Assembly (NCBI RefSeq): GCF_030123105.1
Contig: NZ_CP126095.1
Location: forward strand, 1,984,001-2,048,000
Length of the DNA: 64,000 bases
Source of the DNA: Paenibacillus sp. G2S3
Lineage (GTDB): Bacteria; Bacillota; Bacilli; Paenibacillales; Paenibacillaceae
Reading direction: 5' to 3'
The notes below the pieces were generated by a model. The model was not told the DNA's origin. It saw only the letters and a list, made by a program, of their open reading frames with translations, and did not search any database. The position numbers and the translations under genes were made by a program. Shown here in pieces: positions 1 to 64,000 of this stretch. Each line of letters starts with the position of its first letter. The stretch's first letter is position 1.

Positions 1-1326
1 AAAAAAGTGATGGTTATCACCGCTGCTGTCTCTATGGCACTGTCCGTTACAGCGTGTGGTTCGAGTAACAATGGGAATGCCGGGGGTAACAACGCAGCAA
101 AAGCTACTAATGCTGCTAATAACACTACAGAGACTGCAGCGCCAGAGGGCACAGATGCAGCAGCGACAGATGAGATTGTACCTGAAGATGGAGCGACTCT
201 AGTTGTATGGGAAAGTAAGGAAGAAAGACCATTCGCAGACGAAATTGCTAAGCAGTTCACAGCAAAATATAACGTTCCAGTCAAGATTGAAGAGTTGGCA
301 CCACCAGATCAAGTAACTAAACTTACGCAAGATGGTCCTTCAGGATTAGCAGCAGACGTTATCCTTATTCCTCACGACAACTTAGGTAAAGCGGCAAGTG
401 CGAGCTTGGTTCTTCCTAACGATGTCTTCGGTGAAGAAACAAAAGCTAGCAATACTGAAGCTTCGATTATCGGATCTTCGTATGAAGGCGAATTGTATGG
501 CTACCCAAGAGCAGCAGAAACTTATGCATTGTTCTACAATAAATCACTTGTTAAAGAAGCACCTAAGTCTTTCGACGATGTTCTTGCTTTCAGCAAAACA
601 TTCACAGATAAATCCAAGAACAGATACGGAATTATGTGGGAAGTAGGAAACTTGTACTTCAACTACATGTTTATCGCTTCCGATGGCGGATATCTATTCG
701 GTAAGGACGGTACAGATAAAGACGATATCGGACTTGCTAATGATGGAGCTGTTGCAGGACTTAAAGAATTTGTGAAAATGAAAGAAGCATTGCCAATTAA
801 GAGCGGAGATATCAACGCTGATATCAAACGCAGCTTGTTCAACTCAGGTGATGTAGCAATGGATATCACAGGTCCTTGGGAGCTTGGAGGATACAAAGCA
901 GCTCTTGGCGACAACCTTGGTATCGCACCGATCCCTACAGTGAATGGCAAAACAGCCATCACATTCTCTGGTATCAAAATTTTCGCAGTTAACTCGTTTA
1001 CTCAATATCCGAATGCTGCTAAATTGTACGCTCATTTTGCATCAAGCAAAGACGCTCAATTGCTATTGAATAAAACGATCGGTTCTGTTCCTACAAACAA
1101 CGAAGCGCTTCTTGATCCACAAATCGTTAACGATCCATTTGTATCCGCTTTTGCAGCACAAGCTAAGAGCTCCCAGCCTATGCCTTCCATTCCTGAAATG
1201 GGTAACGTATGGAGCCCTGTAAATGCTGCACTTCCAGAAATTTGGGATAAAAATGTAGATCCAAAAGCAGCAATGGACAAAGCTGTTCAACAGATTAAAG
1301 ATTTGAACAACAGTTCATCGCAATAA
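1..1326 (+). CDS. malE: Maltodextrin-type ABC transporter substrate-binding lipoprotein (5' end cut by window)
   Basis: This is an extracellular solute-binding lipoprotein of the maltose/maltodextrin (MalE/MdxE) type that delivers oligosaccharides to the MalF-MalG permease downstream. The reading frame is open to the left edge: two lysine codons precede the GTG at 7, so the true start is probably just outside the window. A lipoprotein signal peptide is visible, with a hydrophobic stretch ending in VTAC and the lipidated Cys near residue 19. A low-complexity Asn/Ala/Thr linker follows. The rest matches the family: VVWESKEERPFADEIAKQF near the start, a LYGYPRAAETYALFYNKS segment, and a C-terminal GNVWSPVNAALPEIW region. 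No ATPase gene is linked. Firmicutes usually supply a shared MsmX-type ATPase in trans, so that is the likely partner. The exact sugar is inferred. Confidence 0.9.
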   Translation, partial: KKVMVITAAVSMALSVTACGSSNNGNAGGNNAAKATNAANNTTETAAPEGTDAAATDEIVPEDGATLVVWESKEERPFADEIAKQFTAKYNVPVKIEELAPPDQVTKLTQDGPSGLAADVILIPHDNLGKAASASLVLPNDVFGEETKASNTEASIIGSSYEGELYGYPRAAETYALFYNKSLVKEAPKSFDDVLAFSKTFTDKSKNRYGIMWEVGNLYFNYMFIASDGGYLFGKDGTDKDDIGLANDGAVAGLKEFVKMKEALPIKSGDINADIKRSLFNSGDVAMDITGPWELGGYKAALGDNLGIAPIPTVNGKTAITFSGIKIFAVNSFTQYPNAAKLYAHFASSKDAQLLLNKTIGSVPTNNEALLDPQIVNDPFVSAFAAQAKSSQPMPSIPEMGNVWSPVNAALPEIWDKNVDPKAAMDKAVQQIKDLNNSSSQ

Positions 1327-1364
1327 GGATCATAAATCACAGTCTTAACAGCATACAGTGAATC

Positions 1365-1407
1365 AAGCTGCCCGTCGCATGTTTAGCGGAGGGCAGCTTC
1401 TTATTTT
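1365..1407 (+). terminator. Intercistronic hairpin between malE and malF
   Basis: A 9-bp perfect stem (1365-1373 with 1391-1399, AAGCTGCCC/GGGCAGCTT) is followed by CTTATTTT. It lies in the 107-bp gap between malE and malF. Such a hairpin could partly terminate transcription or protect the malE message, giving more binding protein than permease. That role is inference. Confidence 0.5.
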
Positions 1408-1433
1408 CACTCGGAGAGGAGAACGGAAGCGAA

Positions 1434-2747
1434 ATGCAGCGACATCGCACGAGGGCCGCAGTACTGTCGACGATTTTCATGGGATTGGGACAAATATATA
1501 ACCGCCAATTCATCAAAGGAATCATGTTTTTAGTTGTAGAAGCCGCCGCTGTTTATTATTTTATTCAGAATCTTGCTACTGCTTTATGGGGTTTTGTCAC
1601 ACTAGGAGAAAACCCTAGCCGTTTGGTAAAAGTAAAAGGCATCGCTAAGATGGTAGCTGGGGATCACTCGATTTATATTTTGATTCAAAGCTTGATCACC
1701 ATTCTAATGCTTATCATCATAATCCTCGCTTGGTATTTGAACATTAAAGATGCTTATAAGACTGGAGAGAAACGCGATAACGGTCTTCAGGCAAACACCT
1801 TTAAACAAAGTGTTCGCTATATACTAGATTATAAGTTCGCTCAGACGTTCTTGGTCTTGCCGGGTATTGGTGTTCTGTTCTTTACGATCATGCCAATCAT
1901 CTTCATGATCCTGCTAGCGTTTACGAACTATTCCGCACCTGATCATCTTCCACCCGCTAAACTGGTGGACTGGGTTGGATTTCAGACCTTCCGTAATTTA
2001 TTGGTTCTCAAAACATGGAGCCACACTTTTTATGGCGTATTAACGTGGACGATTATATGGGCAGTTCTTTCAACGATTACTACATATTTCGGAGGACTAT
2101 TGGTAGCCTTATTGGTGAGCCAAAAAGGCATTCGTTTCAAAGGAATGTGGAGAGTTATTCTGATTGTGCCTTACGCAGTACCGCAGTTAATCTCTTTGCT
2201 GCTCATGCGCAATTTATTTAACGGTCAATTCGGCCCTATCAACCAATACCTCGGGTATTTTGGAATGGGCGGACTGCCATGGCTGACAGATCCATTCTGG
2301 GCTAAGGTTACCGTTATTATTGTTAACATGTGGGTTGGTATTCCAGTCTCGATGTTACTTATTATGGGCGTGCTGACTACAATTCCTCGGGATATGTATG
2401 AAGCCGCTGAGGTGGATGGAGCATCAGGTTATCAGAAGTTCCGGATTGTTACGCTACCAATGGTATTGTTCTCTACCGCACCTACCCTAATTACGCAGTT
2501 TGCAGGTAACATTAACAACTTTAATGCGATCTTCCTATTAACAGGTGGTAGTCCTGTAAATGGTGATTATCAATATGCGGGTTCCACGGACTTGTTAGTA
2601 ACCTGGCTATACAAATTAACACTTGATCAGAATAAAAACAATATGGCTTCGGCAATAGGGATTATTATCTTTATCATTGTTGCATCATTCTCCCTGTACA
2701 ATTACCGCCGGACGAAATCATTCAAAGAGGAGGATATGATCCAATGA
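1434..2747 (+). CDS. malF: Maltodextrin ABC transporter permease MalF
   Basis: This is an inner-membrane permease subunit that pairs with MalG to import maltodextrin-like sugars. About 60 N-terminal residues form extra hydrophobic segments (FMGLGQIYNRQFIKGIMFL) before the core permease domain, as in other Gram-positive MalF proteins. The core has several membrane helices and the cytoplasmic EAA loop that docks the ATPase, seen as EAAEVDGASGYQKFRIVTLP near residue 325. The start is the ATG at 1434 with a purine-rich site just upstream. The last codons overlap malG by 4 bp (ATGA), indicating translational coupling. Confidence 0.92.
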   Translation: MQRHRTRAAVLSTIFMGLGQIYNRQFIKGIMFLVVEAAAVYYFIQNLATALWGFVTLGENPSRLVKVKGIAKMVAGDHSIYILIQSLITILMLIIIILAWYLNIKDAYKTGEKRDNGLQANTFKQSVRYILDYKFAQTFLVLPGIGVLFFTIMPIIFMILLAFTNYSAPDHLPPAKLVDWVGFQTFRNLLVLKTWSHTFYGVLTWTIIWAVLSTITTYFGGLLVALLVSQKGIRFKGMWRVILIVPYAVPQLISLLLMRNLFNGQFGPINQYLGYFGMGGLPWLTDPFWAKVTVIIVNMWVGIPVSMLLIMGVLTTIPRDMYEAAEVDGASGYQKFRIVTLPMVLFSTAPTLITQFAGNINNFNAIFLLTGGSPVNGDYQYAGSTDLLVTWLYKLTLDQNKNNMASAIGIIIFIIVASFSLYNYRRTKSFKEEDMIQ

Positions 2748-3586
2748 GCAGAAAGATCGCGAACTTTATTCGCTTAAGTGGTAGTTACATCATCTTGATT
2801 GCTTTGTCGATAGCGGCACTCTATCCGGCCCTCTGGATTCTATTTGCTTCCTTCCGACCTGGTAAATCACTGTACAGTAAAACGTTTATCCCTGAGCAAT
2901 TCACCTTCGATCACTACAGAGAATTGTTCACATCACCGAGCTATATGTTTGGAACTTGGTATGCGAATACATTGAAGATAGCCGTATTCTCCATGCTTAT
3001 CGGTGTAGTTCTTACCTTGTTAACCAGTTACGCTGTATCCAGATTCCGGTTTAAAGCGCGTAAAACAGCGTTATCGACCGTTCTGATTCTTGGTATGTTC
3101 CCTGGTTTTATGAGTATGATTGCCATTTATATGCTCCTTAAGGAGTTTAATTTGCTGGATACACATATTGCCTTGATTATTGTTTATGCGGCCGGGGCGC
3201 CGCTCGGGGGAACATTTATCGCCAAAGGCTTCCTCGACACGATTCCTCGTTCATTGGATGAGGCGGCTCGAATAGACGGGGCGAGCAATTTCGGGATATT
3301 TATGCGAGTCATTCTTCCCTTGTCACGCCCTATGATCACTTACATGGCACTGACTCAATTTGTCGGTCCTTGGGTGGATTTCATTTTCGCCAGACTTATT
3401 TTGCGGACGAAGGAGAACTGGACCGTCGCAGTCGGAATGTGGGATATGGTTAACTCGAACCAAAACACTAACTTTACCTTGTTCTCTGCCGGTGCTGTTC
3501 TGATCTCTATTCCAATTATGATTTTGTTTGTATTCTTGCAACGTCTGCTTGTTGATGGATTGACTGCAGGAGCTAGTAAGGGGTAA
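2744..3586 (+). CDS. malG: Maltodextrin ABC transporter permease MalG
   Basis: This is the second membrane subunit of the sugar importer, 280 residues, the usual MalG length. It has six predicted membrane helices and the EAA loop DEAARIDGASNFGIFMRVIL near residue 185. The start ATG overlaps the malF stop, with AGAGGAGG a few bases upstream inside malF. It closes the malEFG transcription unit; a hairpin follows at 3620. Family assignment is secure, while the transported oligosaccharide is not defined by sequence. Confidence 0.92.
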   Translation: MSRKIANFIRLSGSYIILIALSIAALYPALWILFASFRPGKSLYSKTFIPEQFTFDHYRELFTSPSYMFGTWYANTLKIAVFSMLIGVVLTLLTSYAVSRFRFKARKTALSTVLILGMFPGFMSMIAIYMLLKEFNLLDTHIALIIVYAAGAPLGGTFIAKGFLDTIPRSLDEAARIDGASNFGIFMRVILPLSRPMITYMALTQFVGPWVDFIFARLILRTKENWTVAVGMWDMVNSNQNTNFTLFSAGAVLISIPIMILFVFLQRLLVDGLTAGASKG

Positions 3587-3619
3587 ACGAATTAGCTTCT
3601 TCATACTAAAGAATGAACA

Positions 3620-3660
3620 GGGTACAGCCTTTGTACAGAAATGGAAGGCTGTACCCTTAT
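3620..3660 (+). terminator. Hairpin downstream of malG
   Basis: An 11-bp perfect stem (3620-3630 with 3646-3656) and a 15-nt loop are followed by TTATT rather than a strong T tract. It lies between malG and the chemoreceptor gene. It may be a weak terminator or a readthrough point. Confidence 0.5.
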
Positions 3661-3682
3661 TCCATCATAGGGAGTGAACTTA

Positions 3683-5737
3683 ATGAAAAAACTATGGACT
3701 CTACAATTTAGATCAGTTGGAATAAAATTGTTCGTTATTTTATTCAGCTCCATAGTGCTCTTATCCTCTGTACTGGGATTGACTTCATATTTTGCTGCCA
3801 AAGATATCATTACAGATGAGGTTGCTGCAGCCTCCTCACAGTCAGTAGTTCAAGCGGCGGACAAGCTGGATTTTGTTCTAACAGAATATGAAGCGCTTTC
3901 AAGACAATTTGCACTCGACACCGCATTAAAAGGTGATCTGGAAAAAATAAATAGTGGCGAACTTACAACGGTAGCCAAAGTTGCTGCAGAAGATCGGATT
4001 CGTAGAAAGCTGGATTTAGTTAAAGGATCAGATGATCGGATGTATGGCGTCAGACTGGTGTCTAAGAGCTTGGAAGAGACGGAATCGTATAAATCTGTAG
4101 GCATTAGTGGCCTTCGTAGTGATGAAGGTGTTGCTGAAAGACTGAAACAAGTTGCAGATGCCAAAGGAGAGCCAGTTTGGTTTCCGGTTCGTGAGAAGGG
4201 ATTCTTTGATGCTTATACGGAGCCTACTTTAACTATGGGAAGATTACTTCGCAATCTTTTACATCCTGAAGCGGAGTATTACATGCTGATCGAAGTTAAA
4301 GGGAAGGCCATGACTGAAATGTTGTCTAATCTTCAGATTGGAAATACCGGTGAGCTTCGAATTTTGAGCACAGAAGGTAACATTGTTTATGGTGCAGATA
4401 AGACTAAACTGGGTCAACCCTCTTACATAAAAGTAACAGAAGAGCAAAAAGTAGAAAAGAATCATTCCTTTACAGCAGCCGATGAGAACGGAAGTCCTCA
4501 GCTTGTCGTTTATCAGCCTTTAACGACGGCAAAGTGGACGCTCATGGGATATGCACCGGTCAGTGATTTTACGAAGTCGGCGGACAAGCTTCTTTATATC
4601 ACTTTCTCTGTATTGCTGGCCGCTGCCGTGATAGCCCTGTTAATTGGTTATATTCTAGTTCGTTTGGTTGGGCGTCCTCTAGGTAAGCTGGCGACCTTAA
4701 TGGAAGAAGGTGAGCAAGGGGACCTTCGTGTACGAACGAATTTTAAGGGTAAGGATGAGATTGGCAGGCTTGGGTATAGCTTTAACAAAATGATGGAGCA
4801 AATTTCTCTGCTTGCAAGCCAGAGTGAGATGTCAGCGGATGAAGTGCTTGGTACTTCGGAACAATTAGTCAAAGCATCAGGTACAACCTCACTTCATGCC
4901 AGAGAAGTTGCATCTGCAACGGGTGAGATTGCACTTGGAGCAGCCAGCCTTGCTGTCGAAGCAGAACGAAGCCATCACAATGTCGAAATCATTGGCAGCA
5001 AGATGAGTGAAGTGACTGAACTAAATACAGTAATGGACGCTTCGGCGGAGCGAGTGATTGAGGTTAGTGATCAGGGGACAGAGCTGATGAAGCTGCTAGT
5101 AGAGCAGAGTGAATCTACGGTGGAGATGTTCAATCGAATACAAGAAAACTCCAATAAACTTAGAGAGAGCACTCATTTAATTCGCACTATTCTTAGCCCT
5201 ATGATTGCCGTAAATAAGCAGACCAATATTTTGGCGCTAAATGCCACTATAGAAGCGGTAAGAGCCGGTGCGGCAGGCAGAGGCTTTATAGTGATTGCTG
5301 ATGAAATCAGACAGCTCGCTAACCAATCGAATGAGTCGATCCAATCAGTCTCCAAGATTACGGAAGAGATTGGTCTACACATTGAGAACACGGTTAAAGA
5401 TATCAATGAGACCGCTCCAAAGTTCCGTGAACAGATTTCTTCTGTACGTGAGTCGTCAACGATCTTTGCAAGTGTCAAAGAGGAAATGGAATACTTCATG
5501 GGGCATCTTAGTGAATCTTCGGCCTCTATCCATGACCTGATAGCGTTTCAGCGTCAATTAGGTGAATCCATGGCGAGTGTCAGTTCCATTGTGCAGCAGA
5601 CGACGGCTTCGACGCAGGAGGTAGCTTCTATGTCTTCACAGCAATTTACTGTAAGTGAGGAGCTAGTTGCCTTATCCCAAAAGCTAGAGAGCTTAGCAGC
5701 AGACCTTAAGCAATCCATGGTCTCTTTTCAAGTATGA
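3683..5737 (+). CDS. Methyl-accepting chemotaxis protein
   Basis: This is a membrane chemoreceptor of about 684 residues. Order: a short cytoplasmic N-terminus, TM1 (about residues 9-31), an extracellular sensor region (about 32-300), TM2 (about 303-325), a HAMP domain (to about 378), then a long methyl-accepting coiled-coil domain. The signalling tip that binds CheA/CheW is clear around residue 510 ([20 protein letters not shown]). The ATG at 3683 is preferred over the in-frame GTG at 3674 because AGGGAGTG overlaps that GTG and is well spaced from the ATG. It lies directly downstream of malEFG, so it may sense sugar or binding protein. That ligand is a guess from position only. Confidence 0.9.
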
Positions 5738-5764
5738 GAATTAAATCTTAATAGTAAAAACAAT

Positions 5765-5809
5765 AAAACGAGCAACGCTCCTGTGTATTGGAGTTTTGCT
5801 CGTTTTTTC
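5765..5809 (+). terminator. Rho-independent terminator of the chemoreceptor gene
   Basis: A stem AAAACGAGCAA/TTGCTCGTTTT (5765-5775 with 5796-5806), extended by an inner CTCC/GGAG pairing, runs straight into T residues. This is a strong intrinsic terminator. Confidence 0.85.
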
Positions 5810-5902
5810 TAACTTCATGACTTCAAGGAGCTCTTCTTGTCTTAGAAGTGGTTTGGGAGATACACTTGGATTAACATTTTAATAGAAGAAAGGAGTGATC
5901 GG

Positions 5903-6838
5903 TTGACGAATTTGCCTCTAAATAATCTGAGCGGGAGTCTTTTTCAGCAGGCTTTAATTGAAGGGGAATATAGTCCTCATTTTTTTGCTTACTATTATAA
6001 ACAGTGGAACAACTACAATATGTCTTACCATCAGCATAATTCAACCGAAATCATGTATTTGATCTCAGGAAGCTGTGTCGTGGATGTCCGTCCAAGAGCA
6101 GGTGGAGAAGAGAGGTTTAGATTAAAGCGGGGAGAACTGATCATACTCGATGCAAATGTACCGCACAGACTGATTGTCGAGGATGGATCGCCCTGTCGAA
6201 TGCTGAATGTGGAATTTGGATTTATGGAATATACAGGGGTTGCTCCATCTATCGGCAAGCTCGCTCAGAAAGAAACGGCGCTTGCTGAATGGTTACAGGT
6301 TCCCTTTTCCAGTCTAGTCATGCCTGATCCGGAGGAAATCTATCATGTTCTTAAGGGACTTGTACTGGAGCTAGATCAAACTGGCGGGAAAGGTGGAAGT
6401 ATGGTTGATTTATTGTTCTGTGAGCTTCTGCTTCGACTATCCAGCTTGCGACAGGACCAGCTTCATGCTAGCCAACAGCCTTCACAGCTCTATGTGCGGC
6501 GGAGTATCGAATTCCTGCATCAGAATTATGATCAAAGTATTCAGGTTAAGGATATCGCTGCCGCGGTCAATCTGCATCCCGGATATCTGCATCGTATTTT
6601 TAAGTCACATACAGGCCGGACACTCAGTGATTATTTGAATATGCTGCGAATGGAGAAAGCAAAGATGCTGCTGGGTCAGAGTGATATTCCGATTGCTGAA
6701 ATTGCCGATTATGTTGGAATTAGCAGCAGGCAATACTTTCATCTCCTCTTCAAAAAATACACCGACAAGACACCCGTAGAATATCGTAATTCCATTGAGC
6801 GTCACTCCTGGAACTATGAAGAGATGGATCTTCAATAG
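5903..6838 (+). CDS. AraC-family transcriptional regulator
   Basis: This cytoplasmic sugar-responsive regulator has 311 residues. The N-terminal half is a cupin-like sensor domain (MSYHQHNSTEIMYLISGSC, about 35-110). The C-terminal 100 residues carry two helix-turn-helix motifs (VKDIAAAVNLHPGYLHRIFK and IAEIADYVGISSRQYFHLLF). The start is TTG at 5903, placed 7-8 bases after AGGAGTG. It stands alone, in the same direction and about 110 bp ahead of the GH4 glycosidase gene, so it is the obvious candidate regulator of that gene, probably as an activator. Confidence 0.88.
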   Translation: MTNLPLNNLSGSLFQQALIEGEYSPHFFAYYYKQWNNYNMSYHQHNSTEIMYLISGSCVVDVRPRAGGEERFRLKRGELIILDANVPHRLIVEDGSPCRMLNVEFGFMEYTGVAPSIGKLAQKETALAEWLQVPFSSLVMPDPEEIYHVLKGLVLELDQTGGKGGSMVDLLFCELLLRLSSLRQDQLHASQQPSQLYVRRSIEFLHQNYDQSIQVKDIAAAVNLHPGYLHRIFKSHTGRTLSDYLNMLRMEKAKMLLGQSDIPIAEIADYVGISSRQYFHLLFKKYTDKTPVEYRNSIERHSWNYEEMDLQ

Positions 6839-6852
6839 ATAGGTTAGGATTT

Positions 6853-6882
6853 TTGACACCTTCCTTCAAAAGTGGTCATGAT
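6853..6882 (+). promoter_or_regulatory. Candidate sigma-A promoter of the GH4 gene
   Basis: TTGACA at 6853-6858 is a perfect -35 hexamer. CATGAT at 6877-6882 is a weak -10 with an 18-bp spacer. A poor -10 fits a promoter that needs an activator such as the AraC protein just upstream. Confidence 0.4.
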
Positions 6883-6884
6883 AT

Positions 6885-6898
6885 TGGTTACGCTTTCC
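6885..6898 (+). promoter_or_regulatory. Candidate catabolite-responsive element (CcpA site)
   Basis: Read on the minus strand, GGAAAGCGTAACCA matches the cre consensus TGWAARCGYTWNCA at most positions, including the central CG. It sits just after the candidate promoter of the GH4 gene, where CcpA binding would repress. No binding evidence is available. Confidence 0.35.
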
Positions 6899-6956
6899 TC
6901 AGCTCCCTTGCTACAATGGACAGGAAGAATCAATTCATTACCGGAGGATGATAAGG

Positions 6957-8462
6957 ATGTCATTTAAAGTGTCTTTTATAGGGGCTGGCAGCATTGGATT
7001 TACCCGTGGATTGTTGCGGGACTTACTAACCGTACCGGAATTTAATAATATTGAAGTCTCATTTATGGATATTAATAGTTACAACCTGGAGATGGTTACC
7101 GAGCTGTGCCAACGTGATATTGAAGAGAACGGATTAAATATTCAAATTCAGGCGACGACAGATCGAAGAGAAGCTCTGAAGGATGCCAAGTACGTATTTT
7201 GTACTATTCGCATGGGTGGATTGGAAGCATTTGCTACGGATGTGGATATTCCATTGAAATACGGAGTCGATCAGTGCGTAGGAGATACCCTTTGTGCAGG
7301 CGGCATTATGTATGGACAGCGCGGAATTGCGGAAATGCTGAATATTTGCCGTGATATTAGGGAGATGGCTGATTCGGATGTACTCCTGCTTAACTATTCG
7401 AACCCTATGGCTATGCTGACTTGGGCTTGCAACAAATACGGTGGTGTACGGACGATTGGTCTGTGTCATGGTGTGCAGCATGGGCATGGGCAAATTGCAG
7501 ATGTGTATGGGCTGGAGAAATCGGAAGTTGATATTATTTGTGCGGGCATCAATCATCAGACCTGGTATATTTCGGCGAGTCATAAAGGTAAAGATTTGAC
7601 CGGAGGTCTTTTAGAAGCTTTTGAGAATCATCCAGAATTCAGTCGCACGGAAAAAGTTCGGATCGACATGCTGCGCCGCTTTGGATATTACAGTACAGAA
7701 TCCAATGGGCACCTAAGTGAATATGTGCCATGGTACCGTAAACGTAGCGAAGAAATCATGGATTGGATCGATCTCGGAAGCTGGATTAACGGCGAGACTG
7801 GTGGATATCTACGTGTCTGTACGGAAGGGCGTAATTGGTTCGAGACAGATTTCCCGAACTGGATGAAAGACCCGGCATTGGAGTATACGGTGGAGAAGCG
7901 CGGGGAAGAGCACGGCTCTTACATTATAGAAGGATTGGAAACCGGGAGAGTGTACAGAGGACACTTTAACACTGTGAACAATGGCGTGATTTCTAATCTG
8001 CCAGATGACGCGATCATCGAAGCACCGGGGTATGTAGACCGGAACGGGATCTCCATGCCGCTGGTAGGCGAATTGCCGCTTGGTCTCGCAGCGGTGTGTA
8101 ACGTTAGTATCTCAGTGCAACGCTTAGCTGTCGAAGCTGCTGTGCATGGCGATGACAAGCTACTGCGTCAAGCATTTATGATGGATCCGTTGGTAGGCGC
8201 TGTATGTAACCCAAGAGAAATCTGGCAGATGGTTGATGAGATGCTCGTAGCTGGGGAGCAGTGGCTGCCTCAATATAGCGAAGCTATTGCAAAAGCGAAG
8301 GAACGCTTGGCTTCAGGAGATCTTATTCCAACGAATGCCAACAACGAGGGCGCTGCTCGTCTGAAGGTGAAGACGGTGGATGAGATGATGCAGGACCGGG
8401 AAGCGGCGAATAAAAATGCTGGTGAATCTGACAAAGGCAAGGATAGAGAGAAGGTTCTGTAG
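6957..8462 (+). CDS. GH4 family glycosidase (alpha-galactosidase/alpha-glucosidase type)
   Basis: This cytoplasmic NAD- and Mn-dependent glycoside hydrolase of family 4 has about 501 residues. It has the N-terminal Rossmann motif FIGAGSIGFTRG (residues 8-19), the NYSNPMAMLTWA substrate/NAD segment, a CHGV metal-binding motif near 170 and INHQTWYI near 200. E. coli MelA has CHSV at the metal site, so the substrate here is not certain to be an alpha-galactoside. The ATG at 6957 is chosen because GGAGG at 6943-6947 abuts the earlier ATG but is well spaced from this one. The C-terminus carries an extra charged tail. It probably cleaves sugars imported by the upstream ABC system; that link is inference. 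Confidence 0.85.
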   Translation: MSFKVSFIGAGSIGFTRGLLRDLLTVPEFNNIEVSFMDINSYNLEMVTELCQRDIEENGLNIQIQATTDRREALKDAKYVFCTIRMGGLEAFATDVDIPLKYGVDQCVGDTLCAGGIMYGQRGIAEMLNICRDIREMADSDVLLLNYSNPMAMLTWACNKYGGVRTIGLCHGVQHGHGQIADVYGLEKSEVDIICAGINHQTWYISASHKGKDLTGGLLEAFENHPEFSRTEKVRIDMLRRFGYYSTESNGHLSEYVPWYRKRSEEIMDWIDLGSWINGETGGYLRVCTEGRNWFETDFPNWMKDPALEYTVEKRGEEHGSYIIEGLETGRVYRGHFNTVNNGVISNLPDDAIIEAPGYVDRNGISMPLVGELPLGLAAVCNVSISVQRLAVEAAVHGDDKLLRQAFMMDPLVGAVCNPREIWQMVDEMLVAGEQWLPQYSEAIAKAKERLASGDLIPTNANNEGAARLKVKTVDEMMQDREAANKNAGESDKGKDREKVL

Positions 8463-8483
8463 GTTGTAGCTTTTTAATTATAT

Positions 8484-8526
8484 AAATAACCTCCACATCC
8501 CGGAGCTTGGGAGGGGAGGTTATTTT
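8484..8526 (+). terminator. Terminator of the GH4 gene
   Basis: A stem AAATAACCTCC/GGAGGTTATTT (8484-8494 with 8515-8525) plus inner pairing is followed by TTTT. It lies 22 bp after the stop codon. Confidence 0.8.
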
Positions 8527-8538
8527 CATAATGAAAAT

Positions 8539-8712
8539 CTATTCAACTGTCCGGAGCCGTTCCACAATACACTTGTTATCACTTAGATAAAATATGCCAA
8601 GAGGCAGTCCTAGGCCAAGTGCTAATTGAACAGGTAGTGTGGTAATCAGCTGTAAGGTGAAAGAACTGACAACCGGGTCAATGGGTTGTTGCTCTCCATT
8701 AATCCGCTGAAG
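8539..8712 (-). pseudogene. Decayed 3' end of an unidentified membrane-protein gene
   Basis: On the minus strand an open stretch of 57 codons ends at a TAG (8539-8541). It reads like protein, with the hydrophobic segment TLQLITTLPVQLALGLGLPL followed by a charged tail. It has no usable start codon and is closed upstream by stops (TAG at 8713-8715 and another close by). I read it as the surviving C-terminus of a deleted gene. The family is not recognised. Confidence 0.4.
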
Positions 8713-8855
8713 CTAGTTGCTCTAACCAAAGAAAAAGAACCGGGATGCTCCAACAACGGAAGGGTGAATGTAGGATCGCGAAACAGAAAGTACTGGAACC
8801 CCGCCGTTGTTTTTCAGTTTTCCAAACATACTTTCCGGCTTATCCTCTGATGATT
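8713..8855. other. Non-coding spacer before the tandem array
   Basis: No convincing gene, RNA or promoter is seen here. Bases from about 8830 to 8855 loosely resemble the end of the 113-bp spacer of the neighbouring tandem array, suggesting an eroded array edge. Confidence 0.4.
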
Positions 8856-9615
8856 CGGACCCAGATGACGCTATTTAGCAATTTAGGGCTTTTTGAGCGT
8901 GGTTTCGGACCCCAGTGCAGCTATTGCTTGGAATGAAGCTCTGTGAGGGTGTTTTTTGTGCCAATAGGGGCTATGGGGTCCGATAGCGAGGCAAATGTGC
9001 TCAAAAGTAGCATATAAGGTCAGCTGAGTCCGAAAGCGTAGAACCCCGAGCCCACCGATTCTCCAAGAGCTCCCCGATTGTCCCCGTGCCCCAGTAATCC
9101 TTCGGTTGCCTACTATATACTATTCTAGCTCATCCCCTGATATCTACGGACCCAGATGACGCTATTTAGCAAATAATCACCTTTTGAGCGTGGTTTCGGA
9201 CCCCAGTGCAGCTATTGCTTGGAATGAAGCTCTGTGAGGGTGTTTTTTGTGCCAATAGCGGCAATGGGGTCCGATAGTAAGCCAAATGTGCTTAAAAGTC
9301 GCGTATAAGGTCATCTGAGTCCGAAAGCGTAGAACCCCGAGCCCACCGATTCTCCAAGAGCTCCCCGATTGTCCCCGAGCCCCAGTAATCCTTCGGTTGC
9401 CTACTATATACTATTTTAGCTCATCCCCTGATATCTACGGACCCAGATAACGCTATTTAGCAAATAATCGCCTTTTGAGCGTGGTTTCGGACCCCAGTGC
9501 AGCTATTGCTTGGAATGAAGCTCTGTGAGGGTGTTTTTTGTGCCAATAGCGGCTATGGGGACCGATAGCGAGGCAAATGTGCTCAAAAGTCACGTATAAG
9601 GTCAGCTGAGTCCGA
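8856..9615. repeat. Tandem array (period 291 bp) of a 178-bp nested palindromic element
   Basis: Three copies of a 178-bp element lie at 8856-9033, 9147-9324 and 9438-9615, separated by two nearly identical 113-bp spacers. Each element carries a motif starting CGGACYC at positions 1 and 51, and its inverted form ending GTCCGA at positions 128 and 178, so it is a two-fold palindrome with nested outer and inner arms. By hand count copies 1 and 2 differ at about 15 of 178 positions, while the two spacers differ at only about 2 of 113. The array lies between convergent genes (GH4 and yhbH). No ORF, transposase or CRISPR-like unit is present. A fourth copy lies at 61387-61564. Confidence 0.85.
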
Positions 9616-9691
9616 TGGCTACTTTGTACGGGTGAATGATACTGAATCAAACAGAGGAAGTATGGCGTTTTGTTCAAAGCGGAGAAACCCC

Positions 9692-9744
9692 CAAAAAAAC
9701 ATGGGTATTCCAAAAGCCACGAATTGGCTGAGGGACACCCATGT
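9692..9744 (-). terminator. Terminator of yhbH
   Basis: On the minus strand a stem ACATGGGT/ACCCATGT (9699-9706 with 9737-9744), with an inner AGCCA/TGGCT hairpin, is followed by a run of seven T. It lies just past the yhbH stop. Confidence 0.8.
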
Positions 9745-9752
9745 ATAGGAGA

Positions 9753-10916
9753 TTATGAATTAACAGCACCCTTTTGACTAAAGAAGGTCTTTAGCGCCTG
9801 GTACACTTCTTTTTTGTCTTTAATGACATAATGCATGAATTGTTCATGCTTCAGATGACGATAAGCAGACATTAGTGTACTGCTGCGGTTATACTGATTC
9901 ACTTCACCATAGCCAAACATATTGCTTCGTTTCAGCAGTTCTCCGATTAGCTTCACGCAACGTTCGTTGTCGGAGGTGAGGTTATCCCCGTCGGAGAAGT
10001 GAAACGGATAAATATTGTACTGCGCAGGTGGGTATCGGCTATCGATGATCTCAATCGCTTTTTGATAAGCTGAGGAACAGATGGTTCCCCCACTCTCGCC
10101 ACGAGTGAAAAAATCATGCTCGCTGACCTCTTTAGCCTCTGTATGGTGGGCGAGAAAGACAATCTCCACCTTTTCATACTGGCGGCGCAGAAATCGGGTC
10201 ATCCAGAAGAAGAAGCTGCGGGCGCAATATTTTTCAAAAGATCCCATCGAACCTGACGTATCCATCATCGCAATAATGACCGCATTGGAGTGAGGCGTTC
10301 TAATGTCATCCCATGTTTTGTAGCGCAGATCATCAGGGCTTATACTGTGAATTCCGGGATTACCTCTGCTTGCATTACGCCGAAGATTCTCCAGAAGGGT
10401 ACGTTTCTTATCGATGTTGGACATCATACCTTTTTTACGGATATCGTTGAAGATGATAGATTTAACCTCGATCTCTTCCTTATTCTTGGGCTTCAGATGA
10501 GGCAACTCCATATCCTGAAACAAGATGTCCTCCAGATCCTCCAGATTCACCTCTGCTTCCACGGTGTCTTGACCGGGTTGATCGCCTGCTTTATCCCCTT
10601 TGCCTGGCTGTGCCGACTGTGAATCGCGCCCAAGTACATCCCCGACCTGACTTTCCCCGTCGCCCTGTCCTACATGCTTTTGCTTACGGAAGTTATAGAT
10701 AATTCGATACTCATCCAGACTGCGAATCGGAACCTTTACAATCTGCTTACCGCCTGACAAAATAATATTTTCTTCGGTCACGAGATCCGGCAAATTATCC
10801 TTGATAGCTTCTCTGACCTTTTGCTGATGACGTTCCTGATCCTGATGACCTTTGCGATGAAGGGACCAGTCTTCTTTTGAAACTACAAAGGAAAAGGGAC
10901 CAGATGATTGCGACAG
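9753..10916 (-). CDS. yhbH: Sporulation protein YhbH (DUF444/UPF0229 family)
   Basis: This homologue of B. subtilis YhbH, a sporulation-associated protein of the UPF0229 family, has about 387 residues. The N-terminus shows the family signature [19 protein letters not shown] and [21 protein letters not shown] charged glycine-rich linker follows, then a von Willebrand A-like domain with the metal-binding motif MMDTSGSMG. Upstream in-frame ATGs would add about 75 residues unlike the family. The only well-placed ribosome site, GGGAGG at 10930-10925, sits 8 bases before a CTG at 10916; an in-frame GTG at 10925 overlaps that site. I therefore prefer the CTG start, which gives a family-like N-terminus. 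It works in the mother cell or forespore; the molecular role is unknown. Confidence 0.85.
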
Positions 10917-11002
10917 GATGACCACCTCCCATGGAATATAAATGTTGATTGAAGGAACCTTTTGCAAAGTAAATACTTGTGGTGATGTTTTGAAAATATA
11001 AG

Positions 11003-11032
11003 ATAGTATAAGTTTCACCCTATACATTATCC
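11003..11032 (-). promoter_or_regulatory. Possible sigma-E-type promoter of yhbH
   Basis: On the minus strand GGATAAT (11032-11026) and TATACTAT (11010-11003) resemble the sigma-E -35 and -10 elements (kmATATT, CATACAhT), about 15 bp apart. B. subtilis yhbH is, to my knowledge, sigma-E dependent. The match is imperfect. Confidence 0.3.
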
Positions 11033-11044
11033 TTATATTTCTAC

Positions 11045-11086
11045 AAGAAACGGTTATCGTCTTTAAAGACGACAACGTCGTTTCTT
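11045..11086 (-). terminator. Long palindrome after the DUF11 gene, possible terminator
   Basis: An AAGAAACG/CGTTTCTT outer stem (11045-11052 with 11079-11086) encloses a perfect 16-bp palindrome TCGTCTTTAAAGACGA at 11057-11072. It lies about 50 bp past the DUF11 stop on the minus strand. The T tract is short, so termination is plausible but not certain. Confidence 0.45.
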
Positions 11087-11136
11087 CTTGGGTTGTAACT
11101 AAAGTATATTCATGGGGATGGGGGATATGTGATTTC

Positions 11137-12822
11137 TTATTCACTGATCTCTTCCACGGTCAATGTATAACTGTTCGATTGGCTCTCTCCAGAGTATTCA
11201 CGTCCATCAAGATTGAAAAAATATTGAGCGGTTACTAAGCCTTTAAGGAAACGACCCAGTACATGTTCACTTACCCGGACAAAATAATGGATGTTTACAG
11301 TAGCAGCAGCTTTGACAGTCCCAAGCGACAAGATACCGTCAAATGAAGATTGCGGATTTGGAATTCCGTCAATCACAATGCTGCTAGGATCAAGAAGACA
11401 TTCCTCCGGCGTTAGCCGATCAAGGGATACTTCTGCAGGCCAATTCCCACTATTCGTTAGGGAGATCCAGCACTGGACATGCTCTCCTTCTTCCACTAGG
11501 GTCGGCTTTGCATGAGCTTCGAGAGAAATGACAGGTGTGACAATTAAGGTAGTAACGGTATTGGAACGAGAGGTTTGTCTTACTGTTCGTCCGTCCGGGA
11601 GCACAAAAGTATACTGAACACTGCCATGGTTTTGTACGGCCGCGATGGCATGAATGTTTATAGCCGCAGGTATGCTCACTTGAAAGACCACGACCGCTGA
11701 AGTTCCGCCTCTTAATGTGCCTAGCTGAATGCCATCTGCAGGAGGGGCGCCTTTTTGCATCACTCCGTTTAAGAGAACGCTATCCCATACGAAAAGAGTG
11801 CCCGAAGGGATAGCATCGGTCAGAACCGCATTTACGGCCAAGTTCCCGCTGTTGGTTACTGTTAGCTCATATCTTAGGTTGTCACCTGGAGCTGCTGTAA
11901 CATGATCTACTCTTTTGCTGATGGTGACGCCTGCCAGAACAAGTGAGACAACGACGGTGTTGCTCTCGGTTGTATTGGGATTGTCGTCGACGGTATAAGT
12001 TACAGCTGCACGATTAGTCAGGTCCAAGGATGAAGGGATCTCTGTCACTCGGACGCGAAAGGTAATATCCATGCTTAGGTCTTTATCAAGTTGACCGAGT
12101 AATATTCCTTGCGTAGGATCTGATTCTGGATAATAGATTCCACCTGCAATGACACTCCCTGGAATGAACAGGGCTCCGTTCGGAATAGGTATCGTTGCGA
12201 TGATTTGGTTTAATAGGCTGTTTCCTTCGTTCGTGAGCCGCAATGTGTAGGTAATTACATCCCCTATAAAAGAAGTTGGAGTGCTTGCAGACAACGAGGT
12301 AGATAGCTGATAGGAACGTAAAGATACTAGTACGGTATTAGAATATAAATCTCCGTTAACGATTCTTCCCTCCGGTGTGGCAAAAGAAAAACGGCCTAGC
12401 GCTTTATTTTGCAGCACTAGTGGAGACGGCAGTGAAATGATGACGACTTGAAAGGCGATGCTCACTTGACTTTGCGGAGCAATAGAACCTAGCGGTATGC
12501 CCGAAGACGGTGTAGCCCCTGGGAGAGGCACACCGTCTCTGAGCACGCTGTTGGAAATAAAGGATACACCCTCTGGAAGAATGTCATACACCGTTAACAC
12601 AGCTTCTGTGTTTCCATCATTAGAAGCTTGAATGGTGTACACCAGAGTGTCACCTAATGAGGCATGGAGTTTGTCTGTACTCTTCAGCAATGAAAGCACG
12701 GGGCCCACGACCGGGGTGTTAACGGTATTGGAATAGACAATGCCGTCAACACCCGCTGCCGAGTTGAAGAGTACCATGGATTGATTGGTTACGACAGGCT
12801 GGGTACGTGAGCCGGGAATCAT
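11137..12822 (-). CDS. DUF11-repeat protein, C-terminal part of a split giant gene
   Basis: This 561-residue frame completes the giant repeat protein encoded just upstream. It starts in the middle of a DUF11 unit: its first residues supply the missing second half of unit 15 (ending SNTVNTPVV), followed by four further units (16-19) starting near [27 protein letters not shown] and ISLEAHAKP. The last two are the most diverged. It ends without a sortase motif, membrane anchor or cell-wall domain. The ATG overlaps the upstream stop as ATGA, which could allow coupled reinitiation, but the boundary cuts a domain. A single-base frameshift in one ancestral gene is therefore the simpler explanation. 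Confidence 0.7.
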
Positions 12823-15800
12823 AATGCTACTACCTGAACCTGGAAGGTGATGGTTGAAGAAGCACCAGCAGCAATCGTTCCAATGGCAATACCGGAAGCC
12901 GGGCTGCCATTAGGTCGTGGGGTTCCGTCTACAGTGATGCTGCCTGTTACAAACTGACTGCCTGCTGGGATAGGGTCAACCATGATAACGTTATTGACTG
13001 CTGATATCCCCAAGTTGGTAACAACAATGGTATAGGTGATGATATCGCCGACAACGGCATCTATAGAGGTAGTGCTCTTAACGACACTCACATCCGGAGA
13101 AGAGACAGGGATGATTAGGACGTTTGAAAGTGAAGTTCCGGTGAGCAGACGTCCATCGGGTGGTGTGAATGAGAAAGTTGCTGAAGCTTGATTGACTAAC
13201 TGCTGCGGTGAAGGGAGGGAGGCTACAGTAACTTGCAGGGTTATGGTCACTGTTACCGTGCTTCCCGGAGCAACTGCTCCAATATTTAATCCAGCGGACG
13301 GATCGGAGCCCGGTTGTGGCACTCCATTTACGAGCACGCTGTTTGGAACAAAGATGGCTCCGCTAGGAATTGTATCGGATACGACTACATTTGCTATGAG
13401 ATTACCGGTATTCGTTACATTCAGGAAGTAAGTAATCGTATCTCCGACCGTTGCTGCAGTTCTATCCGCGCTTTTGACAACAACGATAATTGGCTGATAT
13501 ACAGGAATAACAAGCGTATTAGAGAAAGAGGATCCCGAGAATGCTCCAGATGTGAAGCTGACGGAAGCTTGATCGGTTAGCGTTGCAGGATTAGGCAGTA
13601 CATTGACGATAGTGTTGAACGAGATATTGACCGTAACGCCCGGTGCAATTGTGCCAAGCGAGATACCATTCGCTGGATTGGCATTAGGATGTGGAGTGCC
13701 ATTAACGATCACACTGCCAGCAACAAAAGTAGACCCCGCGGGTATTGGATCACTGATGTTTACATTGCTAATATTGGCTATTCCACTATTGGTAACCGTC
13801 AAGTTGTAGGTAATAGTATCGCCAACAACGGCATCTGTAGCTGGTGAAGACTTTGTTACGATCACATTTGGTGAGGATACTGAAATAGTTGTCGTATTGG
13901 AATTGATCGAGCTGTTAAATGTCCGCCCATCAGGCAAGGTGTAAGCAAATGCTACCGATGCTTGATTTATAAGCTGCTGGCTTGCTGGTAGTGTAGAAAT
14001 GAGTACGGAGAACATGACAGACAGTGTTGCACCTGCGGATATAACACCGAGTGGAATGCCAGCGGCAGGATCTGCTCCAGGAGCTGGAGCACCTTGAATA
14101 AGCACACTGTTTGGCACAAAAGTTGTTCCAGACGGGATGGTATCACTCAGAGTAGCCAAAGCCCCATAATTTCCTGTATTGGATACATTGATCGTGTAAG
14201 TAATGGTATCTCCGACGGTCGCTTGAATTGAATTCGAGCTTTTTGCTGCGGCTAAAATCGGTAAGTAAATAGGTGTTGATACAATATTAGAAAAGGCTAC
14301 ATTTGAGAGGACGCCTGAGGTAAAGCTGACCGTTGACTGGTTATTTAGTAGGCCTGAGGGTGGCAATGAGACTGTATTCACTGTGAACGCTACAGTTACG
14401 GTTACACCTGGTGCAATACTTCCCAAAGTTACCCCCGTGGAAGGGCTAACCCCCGTACGAGGTACACCATCGACTAGCACGCTGCCTAATACAAATGTAG
14501 TACCCGCAGGAAGGGCATCCGTGAAGACGGCATTATTTACCGGTTCAATTCCGTTATTGGTAATCGTAACAGAATAGGTGATCGTGTCTCCAACAGTAGT
14601 TGCTGTGGTTGGGGTAGATTTTACAACAGCCAGATTTGGAGAAGAGACAGGGATGGTAACTGTATTAGATAGGATTGAACCACCAAGTGTGCGGCCGTCA
14701 GGTAAAGTGAAGCTATACGCTACTGTACCCTGGTTGACCAGCTGCTGAGGAGTGGGTAGTGAGGTGATATCAACCGTGAATACTACTGCTGTTGTACCAC
14801 CGGGAGGAATAACTCCTGCAGGAATACCTGTAGACGGATCTGCTTGCGCTAATGGGAGTCCATTAATGAGCACACTGTTCGTAACGAAGGTAGTGCCGGC
14901 TGGGATATTGTCCGTAATGATTAAGCTTGCTGGATAGTTACCAGTATTACTTACGGTAAGAGTATAGCTGACAGCGTCACCCGTAGTAGCATTAAGTGTA
15001 CTTGATGTTTTGACAACGGAGATGTTCGGCTGGAATACTGGGATGGTAACGGTATTAGAGAAAGTCGAACCGGAAAAAACACCTGATGTAAAGGTTACGG
15101 ATGCTTTATTGATGAGTGTAGCAGTAGGAGGAACAGAGGTGACAGTAACGCTGTAAGCAACCAGAGCTGAAGCTCCAGGCGCTAGGGTACCAATTGATAT
15201 CCCCGAAGAAGGATTCAGGTTTGGAAAAGGTACTCCGTTCACGGATACGCTACCCGTTACAAAAGCAGCACCTGCAGGCGTAGGATCATTAAGTATTATG
15301 CTATTGACAGCTTCTATACCGTTATTTGTAATATTTACGTTATAAATGACTGTATCTCCGACCGCAACAGAAGTTGAAGTTGAGCTTTTGACAACTACGA
15401 TATTAGGAGCAGAGACCTGTAGTGTGACTGTATTTGATACGGCAGTTCCGCTTAAGGGCCTACCGTCAGGAGGGGTATAGGTGAAGCTTGCAGAAGCTTG
15501 ATTGCTGATTTGTTGTGGCGATGGTAAGGAAACGATACTTACAGAGAAGCTAACAGGAATACTGGCTCCCGGTGCGACACTCCCAACAGCTATGCCCGTA
15601 TTTGGCGCTGCACCTGGTTGCGGCATACCACCGACAATAACACTGTTAGGATTAAAGACGGTTCCAGCTGGAATGTTATCGGTTAGGGTTACATTTGCTG
15701 CTAGATTTCCTGCGTTACTTACAACCACCGTATAGTTTACGGTATCACCGACAACTAAAGCATCGACATTACCGTTTCCATCCACGGCACTTTTTAATAA

Positions 15801-18500
15801 GGAGATCTGTGGCTGAATGACTGGTGTGCTGGTAATGTTAGATGAAGAAGAACCGGAGAATACACCGGATGTAAAACTGACGGATGACTGATTATTAATC
15901 TGTGATGGTATCGGCATCGTTATCCTCACCTCGAATGTTACGGTAGCTGTGGCGCCTGGACCCAGACTACCGATTGGAATGCCGGCGGACGGAACTGCTA
16001 GCGGCTGGGTAATGCCACCTACAATTACGGTTCCGGGAATAAAAGCTACATTCTCAGGCAGAGGATCGCTGAGAATGATGTTGCTTACTGTAGCAATGCT
16101 GTTGTTCGTCAATACAGAGGTGAATGTAAGGATATCACCTGTAACTGCGGTAGCAGCATTTACGCTTTTTACGACACTGACGTTAGGTGCGGAAACAGGG
16201 ACAGAGAGCGTATTGGACACTACATTTCCTCCGAGTTGACGCCCGTCTGGGAGGGTGAAGCTATAAGTTGCCGAAGCGGAGTTCAGCAACATCTGTGAAG
16301 GAGGTAATGCTGTTATCGTGACCAGAAAGCTCACGGATACACTGTCACCTGGTGCCAATGTGCCTACAGGGATTCCGGTTACAGGATTATATCCGGGTAA
16401 AGGTGTTCCGCCAATAATTACACTGTTCGCGTTAAATACAGATTGAGGTGGAAGATTATCAGTTAATAGTAGAGTGGTTGCAATATTCCCGGTATTGCTG
16501 ATGAGGATCGAGTAAGACAAAGATCCCCCTACAGATGCCTGAGCTGTATTCGCGCTTTTGACCATATTAATGATCGGTTGATACACAGGTGTTACTACCG
16601 TATTCGATAGTGAGGAACCAGTGAAGGCACCGGATGTGAAAGAAGCACTAGCTCTGTTTGCAAACTGCGATGGATTTGGTAAAGAAGAAACATTCACTTT
16701 AAAAGAGACCGTTATAGAGCTGCCTGCCGCAATACTACTGATAGATATTCCAGTACTTGGATTTGCGGCTGGTACCGATGAACCTCCAACAATAACGCTC
16801 CCTGCTACAAAAGTGCCTCCCGTAGGGATGGGGTCAGAGACGACGACATTATTCACAGCTACGCTACTTGTGTTGGACACTACGACTGTGTAAGTCAGAT
16901 TCTCGCCGACTGCGACATCAGCGACACTTGCGGTTTTACTTAGCGTAATGTTTGGAGCAGAGACAGGGATGCTAACAGTGTTTGATTGGCTAGTACCGGA
17001 TAAGGATCTACCGCTTGGTAATTGGTAAGTGTAACTGCTGCTGGCCAGATTGTTCAGAACAGGTGGTGAAGGCAGAGATTGGACAGAGACCAGAAATGTT
17101 ACGGGCACAACAGTTCCAAAGGCAATTGTACCTAGATTAATACCCGTAAGTGGGGAGTCTGTTGGTCGTACGACTCCGTTTACAGTTACACTACCCGATA
17201 CAAAGGCTGCCCCTGAGGGAATATTGTCGGTTAAGGTTACAGCTGCTCCAATATTTCCAGAGTTCTGAACATTTAATGTATAAAGAATATTGCCGCCTAC
17301 TGTTGCACTAGCGGTGTTCGAGCTTTTGACAATTTGAATGATGGGTTGATATACCGGAGTCGTAGTCGTGTTGGAAAGCGAAATGCCAGTAAAGGCTCCT
17401 GAGCTGTAGGATGCCGTAGACTTGTTCAATAGCTGTGATGGACTAGGTAATGAGATAACATTGACCTGAAAGGTGACGGCAACCGAACTTCCTGCAGCGA
17501 TTGAACCAACAGTAATCCCTGTTCCTGGATTTGCAGAGGGTTGTGACGTCCCCGCAACTGTAACACTTCCTGAAACCAGCGAAGTCCCTGCAGGAATGGT
17601 GTCTGTAAGGGTGACGTTAGTAATTGCTTCAATCCCGTTGTTGGTGATCACGGAAGTATAAAGGAGTGTATCGCCGACAGCGACATCAGCAAATCCTGCG
17701 CTTTTGACCACGGTAACATTTGGGAGTCTAACTGGAATAGACAATGTATTGGATGAGGCTGATCCAGCTATAATTCGCCCATCTGGAACCTGAAAGGTAT
17801 AGGCAGCGCTTGCTTGGTCGACCAGTTGTGGTGGAGACGGAAGGCTGTTCACTAATACACGGAATTGAATGGTAGAGCTACCTCCAGCAGCGATCGTCCC
17901 TATAGCAATACCTGTAGCAGGATTTCCAGCGACTGGCGTTCCATTGACGGTAAAACTACCCGCGACATAAGAGCTTCCTGTAGGAATGTTATCCGTAAGT
18001 GTCGTTAGCGCACCGATGTTTCCAGTGTTGGTGATTTGAAGCGTATAGGTGATTTGATCTCCGACGGTCGCATTTGCAGTGTTGGCTGATTTTATAATGC
18101 TAAGAATGGGCGAATACACGGGTAAAGTTACTGTATTGGATGGAATGACCCCGGTCATGATAGAGCCCCCGGCTACACTTTGAAACGTAAAGGCAGCATT
18201 TGCGGTATTAGCGATATTCTGCGGACTTGGTGGTAATGAAGTGACTTTGGCTTGATATGTAACTGTTATTGAAGTGCTCAAAGCTAATGACCCCAAAGAG
18301 ATTCCCGCTGTAATATCAAAGGTTGGCCTTGCGACGCCGGCCACTACAACGCTTCCGGTAACAAAGGTTGATCCTGCTGGCAGCGCATCTGATAAAACGA
18401 CGCTAGCCGCACTCGCTGTACCTGTATTACTGACAATGACAGTGTAAGTTACCGTATCCCCGACTATAGGTCCGGTCACATTGGCACTTTTAGTAACGTT
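11290..18500 (-). repeat. Nineteen DUF11 repeat units with alternating A/B types
   Basis: Nineteen coding repeats of about 380 bp run across both ORFs. From unit 2 onward they alternate: one type has SNTGN and ends in TFxxPDGR...SNT, the other has TNNG and ends in FTSGxFxGxxxSNT. The real repeat period is thus a two-unit block of about 780 bp. Units 16-19 in the second ORF are less regular. Confidence 0.75.
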
Positions 18501-19547
18501 TATTTTGGGTGCGTTGATATCAACTTGTATGGCATTTCCATTGAGCACATAAGCATCACCAGAGGTAGTTAATTGTAAAATGGCGGAAGACTGGTTATTT
18601 GCAAGTCTGGCCGACACGTCAACATTAGTAATGTCCCAGCCTTGTCGGCCACCGATAATGTTGGTGCCTGGATTTCCGTTTGTTTGATTGCGATTTCCGA
18701 ATGTTCCAGTGGTATCCAGTACACCTAGATCGTTGTTAATCTGTGAAGCGAAGAAGTTGTTGGCAAAGTTATTGGGTCCTGATAAAGCTACAAGCGTAGC
18801 TGATGTAGGCCCGAACAATGCCTGGTCTCCCGAACGATTCGCATCACCCTCCTGTGCGCTAAATAGTGCCCTGCCTCCAAGTGCACCTGTAATAGGAGTT
18901 GCAAAGCCTGTTATTGTAGTAGAGACTGGTGCAGAAGTTGCCTGTACAAGTATTGCGCCTGCCCGTAAGGACATATTACGGAAGGGCAAGGATGTATTTT
19001 GATAGATTACACCAAGTGTCCAGCCCGCATGATTAGCTGTGGAATCACTAGGAATAACGATCGTACCAACTACACCGCCAGTGGTGTAGGTCCCAGCGCC
19101 GCCTTGTAAAATAATGCTGGTGACATTGGCAGAACGGACATATGCGGAAGCACCACCTCCCAAATCAACAGTATTACTAGTAGCTGCATCGGGAGTTATG
19201 CTGAACGTACTTCCGGTAGGCGTAATTAAAGAGACTGGGTTGTTTATGGCCGCACTGAGATTCACAGTTCCGTTAATATAAGTACCGCCCCATATCAGCT
19301 CTGCATATAGCACAGTGCTGCCTGATGGCAGGACCAGTATAGCGGATGAACTGTTGCTCGTATAAAGACTTGTTGTTCCATTAGGATAGGTGCCAAAAAT
19401 AGATGTAGTGTTAACAGTGGTGAAACCGCCGATGCTGTCTAGTGTCCCTGGCACTCCGACCGTATCGGAGCGACTAAGTCCAAGTGTGTTGCCTGTAAAT
19501 GTGATAGCACCGGTCGCATTGATCGTTGCCCGTACGACTAGTGGAAT
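12819..19547 (-). CDS. Giant DUF11-repeat protein (N-terminal part)
   Basis: About 2240 residues. An N-terminal domain of about 350 residues is rich in Thr/Ser/Gly (ATGAITFTGNTLGLSRSDT at its start) and is followed by 15 DUF11 units of about 127 residues, the last one cut short. Each unit opens with a VVKS-like motif, then VGDTITYT, SNTGN, DxIPAGTTFV, GSIAPG and a LP-P-QLxNQA closing strand. DUF11 units are beta-sandwich modules usually found in surface proteins. There is no signal peptide, LPXTG or membrane anchor, so export by Sec is not supported; a spore-surface or structural role is speculative. The TTG at 19571 has no ribosome site. AAGGAGGTGA at 19562-19553 points to the ATT at 19547, a rare start. 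The function is unknown. Confidence 0.75.
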   Translation of the reverse strand: MPLVVRATINATGAITFTGNTLGLSRSDTVGVPGTLDSIGGFTTVNTTSIFGTYPNGTTSLYTSNSSSAILVLPSGSTVLYAELIWGGTYINGTVNLSAAINNPVSLITPTGSTFSITPDAATSNTVDLGGGASAYVRSANVTSIILQGGAGTYTTGGVVGTIVIPSDSTANHAGWTLGVIYQNTSLPFRNMSLRAGAILVQATSAPVSTTITGFATPITGALGGRALFSAQEGDANRSGDQALFGPTSATLVALSGPNNFANNFFASQINNDLGVLDTTGTFGNRNQTNGNPGTNIIGGRQGWDITNVDVSARLANNQSSAILQLTTSGDAYVLNGNAIQVDINAPKINVTKSANVTGPIVGDTVTYTVIVSNTGTASAASVVLSDALPAGSTFVTGSVVVAGVARPTFDITAGISLGSLALSTSITVTYQAKVTSLPPSPQNIANTANAAFTFQSVAGGSIMTGVIPSNTVTLPVYSPILSIIKSANTANATVGDQITYTLQITNTGNIGALTTLTDNIPTGSSYVAGSFTVNGTPVAGNPATGIAIGTIAAGGSSTIQFRVLVNSLPSPPQLVDQASAAYTFQVPDGRIIAGSASSNTLSIPVRLPNVTVVKSAGFADVAVGDTLLYTSVITNNGIEAITNVTLTDTIPAGTSLVSGSVTVAGTSQPSANPGTGITVGSIAAGSSVAVTFQVNVISLPSPSQLLNKSTASYSSGAFTGISLSNTTTTPVYQPIIQIVKSSNTASATVGGNILYTLNVQNSGNIGAAVTLTDNIPSGAAFVSGSVTVNGVVRPTDSPLTGINLGTIAFGTVVPVTFLVSVQSLPSPPVLNNLASSSYTYQLPSGRSLSGTSQSNTVSIPVSAPNITLSKTASVADVAVGENLTYTVVVSNTSSVAVNNVVVSDPIPTGGTFVAGSVIVGGSSVPAANPSTGISISSIAAGSSITVSFKVNVSSLPNPSQFANRASASFTSGAFTGSSLSNTVVTPVYQPIINMVKSANTAQASVGGSLSYSILISNTGNIATTLLLTDNLPPQSVFNANSVIIGGTPLPGYNPVTGIPVGTLAPGDSVSVSFLVTITALPPSQMLLNSASATYSFTLPDGRQLGGNVVSNTLSVPVSAPNVSVVKSVNAATAVTGDILTFTSVLTNNSIATVSNIILSDPLPENVAFIPGTVIVGGITQPLAVPSAGIPIGSLGPGATATVTFEVRITMPIPSQINNQSSVSFTSGVFSGSSSSNITSTPVIQPQISLLKSAVDGNGNVDALVVGDTVNYTVVVSNAGNLAANVTLTDNIPAGTVFNPNSVIVGGMPQPGAAPNTGIAVGSVAPGASIPVSFSVSIVSLPSPQQISNQASASFTYTPPDGRPLSGTAVSNTVTLQVSAPNIVVVKSSTSTSVAVGDTVIYNVNITNNGIEAVNSIILNDPTPAGAAFVTGSVSVNGVPFPNLNPSSGISIGTLAPGASALVAYSVTVTSVPPTATLINKASVTFTSGVFSGSTFSNTVTIPVFQPNISVVKTSSTLNATTGDAVSYTLTVSNTGNYPASLIITDNIPAGTTFVTNSVLINGLPLAQADPSTGIPAGVIPPGGTTAVVFTVDITSLPTPQQLVNQGTVAYSFTLPDGRTLGGSILSNTVTIPVSSPNLAVVKSTPTTATTVGDTITYSVTITNNGIEPVNNAVFTDALPAGTTFVLGSVLVDGVPRTGVSPSTGVTLGSIAPGVTVTVAFTVNTVSLPPSGLLNNQSTVSFTSGVLSNVAFSNIVSTPIYLPILAAAKSSNSIQATVGDTITYTINVSNTGNYGALATLSDTIPSGTTFVPNSVLIQGAPAPGADPAAGIPLGVISAGATLSVMFSVLISTLPASQQLINQASVAFAYTLPDGRTFNSSINSNTTTISVSSPNVIVTKSSPATDAVVGDTITYNLTVTNSGIANISNVNISDPIPAGSTFVAGSVIVNGTPHPNANPANGISLGTIAPGVTVNISFNTIVNVLPNPATLTDQASVSFTSGAFSGSSFSNTLVIPVYQPIIVVVKSADRTAATVGDTITYFLNVTNTGNLIANVVVSDTIPSGAIFVPNSVLVNGVPQPGSDPSAGLNIGAVAPGSTVTVTITLQVTVASLPSPQQLVNQASATFSFTPPDGRLLTGTSLSNVLIIPVSSPDVSVVKSTTSIDAVVGDIITYTIVVTNLGISAVNNVIMVDPIPAGSQFVTGSITVDGTPRPNGSPASGIAIGTIAAGASSTITFQVQVVAL

Positions 19548-19580
19548 GATTCTCACCTCCTTCGAGGTCAATTTGCTTTT

Positions 19581-19611
19581 AAAAAAGTGAACCGTCCCAT
19601 AATCAGGACGG
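19581..19611 (-). terminator. Hairpin between the methyltransferase and DUF11 genes
   Basis: On the minus strand a CCGTCC/GGACGG stem (19606-19611 with 19592-19597) is followed, after five bases, by TTTTTT. It probably ends the methyltransferase transcript or attenuates entry into the DUF11 gene. Confidence 0.55.
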
Positions 19612-19677
19612 CACAGTTAATACCTGTATGTTAGCCTATGATGTAATTCGGGTATTATTGTATGTCCCATCAATAAA

Positions 19678-20322
19678 TTATAGGAAATTTTGTCTATCGT
19701 GTGATTTTAGCCTGCGTTTCATAAGAACACGCGGTTCAGCGTAATGCCCTCTACTCATCAATTCCAGCTCATGAATAGAAATATCTTCTTTGATTACGGT
19801 GAAGTGGTACATGATTTCATGCACAACATTGGCTTGAAGCGTCTTTAGTATTTCTAATTCTTCTGTTTCATAAAGAGGATCTTCATAAGGGTATTGATAG
19901 AAAAGCTCCATCCGCAGCAATCGATAATCGAACGGCGGCACCGGGATGGGATAGTCAGGAATCGATGGGCATACTGGACCGGACGGGGGCTGGAAAAAGG
20001 ATCCTGTGAAATATCTCGGAGTATATTCATCAAACTTCTGCTTAAAGGTAGGATTGGACATATGAACAAAACTGTGGGCATACGGGACCAGTATACAAAC
20101 AATGGCTTTGTGGGTGCTAATTCTGTGAATTTCCGACATAACCGCGGATAAATCGTCGATATAAGGTAATACACGACTAGCCATTACAAACTCGGCGGTA
20201 TTGTCCGGCAAAGGGATGCCTTGGCTAATGTCACAGACAATATCTACGTTGGGACCCGCGATACGATCGATCCCGAGATAACCTGCTTCTTTACTGGATC
20301 CGCAGCCGATATCGATTCTCAA
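19678..20322 (-). CDS. Class I SAM-dependent methyltransferase
   Basis: A soluble methyltransferase-like protein of about 214 residues. It has motif I as RIDIGCGSSKEAGYLGIDR at the very N-terminus, an acidic-end strand (VDIVCDIS) and the motif IV-like region FVMASRVLPYIDD. Later residues include a Pro-rich segment. The TTG at 20322 is 8 bases after AAGGAG, whereas the upstream GTG at 20331 abuts that site, so TTG is preferred. It lies upstream of the DUF11 gene on the same strand, separated by a hairpin. The substrate is unknown; modification of the neighbouring repeat protein or of a glycan would be speculation. Confidence 0.8.
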   Translation of the reverse strand: MRIDIGCGSSKEAGYLGIDRIAGPNVDIVCDISQGIPLPDNTAEFVMASRVLPYIDDLSAVMSEIHRISTHKAIVCILVPYAHSFVHMSNPTFKQKFDEYTPRYFTGSFFQPPSGPVCPSIPDYPIPVPPFDYRLLRMELFYQYPYEDPLYETEELEILKTLQANVVHEIMYHFTVIKEDISIHELELMSRGHYAEPRVLMKRRLKSHDRQNFL

Positions 20323-20526
20323 GGGGACCACTCCTTAGGGATAAATCAGGCTCAACACTATTGTATTAATCTCGCTTAAGCCTGCATCCGGCGGATGCCT
20401 ATTAAAGATTGGAAGTTACTAAAAATAACGTATTATGAAACCTTAGCAGAGTTGATACGTTTATAGGAGTAGGCTTATAGAAAATGACTTTGCAAACAAC
20501 CGCTAAACATAGAGGAGGCAGTCAAC

Positions 20527-20994
20527 ATGAAAAAACAACGTTCCTTACCCGCTATAGCTGCAATCGCAGCATTAACGCTAGCCCTAACCGCTTGCGGTGC
20601 TACTAATAATTCAGCACAGCCATCTGCAGAACCAAGTGCAACAGCTTCTCCAGTACCAACAGAGGAGACCACAAGCACACCCGTACCTACAGAAGGTACA
20701 AGTACCACTGCACCAACAGAGAATCCAAGTACTCCCGCACCCAAACCTACTGCAAATCCAGAAGCTAAAATTCTTAAAGGAACAGGCGTTTACGTCGGCC
20801 AAATAGATAGTCATTCTGTTGAGATTGAGACCAAAGAAGGTCCTACGGCTTTTGAGATCACAGCTGGTATGGAGAGCGTTATTGAGAAGTTAAATACGGA
20901 TGATCCTGTAGCTTTTGAATATGTTGAAAAAGCAGTGGAAGGCGATGCTACAGTTAAACAGCGTGTACTTTCGAAGCTGTCACTTGCAAAATAA
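20527..20994 (+). CDS. Small lipoprotein with Pro/Thr/Ser-rich linker
   Basis: A 155-residue predicted lipoprotein: signal peptide with lipobox LTAC (Cys near residue 23), a Thr/Pro/Ser-rich spacer to about residue 82, and a compact C-terminal domain of about 70 residues (GVYVGQIDSHSVEIETKEG). The linker suggests the domain is held away from the membrane across the wall. The function is unknown. The ATG has a good AGAGGAGG site. It is divergent from the methyltransferase gene and is followed by a bidirectional terminator. Confidence 0.8.
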   Translation: MKKQRSLPAIAAIAALTLALTACGATNNSAQPSAEPSATASPVPTEETTSTPVPTEGTSTTAPTENPSTPAPKPTANPEAKILKGTGVYVGQIDSHSVEIETKEGPTAFEITAGMESVIEKLNTDDPVAFEYVEKAVEGDATVKQRVLSKLSLAK

Positions 20995-21017
20995 AGAAAC
21001 GCTATCATTTATGAATA

Positions 21018-21061
21018 ACAAAAGGGCTGCTCCTGATTGATTTCAGGAACAGCCCTTTTGT
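21018..21061. terminator. Bidirectional terminator
   Basis: A long stem ACAAAAGGGCTG/CAGCCCTTTTGT with inner TCCTGA/TCAGGA pairing and one mismatch serves the convergent lipoprotein (+) and membrane protein (-) genes. Confidence 0.85.
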
Positions 21062-21081
21062 CTTGGAATTAGAAATGAACG

Positions 21082-21543
21082 TTATAGCGTCCCGGCATTG
21101 ACTAAGAAAATAGTAATAAGCAGCATAAAGAGTAGGATAATCACACCGTTGATGATAGTGCCTATAACGCCGAAAACCTTACGTCTCTTCCGGATGGAAA
21201 GCCCAATAATGCCGATGACAACACCAATTACATTAAGCGCTGAAAGAATAATAACAGTCATTCCAAGAAGCATGATGGACTGCGATGATTCGGCTAATAG
21301 ATTCGAGTTCTCGTTAACCATGGAAGAAGCTTTCATAATAATGAAAACGAAGAGGGCTGCATAACCCATAATGGTCACGAGACTAATGATGAAAGAAGCA
21401 ATACCAGGTCCAGAGTGCTGTAAGTCATGTTCTACTTTTTGATACGAAGACGACGAACCAGCACCTGGCTGACTCAAATCAGGTTGGGGATTTCCTACCT
21501 CTGCTGTAGGCACATCAGATTTTGAGAGAGAATTAAGTTCCAT
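21082..21543 (-). CDS. Small membrane protein (DUF4190-like)
   Basis: A 153-residue integral membrane protein. The first 50 residues are polar and disordered; then come three hydrophobic helices (about residues 50-75, 90-118 and 128-150). A short basic loop, SIRKRRKVFGVIG, precedes the last helix and resembles DUF4190 proteins of Gram-positive bacteria. The ATG at 21543 is chosen because AAGGAG lies 8 bases before it and abuts the earlier GTG at 21552. The function is unknown. Confidence 0.7.
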   Translation of the reverse strand: MELNSLSKSDVPTAEVGNPQPDLSQPGAGSSSSYQKVEHDLQHSGPGIASFIISLVTIMGYAALFVFIIMKASSMVNENSNLLAESSQSIMLLGMTVIILSALNVIGVVIGIIGLSIRKRRKVFGVIGTIINGVIILLFMLLITIFLVNAGTL

Positions 21544-21711
21544 AGGTTGCACTCCTTGAGAGATAAGAATGAAATGTTGTTAATATCCACTTTTTCATAT
21601 TGATGCTAAAAAAGCAACCCCTGTTTATGGCTAATTCATAAAGGCTGCTGGAAAAAGCAACCGTTAATCGTATATGATAGAAGAAGTCTAATATTAAGGA
21701 GTTGTAATCGT

Positions 21712-22098
21712 ATGCAACGGAAACTTATGGCCTGGGGGGCTTTGCTAGCGATGCTGGCAGTTGGAGTAGGCGCTTTTGGCGCTCATTTATTAAAACCTGT
21801 GATCAGTGAAGAATATATGAAGGTATATGAGACGGGTGTACAGTATCACTTGGTACATGCGCTGGGTGTAATTCTGATAGCACTGGTTGTAGGTCAATGG
21901 GGAGAAAGTACCCGGTTACGCTGGGCAGGACGGTTGTTAATAGCAGGCACTATTTTATTCTCAGGTAGCTTGTATGTTCTGAGTATCTCCGGGATTAAGG
22001 TGCTTGGAGCGATTACGCCTATTGGTGGTGTATGCTTTATAGCAGGCTGGTTATGCTTGGTTTTGGAAGCATTCTCACGCAGCAAAAAAGCATCTTAA
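21712..22098 (+). CDS. DUF423 family membrane protein (YwdK-like)
   Basis: A 128-residue inner-membrane protein with four predicted helices. The family signature is clear: GAFGAHLL near residue 20, YETGVQYHLVHALG near 42 and ITPIGGVCFIAGW near 103. B. subtilis YwdK belongs to this family. The biochemical role is unknown. It is preceded by AAGGAGTTG and followed by a strong bidirectional terminator, so it is monocistronic. Confidence 0.88.
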   Translation: MQRKLMAWGALLAMLAVGVGAFGAHLLKPVISEEYMKVYETGVQYHLVHALGVILIALVVGQWGESTRLRWAGRLLIAGTILFSGSLYVLSISGIKVLGAITPIGGVCFIAGWLCLVLEAFSRSKKAS

Positions 22099-22118
22099 GC
22101 ACCCAAGTTATAATTGAA

Positions 22119-22165
22119 AGATAAATAAGCATCCGTTCCGTATAGGGGCGGATGCTTATTTATCT
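22119..22165. terminator. Bidirectional terminator
   Basis: A perfect 17-bp stem (22119-22135 with 22149-22165) with A- and T-rich flanks lies between convergent genes. Confidence 0.85.
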
Positions 22166-22178
22166 GTAACGTATACGT

Positions 22179-22706
22179 TTACAGAAACTCGTCGATTTCA
22201 TTTAGATTAAAGCTATAGACCTGTTTCTCATCCACATGGTAGACACTGATAGAATTGGCATCTTCATCAAAATTTAAAATACGACAGGGCATAGACACTT
22301 GCTTTCCATACCGATTCGCGCGTAAACGTACTAATTGGTTGTTCTGAATATACTGACGAATTTTCCCGTATGCATCTGCTGGCGTCTCAATAGCTGACTG
22401 CTGTGCAGGCAATTCTGCCTGTTTATCTATCGGTTTATCGAGCTGCTTTTTAGTGGTCTTTGGTGGTAGCTTAAATGAAATGGGAGGTGCAGAGCTTTGA
22501 TTCAAGGCTAGTTTGGCAGAACGAAGCAAGCTGTCAATGGTTCTCCCCAATTCAAGACCGGAGTTAATGTTGAAATCTGTGATTTTGTCGTTATTGTTCA
22601 ACATTTCAAGCAGATATTGCAATGCAAGCGGGTTGGTACGGGCATTAATCAGGATGTCGACATTAAATAAATAGTTGCCGTCTGTGTGTTGTAGTTTCTC
22701 GTCCAT
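22179..22706 (-). CDS. Hypothetical protein
   Basis: A soluble protein of about 175 residues, family not recognised. The N-terminal half is mixed alpha/beta with FNVDILINARTNPLALQYLL, which may be a small alpha-helical ligand or protein-binding domain. A Lys/Pro/Gln linker lies at about 85-125. The C-terminal 55 residues (RLRANRYGKQVSMPCRILN, YHVDEKQVYSFNLNEIDEFL) look like a small beta barrel similar to WYL- or YolD-type C-terminal folds. The ATG at 22706 after GGGGGAT is preferred over the longer frame. Confidence 0.6.
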   Translation of the reverse strand: MDEKLQHTDGNYLFNVDILINARTNPLALQYLLEMLNNNDKITDFNINSGLELGRTIDSLLRSAKLALNQSSAPPISFKLPPKTTKKQLDKPIDKQAELPAQQSAIETPADAYGKIRQYIQNNQLVRLRANRYGKQVSMPCRILNFDEDANSISVYHVDEKQVYSFNLNEIDEFL

Positions 22707-22921
22707 AGATCCCCCAGCTTTTTGTTTGAACATTTCTTTACAATTATAAGAATGTAAATAAACTATAACATTAAACAAGTAATAATCATATACCTGACAC
22801 TAGAGAAAATGGGACCAAGGTACTGTGTTTTTTACGAAAAGCCTAGGACTACCAACTGCACATCAGCAGGGAGTGAAGCATACATATACATCGTGGTTGG
22901 TGAATAAAGGAGGTGCTGCTA

Positions 22922-23224
22922 TTGGTTACTATAGAGCCCATTATCGTAGGTGAACATACGCTGATCGGGGTAGAGGTTAAGCTTCCGAAAACAACGCTGC
23001 TCTCAATCAACACAAGCCGAGGTTATATTATGTGTGGTGCGCTGGATGTTGGTCTGCTCAATGAGAGGCTCAGTGATCGGCATATTATCGCAGCCAGGGC
23101 GGTTGGTGTTCGCACGCTGTCACAGCTGTTAGCTGCTCCATTGGAGTCTGTAACCATAGAGGCGGAGCGTCTAGGTATCGTACCTGGTATGACAGGTTCG
23201 GATGCATTGCTTCTTATGGTCTGA
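22922..23224 (+). CDS. yunC: YunC family protein (DUF1805)
   Basis: A 100-residue cytoplasmic protein closely resembling B. subtilis YunC. The signature segments KLPKTTLLSINTSRGYIMCG, ALDVGLLNERL and AVGVRTLSQLLAAPLESVT are present over the full family length. The function is unknown. The start is TTG at 22922, 8 bases after AAAGGAGG; the earlier GTG overlaps that site. In B. subtilis yunC neighbours yunD; here the yunD homologue is about 13 kb away. Confidence 0.88.
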   Translation: MVTIEPIIVGEHTLIGVEVKLPKTTLLSINTSRGYIMCGALDVGLLNERLSDRHIIAARAVGVRTLSQLLAAPLESVTIEAERLGIVPGMTGSDALLLMV

Positions 23225-23248
23225 CTGAACAATCTTACAAAATCCAAA

Positions 23249-23282
23249 GAACAAGAGGCCACTGGCCTCTTGTTCTTTTTTG
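23249..23282 (+). terminator. Terminator of yunC
   Basis: A perfect stem GAACAAGAGGCC/GGCCTCTTGTTC with a 3-nt loop is followed by TTTTTT. Confidence 0.9.
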
Positions 23283-23363
23283 CATGAATCTGAATTTGAA
23301 CATAATGGAGAGCGTCTCTAGGGAGAGTAATTTAAACAGAAAGTTTATGGAAGGGTTCTCCTT

Positions 23364-23389
23364 GTTTCGTCGTACATGCTAAGGGGTAA
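23364..23389 (+). promoter_or_regulatory. Sigma-B-like promoter of dps
   Basis: GTTTCG (23364-23369), 14 bp, then GGGTAA (23384-23389) resembles the sigma-B pattern GTTTAA-N12-15-GGGTAT. B. subtilis dps is a sigma-B general stress gene. Whether this organism has a sigma-B is not visible here. Confidence 0.4.
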
Positions 23390-23467
23390 ATTAAGAATAG
23401 ACAAGTTGCTGCCGGACGAAGAATTAAGCAGCCCGGTAAATATAAAGGATAAGGATGGGATCATCTC

Positions 23468-23929
23468 ATGGCTAAAGCATCTAATAAAGTAAATACAACT
23501 TCACTGGAACAAATTTTGAACCGTCAGGTTGCTAACTTGAATGTACTGTACGTTAAAATTCATAATTTTCATTGGTACGTAAAAGGAGAACAATTTTTCT
23601 CTCTTCACGTGAAATTTGAGGATCTATATAATGAAGTGACGCTGCAAATGGATGAAGTTGCAGAGCGTCTGCTAAGCATCAAAGGAAGTCCTGCTGCGAC
23701 GATGAAAGAATATTTGGAATTGGCAACGATTCAAGAAGCTACTGGTAAAGAAGATACACGTGGGATGGTTCAGTCTCTGATTGAAGACTTCGCTACCATT
23801 TCTGAAGAGCTGACAGAAGGCATCGAGCTTGCTGAGGAAATTAAGGATCAGCCAACTTCTGACATGTTGATAAAAATTCGTGGTGATCTTGAGAAACATC
23901 AATGGATGCTGCGTTCTTACCTTAGCTAA
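23468..23929 (+). CDS. dps: Dps/ferritin-like DNA-binding stress protein
   Basis: A 153-residue Dps-family mini-ferritin that stores iron and detoxifies peroxide, forming dodecamers. Ferroxidase ligands are visible: His in IHNFHWYVKG (about residues 32-35), His in FSLHVKFEDLY and the Asp/Glu pair in LQMDEVAERLL. The C-terminus EKHQWMLRSYLS is typical. AAGGATGGG precedes the ATG. It is monocistronic, between terminators, with a sigma-B-like promoter upstream. No PerR box was seen in its own promoter. Confidence 0.93.
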   Translation: MAKASNKVNTTSLEQILNRQVANLNVLYVKIHNFHWYVKGEQFFSLHVKFEDLYNEVTLQMDEVAERLLSIKGSPAATMKEYLELATIQEATGKEDTRGMVQSLIEDFATISEELTEGIELAEEIKDQPTSDMLIKIRGDLEKHQWMLRSYLS

Positions 23930-23944
23930 ACGATAAAGCGTATG

Positions 23945-23977
23945 AAATAAGGCTTCCTGCGGGAGGTCTTATTTTTT
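23945..23977 (+). terminator. Terminator of dps
   Basis: A stem of about 13 bp (AAATAAGGCTTCC with GGAGGTCTTATTT, including G-T pairs) is followed by TTTTTT. Confidence 0.8.
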
Positions 23978-24098
23978 GCGTTAGGTTGGGTATGAATGAA
24001 CATTGGGGATTAACACTAAAAATAGCGAATTATGCGGTTCTTCATAGAGAAAATAAAAAGAGATATTTGTAAAAAAACAGGCTTTGTTATAAAATTGT

Positions 24099-24123
24099 TG
24101 AGAATCATTGATAATCATTGTGA
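24099..24123. promoter_or_regulatory. Fur-like boxes in the suf promoter
   Basis: Two overlapping matches to the 7-1-7 motif TGATAATNATTATCA lie at 24099-24113 and 24109-24123 (TGATAATCATTGTGA, 12 of 14 by hand count). They cover the -35 region, as expected for iron-dependent repression by Fur. Confidence 0.6.
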
Positions 24124-24136
24124 TTCAATTTATAAT
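24108..24136 (+). promoter_or_regulatory. Core promoter of the suf operon
   Basis: TTGATA (24108-24113), a 17-bp spacer, then TATAAT (24131-24136) give a near-consensus sigma-A promoter about 100 bp before sufC. The -35 lies in the Fur-like boxes and the -10 in the PerR-like box. Confidence 0.65.
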
Positions 24137-24144
24137 AATTATAA
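24130..24144. promoter_or_regulatory. Perfect PerR-type box in the suf promoter
   Basis: TTATAATAATTATAA is a perfect 15-bp palindrome identical to the PerR consensus TTATAATNATTATAA. It overlaps the -10 hexamer, so a bound repressor would block RNA polymerase. Confidence 0.6.
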
Positions 24145-24238
24145 TGTGATATAGAATCTAATTGTGCTGGGAATCAGGAACATCCTGTTTCAATACAACT
24201 TTTGATTTCGCAAATCGATCAATGGAGGGAATAATATT

Positions 24239-25021
24239 ATGGCAGCAGATTTTGTCATTGAGGGACTTAAAGCGACGATTGAGGGAAAAGAGATTTTGAA
24301 GGGGATTAACCTTCAAATGAAAGGTGGCGAAATTCACGCCATCATGGGACCAAACGGTACAGGTAAAAGTACCTTGGCGTCAGCTCTTATGGGTCACCCT
24401 AAATATGAAGTAACTGAAGGAACAGCAACACTTGAAGGTGAAGATCTTCTGGAGATGGCGGTTGATGAACGCGCACGTGCAGGTCTTTTCCTTGCTATGC
24501 AGTACCCAAGTGAAATTTCCGGAGTAACAAACTCCGATTTCTTGCGCTCTGCCATTAATGCCCGCCGTGAAGAGGGAAGCGAAATTTCTTTGATTCGTTT
24601 TATCCGTCTTATGGAAGCGAAGATGAAAGAACTGGACATGAATCCTGAGTTCCTACACCGTTACCTGAACGAAGGTTTCTCCGGTGGTGAGAAGAAACGT
24701 AACGAAATTCTACAAATGATGATGCTAGATCCAAAAATCGTGATTCTGGACGAAATTGACTCTGGTCTTGATATTGATGCTTTGAAAATTGTAGCTGAAG
24801 GCGTAAACTCCATGCGGAGTGAAGATCGCGGCTTCCTGGTTATTACCCACTATCAACGTCTCTTGAACTACATCAAACCTGATTTTGTACATGTTATGAT
24901 GCAGGGCAGAATTGTGAAATCCGGTGGTCCTGAGCTTGCACAACGTCTGGAAGCAGAAGGCTACGAGTGGATTAAAGAAGAACTTGGAATTGAAGACGAA
25001 ACAGTAGGGCAAGACGCGTAA
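24239..25021 (+). CDS. sufC: Fe-S cluster assembly ATPase SufC
   Basis: This cytoplasmic ABC-type ATPase of the SufBCD scaffold powers Fe-S cluster assembly. At 260 residues it has the normal length. Walker A is GPNGTGKST (about residues 37-45), the signature FSGGEKKR (about 146), and Walker B VILDEIDSGLDIDAL (about 167). AATGGAGGG precedes the ATG. It is the first gene of sufC-sufD-sufS-sufU-sufB, behind the promoter carrying Fur-like and PerR-like boxes. Confidence 0.97.
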   Translation: MAADFVIEGLKATIEGKEILKGINLQMKGGEIHAIMGPNGTGKSTLASALMGHPKYEVTEGTATLEGEDLLEMAVDERARAGLFLAMQYPSEISGVTNSDFLRSAINARREEGSEISLIRFIRLMEAKMKELDMNPEFLHRYLNEGFSGGEKKRNEILQMMMLDPKIVILDEIDSGLDIDALKIVAEGVNSMRSEDRGFLVITHYQRLLNYIKPDFVHVMMQGRIVKSGGPELAQRLEAEGYEWIKEELGIEDETVGQDA

Positions 25022-25048
25022 GAAACGCCAGGAAGGAGGAGAACACTT

Positions 25049-27991
<2,943 letters not shown>

Positions 27992-28015
27992 TAGAAGAAC
28001 AAGGAGGCTGACACC

Positions 28016-29413
28016 ATGGCTAAGAAAGCGCCTGATATGGAAGAGTACCAATACGGGTTCCGTGATGAGCATAAGTCGATATTCCAGTCTGGTAAAGGTT
28101 TGACGGCCGAAATTGTTAAAGAAATTTCAGCAATCAAAAATGAACCACAGTGGATGCTTGATTTCCGCTTAAAATCCCTTGAACAGTTCCGTAAAATGCC
28201 GATGCCTACATGGGGCGGCAATATGGACGATTTAGATTTTGAGGATATTCAATATTATGTAAGACCTTCCGAGAAACAAGGGAAGACTTGGGAAGAAGTT
28301 CCTTCCGAAATCAAGGAAACCTTTGATAAGCTGGGTATTCCTGAAGCGGAACAGAAGTTCCTCGCCGGCGTATCGGCACAATATGAATCTGAGGTTGTAT
28401 ACCACAGCATGCAGAAGAGCCTTGAAGATCAAGGGGTTATTTTTACAGATACCGATACTGCACTGCGTGAACATCCAGAACTTCTTAAGAAGTTCTTCGG
28501 GACGATCATCCCTCCAACCGATAATAAATTTGCAGCACTTAACAGTGCCGTTTGGTCAGGCGGAAGCTTCATCTACGTTCCTAAAGGTGTGAAATGTGAA
28601 GTTCCTTTGCAGGCTTACTTCCGTATTAACTCCGAGAACATGGGACAGTTTGAGCGTACCTTGATCCTCGCTGACGAAGATAGCTTTGTGCATTATGTAG
28701 AAGGCTGTACAGCGCCAATCTACAGCACGAATTCTCTGCACAGTGCGGTTGTTGAAATCTTGTGTATGAAGAACTCACGTGTTCGTTATACTACAATCCA
28801 GAACTGGGCACCTAACATCTACAACCTCGTTACTAAACGTGCGGTTGCAGAAGAGAATGCTACGATGGAATGGGTTGATGGCAACATCGGTTCCAAGCTG
28901 ACCATGAAATATCCTGCGGTTGTTCTTAAAGGCCGTGGAGCTAAAGGTTCAGTACTATCCATCGCAGTAGCGGGTAAAGGCCAGCATCAGGATGCAGGTG
29001 CCAAGATGATCCATCTGGCTCCAGACACAACATCCACTATTGTATCGAAATCGATCAGTAAGCACGGTGGTAAAGTAACTTATCGTGGTCTTGCTTCCTT
29101 CGGCCGTCAGGCAGAAGGCGCGAAATCGAACATCAAATGTGATACGCTCATTTTGGATAACGAATCCACTTCGGATACGATTCCTTACAATGAAATCATG
29201 AACGATAACATCGTGCTTGAGCACGAAGCAACGGTATCCAAGGTTTCTGAGGAGCAGCTGTTCTATCTAATGAGCCGCGGCCTAACAGAAGCTGAAGCGA
29301 CTCAAATGATCGTCATGGGCTTCATCGAGCCGTTCACCAAAGAACTGCCGATGGAATATGCGGTCGAAATGAACCGTCTGATCAAATTCGAAATGGAAGG
29401 AAGTATCGGTTAA
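28016..29413 (+). CDS. sufB: Fe-S cluster assembly protein SufB
   Basis: The main scaffold subunit of SufBC2D, 465 residues, where the nascent cluster forms. Family landmarks: [20 protein letters not shown] (residues 42-61), a [20 protein letters not shown] segment with the conserved Cys, and the C-terminal [30 protein letters not shown] precedes the ATG. It is the last gene of the operon, followed by a strong terminator. Confidence 0.97.
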
Positions 29414-29458
29414 CCTTGATTTTCAAGGGGGACCAGCTTCATTCTAATAAGTAATAGC

Positions 29459-29520
29459 AAATACGTATTCGCAGTGATCTTGATGCTTTTATGCTCAAGT
29501 CACTCGGATACGTATTTTTT
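29459..29520 (+). terminator. Terminator of the suf operon
   Basis: A long stem (AATACGTATTCG-CAGTGA pairing with TCACTCGGATACGTATT, plus an inner CTTGATGC/ATGCTCAAG hairpin) is followed by TTTTTT. Confidence 0.85.
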
Positions 29521-29828
29521 ATTGAAAATAGAAGTGGGGTTTTCATTTGAGAGGATTAAATCCAAATTTTATGAAAAAAAGCCTTATAAAGGTTTTCTTT
29601 GAGGGGTGTGGTCACATCAAGGATCATGATGTTTCTTAATTCAACAGCATTAAGGAGGAAACTCGAGTATTTTAAGACAATGATGGTCGTTTATCACCTA
29701 TATATGGGTCTTTTTTCCGAAATAACAGGATAAACGCTCAAATCTACGCTTTGCCGCTTTAAATTAGGGATGATACACTGCTTAAAGTCACTAAAATTGA
29801 AAGCGCTAAAATAGATAGGAGGAGAGAT
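29521..29828 (+). other. Leader region of the ABC exporter operon with possible attenuator
   Basis: Within 308 bp I see a weak hairpin (AAAGCCTT/AAGGTTTT near 29577-29597), a 17-codon ORF at 29680-29733 starting ATGATG, and an ACCTATATATGGGT hairpin followed by CTTTTTTCC at about 29696-29718 inside that ORF. An AAGGAGG at 29652-29658 is too far (21 nt) from the ORF to be a normal ribosome site. The arrangement resembles a leader-peptide attenuator but is not proven. Confidence 0.3.
29797..29811 (+). promoter_or_regulatory. Candidate cre site before the ABC exporter
   Basis: TTGAAAGCGCTAAAA matches the cre consensus WTGNAANCGNWNNCW with one mismatch, just ahead of the ribosome site. Its role is uncertain. 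Confidence 0.25.
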
Positions 29829-31589
29829 ATGGATGTTCTCAGGCAACTGCGAGGCTATTACCGAGAGAAGCTGCATTATTTGATTCTTTCGATTGTATGC
29901 TTGGCCGCCGCAACTGCAGTGGGGCTAATTACCCCCAATTTGTTAAGGAAGCTGATCGATGATGTAATTGTTCCACTCAAGTTTAAAGAGGTGCCCGTGT
30001 TGGCTCTCAGTGTATTGGCTGTAGTAATCGTAAAAGCTTTACTACAATTTGCACATGGTTTTTTTGGAGGGCGGTTAGGTAATTTTCTAGCATATCGGCT
30101 ACGTAACGCTTGTTATGAGAAATTGCAATTTCTATCTTTCCGTTATTATGATACCGCGAAAACAGGAGATCTGATGTCCCGGCTGACCGGGGATTTAGAA
30201 GCGATCCGGAACTTTATCGGTTTTGGTTTCGCTCAGCTGCTAAATGTGTTTTTTATGGTGCTTTTTGGTTCTATCATGATGTTCACCATTAATTGGCAGC
30301 TAACATTGGTTACATTGATTACTATGCCATTTCTGGCAGCAGTAGCTTTAAGATTTGAGTCGAAGATTCATCCGGCCTTTCAAGAGATGCGTCTTGCGTT
30401 AAGTTCTCTGACAACGGCTGTACAGGAGAATATCACCGGTGTGCGTACTGTCAAATCGTTTGCTAGAGAGGCTCACGAAGTTGAGAAATTCTCACACCGT
30501 AATGAACGTTATAAGAATAATCAGATTTTTGCCGCAGAGCTCTGGAGTAAGTTTTTTCCTATCATGGAGCTTTTAGCATCGGTCAGTATAGCTATTCTGT
30601 TAGGCGTAGGTGGTACACTCGTCATTAACGACAAAATGTCACTAGGTGAATTGGTTGCCTTCTTCAGTTTGATTTGGTACATCATTGGACCGGTATGGGG
30701 TCTTGGGTTTCATATTAATAACTATACACAGTCCAAAGCTTCGGGAGAACGTGTACTTGAGGTACTTAATCAAAAAATTGATGTGAAGGATAAAGAAGAT
30801 GCACGTGAACTGGTACCTTCTGAGGTTAAAGGGGACGTTGCCTTTAATCATGTCACCTTTGCGTACGGGAACAAAATGCCTGCCGTTACTGACATCCATT
30901 TTGAAGCTAAATCAGGAGAAATTATCGGATTTCTTGGAGGCACAGGTTCAGGTAAATCCACTATTACTCAACTGATGATGCGTGCTTACGATGTCAATGA
31001 AGGTAGTATTACGCTGGATGGCATTGATATTAGAGAATACAGTGTGCGCAGCCTGCGGTCACAGATTGCCACCGTATTCCAGGAAACGTTCCTGTTCTCC
31101 TCATCCATCCGCAACAATATTTCATATGGCTTGAAAAATGTAAGCATGGAAGAGATTATCCGTGCTGCACAGTTGGCAAAGGCGCATGATTTCATTATGG
31201 AGATGGCAGACGGATATGACACTGTAGTGGGCGAACGCGGAATGGGTCTCTCCGGCGGACAAAAGCAGCGGATTGCCATCGCAAGAGCGCTGCTTAAGAA
31301 TCCGCGTATCCTCATCCTCGACGATGCGACCAGTGCTGTCGATATGGAAACAGAGCATGAGATTCAGGCGGGTTTCCAAGAGGTCATGAATGGGCGTACA
31401 ACACTTATTATCGCCCATCGGATATCCTCCTTGCGACATGCGGATCAGATCATTGTCATGAATGAAGGTCATGTTCAGCAGCGTGGTACTCATCAGGAGC
31501 TAATTGAAGTTCCGGGTCCATACCAAGATGTATACCGGATACAATATGCTGACTATCTGGCCAGAGCTACCGGAAGAGGGGAGGAGTGA
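29829..31589 (+). CDS. Heterodimeric ABC exporter, subunit A (degenerate ATP site)
   Basis: A 586-residue half-transporter with six N-terminal membrane helices (about residues 1-310) and a nucleotide-binding domain. Walker A is GGTGSGKST (about 374), the signature LSGGQKQR, and Walker B ends LILDDATSAVD. Asp replaces the usual catalytic Glu, as in the asymmetric partner of heterodimeric exporters such as BmrC/BmrD, YfiB/YfiC and TM287/288. The next gene supplies the canonical Glu. AGGAGGAGAG precedes the ATG. It is probably a multidrug or lipid exporter in the cell membrane; the substrate is unknown. Confidence 0.92.
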   Translation: MDVLRQLRGYYREKLHYLILSIVCLAAATAVGLITPNLLRKLIDDVIVPLKFKEVPVLALSVLAVVIVKALLQFAHGFFGGRLGNFLAYRLRNACYEKLQFLSFRYYDTAKTGDLMSRLTGDLEAIRNFIGFGFAQLLNVFFMVLFGSIMMFTINWQLTLVTLITMPFLAAVALRFESKIHPAFQEMRLALSSLTTAVQENITGVRTVKSFAREAHEVEKFSHRNERYKNNQIFAAELWSKFFPIMELLASVSIAILLGVGGTLVINDKMSLGELVAFFSLIWYIIGPVWGLGFHINNYTQSKASGERVLEVLNQKIDVKDKEDARELVPSEVKGDVAFNHVTFAYGNKMPAVTDIHFEAKSGEIIGFLGGTGSGKSTITQLMMRAYDVNEGSITLDGIDIREYSVRSLRSQIATVFQETFLFSSSIRNNISYGLKNVSMEEIIRAAQLAKAHDFIMEMADGYDTVVGERGMGLSGGQKQRIAIARALLKNPRILILDDATSAVDMETEHEIQAGFQEVMNGRTTLIIAHRISSLRHADQIIVMNEGHVQQRGTHQELIEVPGPYQDVYRIQYADYLARATGRGEE

Positions 31590-31594
31590 GGCAA

Positions 31595-33454
31595 ATGAAA
31601 CTTGAAGCCAAACAGAACACCGCTACGGGAGCAAAGCGAAAAGCAGCCGAGCAGAAGACACTTGATGAACGCTTCGTGTACAAAGATGATGATGTTATCG
31701 ACAAAGCGTTTGACTGGAAGCAGTTCACCAGACTATTTAGCTATATGAAGCCTTACGCCAAACAGATGCTTCCACTGGTTTCTATCATGATGATTCTGGG
31801 AACCATTACGAAGCTGACTGTTCCTTTCTTGACAAGCTTAGCTATCGACCGTGCCATAGCGCCTAAGGTTGGGAATCCCAGCTTAACACTTCTTTATTCG
31901 CTTACGGCAGGTGTGATTGTCTTATATCTCATTCAATGGATTGCAGGTGTGTACCGGATTAAGTACACGAACATTATTGGACAACGAGTGATTTATGATT
32001 TACGTTCTGACTTGTTCAAGCATATTCAGAAGCTCTCGTTTAACTTCTTCGATAAACGCCCAGCAGGCTCGGTATTAGTACGTGTGACGAATGATATCAA
32101 CTCACTGCAGGATTTGTTCACGAACGGGGTAGTCAATCTGATGATTGACTGTGTGCAGCTTTTGGGGATTACCATTATTCTGTTATTGATCAACTGGAAA
32201 CTTGGTCTTGCAGTAATGGTTACAGTTCCGATCATGTTCTTTATTTCTACTAAGCTGCGTCAGAAGATTCGGATCGCATGGCAGGATGTGCGGATGAAGA
32301 ACTCTAGAATTAATTCTCACTTGAACGAATCGATTCAGGGGATCAGAGTCACACAGGCTTATACACAAGAACGTGAAAATATGAATTATTTCGATTTTAT
32401 GAATACAGACAGTAAAAAATCCTGGAATAAAGCCTCTGCGATGAACCAAGCTTTCGGACCGATGATCGAGATCACTGGTGGGTTTGGAACGATGGTCCTC
32501 TTTTGGCTAGGGGCTTATTTGATCCAATCTGGTGAGCTTACAGTCGGTTTGCTTGTAGCGTTCAGCTCTTATGTCAGTAACTTCTGGGACCCGATTAACC
32601 GTCTGGGCCAGATGTATAACCAGTTGCTCGTAGCGATGGCTTCCTCGGAACGGATCTTTGAATATTTGGATGAGCAACCTTCGGTTCAAGATAACCCAGG
32701 AGCTAAGCCACTAGGAACAATTCGTGGAGATATTAATTTTAATAATGTTGTTTTTGAATATGAAAAAGGTCGGGCGGCTTTAAAAGGCATCGATCTGGAT
32801 GTAAAAGCTGGGCAATCGATCGCACTAGTAGGTCATACCGGATCAGGGAAAAGTACGATTATTAACCTGATTGGCCGGTTCTATGATATTAAGAGCGGAA
32901 GAATTACGATTGACGGTGAAGATATCCGTGACGTTACACTGGATAGTCTGAGAAGGCAGATCGGAATCGTGCTGCAGGATACCTTTATTTTCTCAGGAAC
33001 GATTCGTGACAACATTCGATTTGGTCGACTGGATGCTACCGATGAAGAAGTGGAAAATGCCGCGAAAGCAGTAGATGCCCATGACTTTATTATGAAGCTT
33101 CCTGGAGGGTATGAGACAGAGGTAGAAGAGCGCGGTAGCGCCTTGTCCATGGGACAGCGTCAGCTTCTCTCCTTTGCCCGCGCACTATTAGCGAATCCAC
33201 GGATTCTGATCCTTGATGAAGCTACAGCTAGCATCGATACAGAAACGGAGCTGAAGATTCAGGAGGCACTCAAAATCTTACTTCAGGGCCGGACCTCCTT
33301 TATCGTTGCCCATAGACTATCTACCATCCGCCATGCGGATAAAATAGTCGTTCTGGATCACGGAGTGATCAAAGAAGAAGGAACTCACCGAGAACTGACG
33401 TCACGTGATGGTGTGTATAACGGTTTGATTGAAGCGCAATTCCGCTTCCTATAG
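31595..33454 (+). CDS. Heterodimeric ABC exporter, subunit B (canonical ATP site)
   Basis: A 619-residue half-transporter with a polar N-terminal tail of about 50 residues, six helices (about 55-340) and an ATPase domain. Walker A is GHTGSGKST (about 416), the signature is LSMGQRQL with Met in place of the first Gly of LSGGQ, and Walker B ends LILDEATASID with the catalytic Glu. A weak signature here plus Asp in the partner makes one degenerate and one active ATP site, the heterodimer pattern. The ATG at 31595 fits the GGGGAGGAG site better than GTG at 31586. It directly follows the first subunit in one operon. Confidence 0.92.
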   Translation: MKLEAKQNTATGAKRKAAEQKTLDERFVYKDDDVIDKAFDWKQFTRLFSYMKPYAKQMLPLVSIMMILGTITKLTVPFLTSLAIDRAIAPKVGNPSLTLLYSLTAGVIVLYLIQWIAGVYRIKYTNIIGQRVIYDLRSDLFKHIQKLSFNFFDKRPAGSVLVRVTNDINSLQDLFTNGVVNLMIDCVQLLGITIILLLINWKLGLAVMVTVPIMFFISTKLRQKIRIAWQDVRMKNSRINSHLNESIQGIRVTQAYTQERENMNYFDFMNTDSKKSWNKASAMNQAFGPMIEITGGFGTMVLFWLGAYLIQSGELTVGLLVAFSSYVSNFWDPINRLGQMYNQLLVAMASSERIFEYLDEQPSVQDNPGAKPLGTIRGDINFNNVVFEYEKGRAALKGIDLDVKAGQSIALVGHTGSGKSTIINLIGRFYDIKSGRITIDGEDIRDVTLDSLRRQIGIVLQDTFIFSGTIRDNIRFGRLDATDEEVENAAKAVDAHDFIMKLPGGYETEVEERGSALSMGQRQLLSFARALLANPRILILDEATASIDTETELKIQEALKILLQGRTSFIVAHRLSTIRHADKIVVLDHGVIKEEGTHRELTSRDGVYNGLIEAQFRFL

Positions 33455-33461
33455 CTCAGAA

Positions 33462-33510
33462 CAACAGCCCATTCCCCTAGCGAAAGCAATAGAGGAGTGG
33501 GCTGTTTTAT
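33462..33510. terminator. Bidirectional terminator
   Basis: A stem CAACAGCCCATTCC/AGTGGGCTGTT, with a GCGAAAGC loop region, lies between the exporter operon (+) and a small minus-strand gene. Confidence 0.75.
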
Positions 33511-33523
33511 ATCGTACGTTCAA

Positions 33524-33772
33524 TTACTTCGGGCGCTTGGGCAACCTTCCCGTTATACGTATCTCAAACATTTGGGCACAAATCTCCTGATGCCACTGTG
33601 TATCCGTTGTTTGTTCCGCCAACAGTATTTCATTCTGTAGTCGAGCTATCTCCCAACAGTAAGTGGCGTTCACCTGAAGGCATTGCTGTTGTTCCATTTC
33701 TTCGGAGGCTGTAAGCTGGCGTAGACGACTTAGAGTGAATAGCTCGGCAAGACGTTCATGGACTGGAAGCAT
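33524..33772 (-). CDS. Small hypothetical protein of a Paenibacillus-type family
   Basis: An 82-residue soluble, mostly helical protein opening MLPVHERLAELFTLSRLRQL, with NATYCWEIARLQNE in the middle. From memory such proteins are common in Paenibacillus (DUF7667-like). The function is unknown. The upstream base composition gives a plausible AGGAGG site (on the minus strand near 33783). The palindrome cluster at 33838-34026 lies in its upstream region. Confidence 0.6.
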   Translation of the reverse strand: MLPVHERLAELFTLSRLRQLTASEEMEQQQCLQVNATYCWEIARLQNEILLAEQTTDTQWHQEICAQMFEIRITGRLPKRPK

Positions 33773-33837
33773 ACGTTTTACCTCCTAGAAATATTTAAGC
33801 CACATATTAGTCTCGCCAAGAGGTTTGTATTTCAATC

Positions 33838-34026
33838 ATCTATTGCAGTATTTACAATAGAAACATCGATTCAACCTCATAAAATAGCATCTACTGCACT
33901 TTGTGCAACAGTATTAGGAAAATGTGCTTATAAAAGACGTTTTCTTTATTTTTGATTGCACAAAATACAACAGAACTACAATCCAGCTCTACGTACATAA
34001 ATTCTGTTGTGCAAAATACAACAGAA
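33838..34026. repeat. Cluster of four related imperfect palindromes
   Basis: Units: TCTATTG/CAATAGA arms at 33839-33861; TACTG/CAGTA arms at 33892-33913; a half unit ending ATACAACAGAA at 33956-33975; and TTCTGTTGT/ACAACAGAA arms at 34002-34026. Centres are about 51-60 bp apart. Units 1 and 4 keep pairing despite different arm bases (TCTATTG/CAATAGA against TCTGTTG/CAACAGA). Units 3 and 4 also share an 18-of-20 direct repeat. The function is unknown. Confidence 0.55.
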
Positions 34027-34053
34027 AAAATCCCCCGAAAGAAAACGGGGGAT
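34024..34053 (-). terminator. Terminator downstream of the degenerate HD-GYP gene
   Basis: An 8-bp stem ATCCCCCG/CGGGGGAT (34030-34037 with 34046-34053), read on the minus strand, is followed by TTTTTT. It lies about 195 nt beyond the stop of the minus-strand gene, leaving a long 3' untranslated region. Confidence 0.65.
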
Positions 34054-34247
34054 CATGGATGTCGAAAGAAAGCTTTGAGGCCCCGATCTTTGCGCCAGCA
34101 AAGCAGGAGCCTCAAGGAGAGGTTACACAAGGCGTCGTTCCTTCTATCCACCACCGCCACAAGTTTACATCAAACTTCCGGGTGTCCAGAGGGCGGAGCC
34201 CTTGGGGTCCCCCTTGGAAGGGAGGGTTTGGGAGGGATCGAAATGCC
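34054..34247. other. Unexplained structured GC-rich intergenic segment
   Basis: This 194-bp stretch has GAGGCC...GCCTC with an inner CTTTG/CAAAG hairpin near 34076-34114, and a GC-rich part with AGGGCGGAGCCCTT near 34190-34203 plus runs of G and C to 34238. It differs in composition from its surroundings. A short plus-strand ORF crosses it (ATG at 34059) but no family is recognised. It could be a small RNA, a long 3' untranslated region, or a remnant of a mobile repeat. Confidence 0.35.
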
Positions 34248-35288
34248 TTAGTCCATGTAAATCTCTACAATAGCAACGTTCCGTTCGCGAGAAAGATCCA
34301 CGAACATTCCGTCAACGTTTACCAGTGGACGGAAAATATCCACCAGATTGTTCATAATAATCACGCCAATATCACCTGTGTTCAGTAATACACGCTTGCC
34401 GATGAAATTGGGCATTAAATGCTGGATAAACGCTTGAACCGTTTTAGCGTTCAGTTTACCGAAACTTAGATTGTTTATTTCACGCAGGACGGAAATAAGC
34501 TCTTGCTTCGAACTATAGACTCGTTTAGAAGTCATCGCACTATAGATGTCAGCTACAGCTGCAATTTGAGCATAAGGATGAATCTCGGTTTTGGTTAGAC
34601 CGCTGGGATATCCAGAGCCGTCCTCACGCTCATGATGCTGGAGAGCAGCCAAAGCTGTGTAAGAGTCGTCCATGGAATTGCGTATAATTTCGTAGCCGTA
34701 CTTAGTATGTAGTTTGATTTCCTCGAATTCTTCTGGCGTCAGCTTCCCTGGTTTATTCAAGAGAGAGGGTGAAATTCGACATTTTCCAATATCGATCAAA
34801 TATCCTGCACGACCAATTTCATAGCATTCTTGTTTGGAATAACCAAGCCATATCGCAATATAATAAGAGAGCATGCCTACCTGAAGGGAGTGATTGTAGG
34901 TATAGTTATCTTCCCGATCCAGCAAAAGCAGGAGGGACACTACATCTTTATGCTTGTCCAAAGTTTGAAGCGAAGGCTGAAGAATGTCGTTTACTACGGA
35001 TTGGTTGAAGCTTCCTTTTAATAACGCTTCCATATAAAGAGACTCGAAGCCGTCAATCATGGTATCAAAACTAGTGGTCACCGTCTGAATAATTGTAGGT
35101 CTGCTGAGGGGTGATACCTCTTCCTCTAACGTCTCGATATCAACATAATCAACTCCAAGCTGCATCAGCTTGGCGATATCATTTATTTGGAGCAGTGATC
35201 CTTTTGGTAATACATGTAAACCCCTAGAACTATACGCGTCCGCGTTAAGGTGATTACCAGGTTTTAGATCCGAGACGTGTACTCTCAA
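34248..35288 (-). CDS. HD-GYP domain protein with a degenerate HD motif
   Basis: A 346-residue soluble protein of the c-di-GMP phosphodiesterase-like HD-GYP family. N-terminal DUF3391-like region to about 110, HD-GYP core at about 130-290. Conserved pieces: NHSLQVG, HTKYGYEI, HHEREDGSGYP and VADIYSAMTSKR. The central pair that should read LHDIGK is LIDIGK, so the metal-binding His is missing. Catalysis may be lost or altered; it may act as a c-di-GMP sensor. It starts with TTG at 35288, 8 bases after AAAAGGTGG. Compare the intact paralogue at 38692. Confidence 0.85.
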   Translation of the reverse strand: MRVHVSDLKPGNHLNADAYSSRGLHVLPKGSLLQINDIAKLMQLGVDYVDIETLEEEVSPLSRPTIIQTVTTSFDTMIDGFESLYMEALLKGSFNQSVVNDILQPSLQTLDKHKDVVSLLLLLDREDNYTYNHSLQVGMLSYYIAIWLGYSKQECYEIGRAGYLIDIGKCRISPSLLNKPGKLTPEEFEEIKLHTKYGYEIIRNSMDDSYTALAALQHHEREDGSGYPSGLTKTEIHPYAQIAAVADIYSAMTSKRVYSSKQELISVLREINNLSFGKLNAKTVQAFIQHLMPNFIGKRVLLNTGDIGVIIMNNLVDIFRPLVNVDGMFVDLSRERNVAIVEIYMD

Positions 35289-35368
35289 TGCCTATGCCAC
35301 CTTTTATCCGATTTTATCCAGAATATCAACAAAGTTCAGATTTTTCAATCAAAAAGGAGAAAAGATTA

Positions 35369-36079
35369 TTAGTGGATTGAATCGGTAGCTTTTTGATCAG
35401 AATCCACCCAATGTTGGCCCGATTCATTAATGTCTTTTTTCCAAACGGGAACGGTCTGTTTCAATCGTTCAATGGCAAAGCGACTGGCTTCGTAGCAGGT
35501 ATCGCGATGAGGTGTGGAGATGGCAATGACAACACTTGCTTCCTTTAAACCTACAAGCCCAATGCGATGAGATATTGCGCAGTTTGCGTTCCAGCGGTTC
35601 TTGACCTCTTTGCCGATCTCCTCTAGCTTACTTAAGGCCATAGGAATATAGGCTTCATAATGAAGTGCAGTTGTACGTTGTTCTCCGGTCATTTCACGTG
35701 TAGTGCCGATAAATAATAAGGATGCTCCGTGATTGACGTCAAGAACGGCATCTAGAAGCTTCTCCGCATTCAATGGCTGGTCCGTTATGCTATAAAGGCC
35801 ATCAGTAGTACTTTCATATATAGTGCCATTCTCTCCCCCGGAAACTGGAGGAATAAGTGCAACTTCGGAGGAGGCTGTGATGATAGAATCATCAGGAGCA
35901 TATTCCCGGTCAATGGCAATTAAAGAAGCCCCAATTTGAGATGCTGCATCTGGATAAGAGGTGGATAGAAGTTCCTTCAGCTTTCCAGCTGTTAAGTGAT
36001 TCTCAGTCGCTTGGAAGGATAGAGAAGAAGAGCCAATTGTCTCAGCCAGACCCGCGAATAATCGGATAGTAATATGCAT
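35369..36079 (-). CDS. MoaD-MoaE fusion, molybdopterin synthase
   Basis: About 236 residues joining both subunits of molybdopterin synthase. The N-terminal MoaD part (about 1-82) is a ubiquitin-like sulfur carrier ending PPVSGG; the C-terminal MoaE part (about 95-236) has HRIGLVGLKEASVVIAIS and VPVWKKDI with the conserved catalytic lysines. In separate MoaD the terminal Gly must be free to form a thiocarboxylate; here it is internal, so cleavage after the Gly-Gly is expected, as reported for mycobacterial MoaX. The ATG at 36079 follows GAGGAGAAT and gives a normal MoaD start. No other cofactor gene is nearby. Confidence 0.9.
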   Translation of the reverse strand: MHITIRLFAGLAETIGSSSLSFQATENHLTAGKLKELLSTSYPDAASQIGASLIAIDREYAPDDSIITASSEVALIPPVSGGENGTIYESTTDGLYSITDQPLNAEKLLDAVLDVNHGASLLFIGTTREMTGEQRTTALHYEAYIPMALSKLEEIGKEVKNRWNANCAISHRIGLVGLKEASVVIAISTPHRDTCYEASRFAIERLKQTVPVWKKDINESGQHWVDSDQKATDSIH

Positions 36080-36215
36080 TTTTATTCTCCTCTGATGTAT
36101 GATCTGATGTCTTAAATATACCATAATGTGTCTGGAAATGTTATGCTAGGCTCTATAAGATCACGCACCGACTGCTTCATTAAAGAGCAGCTCTAGGGTA
36201 GGAGGAATGTTGCTT

Positions 36216-37685
36216 ATGGGGCATGTGCCGCAAAGACTGACCATACTTCATACCAATGATATACATAGCCATTTTGAGATGGTAAGTCCAGTGGCAGCGG
36301 AAATCGCCGCACAAAGGGCTGCAGCGGGAGAAGAGCCTGTACTGCTGCTGGATATTGGTGATCATATGGATCGTGCAGCTGTGGAGACAGAAGGCACTAT
36401 GGGTCAGGCTAACATCGACGTATTAAATTTAACTGGATATGATGCTGTAACCATTGGCAATAATGAGGGGCTTACGTTCTCTCAGGAGATGTTGTCATCC
36501 ATTTTTTCTGGGTTACAGTGTCCGGTAGTATGCTGTAATTTTGTGGAGTCTTCGACAGGAGAGCCACCAAGCTGGATGAAACGTCATGCTATCTTGGAGA
36601 AGGATGGAATTAGAATAGGAGTAACCGGAGCAACAGCGGCATTTACTTCGTTCTATTCCCTTTTGGGCTGGGATGCTTTAGATCCTGAAACTGCGCTCCG
36701 GGAACAATGTTTACTTTTGGCGCCACAGGTGGATATTTTAATCATTCTATCTCATCTTGGACTTCCTACGGATAAAATTCTGGCAGAGCGGCTGGAGGGC
36801 GTACATGCTATCCTTGGTGGACATACGCATCATCTGCTAGAGGAGCCTATTATGATTAATGGTACTGCTGTATGCGGTGCCGGAAAATTCGGTCGGTATC
36901 TCGGGCGCCTTCAATTTGAGCGGCTAGATCCTCAGGCTGATTTCAGCTTAGTGACGGGTGAATGTATTCCTATTGACCCCCTTCTGAAGGAGGAGGTTAT
37001 AGGTCCTGCCGTCGCTGTTCATTTAAAGCATGGTCGTGAATCTCTTCAGACGATCGTTGCAATTACTGACCGTGAGCTTCCTTTGAGCATGCGGGGAGAG
37101 TCTCCCTTTGGCAATCTTTTGGCACAAGCTGTACGTAGATTTACAGGAACTAGTTTGTCATTAGTTAACACGGGTCAGCTGTTAGGTCCATTGCCGGAAG
37201 GCGAGGTTACGACAGGGATGCTGCATGCACTATGTCCTTCTCCCATCAATACTTGCATAATTAAGCTGAAGGGTATAGATATTCGCACAGCTTTGGAACA
37301 GAGTCTTACAGAGGAGTTTTATAATAAGGTCATTTACGGGTACGGTTTCCGCGGGAATCATCTGGGCAGCTTGGCAGTAGATGGATTAAAAATCTTGTAC
37401 GATCCATTGATGATACCGTATGATAAGAATGTTGCAGTTTTTGTCGAAGGAAATCCACTGGAGGATGAAAGAGAGTATAATGTTGGTACGCTGGACATGT
37501 TTACTTTCAGGGCTGGCTATGAGACGATCGCGAAAGGGAAGGATGCTTTGTTTCTATTGCCACATTTTTTGCGCGATCTCTTGCGGATGGAATTACAGCG
37601 TCCAAACAGCCTCGATGAATGCATGCTCACTCGCTGGGAAGCTAAGTCTGACAGCTCACAATCTACACTTATAGACTCCATTTAA
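36216..37685 (+). CDS. yunD: Metallophosphatase/5'-nucleotidase, YunD-like
   Basis: A cytoplasmic two-domain phosphoesterase of about 489 residues. The N-terminal calcineurin-like domain has LTILHTNDIHSHFE, LLDIGDHMDR, TIGNNEG (Asn where many relatives have His) and GGHTHHLLE for two metal ions. The C-terminal 5'-nucleotidase domain has SPFGNLLAQAVRRF and NTGQL. No signal peptide is present, unlike UshA, so it acts inside the cell like B. subtilis YunD. The ATG at 36216 is 10 bases after GGAGG; the ATG at 36207 is too close. It diverges from the moaDE fusion and is read with uppP 32 bp downstream. Confidence 0.85.
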   Translation: MGHVPQRLTILHTNDIHSHFEMVSPVAAEIAAQRAAAGEEPVLLLDIGDHMDRAAVETEGTMGQANIDVLNLTGYDAVTIGNNEGLTFSQEMLSSIFSGLQCPVVCCNFVESSTGEPPSWMKRHAILEKDGIRIGVTGATAAFTSFYSLLGWDALDPETALREQCLLLAPQVDILIILSHLGLPTDKILAERLEGVHAILGGHTHHLLEEPIMINGTAVCGAGKFGRYLGRLQFERLDPQADFSLVTGECIPIDPLLKEEVIGPAVAVHLKHGRESLQTIVAITDRELPLSMRGESPFGNLLAQAVRRFTGTSLSLVNTGQLLGPLPEGEVTTGMLHALCPSPINTCIIKLKGIDIRTALEQSLTEEFYNKVIYGYGFRGNHLGSLAVDGLKILYDPLMIPYDKNVAVFVEGNPLEDEREYNVGTLDMFTFRAGYETIAKGKDALFLLPHFLRDLLRMELQRPNSLDECMLTRWEAKSDSSQSTLIDSI

Positions 37686-37717
37686 CAGTGCTAGATTCCC
37701 AAAAATAGGAGGACATT

Positions 37718-38545
37718 ATGGACACGATTACAGCTATTATTTTAGCAATTGTCGAAGGAATCACTGAATTCATTCCTGTATCTTCGACTGGACACATGAT
37801 CTTGACTACGAAGCTTTTAGGTTTCGATGAGCAAGGTTCGATTATGAAGACTTATGAAATTGTAATTCAACTAGGGGCGATTTTGGCGATAGCACTTGTT
37901 TACCGTAAGCGAGTGCTCAATTTGCTAGGGATTGGACGTAGCAGCTCAGGAAGAGGAGGCGTTATGCCGGCATCCCGTCTGAACTTAATCCATGTGATTC
38001 TTGGGATTGCGCCAGCACTTGCTGTGGCCTTTTTTGCCCGTGACTTTATCAAAAGTCTCTTTGGAGCTTCGACTGTGCTCTGGGCGCTTGTCGCCGGAGG
38101 GATTCTAATGATTGTTGCAGAATGGGTAAATAGACGCAAAATACGAATTACTGCCCATGAATTGGATGATCTGTCTTACGGACAGGCGCTGGCGATTGGA
38201 TTATATCAGATTATTTCGGTGCTCTGGCCGGGCTTCTCACGCTCCGGGTCTACAATTTCTGGGGGGATGTTAAGCGGGGTCAGCTATAAGGCTTCTGCGG
38301 ATTTTTCCTTCCTCATAGCTATTCCTATTATGTGTGCGGCTTCCGGGTATGAACTGCTGGATTCGTATAAAAATTTCACGAGTGATACGATTGGGTATTT
38401 TGTAATTGGATTTCTGATTTCTTTTGTAGTGGCATATTTAGTAGTGATTTTGTTTATGAAATGGATTCAAAAGATTCGATTAACGCATTTCGCGATCTAT
38501 CGATTTATTCTTGCTGCTGTATTCTGGTTGTTTATTATGCGTTAA
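37718..38545 (+). CDS. uppP: Undecaprenyl-diphosphatase UppP (BacA)
   Basis: An integral membrane enzyme that dephosphorylates undecaprenyl diphosphate to recycle the lipid carrier for wall synthesis; it also confers bacitracin tolerance. At 275 residues it has the normal length. The two catalytic regions are EGITEFIPVSSTGH (residues 13-26) and GFSRSGSTISGG (about 172-183). Seven or eight helices are predicted. AGGAGG precedes the ATG. Confidence 0.96.
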   Translation: MDTITAIILAIVEGITEFIPVSSTGHMILTTKLLGFDEQGSIMKTYEIVIQLGAILAIALVYRKRVLNLLGIGRSSSGRGGVMPASRLNLIHVILGIAPALAVAFFARDFIKSLFGASTVLWALVAGGILMIVAEWVNRRKIRITAHELDDLSYGQALAIGLYQIISVLWPGFSRSGSTISGGMLSGVSYKASADFSFLIAIPIMCAASGYELLDSYKNFTSDTIGYFVIGFLISFVVAYLVVILFMKWIQKIRLTHFAIYRFILAAVFWLFIMR

Positions 38546-38691
38546 TGCCCGTTGGCACTGACCTAGACATTATCTGATTTTCTTTAAGGTTCACCTGTCT
38601 GAATTTCCATAGAAACGGTATAGACAAAGCGTGTGACCCAAGGATTTCAATACAGAATAGCATTTTACCGTTAAAGGCAGGAGTGAGTTTA

Positions 38692-39795
38692 GTGCGTTTA
38701 GTATCCGTGAATCAGCTTCAAGCAGGCATGAAATTAGGTAAAAAAATATATAATGATGAAGGTCTAACTCTACTCGCAGATGGGGTGGAGCTTACTGATG
38801 CATTGATCAAGCGTCTTGCCAGAATTGATATCGGTTATATCTACATAGAGGATTCTGTCACGGATGATATTGTGATTACTGGCATTCTTCAGGATGAGAC
38901 GCGCAATCAGGCCTTAAAGGCGATTCGTAATCAATTTCAGCAAATGTCTGGGGCTTCAGGAATTACCAAGGGGCTATATCATTTGGACAAAAAATTTTCT
39001 AAGGTCATGGATAACATTTTAGACGATATGTCTTTACAAGAAGATCCGATGATCATGCTGATGGATATGCACACTGCTGATAACTATTTATATGTCCATT
39101 CCCTGAATGTCTGCTTGTACACTTTGGTGCTTGGCATTGCTCACGGGTATAGCAAAGAGGAACTTCGAGTAATTGGGCTAGGTGCGTTGCTGCACGATAT
39201 TGGGAAGACACAAATCCCGATAAAAATCGTACAGAAACCAGGCAGGCTCAGTGATGAAGAATTCCGCCATATGCAGGCTCATACCGAGATCGGGTTTCAG
39301 ATTCTAAAGGAGGAGCCGAATATCCCGCTGCTCGCAGCACATTGTGCCTTGCAGCATCATGAACGCATTGACGGTTCCGGGTATCCTCGTGGATTAACAG
39401 GACCTCAAATCCATGAATATGCCAAGTGGCTGGGTGTAGCGGATTCCTACGATGCCATGACCTCCAATAGAGTATACAAAAAGGCTATGCTTCCACATCA
39501 AGCCGTTGAGGCACTCTACGTTGGTTCTGGTACATTGTATGAGCAAAAGCATTTAGAGTTGTTTAGAGATCGTGTAGCAATCTATCCGCTGGGTCTTACG
39601 GTAAAGCTCAGTACAGGGGAGAGCGGGGTTGTAGTCAAAATAGATCCGAGTACGCCTCACAGACCCACCGTACGTGTGCTTACGGGTCCTGAAGGAGAGA
39701 AAGTCGTACCGTTTGAACGAGATCTTAGTAAAGCCCTCTCCGTTGTTATTGTCGACGTCGCAGAACAAGGCGGTTCTCTGGAAACGCCAAATTGA
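38692..39795 (+). CDS. HD-GYP domain protein, probable c-di-GMP phosphodiesterase
   Basis: A 367-residue soluble protein with a DUF3391-like N-terminus, an intact HD-GYP domain and a C-terminal PilZ-unlike tail with VKLSTGESGVVVKIDP. The catalytic set is complete: HSLNVCLYTL, LLHDIGKTQIP, HTEIGFQI, HHERIDGSGYP and VADSYDAMTSNRVY. It probably cleaves cyclic di-GMP. GTG at 38692 is 8 bases after AGGAG, while the earlier GTG overlaps that site. It is followed by a terminator. It is a paralogue of the degenerate protein at 34248-35288. Confidence 0.88.
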   Translation: MRLVSVNQLQAGMKLGKKIYNDEGLTLLADGVELTDALIKRLARIDIGYIYIEDSVTDDIVITGILQDETRNQALKAIRNQFQQMSGASGITKGLYHLDKKFSKVMDNILDDMSLQEDPMIMLMDMHTADNYLYVHSLNVCLYTLVLGIAHGYSKEELRVIGLGALLHDIGKTQIPIKIVQKPGRLSDEEFRHMQAHTEIGFQILKEEPNIPLLAAHCALQHHERIDGSGYPRGLTGPQIHEYAKWLGVADSYDAMTSNRVYKKAMLPHQAVEALYVGSGTLYEQKHLELFRDRVAIYPLGLTVKLSTGESGVVVKIDPSTPHRPTVRVLTGPEGEKVVPFERDLSKALSVVIVDVAEQGGSLETPN

Positions 39796-39822
39796 TTATT
39801 TATAGCAGCGTGGAGAGAAGAT

Positions 39823-39859
39823 TAGGCTTGTCCGAAGATATGTCGGAAGCCTATTTTTC
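39823..39859 (+). terminator. Terminator of the HD-GYP gene
   Basis: A stem TAGGCTT-TCCGA/TCGGA-AGCCTA with one bulge is followed by TTTTTC. Confidence 0.8.
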
Positions 39860-40026
39860 GTCTCGCTGCTTTTATTTTTTTGAAATGTAAGGTAAGTAAA
39901 GACGGTCAGAAAGACATCAGAAGTGCAGTTTTTTTGACTAACGTGGTATGATATAGGGTAAGACATCGTTCTTTCTTCATGATTTTGGGTTAATAATAGG
40001 AATAAGATTTAAAGGAGCTAGTACAA

Positions 40027-41163
40027 ATGAATGTTTTAAGACCATTAACATCTTCACCGAGGGAGCTGTCGCCAAGTTACGATCCATGGGATCCAATCAC
40101 TTCTCTACGTAAGCATGGCCGCCATGTGCTAACGAGTGTGGAATTCACTGTAACCAATTTATGCAACATGCGGTGTGAGCACTGTGCTGTAGGTGATAGT
40201 CTAACCTCTAGAGAAGGGGATATGCTACCGCTTAAGAATATGCTGGACCGTTTAGAGGAAGTTGAGCATCTGGAAACCATTAGTATTACGGGCGGAGAGC
40301 CTATGTTCCGTGCCGGAACGGTAGATAATATCATTGTGCCATTGCTGAAATACGCCAAGGAGCGGGGAATCAGATCGCAAATTAATTCTAATCTGACGAT
40401 GCCGTATTCCCGTTATGAGAAGCTGCTTCCATATCTGGACGTTATGCATATTTCATTTAATTATGTGAACGGTGACGATTTTCATGAAGTAGGTTTTGCG
40501 AACAGTGGTCATGCGGTTGCCAAGGAAGCCGCTTACCGGCTATATAATACAATGATTGAGAACTCTCGTCAGTTAAGTGAGGATGGTATGTTAATTTCTG
40601 CGGAAACTATGATTAATTACCGTACCCACACTAAGCTGCCTGAAATTCATAAGCTGATTCTCGACATGGGAGCAAAACGGCATGAGGTACATCCTATGTA
40701 CAATTCGAGCTTTGCTTCCGCTTTGCCAGTGTTGTCCTTGAATGAAATGCGGACAGCGATCCATTCATTATTGGATACCCGTGATCTGGAGGTCTGGATG
40801 CTGTTCGGCACGCTTCCGTTTTTTGCTTGCAGCTTCCTAGAGGAAGATCAGAAATTGCTAAGTAGAATGCGTGCTGAGAAGAATGTTACGCTTCGTAATG
40901 ATCCGGATGGTCGGAATCGTGTGAACGTAAATATGTTTACTGGAGATGTTTTCGTTACAGATTTCGCTGATATCGCAGCCTTTGGCAATATAGACAACCA
41001 AAAACTGGATGATATATTTATCGATTGGCAGACTAAGCATCCGCTGAACCAGAAGGTGAACTGTCACTGCGATGCAGCAGGTTGTTGCGGACCTAACCTG
41101 TTAGTAGCGGATATGTATTATCCGGAAGTTGATTTCAAAACTAGAAAAGCGATCAATCTGTAG
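40027..41163 (+). CDS. yfkAB: Radical SAM protein YfkAB
   Basis: A 378-residue radical SAM enzyme. The 4Fe-4S/SAM site is CNMRCEHC (Cys46, Cys50, Cys53), preceded by SVEFTVTN, with SITGGEP as the SAM-binding GGE motif. The C-terminus holds a second Cys cluster, CHCDAAGCCG, the CxCxxxxC signature of the YfkAB family. The reaction is unknown; the second Cys set may bind another cluster or be part of a peptide-modifying fold. AAAGGAGC precedes the ATG. It reads toward the CorC/HlyC-type gene 18 bp on. Confidence 0.93.
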   Translation: MNVLRPLTSSPRELSPSYDPWDPITSLRKHGRHVLTSVEFTVTNLCNMRCEHCAVGDSLTSREGDMLPLKNMLDRLEEVEHLETISITGGEPMFRAGTVDNIIVPLLKYAKERGIRSQINSNLTMPYSRYEKLLPYLDVMHISFNYVNGDDFHEVGFANSGHAVAKEAAYRLYNTMIENSRQLSEDGMLISAETMINYRTHTKLPEIHKLILDMGAKRHEVHPMYNSSFASALPVLSLNEMRTAIHSLLDTRDLEVWMLFGTLPFFACSFLEEDQKLLSRMRAEKNVTLRNDPDGRNRVNVNMFTGDVFVTDFADIAAFGNIDNQKLDDIFIDWQTKHPLNQKVNCHCDAAGCCGPNLLVADMYYPEVDFKTRKAINL

Positions 41164-41181
41164 AAATGAGGCGTTGTTAAA

Positions 41182-42543
41182 GTGGCGCATACGGAATTTG
41201 AAGTAGGGAGATTAATGCTTAATCTTTTGCTTGTTCTGGTGCTCGTATTATTAAACGGAATTTTTGTAGCAGCGGAGTTCTCATTAGTTAAGGTCAGGCA
41301 GTCTCGTCTGACCCAACTTGTAAGTGAAGGTAATAAAATGGCAGGATATGCGCTCAAGGTTAATAAGAGACTGGATTCGTACTTATCTGCCACCCAGTTT
41401 GGGATTACACTCGCGTCACTGGGATTAGGTTGGGTCGGGGAGCCGGCCATTTCAGAGCTGTTGGTTGAGCCGTTAATGTATAAAATGGGGATTACGGATG
41501 GTACTCTGATTTCTACTGTTTCTGTTGTTATCGGATTTTCCATTATTACATTTTTACATATTGTACTTGGTGAGCTTGCACCGAAATCTCTTGCGATTCA
41601 AAGAACAGAAGGATCTGCTCTACTACTCTCGGCACCGCTGATGTTCTTCTATAATCTGTTCATGCCTTTTATCTGGATATTGAATGCATCGGCGAATGCA
41701 TTGCTTCGTTTAGTGGGTGTTGAGCCTGCGAATGAGAGTGAGGCTGCCCACTCGGAAGAGGAAATTCGTATCCTGATGAATCAGAGTGCTAAGAGTGGTG
41801 TCATTGATAAAGATGAGATGAAACTGATGGATAACATCTTTGAATTCTCGGATCTACTCGCTCGTGAAGTCATGCTGCCTCGTACGGATATGGATGTGCT
41901 GTACAGCAATCTTTCGCTCGAAGAAAATATGAAGATCATTACCGAAACGAGACATTCACGTTATCCGGTTGCTTTTGAAGACAAGGACCGAATTATTGGT
42001 TTTATTCATATTACCGATCTGCTGTTTGCTCCACCTGAGCAGCAGAATGATCTCACGACGCTGGTTCGACCGATCCTTAACGTACCAGAATCGATGGAGA
42101 TTAGCCATACTTTGCGATTTATGCAGAAGAATAAAGCTCAGCTAACGCTAGTTGTCGATGAATATGGCGGTACAGCAGGCTTGTTGACAGCAGAAGAAAT
42201 TCTGGAAGAAATCGTAGGCGATCTGCATGATGAATTTGAAGATGAGCGTCCGAGTGTAGAACGCAATGGCGATTACATTTCTGTTGAAGGCCGGATGCTG
42301 ATTGAAGATGTCAACGATCTTACGGGTGTAGTGATCGAGGATGATGAAGTGGATTCCATTGGCGGCTGGTTGTTTAAGGAGCTGGAAGGTAATCCAAGCA
42401 AGGGAAAACGAGTTAAAGTTGAAGATGTTGTCTTTGAAGTAGAGGAATCGACAAGACTGCGGATTACTAGAATTAATATTCATCATGAACCGCGTGTCGA
42501 GGATGAAGAAAGCTCTTCAGAACAAGATGAAGATAAAGAATAA
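41182..42543 (+). CDS. CorC/HlyC-type membrane protein (CNNM + CBS domains)
   Basis: A 453-residue membrane protein. An N-terminal DUF21/CNNM transmembrane domain (about 1-200; LNGIFVAAEFSLVKVRQSRL) is followed by a tandem CBS pair (about 215-340; REVMLPRTDMDVL) and a C-terminal CorC_HlyC domain (VDEYGGTAGLLTAEEILEEI onward). Related proteins export Mg or Na, or affect ion resistance. A charged tail ends the protein. It starts with GTG at 41182 and closely follows yfkAB. Confidence 0.9.
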   Translation: MAHTEFEVGRLMLNLLLVLVLVLLNGIFVAAEFSLVKVRQSRLTQLVSEGNKMAGYALKVNKRLDSYLSATQFGITLASLGLGWVGEPAISELLVEPLMYKMGITDGTLISTVSVVIGFSIITFLHIVLGELAPKSLAIQRTEGSALLLSAPLMFFYNLFMPFIWILNASANALLRLVGVEPANESEAAHSEEEIRILMNQSAKSGVIDKDEMKLMDNIFEFSDLLAREVMLPRTDMDVLYSNLSLEENMKIITETRHSRYPVAFEDKDRIIGFIHITDLLFAPPEQQNDLTTLVRPILNVPESMEISHTLRFMQKNKAQLTLVVDEYGGTAGLLTAEEILEEIVGDLHDEFEDERPSVERNGDYISVEGRMLIEDVNDLTGVVIEDDEVDSIGGWLFKELEGNPSKGKRVKVEDVVFEVEESTRLRITRINIHHEPRVEDEESSSEQDEDKE

Positions 42544-42587
42544 CCTATTGAAAATTGTAACGTATTGTTCAGGGTGATCAGGGATAA

Positions 42588-42638
42588 AATGAACTCCTCC
42601 TGCAAGAGCTGTGTGGCTCATGACAGGGGGATTTTTTT
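42588..42638 (+). terminator. Terminator of the CorC/HlyC-type gene
   Basis: An AATGAACTCC-CCTG arm pairs imperfectly with CAGGGGGATTT around an inner AGAGC/GGCTC hairpin and is followed by a run of T. Confidence 0.65.
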
Positions 42639-42707
42639 ATGGACACATAAAGGACATAGCGCTAGACTATGCTAATGTTTATAAATTGTTTGAAAGCGGG
42701 GACTAGA

Positions 42708-43388
42708 TTGAAAAAGAAGCTTCTTCTCGTTGAGGATGAAATTCGTATTCGTGAACTGGTGTCTGATTATTTCATACAGAATGATTGGGAAGTACTCGAA
42801 GCAGATAATGGAAGAGATGCATTGGTTTGGTTTGACTCACTGCTGCCGGATCTGCTGATTTTGGATATCATGATGCCTGCTATGAATGGCTTTGAAGTAT
42901 GCCGTGAAGTTCGTGAAAAATCAGCGGTACCTATCATTTTGTTAACCGCCAAGTCTACAGATGACGACAAAATCTACGGATTTGAATTAGGAGCGGATGA
43001 TTATGTTACCAAGCCATTTAGTCCAAAGGTGCTGGTAGCCCGGGCAAATGCACTTATGAAGCGGGTTGAAGGCTCCCATCAGCCTGAATCCAGCATAATA
43101 AAATTTGGTTCCGCGATGTTTAACACCTTAGCTCATCGGTTAGAGGTAGAAGATGCGGAAGTGGAGCTTACCCCTAAGGAATACGATCTTTTATGGCTTT
43201 TAATACGAAATAAAGGGATTGTCATTTCAAGGGATACAATCCTTAGCCGGATCTGGGGAATTGAATTTGAAGGAGATTCCAGAGTTGTGGACAGTCATAT
43301 CAAGAAGCTGCGAAGTAAATTAGGCTATGAGTCACGTTTTATTCGTACGGTGATTGGCACAGGGTACATGTTTGAGGAAGAGGCATGA
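42708..43388 (+). CDS. OmpR-family response regulator
   Basis: A 226-residue DNA-binding response regulator. Receiver domain: KKKLLLVEDE with acidic pocket Glu9-Asp10, phospho-acceptor Asp53 in LLILDIMMP, and switch Thr/Lys in LLTAKS and VTKPFSP. The C-terminal winged helix (DSHIKKLRSKLG, RTVIGTGYMF) is of the OmpR type. The TTG at 42708 gives a standard receiver N-terminus; upstream ATGs would add an atypical hydrophobic extension. It overlaps the kinase gene by 4 bp. Confidence 0.9.
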   Translation: MKKKLLLVEDEIRIRELVSDYFIQNDWEVLEADNGRDALVWFDSLLPDLLILDIMMPAMNGFEVCREVREKSAVPIILLTAKSTDDDKIYGFELGADDYVTKPFSPKVLVARANALMKRVEGSHQPESSIIKFGSAMFNTLAHRLEVEDAEVELTPKEYDLLWLLIRNKGIVISRDTILSRIWGIEFEGDSRVVDSHIKKLRSKLGYESRFIRTVIGTGYMFEEEA

Positions 43389-45139
43389 GAAGACGTGGAA
43401 TTACCTTTAAACTATTTGTGATGACTGTTATCTTTTTCCTTTGCTTCTATGGCATGGTGATTCTTAGCCAACTGCTGTTATTTGACAATTTCTATCAGAA
43501 GCAAAAAGAGAACCGCGTAGAGAAACACCTTAAGAGCTTTGCTGCAAGATATATAAGCGAGCCGTGGGGGAGCACTCGAACCTCCCAAGAGCTCGTTCGT
43601 TTTATGCTGCGGAATAAAACACAAATGGTTATTTTGAAGCTGGATGGAAAAATGAATTCGGAAGATCCATTTCATATAAAGTTAGTTGATGATAATGGAA
43701 AGAGTATGGTTGTCTCATTATCCCTATTCATGAATCAGTACGGAGATGCGCTTAGAGCAGCAAACATTAAAGTAGATGATCAGTTGAGCGTTGAAGGTGA
43801 ACTTCTGGATGAAGACAGTTCTTCACCCGTTATACTCTACCCCATAAGTATTACAAAAAAAGGGGACGGAACAATAGGGGATACAGAAGAGACTGGGACG
43901 ATTCATGCAGCAGGCACTGTTGCGGAAATTGTAATGCCTGATATGAAAATATGGAATCCACGCCAAGGAATACTGTTTGAGGCTCTAGAGGAATGGTTTC
44001 CTTTGACGCCGGCGCAGATAGACGACTTCAAAAATTTGAAAATACAGAAGCAAGACTGGATTGCTCCCTGGAGTGGGAGTCGCAATTCTGTGATTATTTT
44101 GCCCCTTAAGCAAAGTAACGGAGAAATAGAACTATTATTCACAGTGACCTCGTTACAGGAAGTTAAGGATTCGAACGAGGCGTTGCGTTGGTTCTTTTTA
44201 TATCTGGGAATTGGCGGCATTGTTCTGATTCTGGTGCTTTCACTCTTTTTTTCGAAAATGGTAACGCGTCCGCTAATTAAGTTAAACAACATAGCTAAAC
44301 GGATGGTTTCTCTGGACTTTACAGGGGACACATCGATTCGGCAGAAGGATGAGTTAGGCAGCCTTTCTAATAGCATGTTCACCTTATCACTAAGTCTGGA
44401 TGCTGCTTTACGAGAGTTAAGAGAGGCCAATCAGCAGCTTGTTGAGGATATGGAGCAGAAACAAAGAATGGAGATCATGCAGCAGGACTTTTTTGCCAAT
44501 GCCTCTCATGAATTGAAGACACCGCTCAGTATTATCAAAGGTTTTGCCGAGGGATTGGAAGACGGCGTTAGCGCAGGCAAGCAGGATCACTACATTAAGG
44601 TGATTATTGAGGAAGCAGATAAAATGGAGTTTCTTGTTAAAAATATGCTGGATCTAGCACGGTTGGAGTCGGGCACGATTAAACTTCGGAAAACTTCCTT
44701 TATGTTAAGTGAACTGACGGAAAAGGTGACGGACAAGCTAGTCCACTTGCTGAGTGAAAAACATTTGGAGGTCATCATAATTCCTGCAAATGAGTTGCCA
44801 GTATATGCTGATGTGAACTGGATCGAACAAGTTGTGCTGAATTTTATGACCAATGCTATTAGGCATGCGGAAGAAAAAAGTGCCATCACCGTCAATATTG
44901 AGAGTCATGCCCAGACTATTGTATTCACTATTCAAAATATAGGAGAATCAATCCCCGAAGATCAGCTGGAGCAAATCTGGGAACGGTTCTATCGCTCTGA
45001 GCCATCCCGCAGTCGAATGACCGGCGGTACGGGTCTGGGGCTTTCCATTGCGAAGCGAATACTAGATATGCACGCTTGTGTTTATACTGTGAAAAATACG
45101 GAGAACGGTGTCAGCTTTACTATGACCTTTGAAGGGTAA
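43385..45139 (+). CDS. Sensor histidine kinase
   Basis: A 584-residue membrane kinase paired with the upstream regulator (ATGA overlap). TM1 (about 8-30), a large extracellular sensor (about 31-260), TM2 (about 265-290), HAMP (about 290-345), HisKA with the phospho-His near residue 375 in FFANASHELKTPLS, and a HATPase domain with NFMTNAIRHA (N box), IPEDQLEQIWERFYR and GGTGLGLSIAKR (G box). The signal is unknown. Position beside pssA and dedA could suggest an envelope role, but that is weak evidence. Confidence 0.92.
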   Translation: MRRRGITFKLFVMTVIFFLCFYGMVILSQLLLFDNFYQKQKENRVEKHLKSFAARYISEPWGSTRTSQELVRFMLRNKTQMVILKLDGKMNSEDPFHIKLVDDNGKSMVVSLSLFMNQYGDALRAANIKVDDQLSVEGELLDEDSSSPVILYPISITKKGDGTIGDTEETGTIHAAGTVAEIVMPDMKIWNPRQGILFEALEEWFPLTPAQIDDFKNLKIQKQDWIAPWSGSRNSVIILPLKQSNGEIELLFTVTSLQEVKDSNEALRWFFLYLGIGGIVLILVLSLFFSKMVTRPLIKLNNIAKRMVSLDFTGDTSIRQKDELGSLSNSMFTLSLSLDAALRELREANQQLVEDMEQKQRMEIMQQDFFANASHELKTPLSIIKGFAEGLEDGVSAGKQDHYIKVIIEEADKMEFLVKNMLDLARLESGTIKLRKTSFMLSELTEKVTDKLVHLLSEKHLEVIIIPANELPVYADVNWIEQVVLNFMTNAIRHAEEKSAITVNIESHAQTIVFTIQNIGESIPEDQLEQIWERFYRSEPSRSRMTGGTGLGLSIAKRILDMHACVYTVKNTENGVSFTMTFEG

Positions 45140-45182
45140 ACGGATCAACAAAAATACTGCAATTTGAAAGGGGTGAAATAAT

Positions 45183-45707
45183 ATGAAATTGAACTGGTTG
45201 CCTTCAATGTGCACACTTGCAAACTTGGGACTCGGGTCACTATCCTTGTATTTTACGATTCAAGAACGATATAGCGTGGCTTTACTAATGATATTACTCG
45301 CGGCAATATGCGATGTACTGGATGGATTACTGGCAGGAATACTGCATTGTACTAGTGAATTCGGTAAACAATTGGACTCATTGGCGGATATTATATCATT
45401 TGGTTTAGCGCCAACTTTCCTTATCCTATTGTATAAGTTAGAAGATGCTCACTGGATTGGACCTGCAGTTTCGGTTTTCTTTTTGATTTGTGGTGCACTT
45501 CGATTGGCCAGATTTAATCTGTCGGCGCCTTCCAAAGGGTTCGTGGGGATGCCCATTACTGCTGCTGGAGTCATTCTGTCGATGATTTCTTTACTAGATG
45601 AACGTATGAAACCGGGATTGGTCATCGTATTAATGGCAGTGCTGTCCGTAATGATGATCAGTCGTATCCCATTTCCGTCCCTTAAAAAATCCTTCAACAG
45701 GAAGTGA
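45183..45707 (+). CDS. pssA: CDP-alcohol phosphatidyltransferase, PssA-like
   Basis: A 174-residue membrane enzyme similar to Gram-positive phosphatidylserine synthase, which joins CDP-diacylglycerol to serine. The catalytic motif is recognisable as DVLDGLLAGIL...FGKQLDSLAD, following D-x2-DG-x2-AR-x8-G-x3-D-x3-D. The Arg of the AR pair is Gly here, an unusual change, though all the metal-binding Asp residues remain. GAAAGGGGTG precedes the ATG. The dedA gene follows 7 bp later. Confidence 0.82.
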   Translation: MKLNWLPSMCTLANLGLGSLSLYFTIQERYSVALLMILLAAICDVLDGLLAGILHCTSEFGKQLDSLADIISFGLAPTFLILLYKLEDAHWIGPAVSVFFLICGALRLARFNLSAPSKGFVGMPITAAGVILSMISLLDERMKPGLVIVLMAVLSVMMISRIPFPSLKKSFNRK

Positions 45708-45714
45708 TACACCC

Positions 45715-46209
45715 ATGCCTTGGATTATAGAGATCATTTCACAGTACGGATATTTTGCCATATTTGCCCTTATGGCACTTGGGATTATCGGACTTCCTGT
45801 ACCTGATGAGGTGTTAATGCTGTTTGTAGGTTATTTATCCTCCCTTATGGTTTTGGACTTTTCACTTTCGGTATTGGTTTGTTTCATGGGATCCATCACA
45901 GGCATGCTTATCAGCTATACCATTGGTCTAAGACTAGGGCAACCTGTGGTAGAAAAATTCGGCAAGTGGGTGGGCCTTACACCCAAGCGTTTTGCCAGTA
46001 TGAAAAGATGGTTTTTGCGATTCGGCAACTGGGCGATTTTCATTGCCTATTTCATTCCAGGTCTGAGGCATGTATCAAGCTATATCTCTGGTATCAGTGC
46101 TATGTCCTTCAAAAAATATATTCTCATAACAACTGCAGGAGCGCTAACCTGGTCACTCCTGTTTGTTTCCATCGGCTTTTTTGTAGGAGCTAAGTTTTCC
46201 TTTTTATAG
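45715..46209 (+). CDS. DedA family membrane protein
   Basis: A 164-residue DedA/SNARE-associated (VTT) domain protein. Characteristic pieces: GLPVPDEVLMLFVGYLSS, a re-entrant region with GLRLGQPVVEKFGKW, and FIAYFIPGLRHVSSYISGI with the conserved Arg. Family members are thought to act as lipid-carrier (undecaprenyl phosphate or phospholipid) transporters. It follows pssA directly, so a joint membrane-lipid role is plausible. Confidence 0.9.
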   Translation: MPWIIEIISQYGYFAIFALMALGIIGLPVPDEVLMLFVGYLSSLMVLDFSLSVLVCFMGSITGMLISYTIGLRLGQPVVEKFGKWVGLTPKRFASMKRWFLRFGNWAIFIAYFIPGLRHVSSYISGISAMSFKKYILITTAGALTWSLLFVSIGFFVGAKFSFL

Positions 46210-46257
46210 CCAATGAATGATCAGCATTATTAATCGCAATCGAATGGAGCAAGATCA

Positions 46258-47277
46258 ATGAATGTATTCAAGCGATTTTACGCGAATATAAGCACCAGAC
46301 GCTTTTTTATTCTCGCACTTCTCGGATTGCTGCTGTACAGTATTCGAGGGATGCTTAATCTGGTGTTGCTGACGTTTTTGATTGCTTTTGTCATGAACAG
46401 CTTTCAGACATTGCTTAGTAAATGGATTGGTAAATTTATGAAGGTAAACAGTAAGGTGATTATTGTCATTTTATACCTCGCTTTAATCGCAGTGATTGTA
46501 CTGGCCCTTGCTAAATATCTTCCTAAGGTATTGGAACAGATTAAGCAATTAACCATCTTCCTTACCAATCTCAAATCAGATGATCTTCCGCAGAACAAAA
46601 TCACATTGTATTTGTATGATATGCTCAGGGACCTTAACTATCAGTCCTACATCAAAAGAGGCATTGATTATGTACTAAAGGTTAGCAACTGGGGTGCCAC
46701 TTTCGTTATATCAACCATTCTAAGCTTTGTGTTTATTCTGGAGAAGAACCGGGTGGTCAGTTTCACTTCTAGGATGAGAGAGAGCCGGATTGCTTGGTTT
46801 TATATAGATCTGGAGTTTTTCAGCCGAAAATTTATCGTTTCCTTTGGGAAAGTAATTGAAGCGCAAATTCTCATTGCCATGTTCAACACCTGTCTTACTG
46901 TTATTGGCTTGTGGCTGCTTAACTTCCCATATTTATTTGCCTTGTCGATCTTGATTTTTCTGCTCAGTCTCATTCCGGTGGTTGGTTTTTTGATTTCGCT
47001 CATTCCGCTTTTAATCATCGGCTACAACATCGGCGGTCTGACAACCGTTACTTATGTACTGGCGATCATTGCGGTGTTGCATTTTCTCGAAGGCTACTTC
47101 TTGAATCCCAAGCTGATGTCCACAAAAATGAATTTACCGATGTTCTACACCTTCATCGTGTTGTTGTTCTCTGAGCATTATATAGGTGTCTGGGGACTTA
47201 TTCTTGGCATTCCTATTTTTGTATTTATGTTGGATATCCTTGAAATTACCGACGAAGATTCGCCTACAAAAGTGTAG
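46258..47277 (+). CDS. AI-2E family transporter (PerM-like)
   Basis: A 339-residue integral membrane protein of the AI-2 exporter/PerM family with about eight helices. The central amphipathic segment precedes SKFIVSFG-like residues around 195-205, and the C-terminal core has LSLIPVVGFLISLIPL and LEGYFLNPKLMSTKM, the family hallmark. Members export autoinducer-like solutes or act as Na/H antiporters; the substrate is unknown here. It is read with pssA and dedA. Confidence 0.88.
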   Translation: MNVFKRFYANISTRRFFILALLGLLLYSIRGMLNLVLLTFLIAFVMNSFQTLLSKWIGKFMKVNSKVIIVILYLALIAVIVLALAKYLPKVLEQIKQLTIFLTNLKSDDLPQNKITLYLYDMLRDLNYQSYIKRGIDYVLKVSNWGATFVISTILSFVFILEKNRVVSFTSRMRESRIAWFYIDLEFFSRKFIVSFGKVIEAQILIAMFNTCLTVIGLWLLNFPYLFALSILIFLLSLIPVVGFLISLIPLLIIGYNIGGLTTVTYVLAIIAVLHFLEGYFLNPKLMSTKMNLPMFYTFIVLLFSEHYIGVWGLILGIPIFVFMLDILEITDEDSPTKV

Positions 47278-47310
47278 TCTTGATCTTAATACTAAATAAG
47301 TCCAAGTGAT

Positions 47311-47350
47311 AAGCTGTTTCCGGTATTTTTCCGAAGACAGCTTATTTGTC
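47311..47350 (+). terminator. Terminator of the AI-2E family gene
   Basis: A stem ATAAGCTGT/ACAGCTTAT with an inner TTCCGG/CCGAAG pairing is followed by TTG. The T tract is weak. Confidence 0.6.
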
Positions 47351-47402
47351 GTGCATACTGCATAAAAAATCTTGCTTCAGGGCTTTTTTTATAAATAACG
47401 TT

Positions 47403-47429
47403 TTATATTGTGTCCTGCTGTCATAAGTT
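47403..47429 (+). promoter_or_regulatory. Possible sigma-E promoter of cotJABC
   Basis: TTATATT (47403-47409), 12 bp, then CATAAGTT (47422-47429) resemble the sigma-E elements kmATATT and CATACAhT. The B. subtilis cotJ operon is sigma-E dependent. Confidence 0.4.
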
Positions 47430-47492
47430 AGCTAAGGGAGTAATATTCAGAGTCTTTAAAGAAGGAACAGGAACAAAGGAGGTACAGAAAAC

Positions 47493-47711
47493 ATGGAATC
47501 ACAGCTACGGAGGTACACCCCGTTTAGGGGCCCGTTTGATCCTTGCCCACCGGTGCCATTCAAGACATATGTAGTTCCACCGAATCAGTTCATCACCTTT
47601 CAGCCACCCGATTTACCGCAGTTTAGTTTGCAGGAGGCTTTGAAGTATGGCACGCTCTGGCCAGCACTGTTCAGCCCGTATGAATCAAAGTGCAAAGGAG
47701 GAGGAAAGTAG
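47493..47711 (+). CDS. cotJA: Spore coat protein CotJA
   Basis: A 72-residue inner spore coat component made in the mother cell. Typical Pro- and aromatic-rich composition: RYTPFRGPFDPCPPVPFKTY and a PPNQFITFQPP segment, then LQEALKYGTLWPALFSPYE. AAAGGAGG precedes the ATG. It is the first gene of cotJABC; a sigma-E-like promoter lies upstream. Confidence 0.93.
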   Translation: MESQLRRYTPFRGPFDPCPPVPFKTYVVPPNQFITFQPPDLPQFSLQEALKYGTLWPALFSPYESKCKGGGK

Positions 47712-47714
47712 ACT

Positions 47715-47981
47715 ATGGAGGCAAACCCTTGCGATCAACGATATTATGAAATGCTTGAAGAGCTGCAGACTCTTGATTTTGCCTTGGTGGAGTTAAACTT
47801 ATATCTGAACACTCATCCTGATGATTTAAGAAGTATTGAACAATTTAATCAGCTGACTCAGGAACGTACCAAGCTCGCGAATCAATTTCAGGAATTATAC
47901 GGTCCGCTGCAGAATTTTGGTCGCGCTTATTCGAAATGTCCGTGGGAATGGAATCAGGCTCCTTGGCCTTGGCAGGTGTAA
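47715..47981 (+). CDS. cotJB: Spore coat protein CotJB
   Basis: An 88-residue spore coat component. Helical segment YEMLEELQTLDFALVELNLY, then TERTKLANQF-like residues and a tail rich in Trp/Pro (CPWEWNQAPWPWQV) that is typical of CotJB. GGAGGAGG overlaps the end of cotJA 8-10 bases before the ATG at 47715, so the two are tightly coupled. Confidence 0.93.
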   Translation: MEANPCDQRYYEMLEELQTLDFALVELNLYLNTHPDDLRSIEQFNQLTQERTKLANQFQELYGPLQNFGRAYSKCPWEWNQAPWPWQV

Positions 47982-48032
47982 GAAGTATGTAACTGTAAGG
48001 AACTAAGTTTCTAGAGGAGGGGAAGTTCCCGA

Positions 48033-48602
48033 ATGTGGATATATGAGAAGAAGCTGCAATATCCGGTACGGGTCGGTAAATGTGATATCCGGATGGCGCG
48101 TTATTTAAGTGAGCAATACGGAGGAGCCGACGGTGAGCTCGCCGCAGCCCTGCGCTATATGAATCAAAGATACACGATTCCGGATAAAGTTATTGGCGTT
48201 TTGAACGATATTTCTACAGAAGAATTCGCCCACCTCGAGATGATTGCAACGATGATCTATAAGCTGACAAAGGATGCGTCGGTTTGCGAATTAGAGGAAG
48301 CTGGATTAGGCCCTCATTTTGCAGCGCATGATCATGCCTTGTTCTACAATAATGCCTCAGGCGTACCATTTACAACAGCCTATATCGCTGCCAAGGGTGA
48401 CCCGCTGGCTGATCTTTATGAGGACATTGCGGCTGAAGAAAAGGCTCGGGCTACATATCAGTGGCTGATTGACATGACGGATGACGTGGATCTGCAGGAT
48501 AGCCTTAAGTTCCTAAGGGAGCGGGAGATTATCCATGCGATTCGGTTTAAAGAAGCCGTGCAGATTATTATTGACGATCGGAATCAGAAGCGGGTATTTT
48601 GA
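48033..48602 (+). CDS. cotJC: Spore coat protein CotJC, manganese catalase family
   Basis: A 189-residue ferritin-like di-manganese protein in the spore coat, probably with catalase activity. Metal ligands are visible as Glu/His residues in STEEFAHLEM and EDIAAEEKARATYQ, with a further EIIHAIRF near the end. The N-terminus MWIYEKKLQYPVRV is typical. It is the third gene of cotJABC; AGAGGAGGGG precedes the ATG. Confidence 0.93.
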   Translation: MWIYEKKLQYPVRVGKCDIRMARYLSEQYGGADGELAAALRYMNQRYTIPDKVIGVLNDISTEEFAHLEMIATMIYKLTKDASVCELEEAGLGPHFAAHDHALFYNNASGVPFTTAYIAAKGDPLADLYEDIAAEEKARATYQWLIDMTDDVDLQDSLKFLREREIIHAIRFKEAVQIIIDDRNQKRVF

Positions 48603-48647
48603 GAGAAGTTGTCGCATTACTATTATTCATATATCAATGAACTTTAT

Positions 48648-48676
48648 GACCGCTCTCGATGGAGACGGTCTTTTCT
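48648..48676 (+). terminator. Terminator of cotJABC
   Basis: A stem GACCG-TCTC/GAGA-CGGTC with one mismatch is followed by TTTTC. Confidence 0.75.
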
Positions 48677-48785
48677 CTGTTATAAATGATTGTGGGAACT
48701 GCTCGGGTGAACAAAATGATATAATTAAGAAACGTGTTTAATGGCAGAAATGATCAGATTGTTGCTCAGTGAAGGAGAGAGAAAG

Positions 48786-49145
48786 TTGAAGAATAATATC
48801 ATCGAATACTGTTTGAAAAAGAAAGGAGCGACTCAGGAGCATCCGTTTGGGCCTACACCATTAGTCATCAAAGTTGCTGATAAAATGTTCGCGCTTATTT
48901 TTGAGGAAAAAGGGAAGGATGTTCGCTTAAACTTAAAATGTGACCCGATCATTGCGGAAAACCTAAGAGAGCAGCATGATTGCGTTCGGCCAGGCTTTCA
49001 TATGAACAAAAAACACTGGAATTCGATCATGATCGATGGTTCCTTGTCAGAGTCGGATGTCTTTGACATGATTGACCACTCCTACGATATGGTAGTCAAA
49101 AAGCTTCCTAAAAGCCTACGAGAAGCTATAGTGGAAATGAACTGA
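48786..49145 (+). CDS. MmcQ/YjbR family protein
   Basis: A 119-residue cytoplasmic protein of the MmcQ/YjbR (CyaY-like fold) family. Conserved pieces: IIEYCLKKKGATQEHPFG at the N-terminus, LKCDPIIAENLREQH in the middle and NKKHWNSIMIDGSL. DNA-binding-like properties have been proposed for the fold, but the role is unknown. The TTG at 48786, about 7 bases after AAGGAGAG, gives the family-like N-terminus; the ATG at 48741 would add an atypical extension. The MATE gene starts immediately after its stop. Confidence 0.82.
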   Translation: MKNNIIEYCLKKKGATQEHPFGPTPLVIKVADKMFALIFEEKGKDVRLNLKCDPIIAENLREQHDCVRPGFHMNKKHWNSIMIDGSLSESDVFDMIDHSYDMVVKKLPKSLREAIVEMN

Positions 49146-50525
49146 ATGAATAATCAAATAAAGGATCGTTTTGCCAACCAAAGTATACCCAAGCTTATTT
49201 TCTTATTGGCTATTCCTGCCGTTATAGCTCAGCTAATCAATGCCATGTACAGTGTAGTTGACCGGATGTTCCTCGGAAGAATGGAGGAGGGGGGAACACT
49301 AGCCTTATCCGCTATAGGGATATCTTTTCCGATCATTATGTTGATTTCAGCATTTGCAGCTCTAATCGGAGCTGGTGGGGCACCCCTAGCTTCCATAAAG
49401 ATGGGCGAAGGAGAACATAAAAAAGCAGAAGAATTACTGGGAAGTTGTTTTACTATGCTGCTGATGGCATCCGTAATCCTAACCGCTTTGTTTCTGATCT
49501 TTAAGTCGCCTTTCTTAACGTTATTCGGAGCGAGCCACGATACATTGCCGCTGGCTAGTGATTTTTTAAGCATATACCTTCTAGGAACTGTGGCGGTGCT
49601 CATTTCGTTGGGATTGAATCCATTTATTGCAGCACAAGGTTATGCCAAAACAGCCATGCTCACGGTGTGCATTGGTGCGGTCGTAAATATCGTCCTAGAT
49701 GCCATTTTTATTTTTCAGATGAATATGGGCATTAAGGGTGCAGCGTTGGCTACTGTTATTGCTCAATTTATTTCGGCCGGTTGGGTACTGGGGTTCTTAA
49801 TCTCTAAACGAGCTCATCTGCGCTTACGCCTATCCAATATGCGTATTAAACCTAAGGAAGCTGCAAGTGTACTTGCATTGGGACTTTCTCCGTTTATTAT
49901 GATGTCGACCGAAAGTTTAATTCAAATTGTATTTAACACGTCCTTAGCTAAATTTGGAGGCGATATGTACGTTGCTGCCATGGGGATTATGGGAACATTG
50001 ATGCAAATCTTTGGGACGTTGTTATCTGGTTTTGCGCAAGGGGCACAGCCTATTATTAGCTATAATTATGGCGCTCGCGATTTCGCACGTGTAAAATCCA
50101 CCATTTTATATTGCAGTGTTTTTTGCGCAGCTTTCGGATTGTCGATGTGGGGCGTGGCCATTTTTGTTCCGAAGCTGCCCATTATCATTTTTACCAACAA
50201 TCCTGAGCTTGTGGCTCTGACCGCTAGATTAATGAAGATATTTTTCCTTGGCACTTGTATTTTTGGTATTCAATTAGCGTTTCAACAAGTATTTATTGCT
50301 TTGGGACAAGCACGAGTTTCTATTTTTATTGCGATCTTGCGTAAGATTATTTTGCTTATTCCATTGGTCCTTTTGCTCCCGACATTTATTAGCCCGAAAA
50401 CAGATGCAGTAATTATTGCTGAGCCTATTGCTGATTTTTGTGCAGCACTGACTTGTTGTGTTTTATTTGGACTCACTATAAAGAAGCTTTTTAAAGATAG
50501 GTCTGATAAAGCTGGAATGCTGTGA
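49146..50525 (+). CDS. MATE family multidrug efflux transporter
   Basis: A 459-residue membrane exporter of the MATE superfamily, 12 helices in two bundles. Typical segments: IPKLIFLLAIPAVIAQLINA, MYSVVDRMFLG, GLNPFIAAQGYAKTAM, and GFAQGAQPIISYNYGA starting the second bundle's loop. It belongs to the MepA-like branch that uses cation gradients to expel drugs. It begins right at the end of the MmcQ gene with a weak ribosome site, so translation is probably coupled. Confidence 0.92.
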   Translation: MNNQIKDRFANQSIPKLIFLLAIPAVIAQLINAMYSVVDRMFLGRMEEGGTLALSAIGISFPIIMLISAFAALIGAGGAPLASIKMGEGEHKKAEELLGSCFTMLLMASVILTALFLIFKSPFLTLFGASHDTLPLASDFLSIYLLGTVAVLISLGLNPFIAAQGYAKTAMLTVCIGAVVNIVLDAIFIFQMNMGIKGAALATVIAQFISAGWVLGFLISKRAHLRLRLSNMRIKPKEAASVLALGLSPFIMMSTESLIQIVFNTSLAKFGGDMYVAAMGIMGTLMQIFGTLLSGFAQGAQPIISYNYGARDFARVKSTILYCSVFCAAFGLSMWGVAIFVPKLPIIIFTNNPELVALTARLMKIFFLGTCIFGIQLAFQQVFIALGQARVSIFIAILRKIILLIPLVLLLPTFISPKTDAVIIAEPIADFCAALTCCVLFGLTIKKLFKDRSDKAGML

Positions 50526-50575
50526 AGGTGACCGTAATGGGGATTAGAAGTGGACGTTCTGAGAAGTATATTTCA

Positions 50576-50615
50576 AACAAAAGCCGGCAAGCTTCCTTTA
50601 GGAGCTTGCCAGCTT
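50576..50615 (-). terminator. Terminator of the pgmB operon
   Basis: A stem of about 12 bp (AAGCCGGCAAGCT with AGCTTGCCAGCTT, one mismatch) read on the minus strand is followed by TTTTG. It lies between convergent genes and may also stop the MATE transcript. Confidence 0.75.
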
Positions 50616-50653
50616 AGTTCGTAACTTACATATATTTAGACTGGGATACCCGA

Positions 50654-51346
50654 TTATTTAGTTACTCTATTCTTATTAGCGAATTGCTGGTTTAGCTCGG
50701 AGTAGTTAAGTTCAGCAGTGTTGTTCAAGTTCATATCAGCGATGGACAAGCTCTCCTGTAAGGAGATATATACAGCGAACATACCTGCCGCTTTGATCGC
50801 TTCTACCCCGGCGACTGCGTCTTCGACCCCGACGCAAAATTGCGGATCTACACCAAGCGCATCGGCGGCGGTCAGGAATACTTCCGGGTCTGGTTTGTTG
50901 CGGGCAAGCTTGGCTGCATCTACAATAACTCCGAAGTCTTTCTCCATACCTAGAAGGCGGATAACTGTAAAGGCATTTTTACTAGCGGAGGCAATGCCAG
51001 TCTTCACTCCGTGATCCTTCAGCTCAGCGAGCAATTCAGAAATACCAGGCAGCACATCGGCCGGGGTTACCTGCTGAATGAGCTGCTGATAAAACTCATT
51101 TTTGCGGTTCGCCATCTCCTCCATCTCTTCGGGAGAGTAAGTGTGCGGAGCTGCCGCTTGTCCAAGTAGCAACTCCAGTGAGGCTATGCGCGATACACCT
51201 TTGAGATTCTCATTGAACTCTCGGGTGAACGGGAGGCTCAGCTCTTTCGCAATCATGCCCCAAGCCTGATAATGGTATTCTGCGGTATCGGTAATAACGC
51301 CGTCTAGATCAAAGATTACGGCTTGAATTTGAGATGTTGCATTCAT
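50654..51346 (-). CDS. pgmB: Beta-phosphoglucomutase
   Basis: A 230-residue HAD-superfamily enzyme that converts beta-glucose 1-phosphate to glucose 6-phosphate. Motif I is FDLDGVITDTAEYHYQAW (nucleophile Asp near 12), motif II ASA in TGIASASKN, motif III Lys in ARNKPDPEVFL, and motif IV GVEDAVAGVEA. It lies 20 bp after the GH65 gene in the same operon; that enzyme releases beta-glucose 1-phosphate, which this one feeds to glycolysis. Confidence 0.95.
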   Translation of the reverse strand: MNATSQIQAVIFDLDGVITDTAEYHYQAWGMIAKELSLPFTREFNENLKGVSRIASLELLLGQAAAPHTYSPEEMEEMANRKNEFYQQLIQQVTPADVLPGISELLAELKDHGVKTGIASASKNAFTVIRLLGMEKDFGVIVDAAKLARNKPDPEVFLTAADALGVDPQFCVGVEDAVAGVEAIKAAGMFAVYISLQESLSIADMNLNNTAELNYSELNQQFANKNRVTK

Positions 51347-51366
51347 TGTGTTTCGCTCCTTATGAA

Positions 51367-53655
51367 TTAGGCTTGCAGCGCCTGAGTTACCGGCTTCTCG
51401 TTGCCCAGAGTTACCGATTGGCCATAGAGCGTAAGTTCAAGGGCTTCACCCTCTAGCAATTCAAGCTCCACACCTTCCTCGCGAATGGTTACAGCAATGA
51501 GGCGGCCGCGGAAGGTGAGGCGGAAGTTATATTTCTGCCAGCCCGTAGGTAGGGACGGAGCGAGCGACAGGCCATTTTCCTTGAGACGTGTTCCGGCAAA
51601 ACCGTACACAATGGCCATCCACGTTCCACCCATATTGGCGAGATGTAATCCGTCTTTAGTGTTTCCGTGCGTATTGTCGAGATCGAGCCGCGCCGTCTCG
51701 ATAAAATAGTTATACGCTTTGTCCTTGTACCCGATCTTCGAGGCCATGATGCTGAATATGCAAGAGGACAAGGAGGAATCATGGGTAGTGATTTGCTCAT
51801 AATAATCATACGATTTGCGAATAGTTTCTTGAGACTGCTCGTCTTCCAGCAAGTAATGAGCGAGTACAGTATCGGCTTGCTTGCAGACCTGATAACGGTA
51901 CAGCGTGAGCGGGTGGTAATGCAGCAGCAACGGATGTTTCTCCGGTGGTGTATTGTCGAAATCCCAGACCGCTTTGCGTAAAAAAGTATCATCCTGCGGA
52001 TTAATGCCCAGCTTCTCGTCGTAAGGAAGCAGCATGGCATTCGCCGCCTTCAGCCAGCTGTCTGCTTCTGGTCCGGTCACATGCAGGCGCACACACAAAG
52101 CTTGGAATCCAGCCTCGTCATATTCTTGAAGCCGGGCAAAACTGCGTGCGGCCCATTTTAAATTATGTTTGGCCATTACATTGGTGTAATAGTTGTTGTT
52201 CACAAGACAAGTGTATTCGTCCGGTCCAGTCACTTCATCAATGTGAAATTTGCCTTCGTAGTAATGACCGATTTCCATCCAAAGCCGCGCTGTCTCAAAT
52301 AGCACCTCGGCGCCGTATTGGAGCAAGAAGGCGTCATCTTCTTCCGCCAGATGGTATTGGATATAGCTGTAGGCTACATCGGCGCTGATATGATATTGGG
52401 CTGTGCCGGATGGGAAGAAGGAGGAACATTCCGTACCTGAAATCGTCCGCCATGGGAACAATGCACCTTGGGCATGACCCATCTCTTTAGCACGTTCTCT
52501 TGCCTCTTCCAGTTTGGAATACCGGTACAATAGGAGCTGCCGGGCCAAGTCAGGGGAGGTCATTAGGAACACAGGGAACATATAAATTTCCGTGTCCCAG
52601 AAATAATGGCCTTCGTACCCTTCACCGGATAAACCTTTGGCTGAGATGTTGCTATGCGCGTCGCGTCCGGCTGATTGCAGCAGCTGATAAAGGTTGAAAC
52701 GTATGCCTTCCTGAAGCGATATGTCGTTCTCAATCCCTACATCGGAGCGCTTCCAGAAGTCAGCCAAATATTGCTCCTGCTGTTCCAGCATGTCTTCAAA
52801 GGAGAGATGCTTCAATGATTCCTGTACTTGAATACCGGTATTTACAAGCCTTTGCTCATGTCGTAGTGTATCGGTATAGACATTCCATTTGGTCAGCGAT
52901 AGCGGTCCAGATAAGGAGGAGGTTGCCGTCACTATGGCGTCGGTTTCTCCAGCCTGAGTTTCAACCTGCCAGTTACCTTCCCATTCATGCCGGGTAACAC
53001 AGGAGGTCCGCAGGGCCGAAGCCATCGTCTCATTCTCCAGGCAAACATATTCACCACGTGCTTCACACGTTACTACGCTCAGGCGTTTGGAATGTCCTGC
53101 AGCTACACGCGGGTCATTCGGATTCGTATAGTTGCTGACATCGCCGTTTACACGAGAGACAATCCGGATCGGACCGTTGAAATTGATAGGTTCAAGAGTC
53201 AGATGAATGGCAAAAAGCTCACGGGTAGTGAAAGAAACGAGTCTACGGAAATGCAGCTTGAGTTCTTTACCGGAGGGGGATTTCCAGTGGATCTTACGTT
53301 CCGAATATCCCTTATCCAGATGGAGGTTACGCTCATAGGCGAGGACACTCTCTTCTGTAAGTGCAAATGGCTCCATATCTTCGCCTATATAAATATTTAT
53401 CCCTTGGGAATCTATAATATTAACCAATTTTTGCTGTGTACCTGGAAAGGCGAATAGCTTCTCCCCATAGGGAATGTCAATCACATCGTGAAAGGCGTTC
53501 AAATACGTTCCGCGGATACTGCGGATTTCTTTATCGGAATACCCTTCTTCAAAATTGCCACGCACGCCCAAATATCCGTTCCCCAGCGCAAAAATACTTT
53601 CCAAATTTAGCAGAGTATCTGCTGACAATCCCTGATTGGCAATGCTCCAGCTCAT
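51367..53655 (-). CDS. GH65 alpha-glucosyl disaccharide phosphorylase
   Basis: A 762-residue inverting phosphorylase of family GH65 that splits an alpha-linked disaccharide with phosphate to give beta-glucose 1-phosphate. N-terminal beta domain: LGNGYLGVRGNFEEG; catalytic (alpha/alpha)6 barrel with GYEGHYFWDTEIYMFPVF, general acid Glu near residue 473 in DEVTGPDEYTCLVNNN. Maltose phosphorylases such as B. subtilis YvdK instead show GAAYWDTEAYAVP and VTGPNEY, so kojibiose, nigerose or trehalose are better substrate candidates. GGGAGGAAAC precedes the ATG. It is the first gene of a GH65-pgmB operon divergent from an AraC gene. Confidence 0.9.
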   Translation of the reverse strand: MSWSIANQGLSADTLLNLESIFALGNGYLGVRGNFEEGYSDKEIRSIRGTYLNAFHDVIDIPYGEKLFAFPGTQQKLVNIIDSQGINIYIGEDMEPFALTEESVLAYERNLHLDKGYSERKIHWKSPSGKELKLHFRRLVSFTTRELFAIHLTLEPINFNGPIRIVSRVNGDVSNYTNPNDPRVAAGHSKRLSVVTCEARGEYVCLENETMASALRTSCVTRHEWEGNWQVETQAGETDAIVTATSSLSGPLSLTKWNVYTDTLRHEQRLVNTGIQVQESLKHLSFEDMLEQQEQYLADFWKRSDVGIENDISLQEGIRFNLYQLLQSAGRDAHSNISAKGLSGEGYEGHYFWDTEIYMFPVFLMTSPDLARQLLLYRYSKLEEARERAKEMGHAQGALFPWRTISGTECSSFFPSGTAQYHISADVAYSYIQYHLAEEDDAFLLQYGAEVLFETARLWMEIGHYYEGKFHIDEVTGPDEYTCLVNNNYYTNVMAKHNLKWAARSFARLQEYDEAGFQALCVRLHVTGPEADSWLKAANAMLLPYDEKLGINPQDDTFLRKAVWDFDNTPPEKHPLLLHYHPLTLYRYQVCKQADTVLAHYLLEDEQSQETIRKSYDYYEQITTHDSSLSSCIFSIMASKIGYKDKAYNYFIETARLDLDNTHGNTKDGLHLANMGGTWMAIVYGFAGTRLKENGLSLAPSLPTGWQKYNFRLTFRGRLIAVTIREEGVELELLEGEALELTLYGQSVTLGNEKPVTQALQA

Positions 53656-53766
53656 GCTTATGTTTCCTCCCTTGATGGTTATGCATTGAATTTTAAGTCC
53701 GAAAGGGCTAGAATTATACTAAATTATTTAGGATTATATCAAAATTTTTAGGTGAGGTTAATAAGT

Positions 53767-54516
53767 ATGGATCAACTTAAAGGACAACATAAACTGCCGG
53801 AATATTGGTCTACACGTTCTGTGGATCTGTCAGAGGGATTTGTTCATCCTCCGCTGGATTATGAACATGAGCTTTTGGAAGCGATCCGAATCGGTGACGA
53901 GAAGCGGGCACTGGAAGCACTGCATAGAATTAACGCAATGGAAGCCGCTACGCTAGCCCGATATCCGCTGCGCTCCAAGAAAAACGCTATGATTGCGTCC
54001 TGCACCTTGTTTACACGTGCGATTATCCGGGGTGGTGTTGACCCTGAGACGGCTTTTCAGCTGAGTGATACGTTCATCCGTGCGGTGGAAGCTACGACGG
54101 AGCTAGAGGCACTTCATCGATATGAATATGAAATGGTCCTGCAGTTCATTACAGTGATGCGCCAGCAGAAGGAGAACCTTCACTATTCACATATTGTCAA
54201 TCTATCCGTATATTTTATACGCGAGCATCTGTTTCAAGATTTGAACCTTAGCCTGATCTCCCGGCATGTTGGTGTGCATCCCAGTTATTTGTCCGACCGC
54301 TTCAAGCGCGAAACGGGTATGCCACTCACGGAATTTATCAACCGACGTAGAATTGAGGAATCGCAGTCGATCCTCATTCACACGAATCAGTCTATTTCCG
54401 AAATCGCATTGATGTTTAAATTTTGCAGTCAAAGTTACTATACACAGTTATTTAAAAAATACACGGGCTTGACCCCCAAGCAGTTTCGCCGGAACGGCGG
54501 GGCAATTACGAAATGA
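53767..54516 (+). CDS. AraC-family regulator of the GH65-pgmB operon
   Basis: A 249-residue regulator. The N-terminal 145 residues are a helical sensor domain (DYEHELLEAIRIGDEKRALE, RYPLRSKKNAMIASCTLFTR) unlike the cupin type, followed by an AraC domain with NLSLISRHVGVHPSYLSDRF and ISEIALMFKFCSQSYYTQLF. It diverges from the GH65 gene across 111 bp, so it probably controls that operon. The ATG at 53767 is 9 bases after AGGTGAGG; the earlier GTG overlaps that site. Confidence 0.85.
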   Translation: MDQLKGQHKLPEYWSTRSVDLSEGFVHPPLDYEHELLEAIRIGDEKRALEALHRINAMEAATLARYPLRSKKNAMIASCTLFTRAIIRGGVDPETAFQLSDTFIRAVEATTELEALHRYEYEMVLQFITVMRQQKENLHYSHIVNLSVYFIREHLFQDLNLSLISRHVGVHPSYLSDRFKRETGMPLTEFINRRRIEESQSILIHTNQSISEIALMFKFCSQSYYTQLFKKYTGLTPKQFRRNGGAITK

Positions 54517-54546
54517 GAGAGTTGAATCATTAACGATCACTAAATG

Positions 54547-54590
54547 GCTGTCCATGCTTCCCTGGTCGGGTACTGGATAGCTCTTTTTAC
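54547..54590 (+). terminator. Terminator of the AraC gene
   Basis: A GGCTGTCCA/TGGATAGC stem with a 19-nt loop is followed by TCTTTTT. Confidence 0.6.
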
Positions 54591-54673
54591 GTTTCAGCTT
54601 TAATAGCTGAGCTCGCCTTTGTGCGCTATAAATGAGATTATAAATCCACTAAATAAGTAAGAGAGATGATAAG

Positions 54674-55555
54674 ATGGCCATTTATTTGGAATTCCCAAGA
54701 CTGGATAAAGCTTTTCCGTACCGCTGTATTGAGAACGATGGTAGCATATTGACTACACCGCATTGGCATAAGGAAATGGAAATTATCTGGATCGTCAAAG
54801 GGAAAGTGAACCTTGGAGTAAATGACCAGCCGATGCAGCTTAAAGAAAATGAGTTCGTCTTCATCAAAGGTGGAGATATTCATTATGTGATGGCTTCACC
54901 AAAAAGTGAGCGGCTGGTCTTCCAATTTGATCTTAGTTTTTTTCAGGACGTGATGGTTCTGAATAACACACCTTTTTCACTGGAGGAGCTGTTTGCCTCA
55001 ATTGAACCGTATTCCACGTACTGGCGGCCGGATATTCAGAAGAAAATCCTACAGTTATTGTATAAGCTATACCAGGAAGGCAAGGAGAAACGAATCGGTT
55101 ACGCATATGCTATCAAAAGCCTATTGTGTGAGCTGATCACTGTGATGTATCGCGAACTGGATCATTTTAAACCGCGTATGGTCAGCAATAAGCCTTATTC
55201 CCGTGAAATTCTCGAACAGTTGTCCATGGTGTTCCAGTATGTGGAGAAAAACTATACCCATCCTATAAAACTTGCGGATGCTGCCAAAATTCTAGGCTTC
55301 ACCCCATCGTATTTCACCAAATTCTTCAAGAAGCATACCGGCAAAACCTTTGTTACCTTTTTGAACGAATACCGAATTGATAAGGCGAAGTGGATTCTCC
55401 TCAACGAAGATGATCCTGTAACGGAGATTGCCGGTAAGGTAGGCTTCGGAAGCACGAAGACTTTCTATCGTTTGTTCAAGGAAAGTATTGGTATCGCTCC
55501 TCTGCAATATAAAAGCTCAACCATCAAAGTTGCTTTTGGACAGGACCAAATATGA
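54674..55555 (+). CDS. AraC-family regulator (cupin sensor)
   Basis: A 293-residue regulator with a cupin sensor (HWHKEMEIIWIVKGKVNLGV, about 30-50, to about 170) and two C-terminal helix-turn-helix motifs (IKLADAAKILGFTPSYFTKF and VTEIAGKVGFGSTKTFYRLF). It lies 133 bp before the GH1 and PTS genes in the same direction, so it is their likely activator. The ribosome site is weak (AGAGAGATGATAAG). Confidence 0.85.
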   Translation: MAIYLEFPRLDKAFPYRCIENDGSILTTPHWHKEMEIIWIVKGKVNLGVNDQPMQLKENEFVFIKGGDIHYVMASPKSERLVFQFDLSFFQDVMVLNNTPFSLEELFASIEPYSTYWRPDIQKKILQLLYKLYQEGKEKRIGYAYAIKSLLCELITVMYRELDHFKPRMVSNKPYSREILEQLSMVFQYVEKNYTHPIKLADAAKILGFTPSYFTKFFKKHTGKTFVTFLNEYRIDKAKWILLNEDDPVTEIAGKVGFGSTKTFYRLFKESIGIAPLQYKSSTIKVAFGQDQI

Positions 55556-55688
55556 GAACAATTTGATGAAATCAAGGGATTCATTCTCTTCTAGCAAGCC
55601 TTATTATAGGCATAGGCAACTAAAGAAAACAGATTGGTGCTTATAAATGAGAGCATTTACAAACTGTTAGCAACTTGGAGGTTTTATT

Positions 55689-57113
55689 ATGAAATTATCC
55701 CGAGATTTCCTGTGGGGCGGCGCTATTTCGGCTATCCAGACCGAGGGTGCGCATTTGGAGGATGGCAAAGGTCTATCCAATTTCGATGTTCTGCCCATGA
55801 ATGACCGTCGTTTGAAAGACGTAATGATGGACGAAGATAATATTTTTACAGAAGAGGGCCAACATTATCCGAGCCATACGGGGATTCATTTCCGAGAACA
55901 TTACAAAGAGGATATCGCCATGCTGGCGGAAATGGGCATCAATGCCTTCCGATTCTCCATCTCTTGGCCGCGACTATTCCCGAATGGGGATGAAGCTACT
56001 GCGCTGGAGACAGGCCTCGCATTTTATGAGAGCATTTTGGACGAGCTAGAGAAACACAACATTGAGCCAGTGATTACTATCAGTCACTTTGACTTGCCGA
56101 TGCATTTAGTTGAGCATTACGGGGGCTGGGCGAACCGCCAAGTGGTTGGTTTTTACGTCCATTATGCCAAGACGCTGCTCAGCCGATTTGGGCACAGAGT
56201 GAAATATTGGATTCCATTTAATGAGATGAATATGGTCCTGCATATCCCTTTTATAGGAGGGGGCTTAACCTTTACAGCGGCTGAGAACAAGCAGGAGAAA
56301 AAATATCAGGCTGCGCATCATCAGCTTCTGGCTAACGCTCTGACTGTGGAAGCGGGCAAGCAAATGGTTCCTGGTATCCAGTTTGGCTGTATGCTAGCGG
56401 CTGGCAAGACATATCCATATACATGTAAGCCGGAGGATGTATTCGCTTCTCTGGAAAGTGACAAACATACACTATTCTTCTCCGATGTGCAGGTATACGG
56501 TAAATATCCAAATTATATCGCACCGTATTTTGCCAAGCACAAGATCAACATTCACACGGAACCGGAAGATTTCGAAATTCTGAAGAACAATACAGTAGAT
56601 TTTGTCTCCTTCAGCTATTACTCAAGCGCTTGTACGGCAGCATCTACGGAAGGACTGGAGACTCGTCGTACGAATGGTTTTGAGACGGTAAAAAATCCTT
56701 ATCTACCACCTAGTGGAAGTGTCTGGCAAATAGATCCGATTGGACTTCGTATAACAATGAATCAATTATATGATCGTTACCGGATTCCGTTGTTTATCGT
56801 CGAGAATGGCCTTGGAATCGCTGATGAACCGGATGAGAACTTTCATGTTCAAGATGATTACCGGATTGAATACCTGTCCGATCACTTACGCAACATGAAG
56901 GATGCTGTGGAACAGGACGGAGTAGAGCTAATTGGCTATATGTCATGGGGCAGCATCGACTTGGTCAGTGTAAGTGAGGGCAAAATGTCCAAACGTTACG
57001 GATATATTTATGTGGACGCTGATGACTACGGCAAAGGTACTTTTAAACGGTATAAAAAAGCCAGTTATCACTGGTATAAAAAGGTGATTGAATCAGGCGG
57101 CGAGTGCCTCTAA
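55689..57113 (+). CDS. GH1 6-phospho-beta-glucosidase
   Basis: A cytoplasmic retaining glycosidase, 474 residues, that hydrolyses phosphorylated beta-glucosides delivered by the PTS. N-terminal FLWGGAISAIQTEGA; acid/base Glu in WIPFNEMN (about 177); nucleophile Glu in FIVENGLG (about 370); and KMSKRYGYIYVD near the C-terminus, the phosphate-binding Ser-Lys-Tyr pattern of 6-phospho-beta-glucosidases. TTGGAGG precedes the ATG. The PTS permease gene follows 99 bp later. Confidence 0.93.
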   Translation: MKLSRDFLWGGAISAIQTEGAHLEDGKGLSNFDVLPMNDRRLKDVMMDEDNIFTEEGQHYPSHTGIHFREHYKEDIAMLAEMGINAFRFSISWPRLFPNGDEATALETGLAFYESILDELEKHNIEPVITISHFDLPMHLVEHYGGWANRQVVGFYVHYAKTLLSRFGHRVKYWIPFNEMNMVLHIPFIGGGLTFTAAENKQEKKYQAAHHQLLANALTVEAGKQMVPGIQFGCMLAAGKTYPYTCKPEDVFASLESDKHTLFFSDVQVYGKYPNYIAPYFAKHKINIHTEPEDFEILKNNTVDFVSFSYYSSACTAASTEGLETRRTNGFETVKNPYLPPSGSVWQIDPIGLRITMNQLYDRYRIPLFIVENGLGIADEPDENFHVQDDYRIEYLSDHLRNMKDAVEQDGVELIGYMSWGSIDLVSVSEGKMSKRYGYIYVDADDYGKGTFKRYKKASYHWYKKVIESGGECL

Positions 57114-57212
57114 AGAGGTGTCTGTAAACGGAAGCGGCATCCTCTGGAAGAGGACTTGCGGCTCCGTTATTTTCCAAGCGCTCGAATGAAAACGGTTAAA
57201 GGGGAAGAGCAT

Positions 57213-59141
57213 ATGAAAAAAGACTACAAACAAATTGCTGAACAAATCATACATCAGGTCGGTGGGAAGGGAAATATCATTGATCTGGAACATTGCATGA
57301 CTCGCTTGCGGTTCCGTTTAAAAGACAATGATAAAGCCGACAAGGAACAGTTGAACCGGATGGAAGCGGTAGCGGGGGTGAACGTAACGTCCGACCAATA
57401 TCAGGTTATTATCGGCAATGAAGTAAATGCTGTTTATAAAGAAATTATTGATCTTAATGTGCAGAGTGCTGATGACAGCGGTTCTGGTAAGCCTTCGGGG
57501 AACGGCAAAGCCAAGGGAGTCTTTGGCCGGATCATTGATACGATTACCGGTTGTATGACACCAATGATTCCGGCGTTAACGGCTGCAGGGATGATTAAGG
57601 TCATTCTGTCACTGTTGACGACCTTCGATCTGATGTCTCCAGAAGCAGACACCTATCGAATCTTGGATATTATCGGGGATGCTGCATTCTATTTCATGCC
57701 TATTCTGTTAGCGGTTAGTGCTTCCCGGAAATTCAGAGTCAATACTTCGGTCGCAGTTATCGTCGCTGGTGTTCTACTCCATCCTAATTTCTCTTCCTGG
57801 GTGGCTTCCAAGGATCCGATATCTTTCCTGGGGATGACGGTACCGTCTGTCATTTATGCCGCCTCAGTCATTCCTGTCCTGCTGACAGTATGGATGATGT
57901 CCTATATTGAGAAATATATAGATCGAATCGTTCCGAATATGCTGAAAATTCTGTTGAATCCAACGCTGCTGCTGCTGATCAGCGCACCTTTGGCCCTAAT
58001 TGTTGTTGGACCGCTGGGGAATTATGCCGGACAAGGACTGGCTTATGTGATTGAATTGATGCAAGGTACGCTCGGTTTTGTCATGGTGGCTCTTCTCGCC
58101 GCAGCATTCCCGTTCATTGTTATGACCGGGATGCACCATGCGCTCACACCGATTTTTATCTCTGCCTTCGCAGCCACGGGGCAGGAAGCCCTAATTCTGG
58201 TGGCTCAGGTCTGTGCGAACCTTGCTCAGGGTGGTGCTACACTGGCAGTTGCCATTCGCTCTAAGAGCAAATCGATGAAGCAGCTTGCATCGGCTTCATG
58301 GATTTCTTCTACAATGGGCATCACAGAACCAGCCCTGTATGGTGTAACCTTGAAGTTGAAGAAGCCAATGATTGCCGCTGCCATCTCAGCGGGCATCGCG
58401 GGCTGCTTCGCCGGGATTGTACATGTTACCTTGTATGTACCACAGAACAACCTTATGGCTCTGCTTGCTTTTTCTGGTGAGAGGGGAACTTCAAACATAA
58501 TATACGGTGTGATTATGATGGTTATTTCCTTTGTCGCCGCATTTCTATTGTGCCTCATGCTCGGTTTCAAAGATGTTGAGGACGATAAGCTGGTATCAGC
58601 TTCAGCTTCGGAGTCCGGTGACAAGCCCGTGCAGGATTGGGTAAACAATGAAGCAACCCTCAGTGCTGACGAAACAGAAAAGGTTAATGCTACATTGTTG
58701 TCCAGTCCAATGACAGGTAGCGTATTGCCGCTCTCAGCCGTACCGGATGAGGCGTTTGCAAGTGGGGCGATGGGCAAAGGACTGGCGCTTGAGCCTTCTT
58801 TAGGGCAGGTAGCTTCGCCTATTGGCGGTACAGTTGCTACCCTGGCTAAATCGAAGCATGCTATCGCCATTGTTGGGCATGAGGGTACAGAAGTACTGAT
58901 TCATGTGGGGATAGATACGGTTAAGCTGAAAGGTAAATACTTCAATCCTCTGGTTCAGCCGGGTGACACGGTGAAGGCAGGCGAGATCTTGATGGAAGTT
59001 GATCTGGAAAGCATCCGCCGTGAAGGCTTTAGCATTATTACACCGATCATCATTACGAATACGACTGAAACGACAGAAGTCATCAATCAGGCGGGTACTT
59101 CTGTGAAGATAAACGAAAAGTTGGCCTTGATTACACGTTAA
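57213..59141 (+). CDS. PTS beta-glucoside transporter subunit EIIBCA
   Basis: A 642-residue membrane permease that imports and phosphorylates beta-glucosides. Order: EIIB (phospho-Cys28 in IDLEHCMTRLRFRL), EIIC (about 110-450; MTGMHHALTPIFISAFAATG), a linker, and EIIA (about 490-642; phospho-His in GTEVLIHVGIDTVKLKG). The ATG at 57213 follows AAAGGGGAAGAG and gives a normal EIIB start; the longer frame from 57156 is unlikely. The GH1 enzyme upstream cleaves its product. No BglG-type antiterminator gene is linked, so control is probably by the AraC protein. Confidence 0.93.
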   Translation: MKKDYKQIAEQIIHQVGGKGNIIDLEHCMTRLRFRLKDNDKADKEQLNRMEAVAGVNVTSDQYQVIIGNEVNAVYKEIIDLNVQSADDSGSGKPSGNGKAKGVFGRIIDTITGCMTPMIPALTAAGMIKVILSLLTTFDLMSPEADTYRILDIIGDAAFYFMPILLAVSASRKFRVNTSVAVIVAGVLLHPNFSSWVASKDPISFLGMTVPSVIYAASVIPVLLTVWMMSYIEKYIDRIVPNMLKILLNPTLLLLISAPLALIVVGPLGNYAGQGLAYVIELMQGTLGFVMVALLAAAFPFIVMTGMHHALTPIFISAFAATGQEALILVAQVCANLAQGGATLAVAIRSKSKSMKQLASASWISSTMGITEPALYGVTLKLKKPMIAAAISAGIAGCFAGIVHVTLYVPQNNLMALLAFSGERGTSNIIYGVIMMVISFVAAFLLCLMLGFKDVEDDKLVSASASESGDKPVQDWVNNEATLSADETEKVNATLLSSPMTGSVLPLSAVPDEAFASGAMGKGLALEPSLGQVASPIGGTVATLAKSKHAIAIVGHEGTEVLIHVGIDTVKLKGKYFNPLVQPGDTVKAGEILMEVDLESIRREGFSIITPIIITNTTETTEVINQAGTSVKINEKLALITR

Positions 59142-59156
59142 TATTAGGAAGTGATA

Positions 59157-59192
59157 GGGCCGATCCGGTTTTTAAGGATCGGCTCTTGCTGT
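59157..59192 (+). terminator. Probable terminator of the PTS gene
   Basis: A GGCCGATCC/GGATCGGCT stem (59157-59166 with 59176-59185, one G-T pair) is followed by CTTGCTGTTT. The T tract is weak. Confidence 0.6.
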
Positions 59193-59392
59193 TTCAGGAT
59201 TTGAACCTTGGGGTGATCTTTTAGCTGTATAAAGTACAACTATGGAGGAGGCCTGCACAGTTACGACCAATCTAACTTTACATAACCTGCCGAGTGGGAT
59301 CATACGCAGATCTACGGAGATCGTCTAATAGACAGCCGGATGAGATTTTTGTATCCTTAAATTAACAAATGTTAGAAAATGGGGGTGTAAGA

Positions 59393-59731
59393 ATGAGAAG
59401 CAAACGTAAATTTATAGCTTTGTTATTTATTGCTTTGATAGTTATACTTTCAGCCTGCAATCATAGTAAACCTGCAATGTTGTCCATGAGTGAGTTGCGT
59501 GACTTAGCCCAAAAAGGCGAGGAGTTAACCTGGAAGGATTTTGATGCCTATTTTTTTGAAGAGGTTGGCTCAGGTCTACACATCCGTAAATATGAAATCG
59601 ATAATGACTATTATGTACTCGTGGGTGGCGGGAGTATAGACTTAACTCCTATGTATATAAATCTTGTCAAAAGTAACGAAGAGAAGATCGATATCCGTTA
59701 TGATGACATCGATCCTTTTATCCTCGATTAA
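59393..59731 (+). CDS. Small lipoprotein, function unknown
   Basis: A 112-residue predicted lipoprotein with lipobox LSAC (Cys near residue 21). The mature part is acidic (MSELRDLAQKGEELTWKDF, then YYVLVGGGSIDLTPMYINLV) and is not a family I recognise. The ATG at 59393 is 6-8 bases after GGGGGTG; the in-frame ATG at 59369 is rejected because it has no ribosome site and would spoil the signal peptide. It stands alone between the PTS gene and a convergent Crp/Fnr gene. Confidence 0.7.
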   Translation: MRSKRKFIALLFIALIVILSACNHSKPAMLSMSELRDLAQKGEELTWKDFDAYFFEEVGSGLHIRKYEIDNDYYVLVGGGSIDLTPMYINLVKSNEEKIDIRYDDIDPFILD

Positions 59732-59772
59732 GCAGTTACCCTAGCTAATTGATGGAATTACTAACTGCGCTC

Positions 59773-60462
59773 CTACTCATACCGTATTCCGTTAGACATT
59801 TCATCCAAACGCTCCCAATTGAGCACGACAATTTCTTGCTTAACTTTATATAAGATCTCCATCTCGGTGAGCCGCTGAATGACACGGTTTAAATGTCGGG
59901 GTGTAGTCCCAATTAACGAGGCTATATCTGGGATATAGGGCGTTTGAATTTCTTTTCCAAATTCCCGTTGAAGCTGTATCGTTAATAAATAACTTGCGAG
60001 TCGTTCCTCTACAGCGCCTAGTAAGTTTGTTCTTGATGCGGATGTGCAGGTTAGAAGTTTGTAAGAAAGATGTTTCAGCAATAAGTCTTTAAAGCTGTGG
60101 TTATCCATTAGGTCGGACTCAACCTTTTGTTTCGGGATGAATAAGAGGGTAGTTTGATGTACCGCTTCCACTTGGGATTGGACTACAACCTCTTGCACGA
60201 ACTCAATATCTCCGAATAAAGACAAGGGTGAGCAGAAACGTAATAACAAGGATTTCCCCGTTCCCACACTGGAAGAAATCTTAGTTCGCCCCTCCACTTG
60301 AAAATAAATTCCGTCCAGCTCATCGCCCTCACGCAAAATGATTTCATTCTGCGCATAGATACGTAACTGGATAAAAGCATGTTTTGACGTCGTGAATACT
60401 TGATCTAGATTATTTTGTGTAATGTAATGTGCTATAAGATTTGGATCTTGAATAGTTTTCAT
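59773..60462 (-). CDS. Crp/Fnr family regulator (YeiL-like)
   Basis: A 229-residue transcription factor. N-terminal cyclic-nucleotide-binding-type domain (about 20-145; EIILREGDELDGIYFQVEGR), a dimer helix and a C-terminal winged helix with IPDIASLIGTTPRHLNRVIQ. It has no Fnr-type Cys cluster at its N-terminus, so oxygen sensing through Fe-S is unlikely. It resembles the YeiL branch. It diverges from the HAD gene over 79 bp and probably regulates it, itself, or both. Confidence 0.85.
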   Translation of the reverse strand: MKTIQDPNLIAHYITQNNLDQVFTTSKHAFIQLRIYAQNEIILREGDELDGIYFQVEGRTKISSSVGTGKSLLLRFCSPLSLFGDIEFVQEVVVQSQVEAVHQTTLLFIPKQKVESDLMDNHSFKDLLLKHLSYKLLTCTSASRTNLLGAVEERLASYLLTIQLQREFGKEIQTPYIPDIASLIGTTPRHLNRVIQRLTEMEILYKVKQEIVVLNWERLDEMSNGIRYE

Positions 60463-60541
60463 TGCTTACTCCTTTTTGGACATCGGTCCTTTCCATTATA
60501 TATGATCTCGTTAATATAGTGAAAAGGGGAGGTTATAGACT

Positions 60542-61294
60542 ATGAAATTTATTTTTGATTTAGATGGAACGATCTGTTTTAGCGGTAAACCTTTGAGTGA
60601 ACGAATCGTACAAGCCTTGGATGCACTTATTGAAAAAGGACATGAGGTTATTTTTGCGTCAGCCCGGCCTATTCGTGATTTATTACCTGTGTTACCGTCC
60701 CATATGCATCATTTTCCAATGGTTGGCGGTAATGGTGCGTTTATTGCAAAGGGCGGAGAGGTTGTTTCGACAATACATTTTGACCCCCAAACTTCGGAGA
60801 GTATCTTAAAGTTAATCGAAGAATTTGATGCTGCTTATTTGATTGATAGTCACTGGGATTATTCATATTCGGGTTCTGATGATCATCCGATTCGTAGAAA
60901 TGTAGATCCAGAACAACGCGCCAAAAATGTTACTCCATCTGAGCTAGATGAGCTTGCGAAAGTAGTTATTTTGAGTAGTGTAAACGGGGAACAGTTATTA
61001 GATCAGCTACATAAACTACCTGTTATGATATATAGACATGGTCAAGAGGACATTATTGATATTAGCCCTAAAGGCGTAAATAAATGGACAGGACTACAAC
61101 AATTGGGCCTAGAAACGCAGCGATTCATTGCTTTTGGCAACGATGCTAACGACATAGAAATGTTTAGACATTCCGCTCATTCGGTTTGTGTTGGAGAACA
61201 CACAGAGCTTGGCGAATTGGCAACGGAAAAGGTGAGCAACGAAGAGGAGCAAATTGTTAAAAAAATGCTGGAGTTGATGGGTGGGCTGCAATAG
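60542..61294 (+). CDS. HAD superfamily phosphatase (Cof/HAD-IIB type)
   Basis: A 250-residue cytoplasmic hydrolase. Motif I FDLDGTICFSGKP (nucleophile Asp near residue 5), motif II SAR in FASARPIRDLL, a cap domain from about 80 to 185, and motif IV FGNDANDIEMFRHS. Members dephosphorylate sugar phosphates or flavin intermediates; the substrate is unknown. GGGGAGG precedes the ATG. It is divergent from the Crp/Fnr gene. Confidence 0.88.
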   Translation: MKFIFDLDGTICFSGKPLSERIVQALDALIEKGHEVIFASARPIRDLLPVLPSHMHHFPMVGGNGAFIAKGGEVVSTIHFDPQTSESILKLIEEFDAAYLIDSHWDYSYSGSDDHPIRRNVDPEQRAKNVTPSELDELAKVVILSSVNGEQLLDQLHKLPVMIYRHGQEDIIDISPKGVNKWTGLQQLGLETQRFIAFGNDANDIEMFRHSAHSVCVGEHTELGELATEKVSNEEEQIVKKMLELMGGLQ

Positions 61295-61386
61295 GTGGCT
61301 TGGCGGTAATCGTTAGAGCAGATGCCATTGTTGCGTGAATCATACGTGCGAATTGTATGAATTTAATTACGCCTGACTTATGTTGC

Positions 61387-61564
61387 CGGACAGTATGGTC
61401 GCTATTTCGGGATCTAGCCTCTTTTGGCGGGAGGTTCGGACTCAGGGGGCGTTATCTGGTCCCAAAGCAGCTATTTATGAACAAAAACAACCCAATAACG
61501 CCTCTGGAGTCCGAAAATCTTCATATTCGCCTGTTTTTGAGCAAATAAGGTCATCTGAGTCCGA
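61387..61564. repeat. Fourth copy of the 178-bp nested palindromic element
   Basis: This copy is exactly 178 bp and aligns to the copy at 9438-9615 without a gap. It keeps CGGAC at positions 1 and 51, CCAAT at 106-110, GTCCGA at 123-128, AAGGT at 161-165 and GAGTCCGA at the end. The middle of the element has diverged. It lies between convergent genes (HAD and MFS), ahead of their shared terminator. Bases 61295-61386 before it hold nothing I can identify. Confidence 0.85.
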
Positions 61565-61620
61565 TGGTGATCATGAACAGCGTTCGGAACAGTCTGGATC
61601 GGGAAGTTCTATGGTCCATT

Positions 61621-61654
61621 AAAAACCTGCCGATTAAATCGACAGGTTTTTTAA
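61621..61654. terminator. Bidirectional terminator
   Basis: A stem AAAAACCTGCCGA/TCGACAGGTTTTT with one mismatch is flanked by A and T runs, between the convergent HAD (+) and MFS (-) genes. Confidence 0.85.
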
Positions 61655-61669
61655 GTAATATAGATGAGG

Positions 61670-62908
61670 TTAGATAAGTTCTTGGCGGCGATGTAAATAA
61701 CGATATAGCACACAACCTGATATCGCACATATTGCTGCACATAATCCGATAAAACCATAGCCAGCTTGAAGTCCGCGTAGCAAGCCTATTTGTGTCTCCG
61801 CACCGTAAAGCTTTTTTACACCTTCGATGACTGCTCCTATAGCATAGTTGCCGATTACGCTGCCCACTCCCATTAACGTGACTGTAAATGTGATGGCGGT
61901 ATCGCTACCATGGGGATATCTCTTTGCGATAAAAGCCATAACCGTAGGATAAATCATTGCAATCCCGATGCCTGCTGCGGCGAATAGAAAGGCGAGCTTT
62001 TCTCCACCCAAAATAGCGGCAAATGTGCACAGGGCAGAGAAGGCTGAAAATATGATAAGCGATAGGTTGAATCCAATTTTATCTGTAACCGGCCCCAGCA
62101 GGAGCCTTGCTAACGAGAAGCAGAGAAAGAAGGTGGACAACATCCCAGAAGCTGTAACCGTATCCCATTTGTATGCTTTTTCAAGGAAATTTACGAGCCA
62201 TCCGCCTACGGCAAGCTCCGATACTACTCCGAAGGACAGGATAAGGACCATTAGCCATAAAGCTGGATCACGGACTAACGATTTTAATGAAATTCGGTCC
62301 TCATGCGGAAGATCGTCACCCGGAAACGTACTCCGTAAGGCAAACAGAATAGGTAGCAGAGCTAAACTAAGCATTATTAAATACATTCCGCGCCAATCAA
62401 GAGTATGACCGAATACACTTACAGTCATTAGCCCTGTTGCCAGCAGTGGGGCTAACGTGGAACTAAATCCGTAAAAGAAATGGGATAAGTTCATCATGGT
62501 CCCGGTATTTTTAATAAAAATACGTGCTCCCAGAATGGCGAGTCCAATCTCAAGCATTCCGTTTCCGATATACATCAGGAAGTATGAAGCCGAGAAGAGG
62601 GGATAGCTATGGGAAATGTAAATTAGAACGCCAGAGAATATCATGGATGCGAAAGCAATAATACTGACAGCCTTGATCCCCCACTTACGAACCAATATAG
62701 CTGTAAAGGAACAGGCGATCAAATAACCTAGTGCATTTAAGGATAAAAGGGTACCTAGCTGCTTTTCATCTAGGCTGAAGTCAAACTGAATTCTGGGAAT
62801 GGCTGGCCCTTTAATATTTTCTGATATTCCAAACACAATAAAACCCAAGAAGATCGTTGCCAATTGCATGGCATAAACCTTGTTAAATCCGCCAAAGCGC
62901 TTTTTCAA
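61670..62908 (-). CDS. MFS transporter (FucP-like sugar permease type)
   Basis: A 412-residue membrane transporter with 12 predicted helices. N-terminal FLGFIVFGISENIKGPAIPR resembles FucP/Bsp-type MFS proteins, with a central loop near 190-205 and TAITFTVTLMGVGSVIG in the second half. It starts with TTG at 62908 after CTGGAGG. It follows the acetyltransferase gene by 27 bp and a ROK gene further upstream, so a sugar or sugar-derivative role is likely. The substrate is unknown. Confidence 0.85.
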   Translation of the reverse strand: MKKRFGGFNKVYAMQLATIFLGFIVFGISENIKGPAIPRIQFDFSLDEKQLGTLLSLNALGYLIACSFTAILVRKWGIKAVSIIAFASMIFSGVLIYISHSYPLFSASYFLMYIGNGMLEIGLAILGARIFIKNTGTMMNLSHFFYGFSSTLAPLLATGLMTVSVFGHTLDWRGMYLIMLSLALLPILFALRSTFPGDDLPHEDRISLKSLVRDPALWLMVLILSFGVVSELAVGGWLVNFLEKAYKWDTVTASGMLSTFFLCFSLARLLLGPVTDKIGFNLSLIIFSAFSALCTFAAILGGEKLAFLFAAAGIGIAMIYPTVMAFIAKRYPHGSDTAITFTVTLMGVGSVIGNYAIGAVIEGVKKLYGAETQIGLLRGLQAGYGFIGLCAAICAISGCVLYRYLHRRQELI

Positions 62909-62935
62909 CGTGAGAACCTCCAGGATCGGGTATCT

Positions 62936-63553
62936 TTATTGCTCGATGTCTCTGTAGTATTCTTCTTTAAGCTTTTCCCAGTGTTGTTTATCTTCATCAG
63001 TAATTTCTCTTAGCACTCTGCAAGGATTCCCGACCGCAATTACATTGTCAGGGATATCTTTAGTCACGACGGAGCCTGCGCCGATGATTACATTGTTGCC
63101 GATATTTACTCCAGGGTTGATTACGGCATTTCCGCCAACCCACACATTGTTTCCAATAGTAATCGGTGTACCGAATTCGAGCAGACTAATACGAACGTCC
63201 GCATCGATGGGATGTCCAGCGGTATATACACTTACTCGGGGTCCAAAGAGAACATTCTCACCTATGGTTACTTTTGCTACGTCCAGGATAATGCAGTCGA
63301 AATTAGCATAAAAGTTATTGCCAACGGTAATATTGCTGCCATAATCACAACGGAAAGGCGGCTCAATATACAACGATTCTCCCGTAGACTCGAATAATTG
63401 CTTAAGTAATTCTACTCTATATTCGCCTTGTTCTTCCGTCGTATTGTTAAATAAACGGGTGAGCATTCTGGATCTTTTGTTATCTTTAGCTAATTCTTCT
63501 CCACCAGCCATGTATAGCTTTCCTGCAATCATATTCTCTTTGTTAGTTGCCAT
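62936..63553 (-). CDS. Sugar O-acetyltransferase (maltose/galactoside type)
   Basis: A 205-residue left-handed beta-helix enzyme that transfers acetyl from acetyl-CoA to sugars. N-terminal Maa domain (KENMIAGKLYMAGGEELAKD), hexapeptide repeats from about 75 to 175, catalytic His in YTAGHPID (about 115), and GNVWVGGNAVI-like and GAGSVVTKDIPDN segments. AGGAGG precedes the ATG. It lies between the ROK and MFS genes on the minus strand. Confidence 0.93.
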   Translation of the reverse strand: MATNKENMIAGKLYMAGGEELAKDNKRSRMLTRLFNNTTEEQGEYRVELLKQLFESTGESLYIEPPFRCDYGSNITVGNNFYANFDCIILDVAKVTIGENVLFGPRVSVYTAGHPIDADVRISLLEFGTPITIGNNVWVGGNAVINPGVNIGNNVIIGAGSVVTKDIPDNVIAVGNPCRVLREITDEDKQHWEKLKEEYYRDIEQ

Positions 63554-63619
63554 TCGTAATTCCTCCTGATGTTCTTGTTTGTTTTAAATTCATGATGCAA
63601 ATGCTAGCTTAATAAAAAA

Positions 63620-64000
63620 TTACCGGCGCTTTTCAACCAGTTGCAACGAATAGGTCAAGCTTTCTAGCGTGATCGCAATTAATCCGTTCATGTAATAATC
63701 ATCAGGGTGATCCAGCACAATTAGGTGAGGCATATGCTCCTCTGGAATGAATTCCAGACAACTTTGATAGATATGTGGCACATCCTCTTGTCTAACTTGT
63801 TCGCCTGTGAGCGCTATCGTCTCAGGGTTGATGACTGCCGTTAATGAGGAGATGGCATGAGCTGCCAATGGGATAAACGTTTCCGTCTGACCCAAACGAA
63901 TGAATTGCTCCTCACGCGAGATTCCAAACGGTAAAAAAGAGACCTCGCCAGCAAATCTAGTATTGCCTTTGTGAATATGCCCGTCGATCATCATCCCAGC
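63620..64000 (-). CDS. ROK family protein, C-terminal part (cut by right edge)
   Basis: The reading frame stays open to the edge; the last 126 codons are visible. The segment AGMMIDGHIHKGNTRFAGE resembles the ROK-family sequence after the ATP/sugar site (GAGIIIDG...GAAGE). Later residues form the C-terminal lobe (ISSLTAVINPETIALTG). Whether it is a glucokinase-like kinase or a NagC/XylR-type repressor cannot be told because the N-terminus is outside. It is upstream of the acetyltransferase and MFS genes, so it could regulate them. Confidence 0.75.
   Translation of the reverse strand, partial: AGMMIDGHIHKGNTRFAGEVSFLPFGISREEQFIRLGQTETFIPLAAHAISSLTAVINPETIALTGEQVRQEDVPHIYQSCLEFIPEEHMPHLIVLDHPDDYYMNGLIAITLESLTYSLQLVEKRR

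Follow-up and report, generated by a model that had tools for sequence, protein, structure and literature searches.

A 178-bp dyad-symmetric intergenic element of Paenibacillus and its order, with four units of fixed geometry, as a candidate recognition-and-wrapping scaffold

The stretch of DNA analysed here (the window) comprises 64,000 nucleotides of Paenibacillus sp. G2S3, whose genome (6,698,229 bases in one contig) is referred to as G000, and contains four copies of an intergenic element. Three of these form a tandem array with a period of 291 bp (copy 1, 8856..9033; copy 2, 9147..9324; copy 3, 9438..9615; nhmmer scores of 162, 170, and 165 bits, respectively, each over model positions 1-178), while a divergent copy 4 is located at 61387..61564 (41 bits with a clade model and 105 bits with a diverse model that includes copy 4). 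All four are on the minus strand, strand being the orientation of the family model, with unit U1 at the high-coordinate end. Both loci lie between genes that point toward the element (6957..8462 on the plus strand and 9753..11018 on the minus strand for the array; 60542..61294 on the plus strand and 61670..62908 on the minus strand for copy 4; ORFs from script gene calls), and no ORF of ≥100 aa overlaps an element. A sequence-only reading of the window had described four copies of 178 bp between convergent genes, with a nested arrangement of CGGAC arms (positions 1, 51, 128, and 178), no ORF, and an ungapped alignment of copy 4 to copy 3, and all of these features were recovered here. Copies 1 to 3 are identical to each other at 163-168 of 178 bases; the two spacers that separate them (113 bp each; 9034..9146 and 9325..9437) agree at 111 of 113 bases, indicating that the duplicated piece consisted of the element plus the spacer (291 bp). 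Copy 4 shares 87 of 178 bases with copy 3, whereas random 178-bp places in the window gave a mean of 44.8 matches (sd 5.9), with none above 75 outside the family. The divergence of copy 4 noted by the earlier reading stands, but copy 4 is not a decayed copy: two related species carry ungapped orthologues at the corresponding locus (142 of 178 bases identical in the related genome G001 and 149 of 178 in the more distant genome G007). The window also contains a 2250-aa ORF on the minus strand (12819-19571).

Each element is built of four units of ~20 bp (CGGAC-N6-G-N-C-N-YTATT) in the order > > < <, U1 and U2 being forward and U3 and U4 reverse, with a step of 50 bp within each half and a span of 77 bp across the centre; the consensus forms a dyad in which 104 of 177 positions equal their mirror position. 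By this unit definition, U4 and U3, both on the plus strand, are found at 8856..8878 and 8906..8928 in copy 1, 9147..9169 and 9197..9219 in copy 2, 9438..9460 and 9488..9510 in copy 3, and 61387..61409 and 61437..61459 in copy 4; U2 and U1, on the minus strand, are found at 8960..8982 and 9010..9032, 9251..9273 and 9301..9323, 9542..9564 and 9592..9614, and 61491..61513 and 61541..61563 in copies 1 to 4, respectively. Among 204 units from 51 diverse copies, the successive bases of CGGAC were conserved in 188, 200, 203, 198, and 199 units; the other near-invariant bases are G12 (184), TA at 17-18 (201 and 201), and TT at 19-20 (172 and 173).

The distances between units, measured alignment-free from the best four units in wide windows, are fixed in most copies. 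Among the copies of G000 and G001 (147 of 148 resolved), the U1-U2 step was 50 bp in 144, the U2-U3 span 77 bp in 137, and the U3-U4 step 50 bp in 142; the same distances were found in 74, 71, and 75 of the order-wide copies (77 of 79 resolved) and in 5, 4, and 4 of five further copies from other genera of the family. Family f37 (15 of 17 resolved) mostly presented 51/77/51, and shuffled controls of the measurement gave 0 of 102. This constancy is partly a product of the search, because the copies were found with full-length models that miss very different spacings; a 10-bp spacing change was still recovered by such models in genus g18, which belongs to the same family as G000. In the g18 sample (25 sequences from seven genomes, with two loci occurring twice; 23 resolved), the U1-U2 step was 50 bp in 23 and the U3-U4 step 50 bp in 22, while the central span was 87 bp (17 sequences) or 86 bp (6 sequences), that is, 9-10 bp or one helical turn longer, in the centre only. 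Addition of a whole turn points to rotational setting. The motif itself also differs in this genus: all 84 g18 units (21 unique elements; cores CGAAC in 50, CGAAT in 30, and others in 4) have A as their third base, whereas all 308 units order-wide and all 60 units of f37 have G there. Such a coordinated shift between lineages is expected of a family of sites for a DNA-binding protein, and its presence at all sites of g18 points to a protein acting in trans; it is difficult, however, to imagine how a host protein could change its specificity with dozens of sites following simultaneously. Solitary regulatory sites were considered and rejected, as a scan for units outside elements gave array neighbours and weaker matches, mostly within genes: the best 19 of 116 unit-like matches were all within 171 bp of an element, and among 45 of the 116 that were listed only two were both intergenic and far from an element, both of them weak.

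A profile search of forty ~20-kb stretches of G000 and the window (860 kb; 35 stretches centred on known matches and five picked irrespective of elements) identified at least 64 full copies at 41 loci, with one to five full copies per locus; the five stretches picked irrespective of elements contained no copies. Searches of the whole genome gave 53 matches with copy 3 and 58 with the consensus, one of the latter being a second-strand match to the same place. In G001, 84 full copies were identified in forty stretches placed round matches. Although the mean identity between copies at different G000 loci is only 69%, 131 of the 148 copies of the two genomes are exactly 178 bp long, so that many copies of fixed length, as the earlier reading had anticipated, were indeed found. 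Within arrays, copies are 90% identical, suggesting that arrays turn over by duplication. We also observed half-elements of ~80-89 bp that comprise one side of the dyad (L078:1479-1567, L036:1504-1587, and L178 at G001 3311652) and, after an element array of G001, four identical unit-like sequences with a 48-bp period (L169:10401-10567), as if single units can be amplified.

Taxonomic spread was assessed with a first model built from 50 copies by sequence only and a second one derived from 25 diverse copies; match counts obtained in this way are not copy counts, because the near-palindromic element gives separate matches on both strands. The first model matched 70 of 100 genomes of the genus, and the second, run with laxer filters on 40 of these with few or no matches, matched 19, including three new ones, for a total of 73 of 100. 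Neither search gave a match in 21 of the 100 genomes, and six more were without a match in a single search; in the 21 genomes the element is dispensable or replaced. In an order-level draw, the second model gave matches in 168 of 246 genomes, representing 35 of 46 genera; in a class-level draw, it matched 21 of 200 genomes, 16 of them from the family of G000 and five from three families outside the order.

Comparison of G000 with G001 (median amino-acid identity of 92% over 312 reciprocal best hits, some of which are non-orthologous pairs) indicated that elements are retained at their loci. Of 41 G000 loci, 40 could be located in G001 and 37 of these were filled, 25 as established by synteny and 12 by a search with a coding fragment of one neighbouring gene. 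Element orientation agreed at all 25 syntenic loci and at 10 of the 12 others, with one near tie (2621781) and one inversion (242483); at this last locus (L118 in G000, L324 in G001), the two species carry the element in opposite orientations at the same place, and G007 agrees with G000. In 12 chosen orthologous pairs, each a single copy or one copy of a short array, the elements were identical at 1734 of 2135 positions (81%) with 3 indel events, whereas the flanks of the same pairs were identical at 1354 of 2329 positions (58%) with 62 indel events. The neutral decay after insertion that is expected of a MITE was thus not observed, and the element is under purifying selection on both its sequence and its length. 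In eight of the 12 pairs, the orthologue was a better match than any G001 copy outside that locus, which fits vertical descent. Three G000 loci (2616135, 3600227, and 5886850) had no element in G001. The absence at 5886850 looks like a deletion, because an internal piece of the element remains in G001; of the other two, one coincides with a non-homologous gap and one is without synteny on one side. In G007, 13 of 16 searched loci were located, nine of them filled and four not. None of the absences examined in G001 and G007, nor any of four G001-only sites, represented a clean empty site in this species-level comparison; besides 5886850, they fell in gaps or gene-content breaks that did not align across the site. 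Loci 2616135 and 3600227, absent from both G001 and G007, could be gains.

The placement of the element relative to genes was assessed in G000 and G001 with genes called by our own script and with background pairs from stretches mostly chosen round elements. None of the 64 G000 copies and one of the 84 G001 copies overlapped a called gene. Of the classified G000 loci, 24 of 40 lay between convergent genes, whereas 85 of 669 further adjacent gene pairs from these stretches were convergent (odds ratio 10, p = 2e-11), and the enrichment was also found when only gaps of >250 bp were considered (24 of 40 loci vs. 11 of 106; p = 3e-9); in G001, 23 of 48 loci were convergent as compared to 78 of 598 (p = 3e-8). 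The earlier reading's expectation of convergent placement therefore holds as an enrichment in both genomes but not as a rule, since 16 of the 40 G000 loci are not convergent (14 codirectional and two divergent). Order-wide, the convergent enrichment is weaker: a crude gene caller applied to ~3-kb pieces, which makes for a weak estimate, classified 19 of 70 loci as convergent, 43 as codirectional, and eight as divergent. No strand bias along the replichores was seen by eye among G000 loci, and a depletion in the middle third of the G000 chromosome (8 of 41 loci) was not significant (p = 0.07).

No excess of promoter-like or terminator-like sequences was found at the elements, and the elements themselves do not have the GC-rich stem followed by a U run of an intrinsic terminator. 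In the window, a single terminator-like site lies beside the array but not within an element, and the surroundings of copy 4 have none. By eye, separate terminator-like sequences were seen outside many elements (L044, L048, L024, L028, L030, and others), among them two recurrent types, ..GGCTGCTGGGGCACC.. with a T run on the left and AGCAGCGATTCTCC hairpins on the right. The exact AGCAGCGATTCTCC motif was present in 66 of 100 genomes of the genus, including 58 of 73 element-bearing and 5 of 21 element-free genomes (counts not controlled for kinship), suggesting that this terminator motif and the element may go together; the motif was set aside as a presumed neighbour of the element rather than a part of it. 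A GGTGGATTCGGTGG-type minisatellite adjoins the element at the right flank of L044 (G007).

A/T content along the 51 diverse copies has a period of 10.1 bp that runs through units and spacers alike; the periodicity was first noticed by eye and tested afterwards. The spacers alone, with unit columns blanked, also presented a peak at 10.1 bp, above all 2000 column permutations over periods of 6-20 bp. The phases of the three spacers (8.1-8.2 bp) are matched by those of U1 (8.0), U2 (7.6), and U4 (8.1), with U3 at 9.0. A/T peaks cross the centre of the element (69, 80, 90, 100, and 111), and the central spacer alone is in phase. In single copies, the strongest spacer period fell at 9.6-10.6 bp in 43 of 51 copies, in 10 of 102 flanks, and in 15 of 204 shuffles; when all columns were used, the corresponding counts were 51 of 51 copies and 16 of 102 flanks. 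All four window copies peak at 10.1 bp, and the period was 10.1 bp in g18 and 10.3 bp in f37. Averaged flanks gave a far weaker signal (small but significant on the left, 3 of 1000 permutations; none on the right, 287 of 1000), a control that is poor because flanks are non-homologous between copies and that is superseded by the per-copy control. A wedge model with assumed parameters gave a curvature above that of the copy's own shuffles in only 38 of 51 copies; predicted writhe (sign convention checked) was negative in 49 of 51 copies as compared to 49 of 102 shuffles.

Several alternative explanations were weighed against these data. The sequence-only reading had proposed a non-autonomous mobile repeat, and a MITE-like or REPIN-like element, in which the units would be transposase sites and the dyad the element ends, with a transposase supplied in trans, would account for the many dispersed copies and the inverted symmetric ends; array copy number also varies between species, some G001 loci have no partner among the G000 stretches examined, two G000 loci have no counterpart in either G001 or G007, and the genus-wide motif switch could reflect a new mobile subfamily. 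This origin is nevertheless unlikely and the element is probably not mobile, given that the sister species have 37 of 40 located loci in common, 35 of them in the same orientation, that length is kept across a central spacer for which a transposon would have no need, and that the only near-clean absence retains a remnant, with no clean empty site among the other cases. Furthermore, no match was obtained among plasmid records with two queries or among phage records with one, in searches from which very near records may be excluded. BIMEs and REPs occur in arrays and at gene 3′ ends, REPINs show long-lived vertical descent, and RAYTs are Y1 transposases. REPs are palindromes of 20-40 bp (PMC3733652), BIME-2 are preferred gyrase sites (PMC6379681), and REPINs are dispersed miniature inverted-repeat elements (PMC3116915). 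The element described here is likewise palindromic, intergenic, and repeated, but differs from BIMEs and REPs in being one 178-bp body with four sites of fixed geometry (50/77/50 in most copies, rather than 20-40 bp units in variable arrangement), 10.1-bp phasing, and conservation of loci between species. With the REPIN-RAYT system it shares a dispersed, miniature, inverted-repeat character; however, the Y1 transposase domain (Y1_Tnp, PF01797), the one transposase type covered by our test, was not found in nine of the 20 genomes with elements that were tested (G000, G001, G012, G109, G110, G096, G103, G093, and G094), nor in 3 of 8 element-free genomes. The GTTAG ends may resemble those of an integron attC site, a class defined by R/L boxes with hairpin pairing and an integrase; the stems of the element are without covariation. 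This last feature also bears on a structured RNA read from the element, be it a hairpin, a terminator, or a small RNA, which is extremely improbable: although folding energies of the window copies, taken over both strands, are -53 to -76 kcal/mol and the CGGAC/GTCCG pairs are nearly invariant, RNAalifold gave 17 pairs that hardly vary (covariation term +0.28; one pair with a double change), and facing variable columns could pair in 1355 cases vs. 1373 expected in the clade and in 2007 vs. 1895 expected order-wide, where the surplus of 6% may be due to relatedness. Together with the absence of Rfam matches in the window at gathering scores and of any promoter-like or terminator-like excess, this argues against the long RNA hairpin that the earlier reading had listed.

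A hard-wired strong gyrase site, at which gyrase would wrap the phased DNA and remove positive supercoils between convergent genes, fits the convergent placement of the elements. For strong gyrase sites, we know of no obligatory recognition units. The E. coli gyrase motif spans 130 bp with ~10-bp phased GC content, its 36-bp centre being bordered by two periodic arms of 47 bp, and both BIME-2 and regions downstream of operons are enriched in gyrase sites (PMC6379681, PMC12393610). This motif is the nearest published parallel for the phasing that we know of, and strong gyrase sites (Mu SGS and the Topo-Seq motif) resemble the element, with its 10.1-bp period, in ~10-bp phasing over 130 bp and in location downstream of transcription. 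They differ in the 36-bp centre between the periodic arms, which contrasts with A/T peaks at 80, 90, and 100 in the element, and in their positive wrap (PMC12393610), opposite to the negative writhe predicted here. In addition, four strictly conserved units and a motif switch would be unexpected of gyrase, and the g18 centre is longer by about 10 bp. We therefore regard a gyrase site as improbable; the periodic centre, the conserved units, and the opposite handedness predicted by the wedge model would favour a dedicated architectural protein over gyrase. Recombination or segregation sites, on which a resolvase-like, Xer-like, or centromere-like complex would assemble over four sites at ~5-turn spacing, would fit the four dimer-like units at 50-57 bp spacing, an arrangement that may resemble multi-site recombination complexes. 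This reading is very improbable, since dozens of dispersed copies in both orientations would permit rearrangements, yet most element regions are collinear between G000 and G001.

The explanation we favour, with a probability of roughly one half (about 0.52), is that the element is a recognition-and-wrapping scaffold for a putative dedicated sequence-specific protein complex. Fixed site geometry and 10.1-bp phasing point to a DNA-wrapping complex; the fixed spacing with free spacer sequence, the whole-turn change, the motif dialect, and the phasing suggest that the DNA is shaped for a protein that recognises all four sites and bends ~180 bp. In the simplest mechanism, each unit would be bound by a protein subunit or dimer, four in all, with their rotational setting fixed; owing to the phased bendable steps, ~180 bp could then wrap or bend round them into a nucleosome-like particle with dyad symmetry, a prediction based on the periodicity and the wedge model. 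Such a scaffold, located between gene 3′ ends, above all convergent ones, and often in tandem arrays, could serve as an architectural boundary, retaining supercoils or stopping transcription that arrives from either side; a transcription or supercoiling boundary is our best guess at the function of the element. In eukaryotic nucleosome-positioning sequences, which are centred on a dyad, A/T steps are phased at ~10.2 bp along some 150 bp, and the element is similar in its phased A/T steps and dyad, but has four sequence-specific units and a bacterial host. parS, Noc sites, and DNA uptake sequences are dispersed single short sites with dialects that shift between lineages; the element shares the dispersed sites and the dialects between lineages and differs in being a four-site body of fixed geometry.

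We know of no hard-wired architectural elements in bacteria in which sites, phase, and spacing are all under selection. A literature search, with most subscription journals and all bioRxiv preprints outside its coverage, gave no description of this element family, and one paper (PMC12306157) contains no mention of Paenibacillus, Cohnella, Bacillales, or Firmicutes. A broader proposal, which we put forward tentatively and at less than even odds, is that genomes across the order carry dozens of hard-wired nucleosome-like elements each, and that a putative architectural protein wraps ~180 bp of each element in a left-handed manner at gene 3′ ends, thereby marking chromosome boundaries. If so, the sequence itself would mark how the chromosome is folded by a putative protein in a large bacterial group. 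The one-turn variant and the motif dialect predict the tolerance of the binding protein and where its DNA-reading residues must differ, and the sequence encoding of bacterial domain boundaries would, if this proposal is true, become directly testable.
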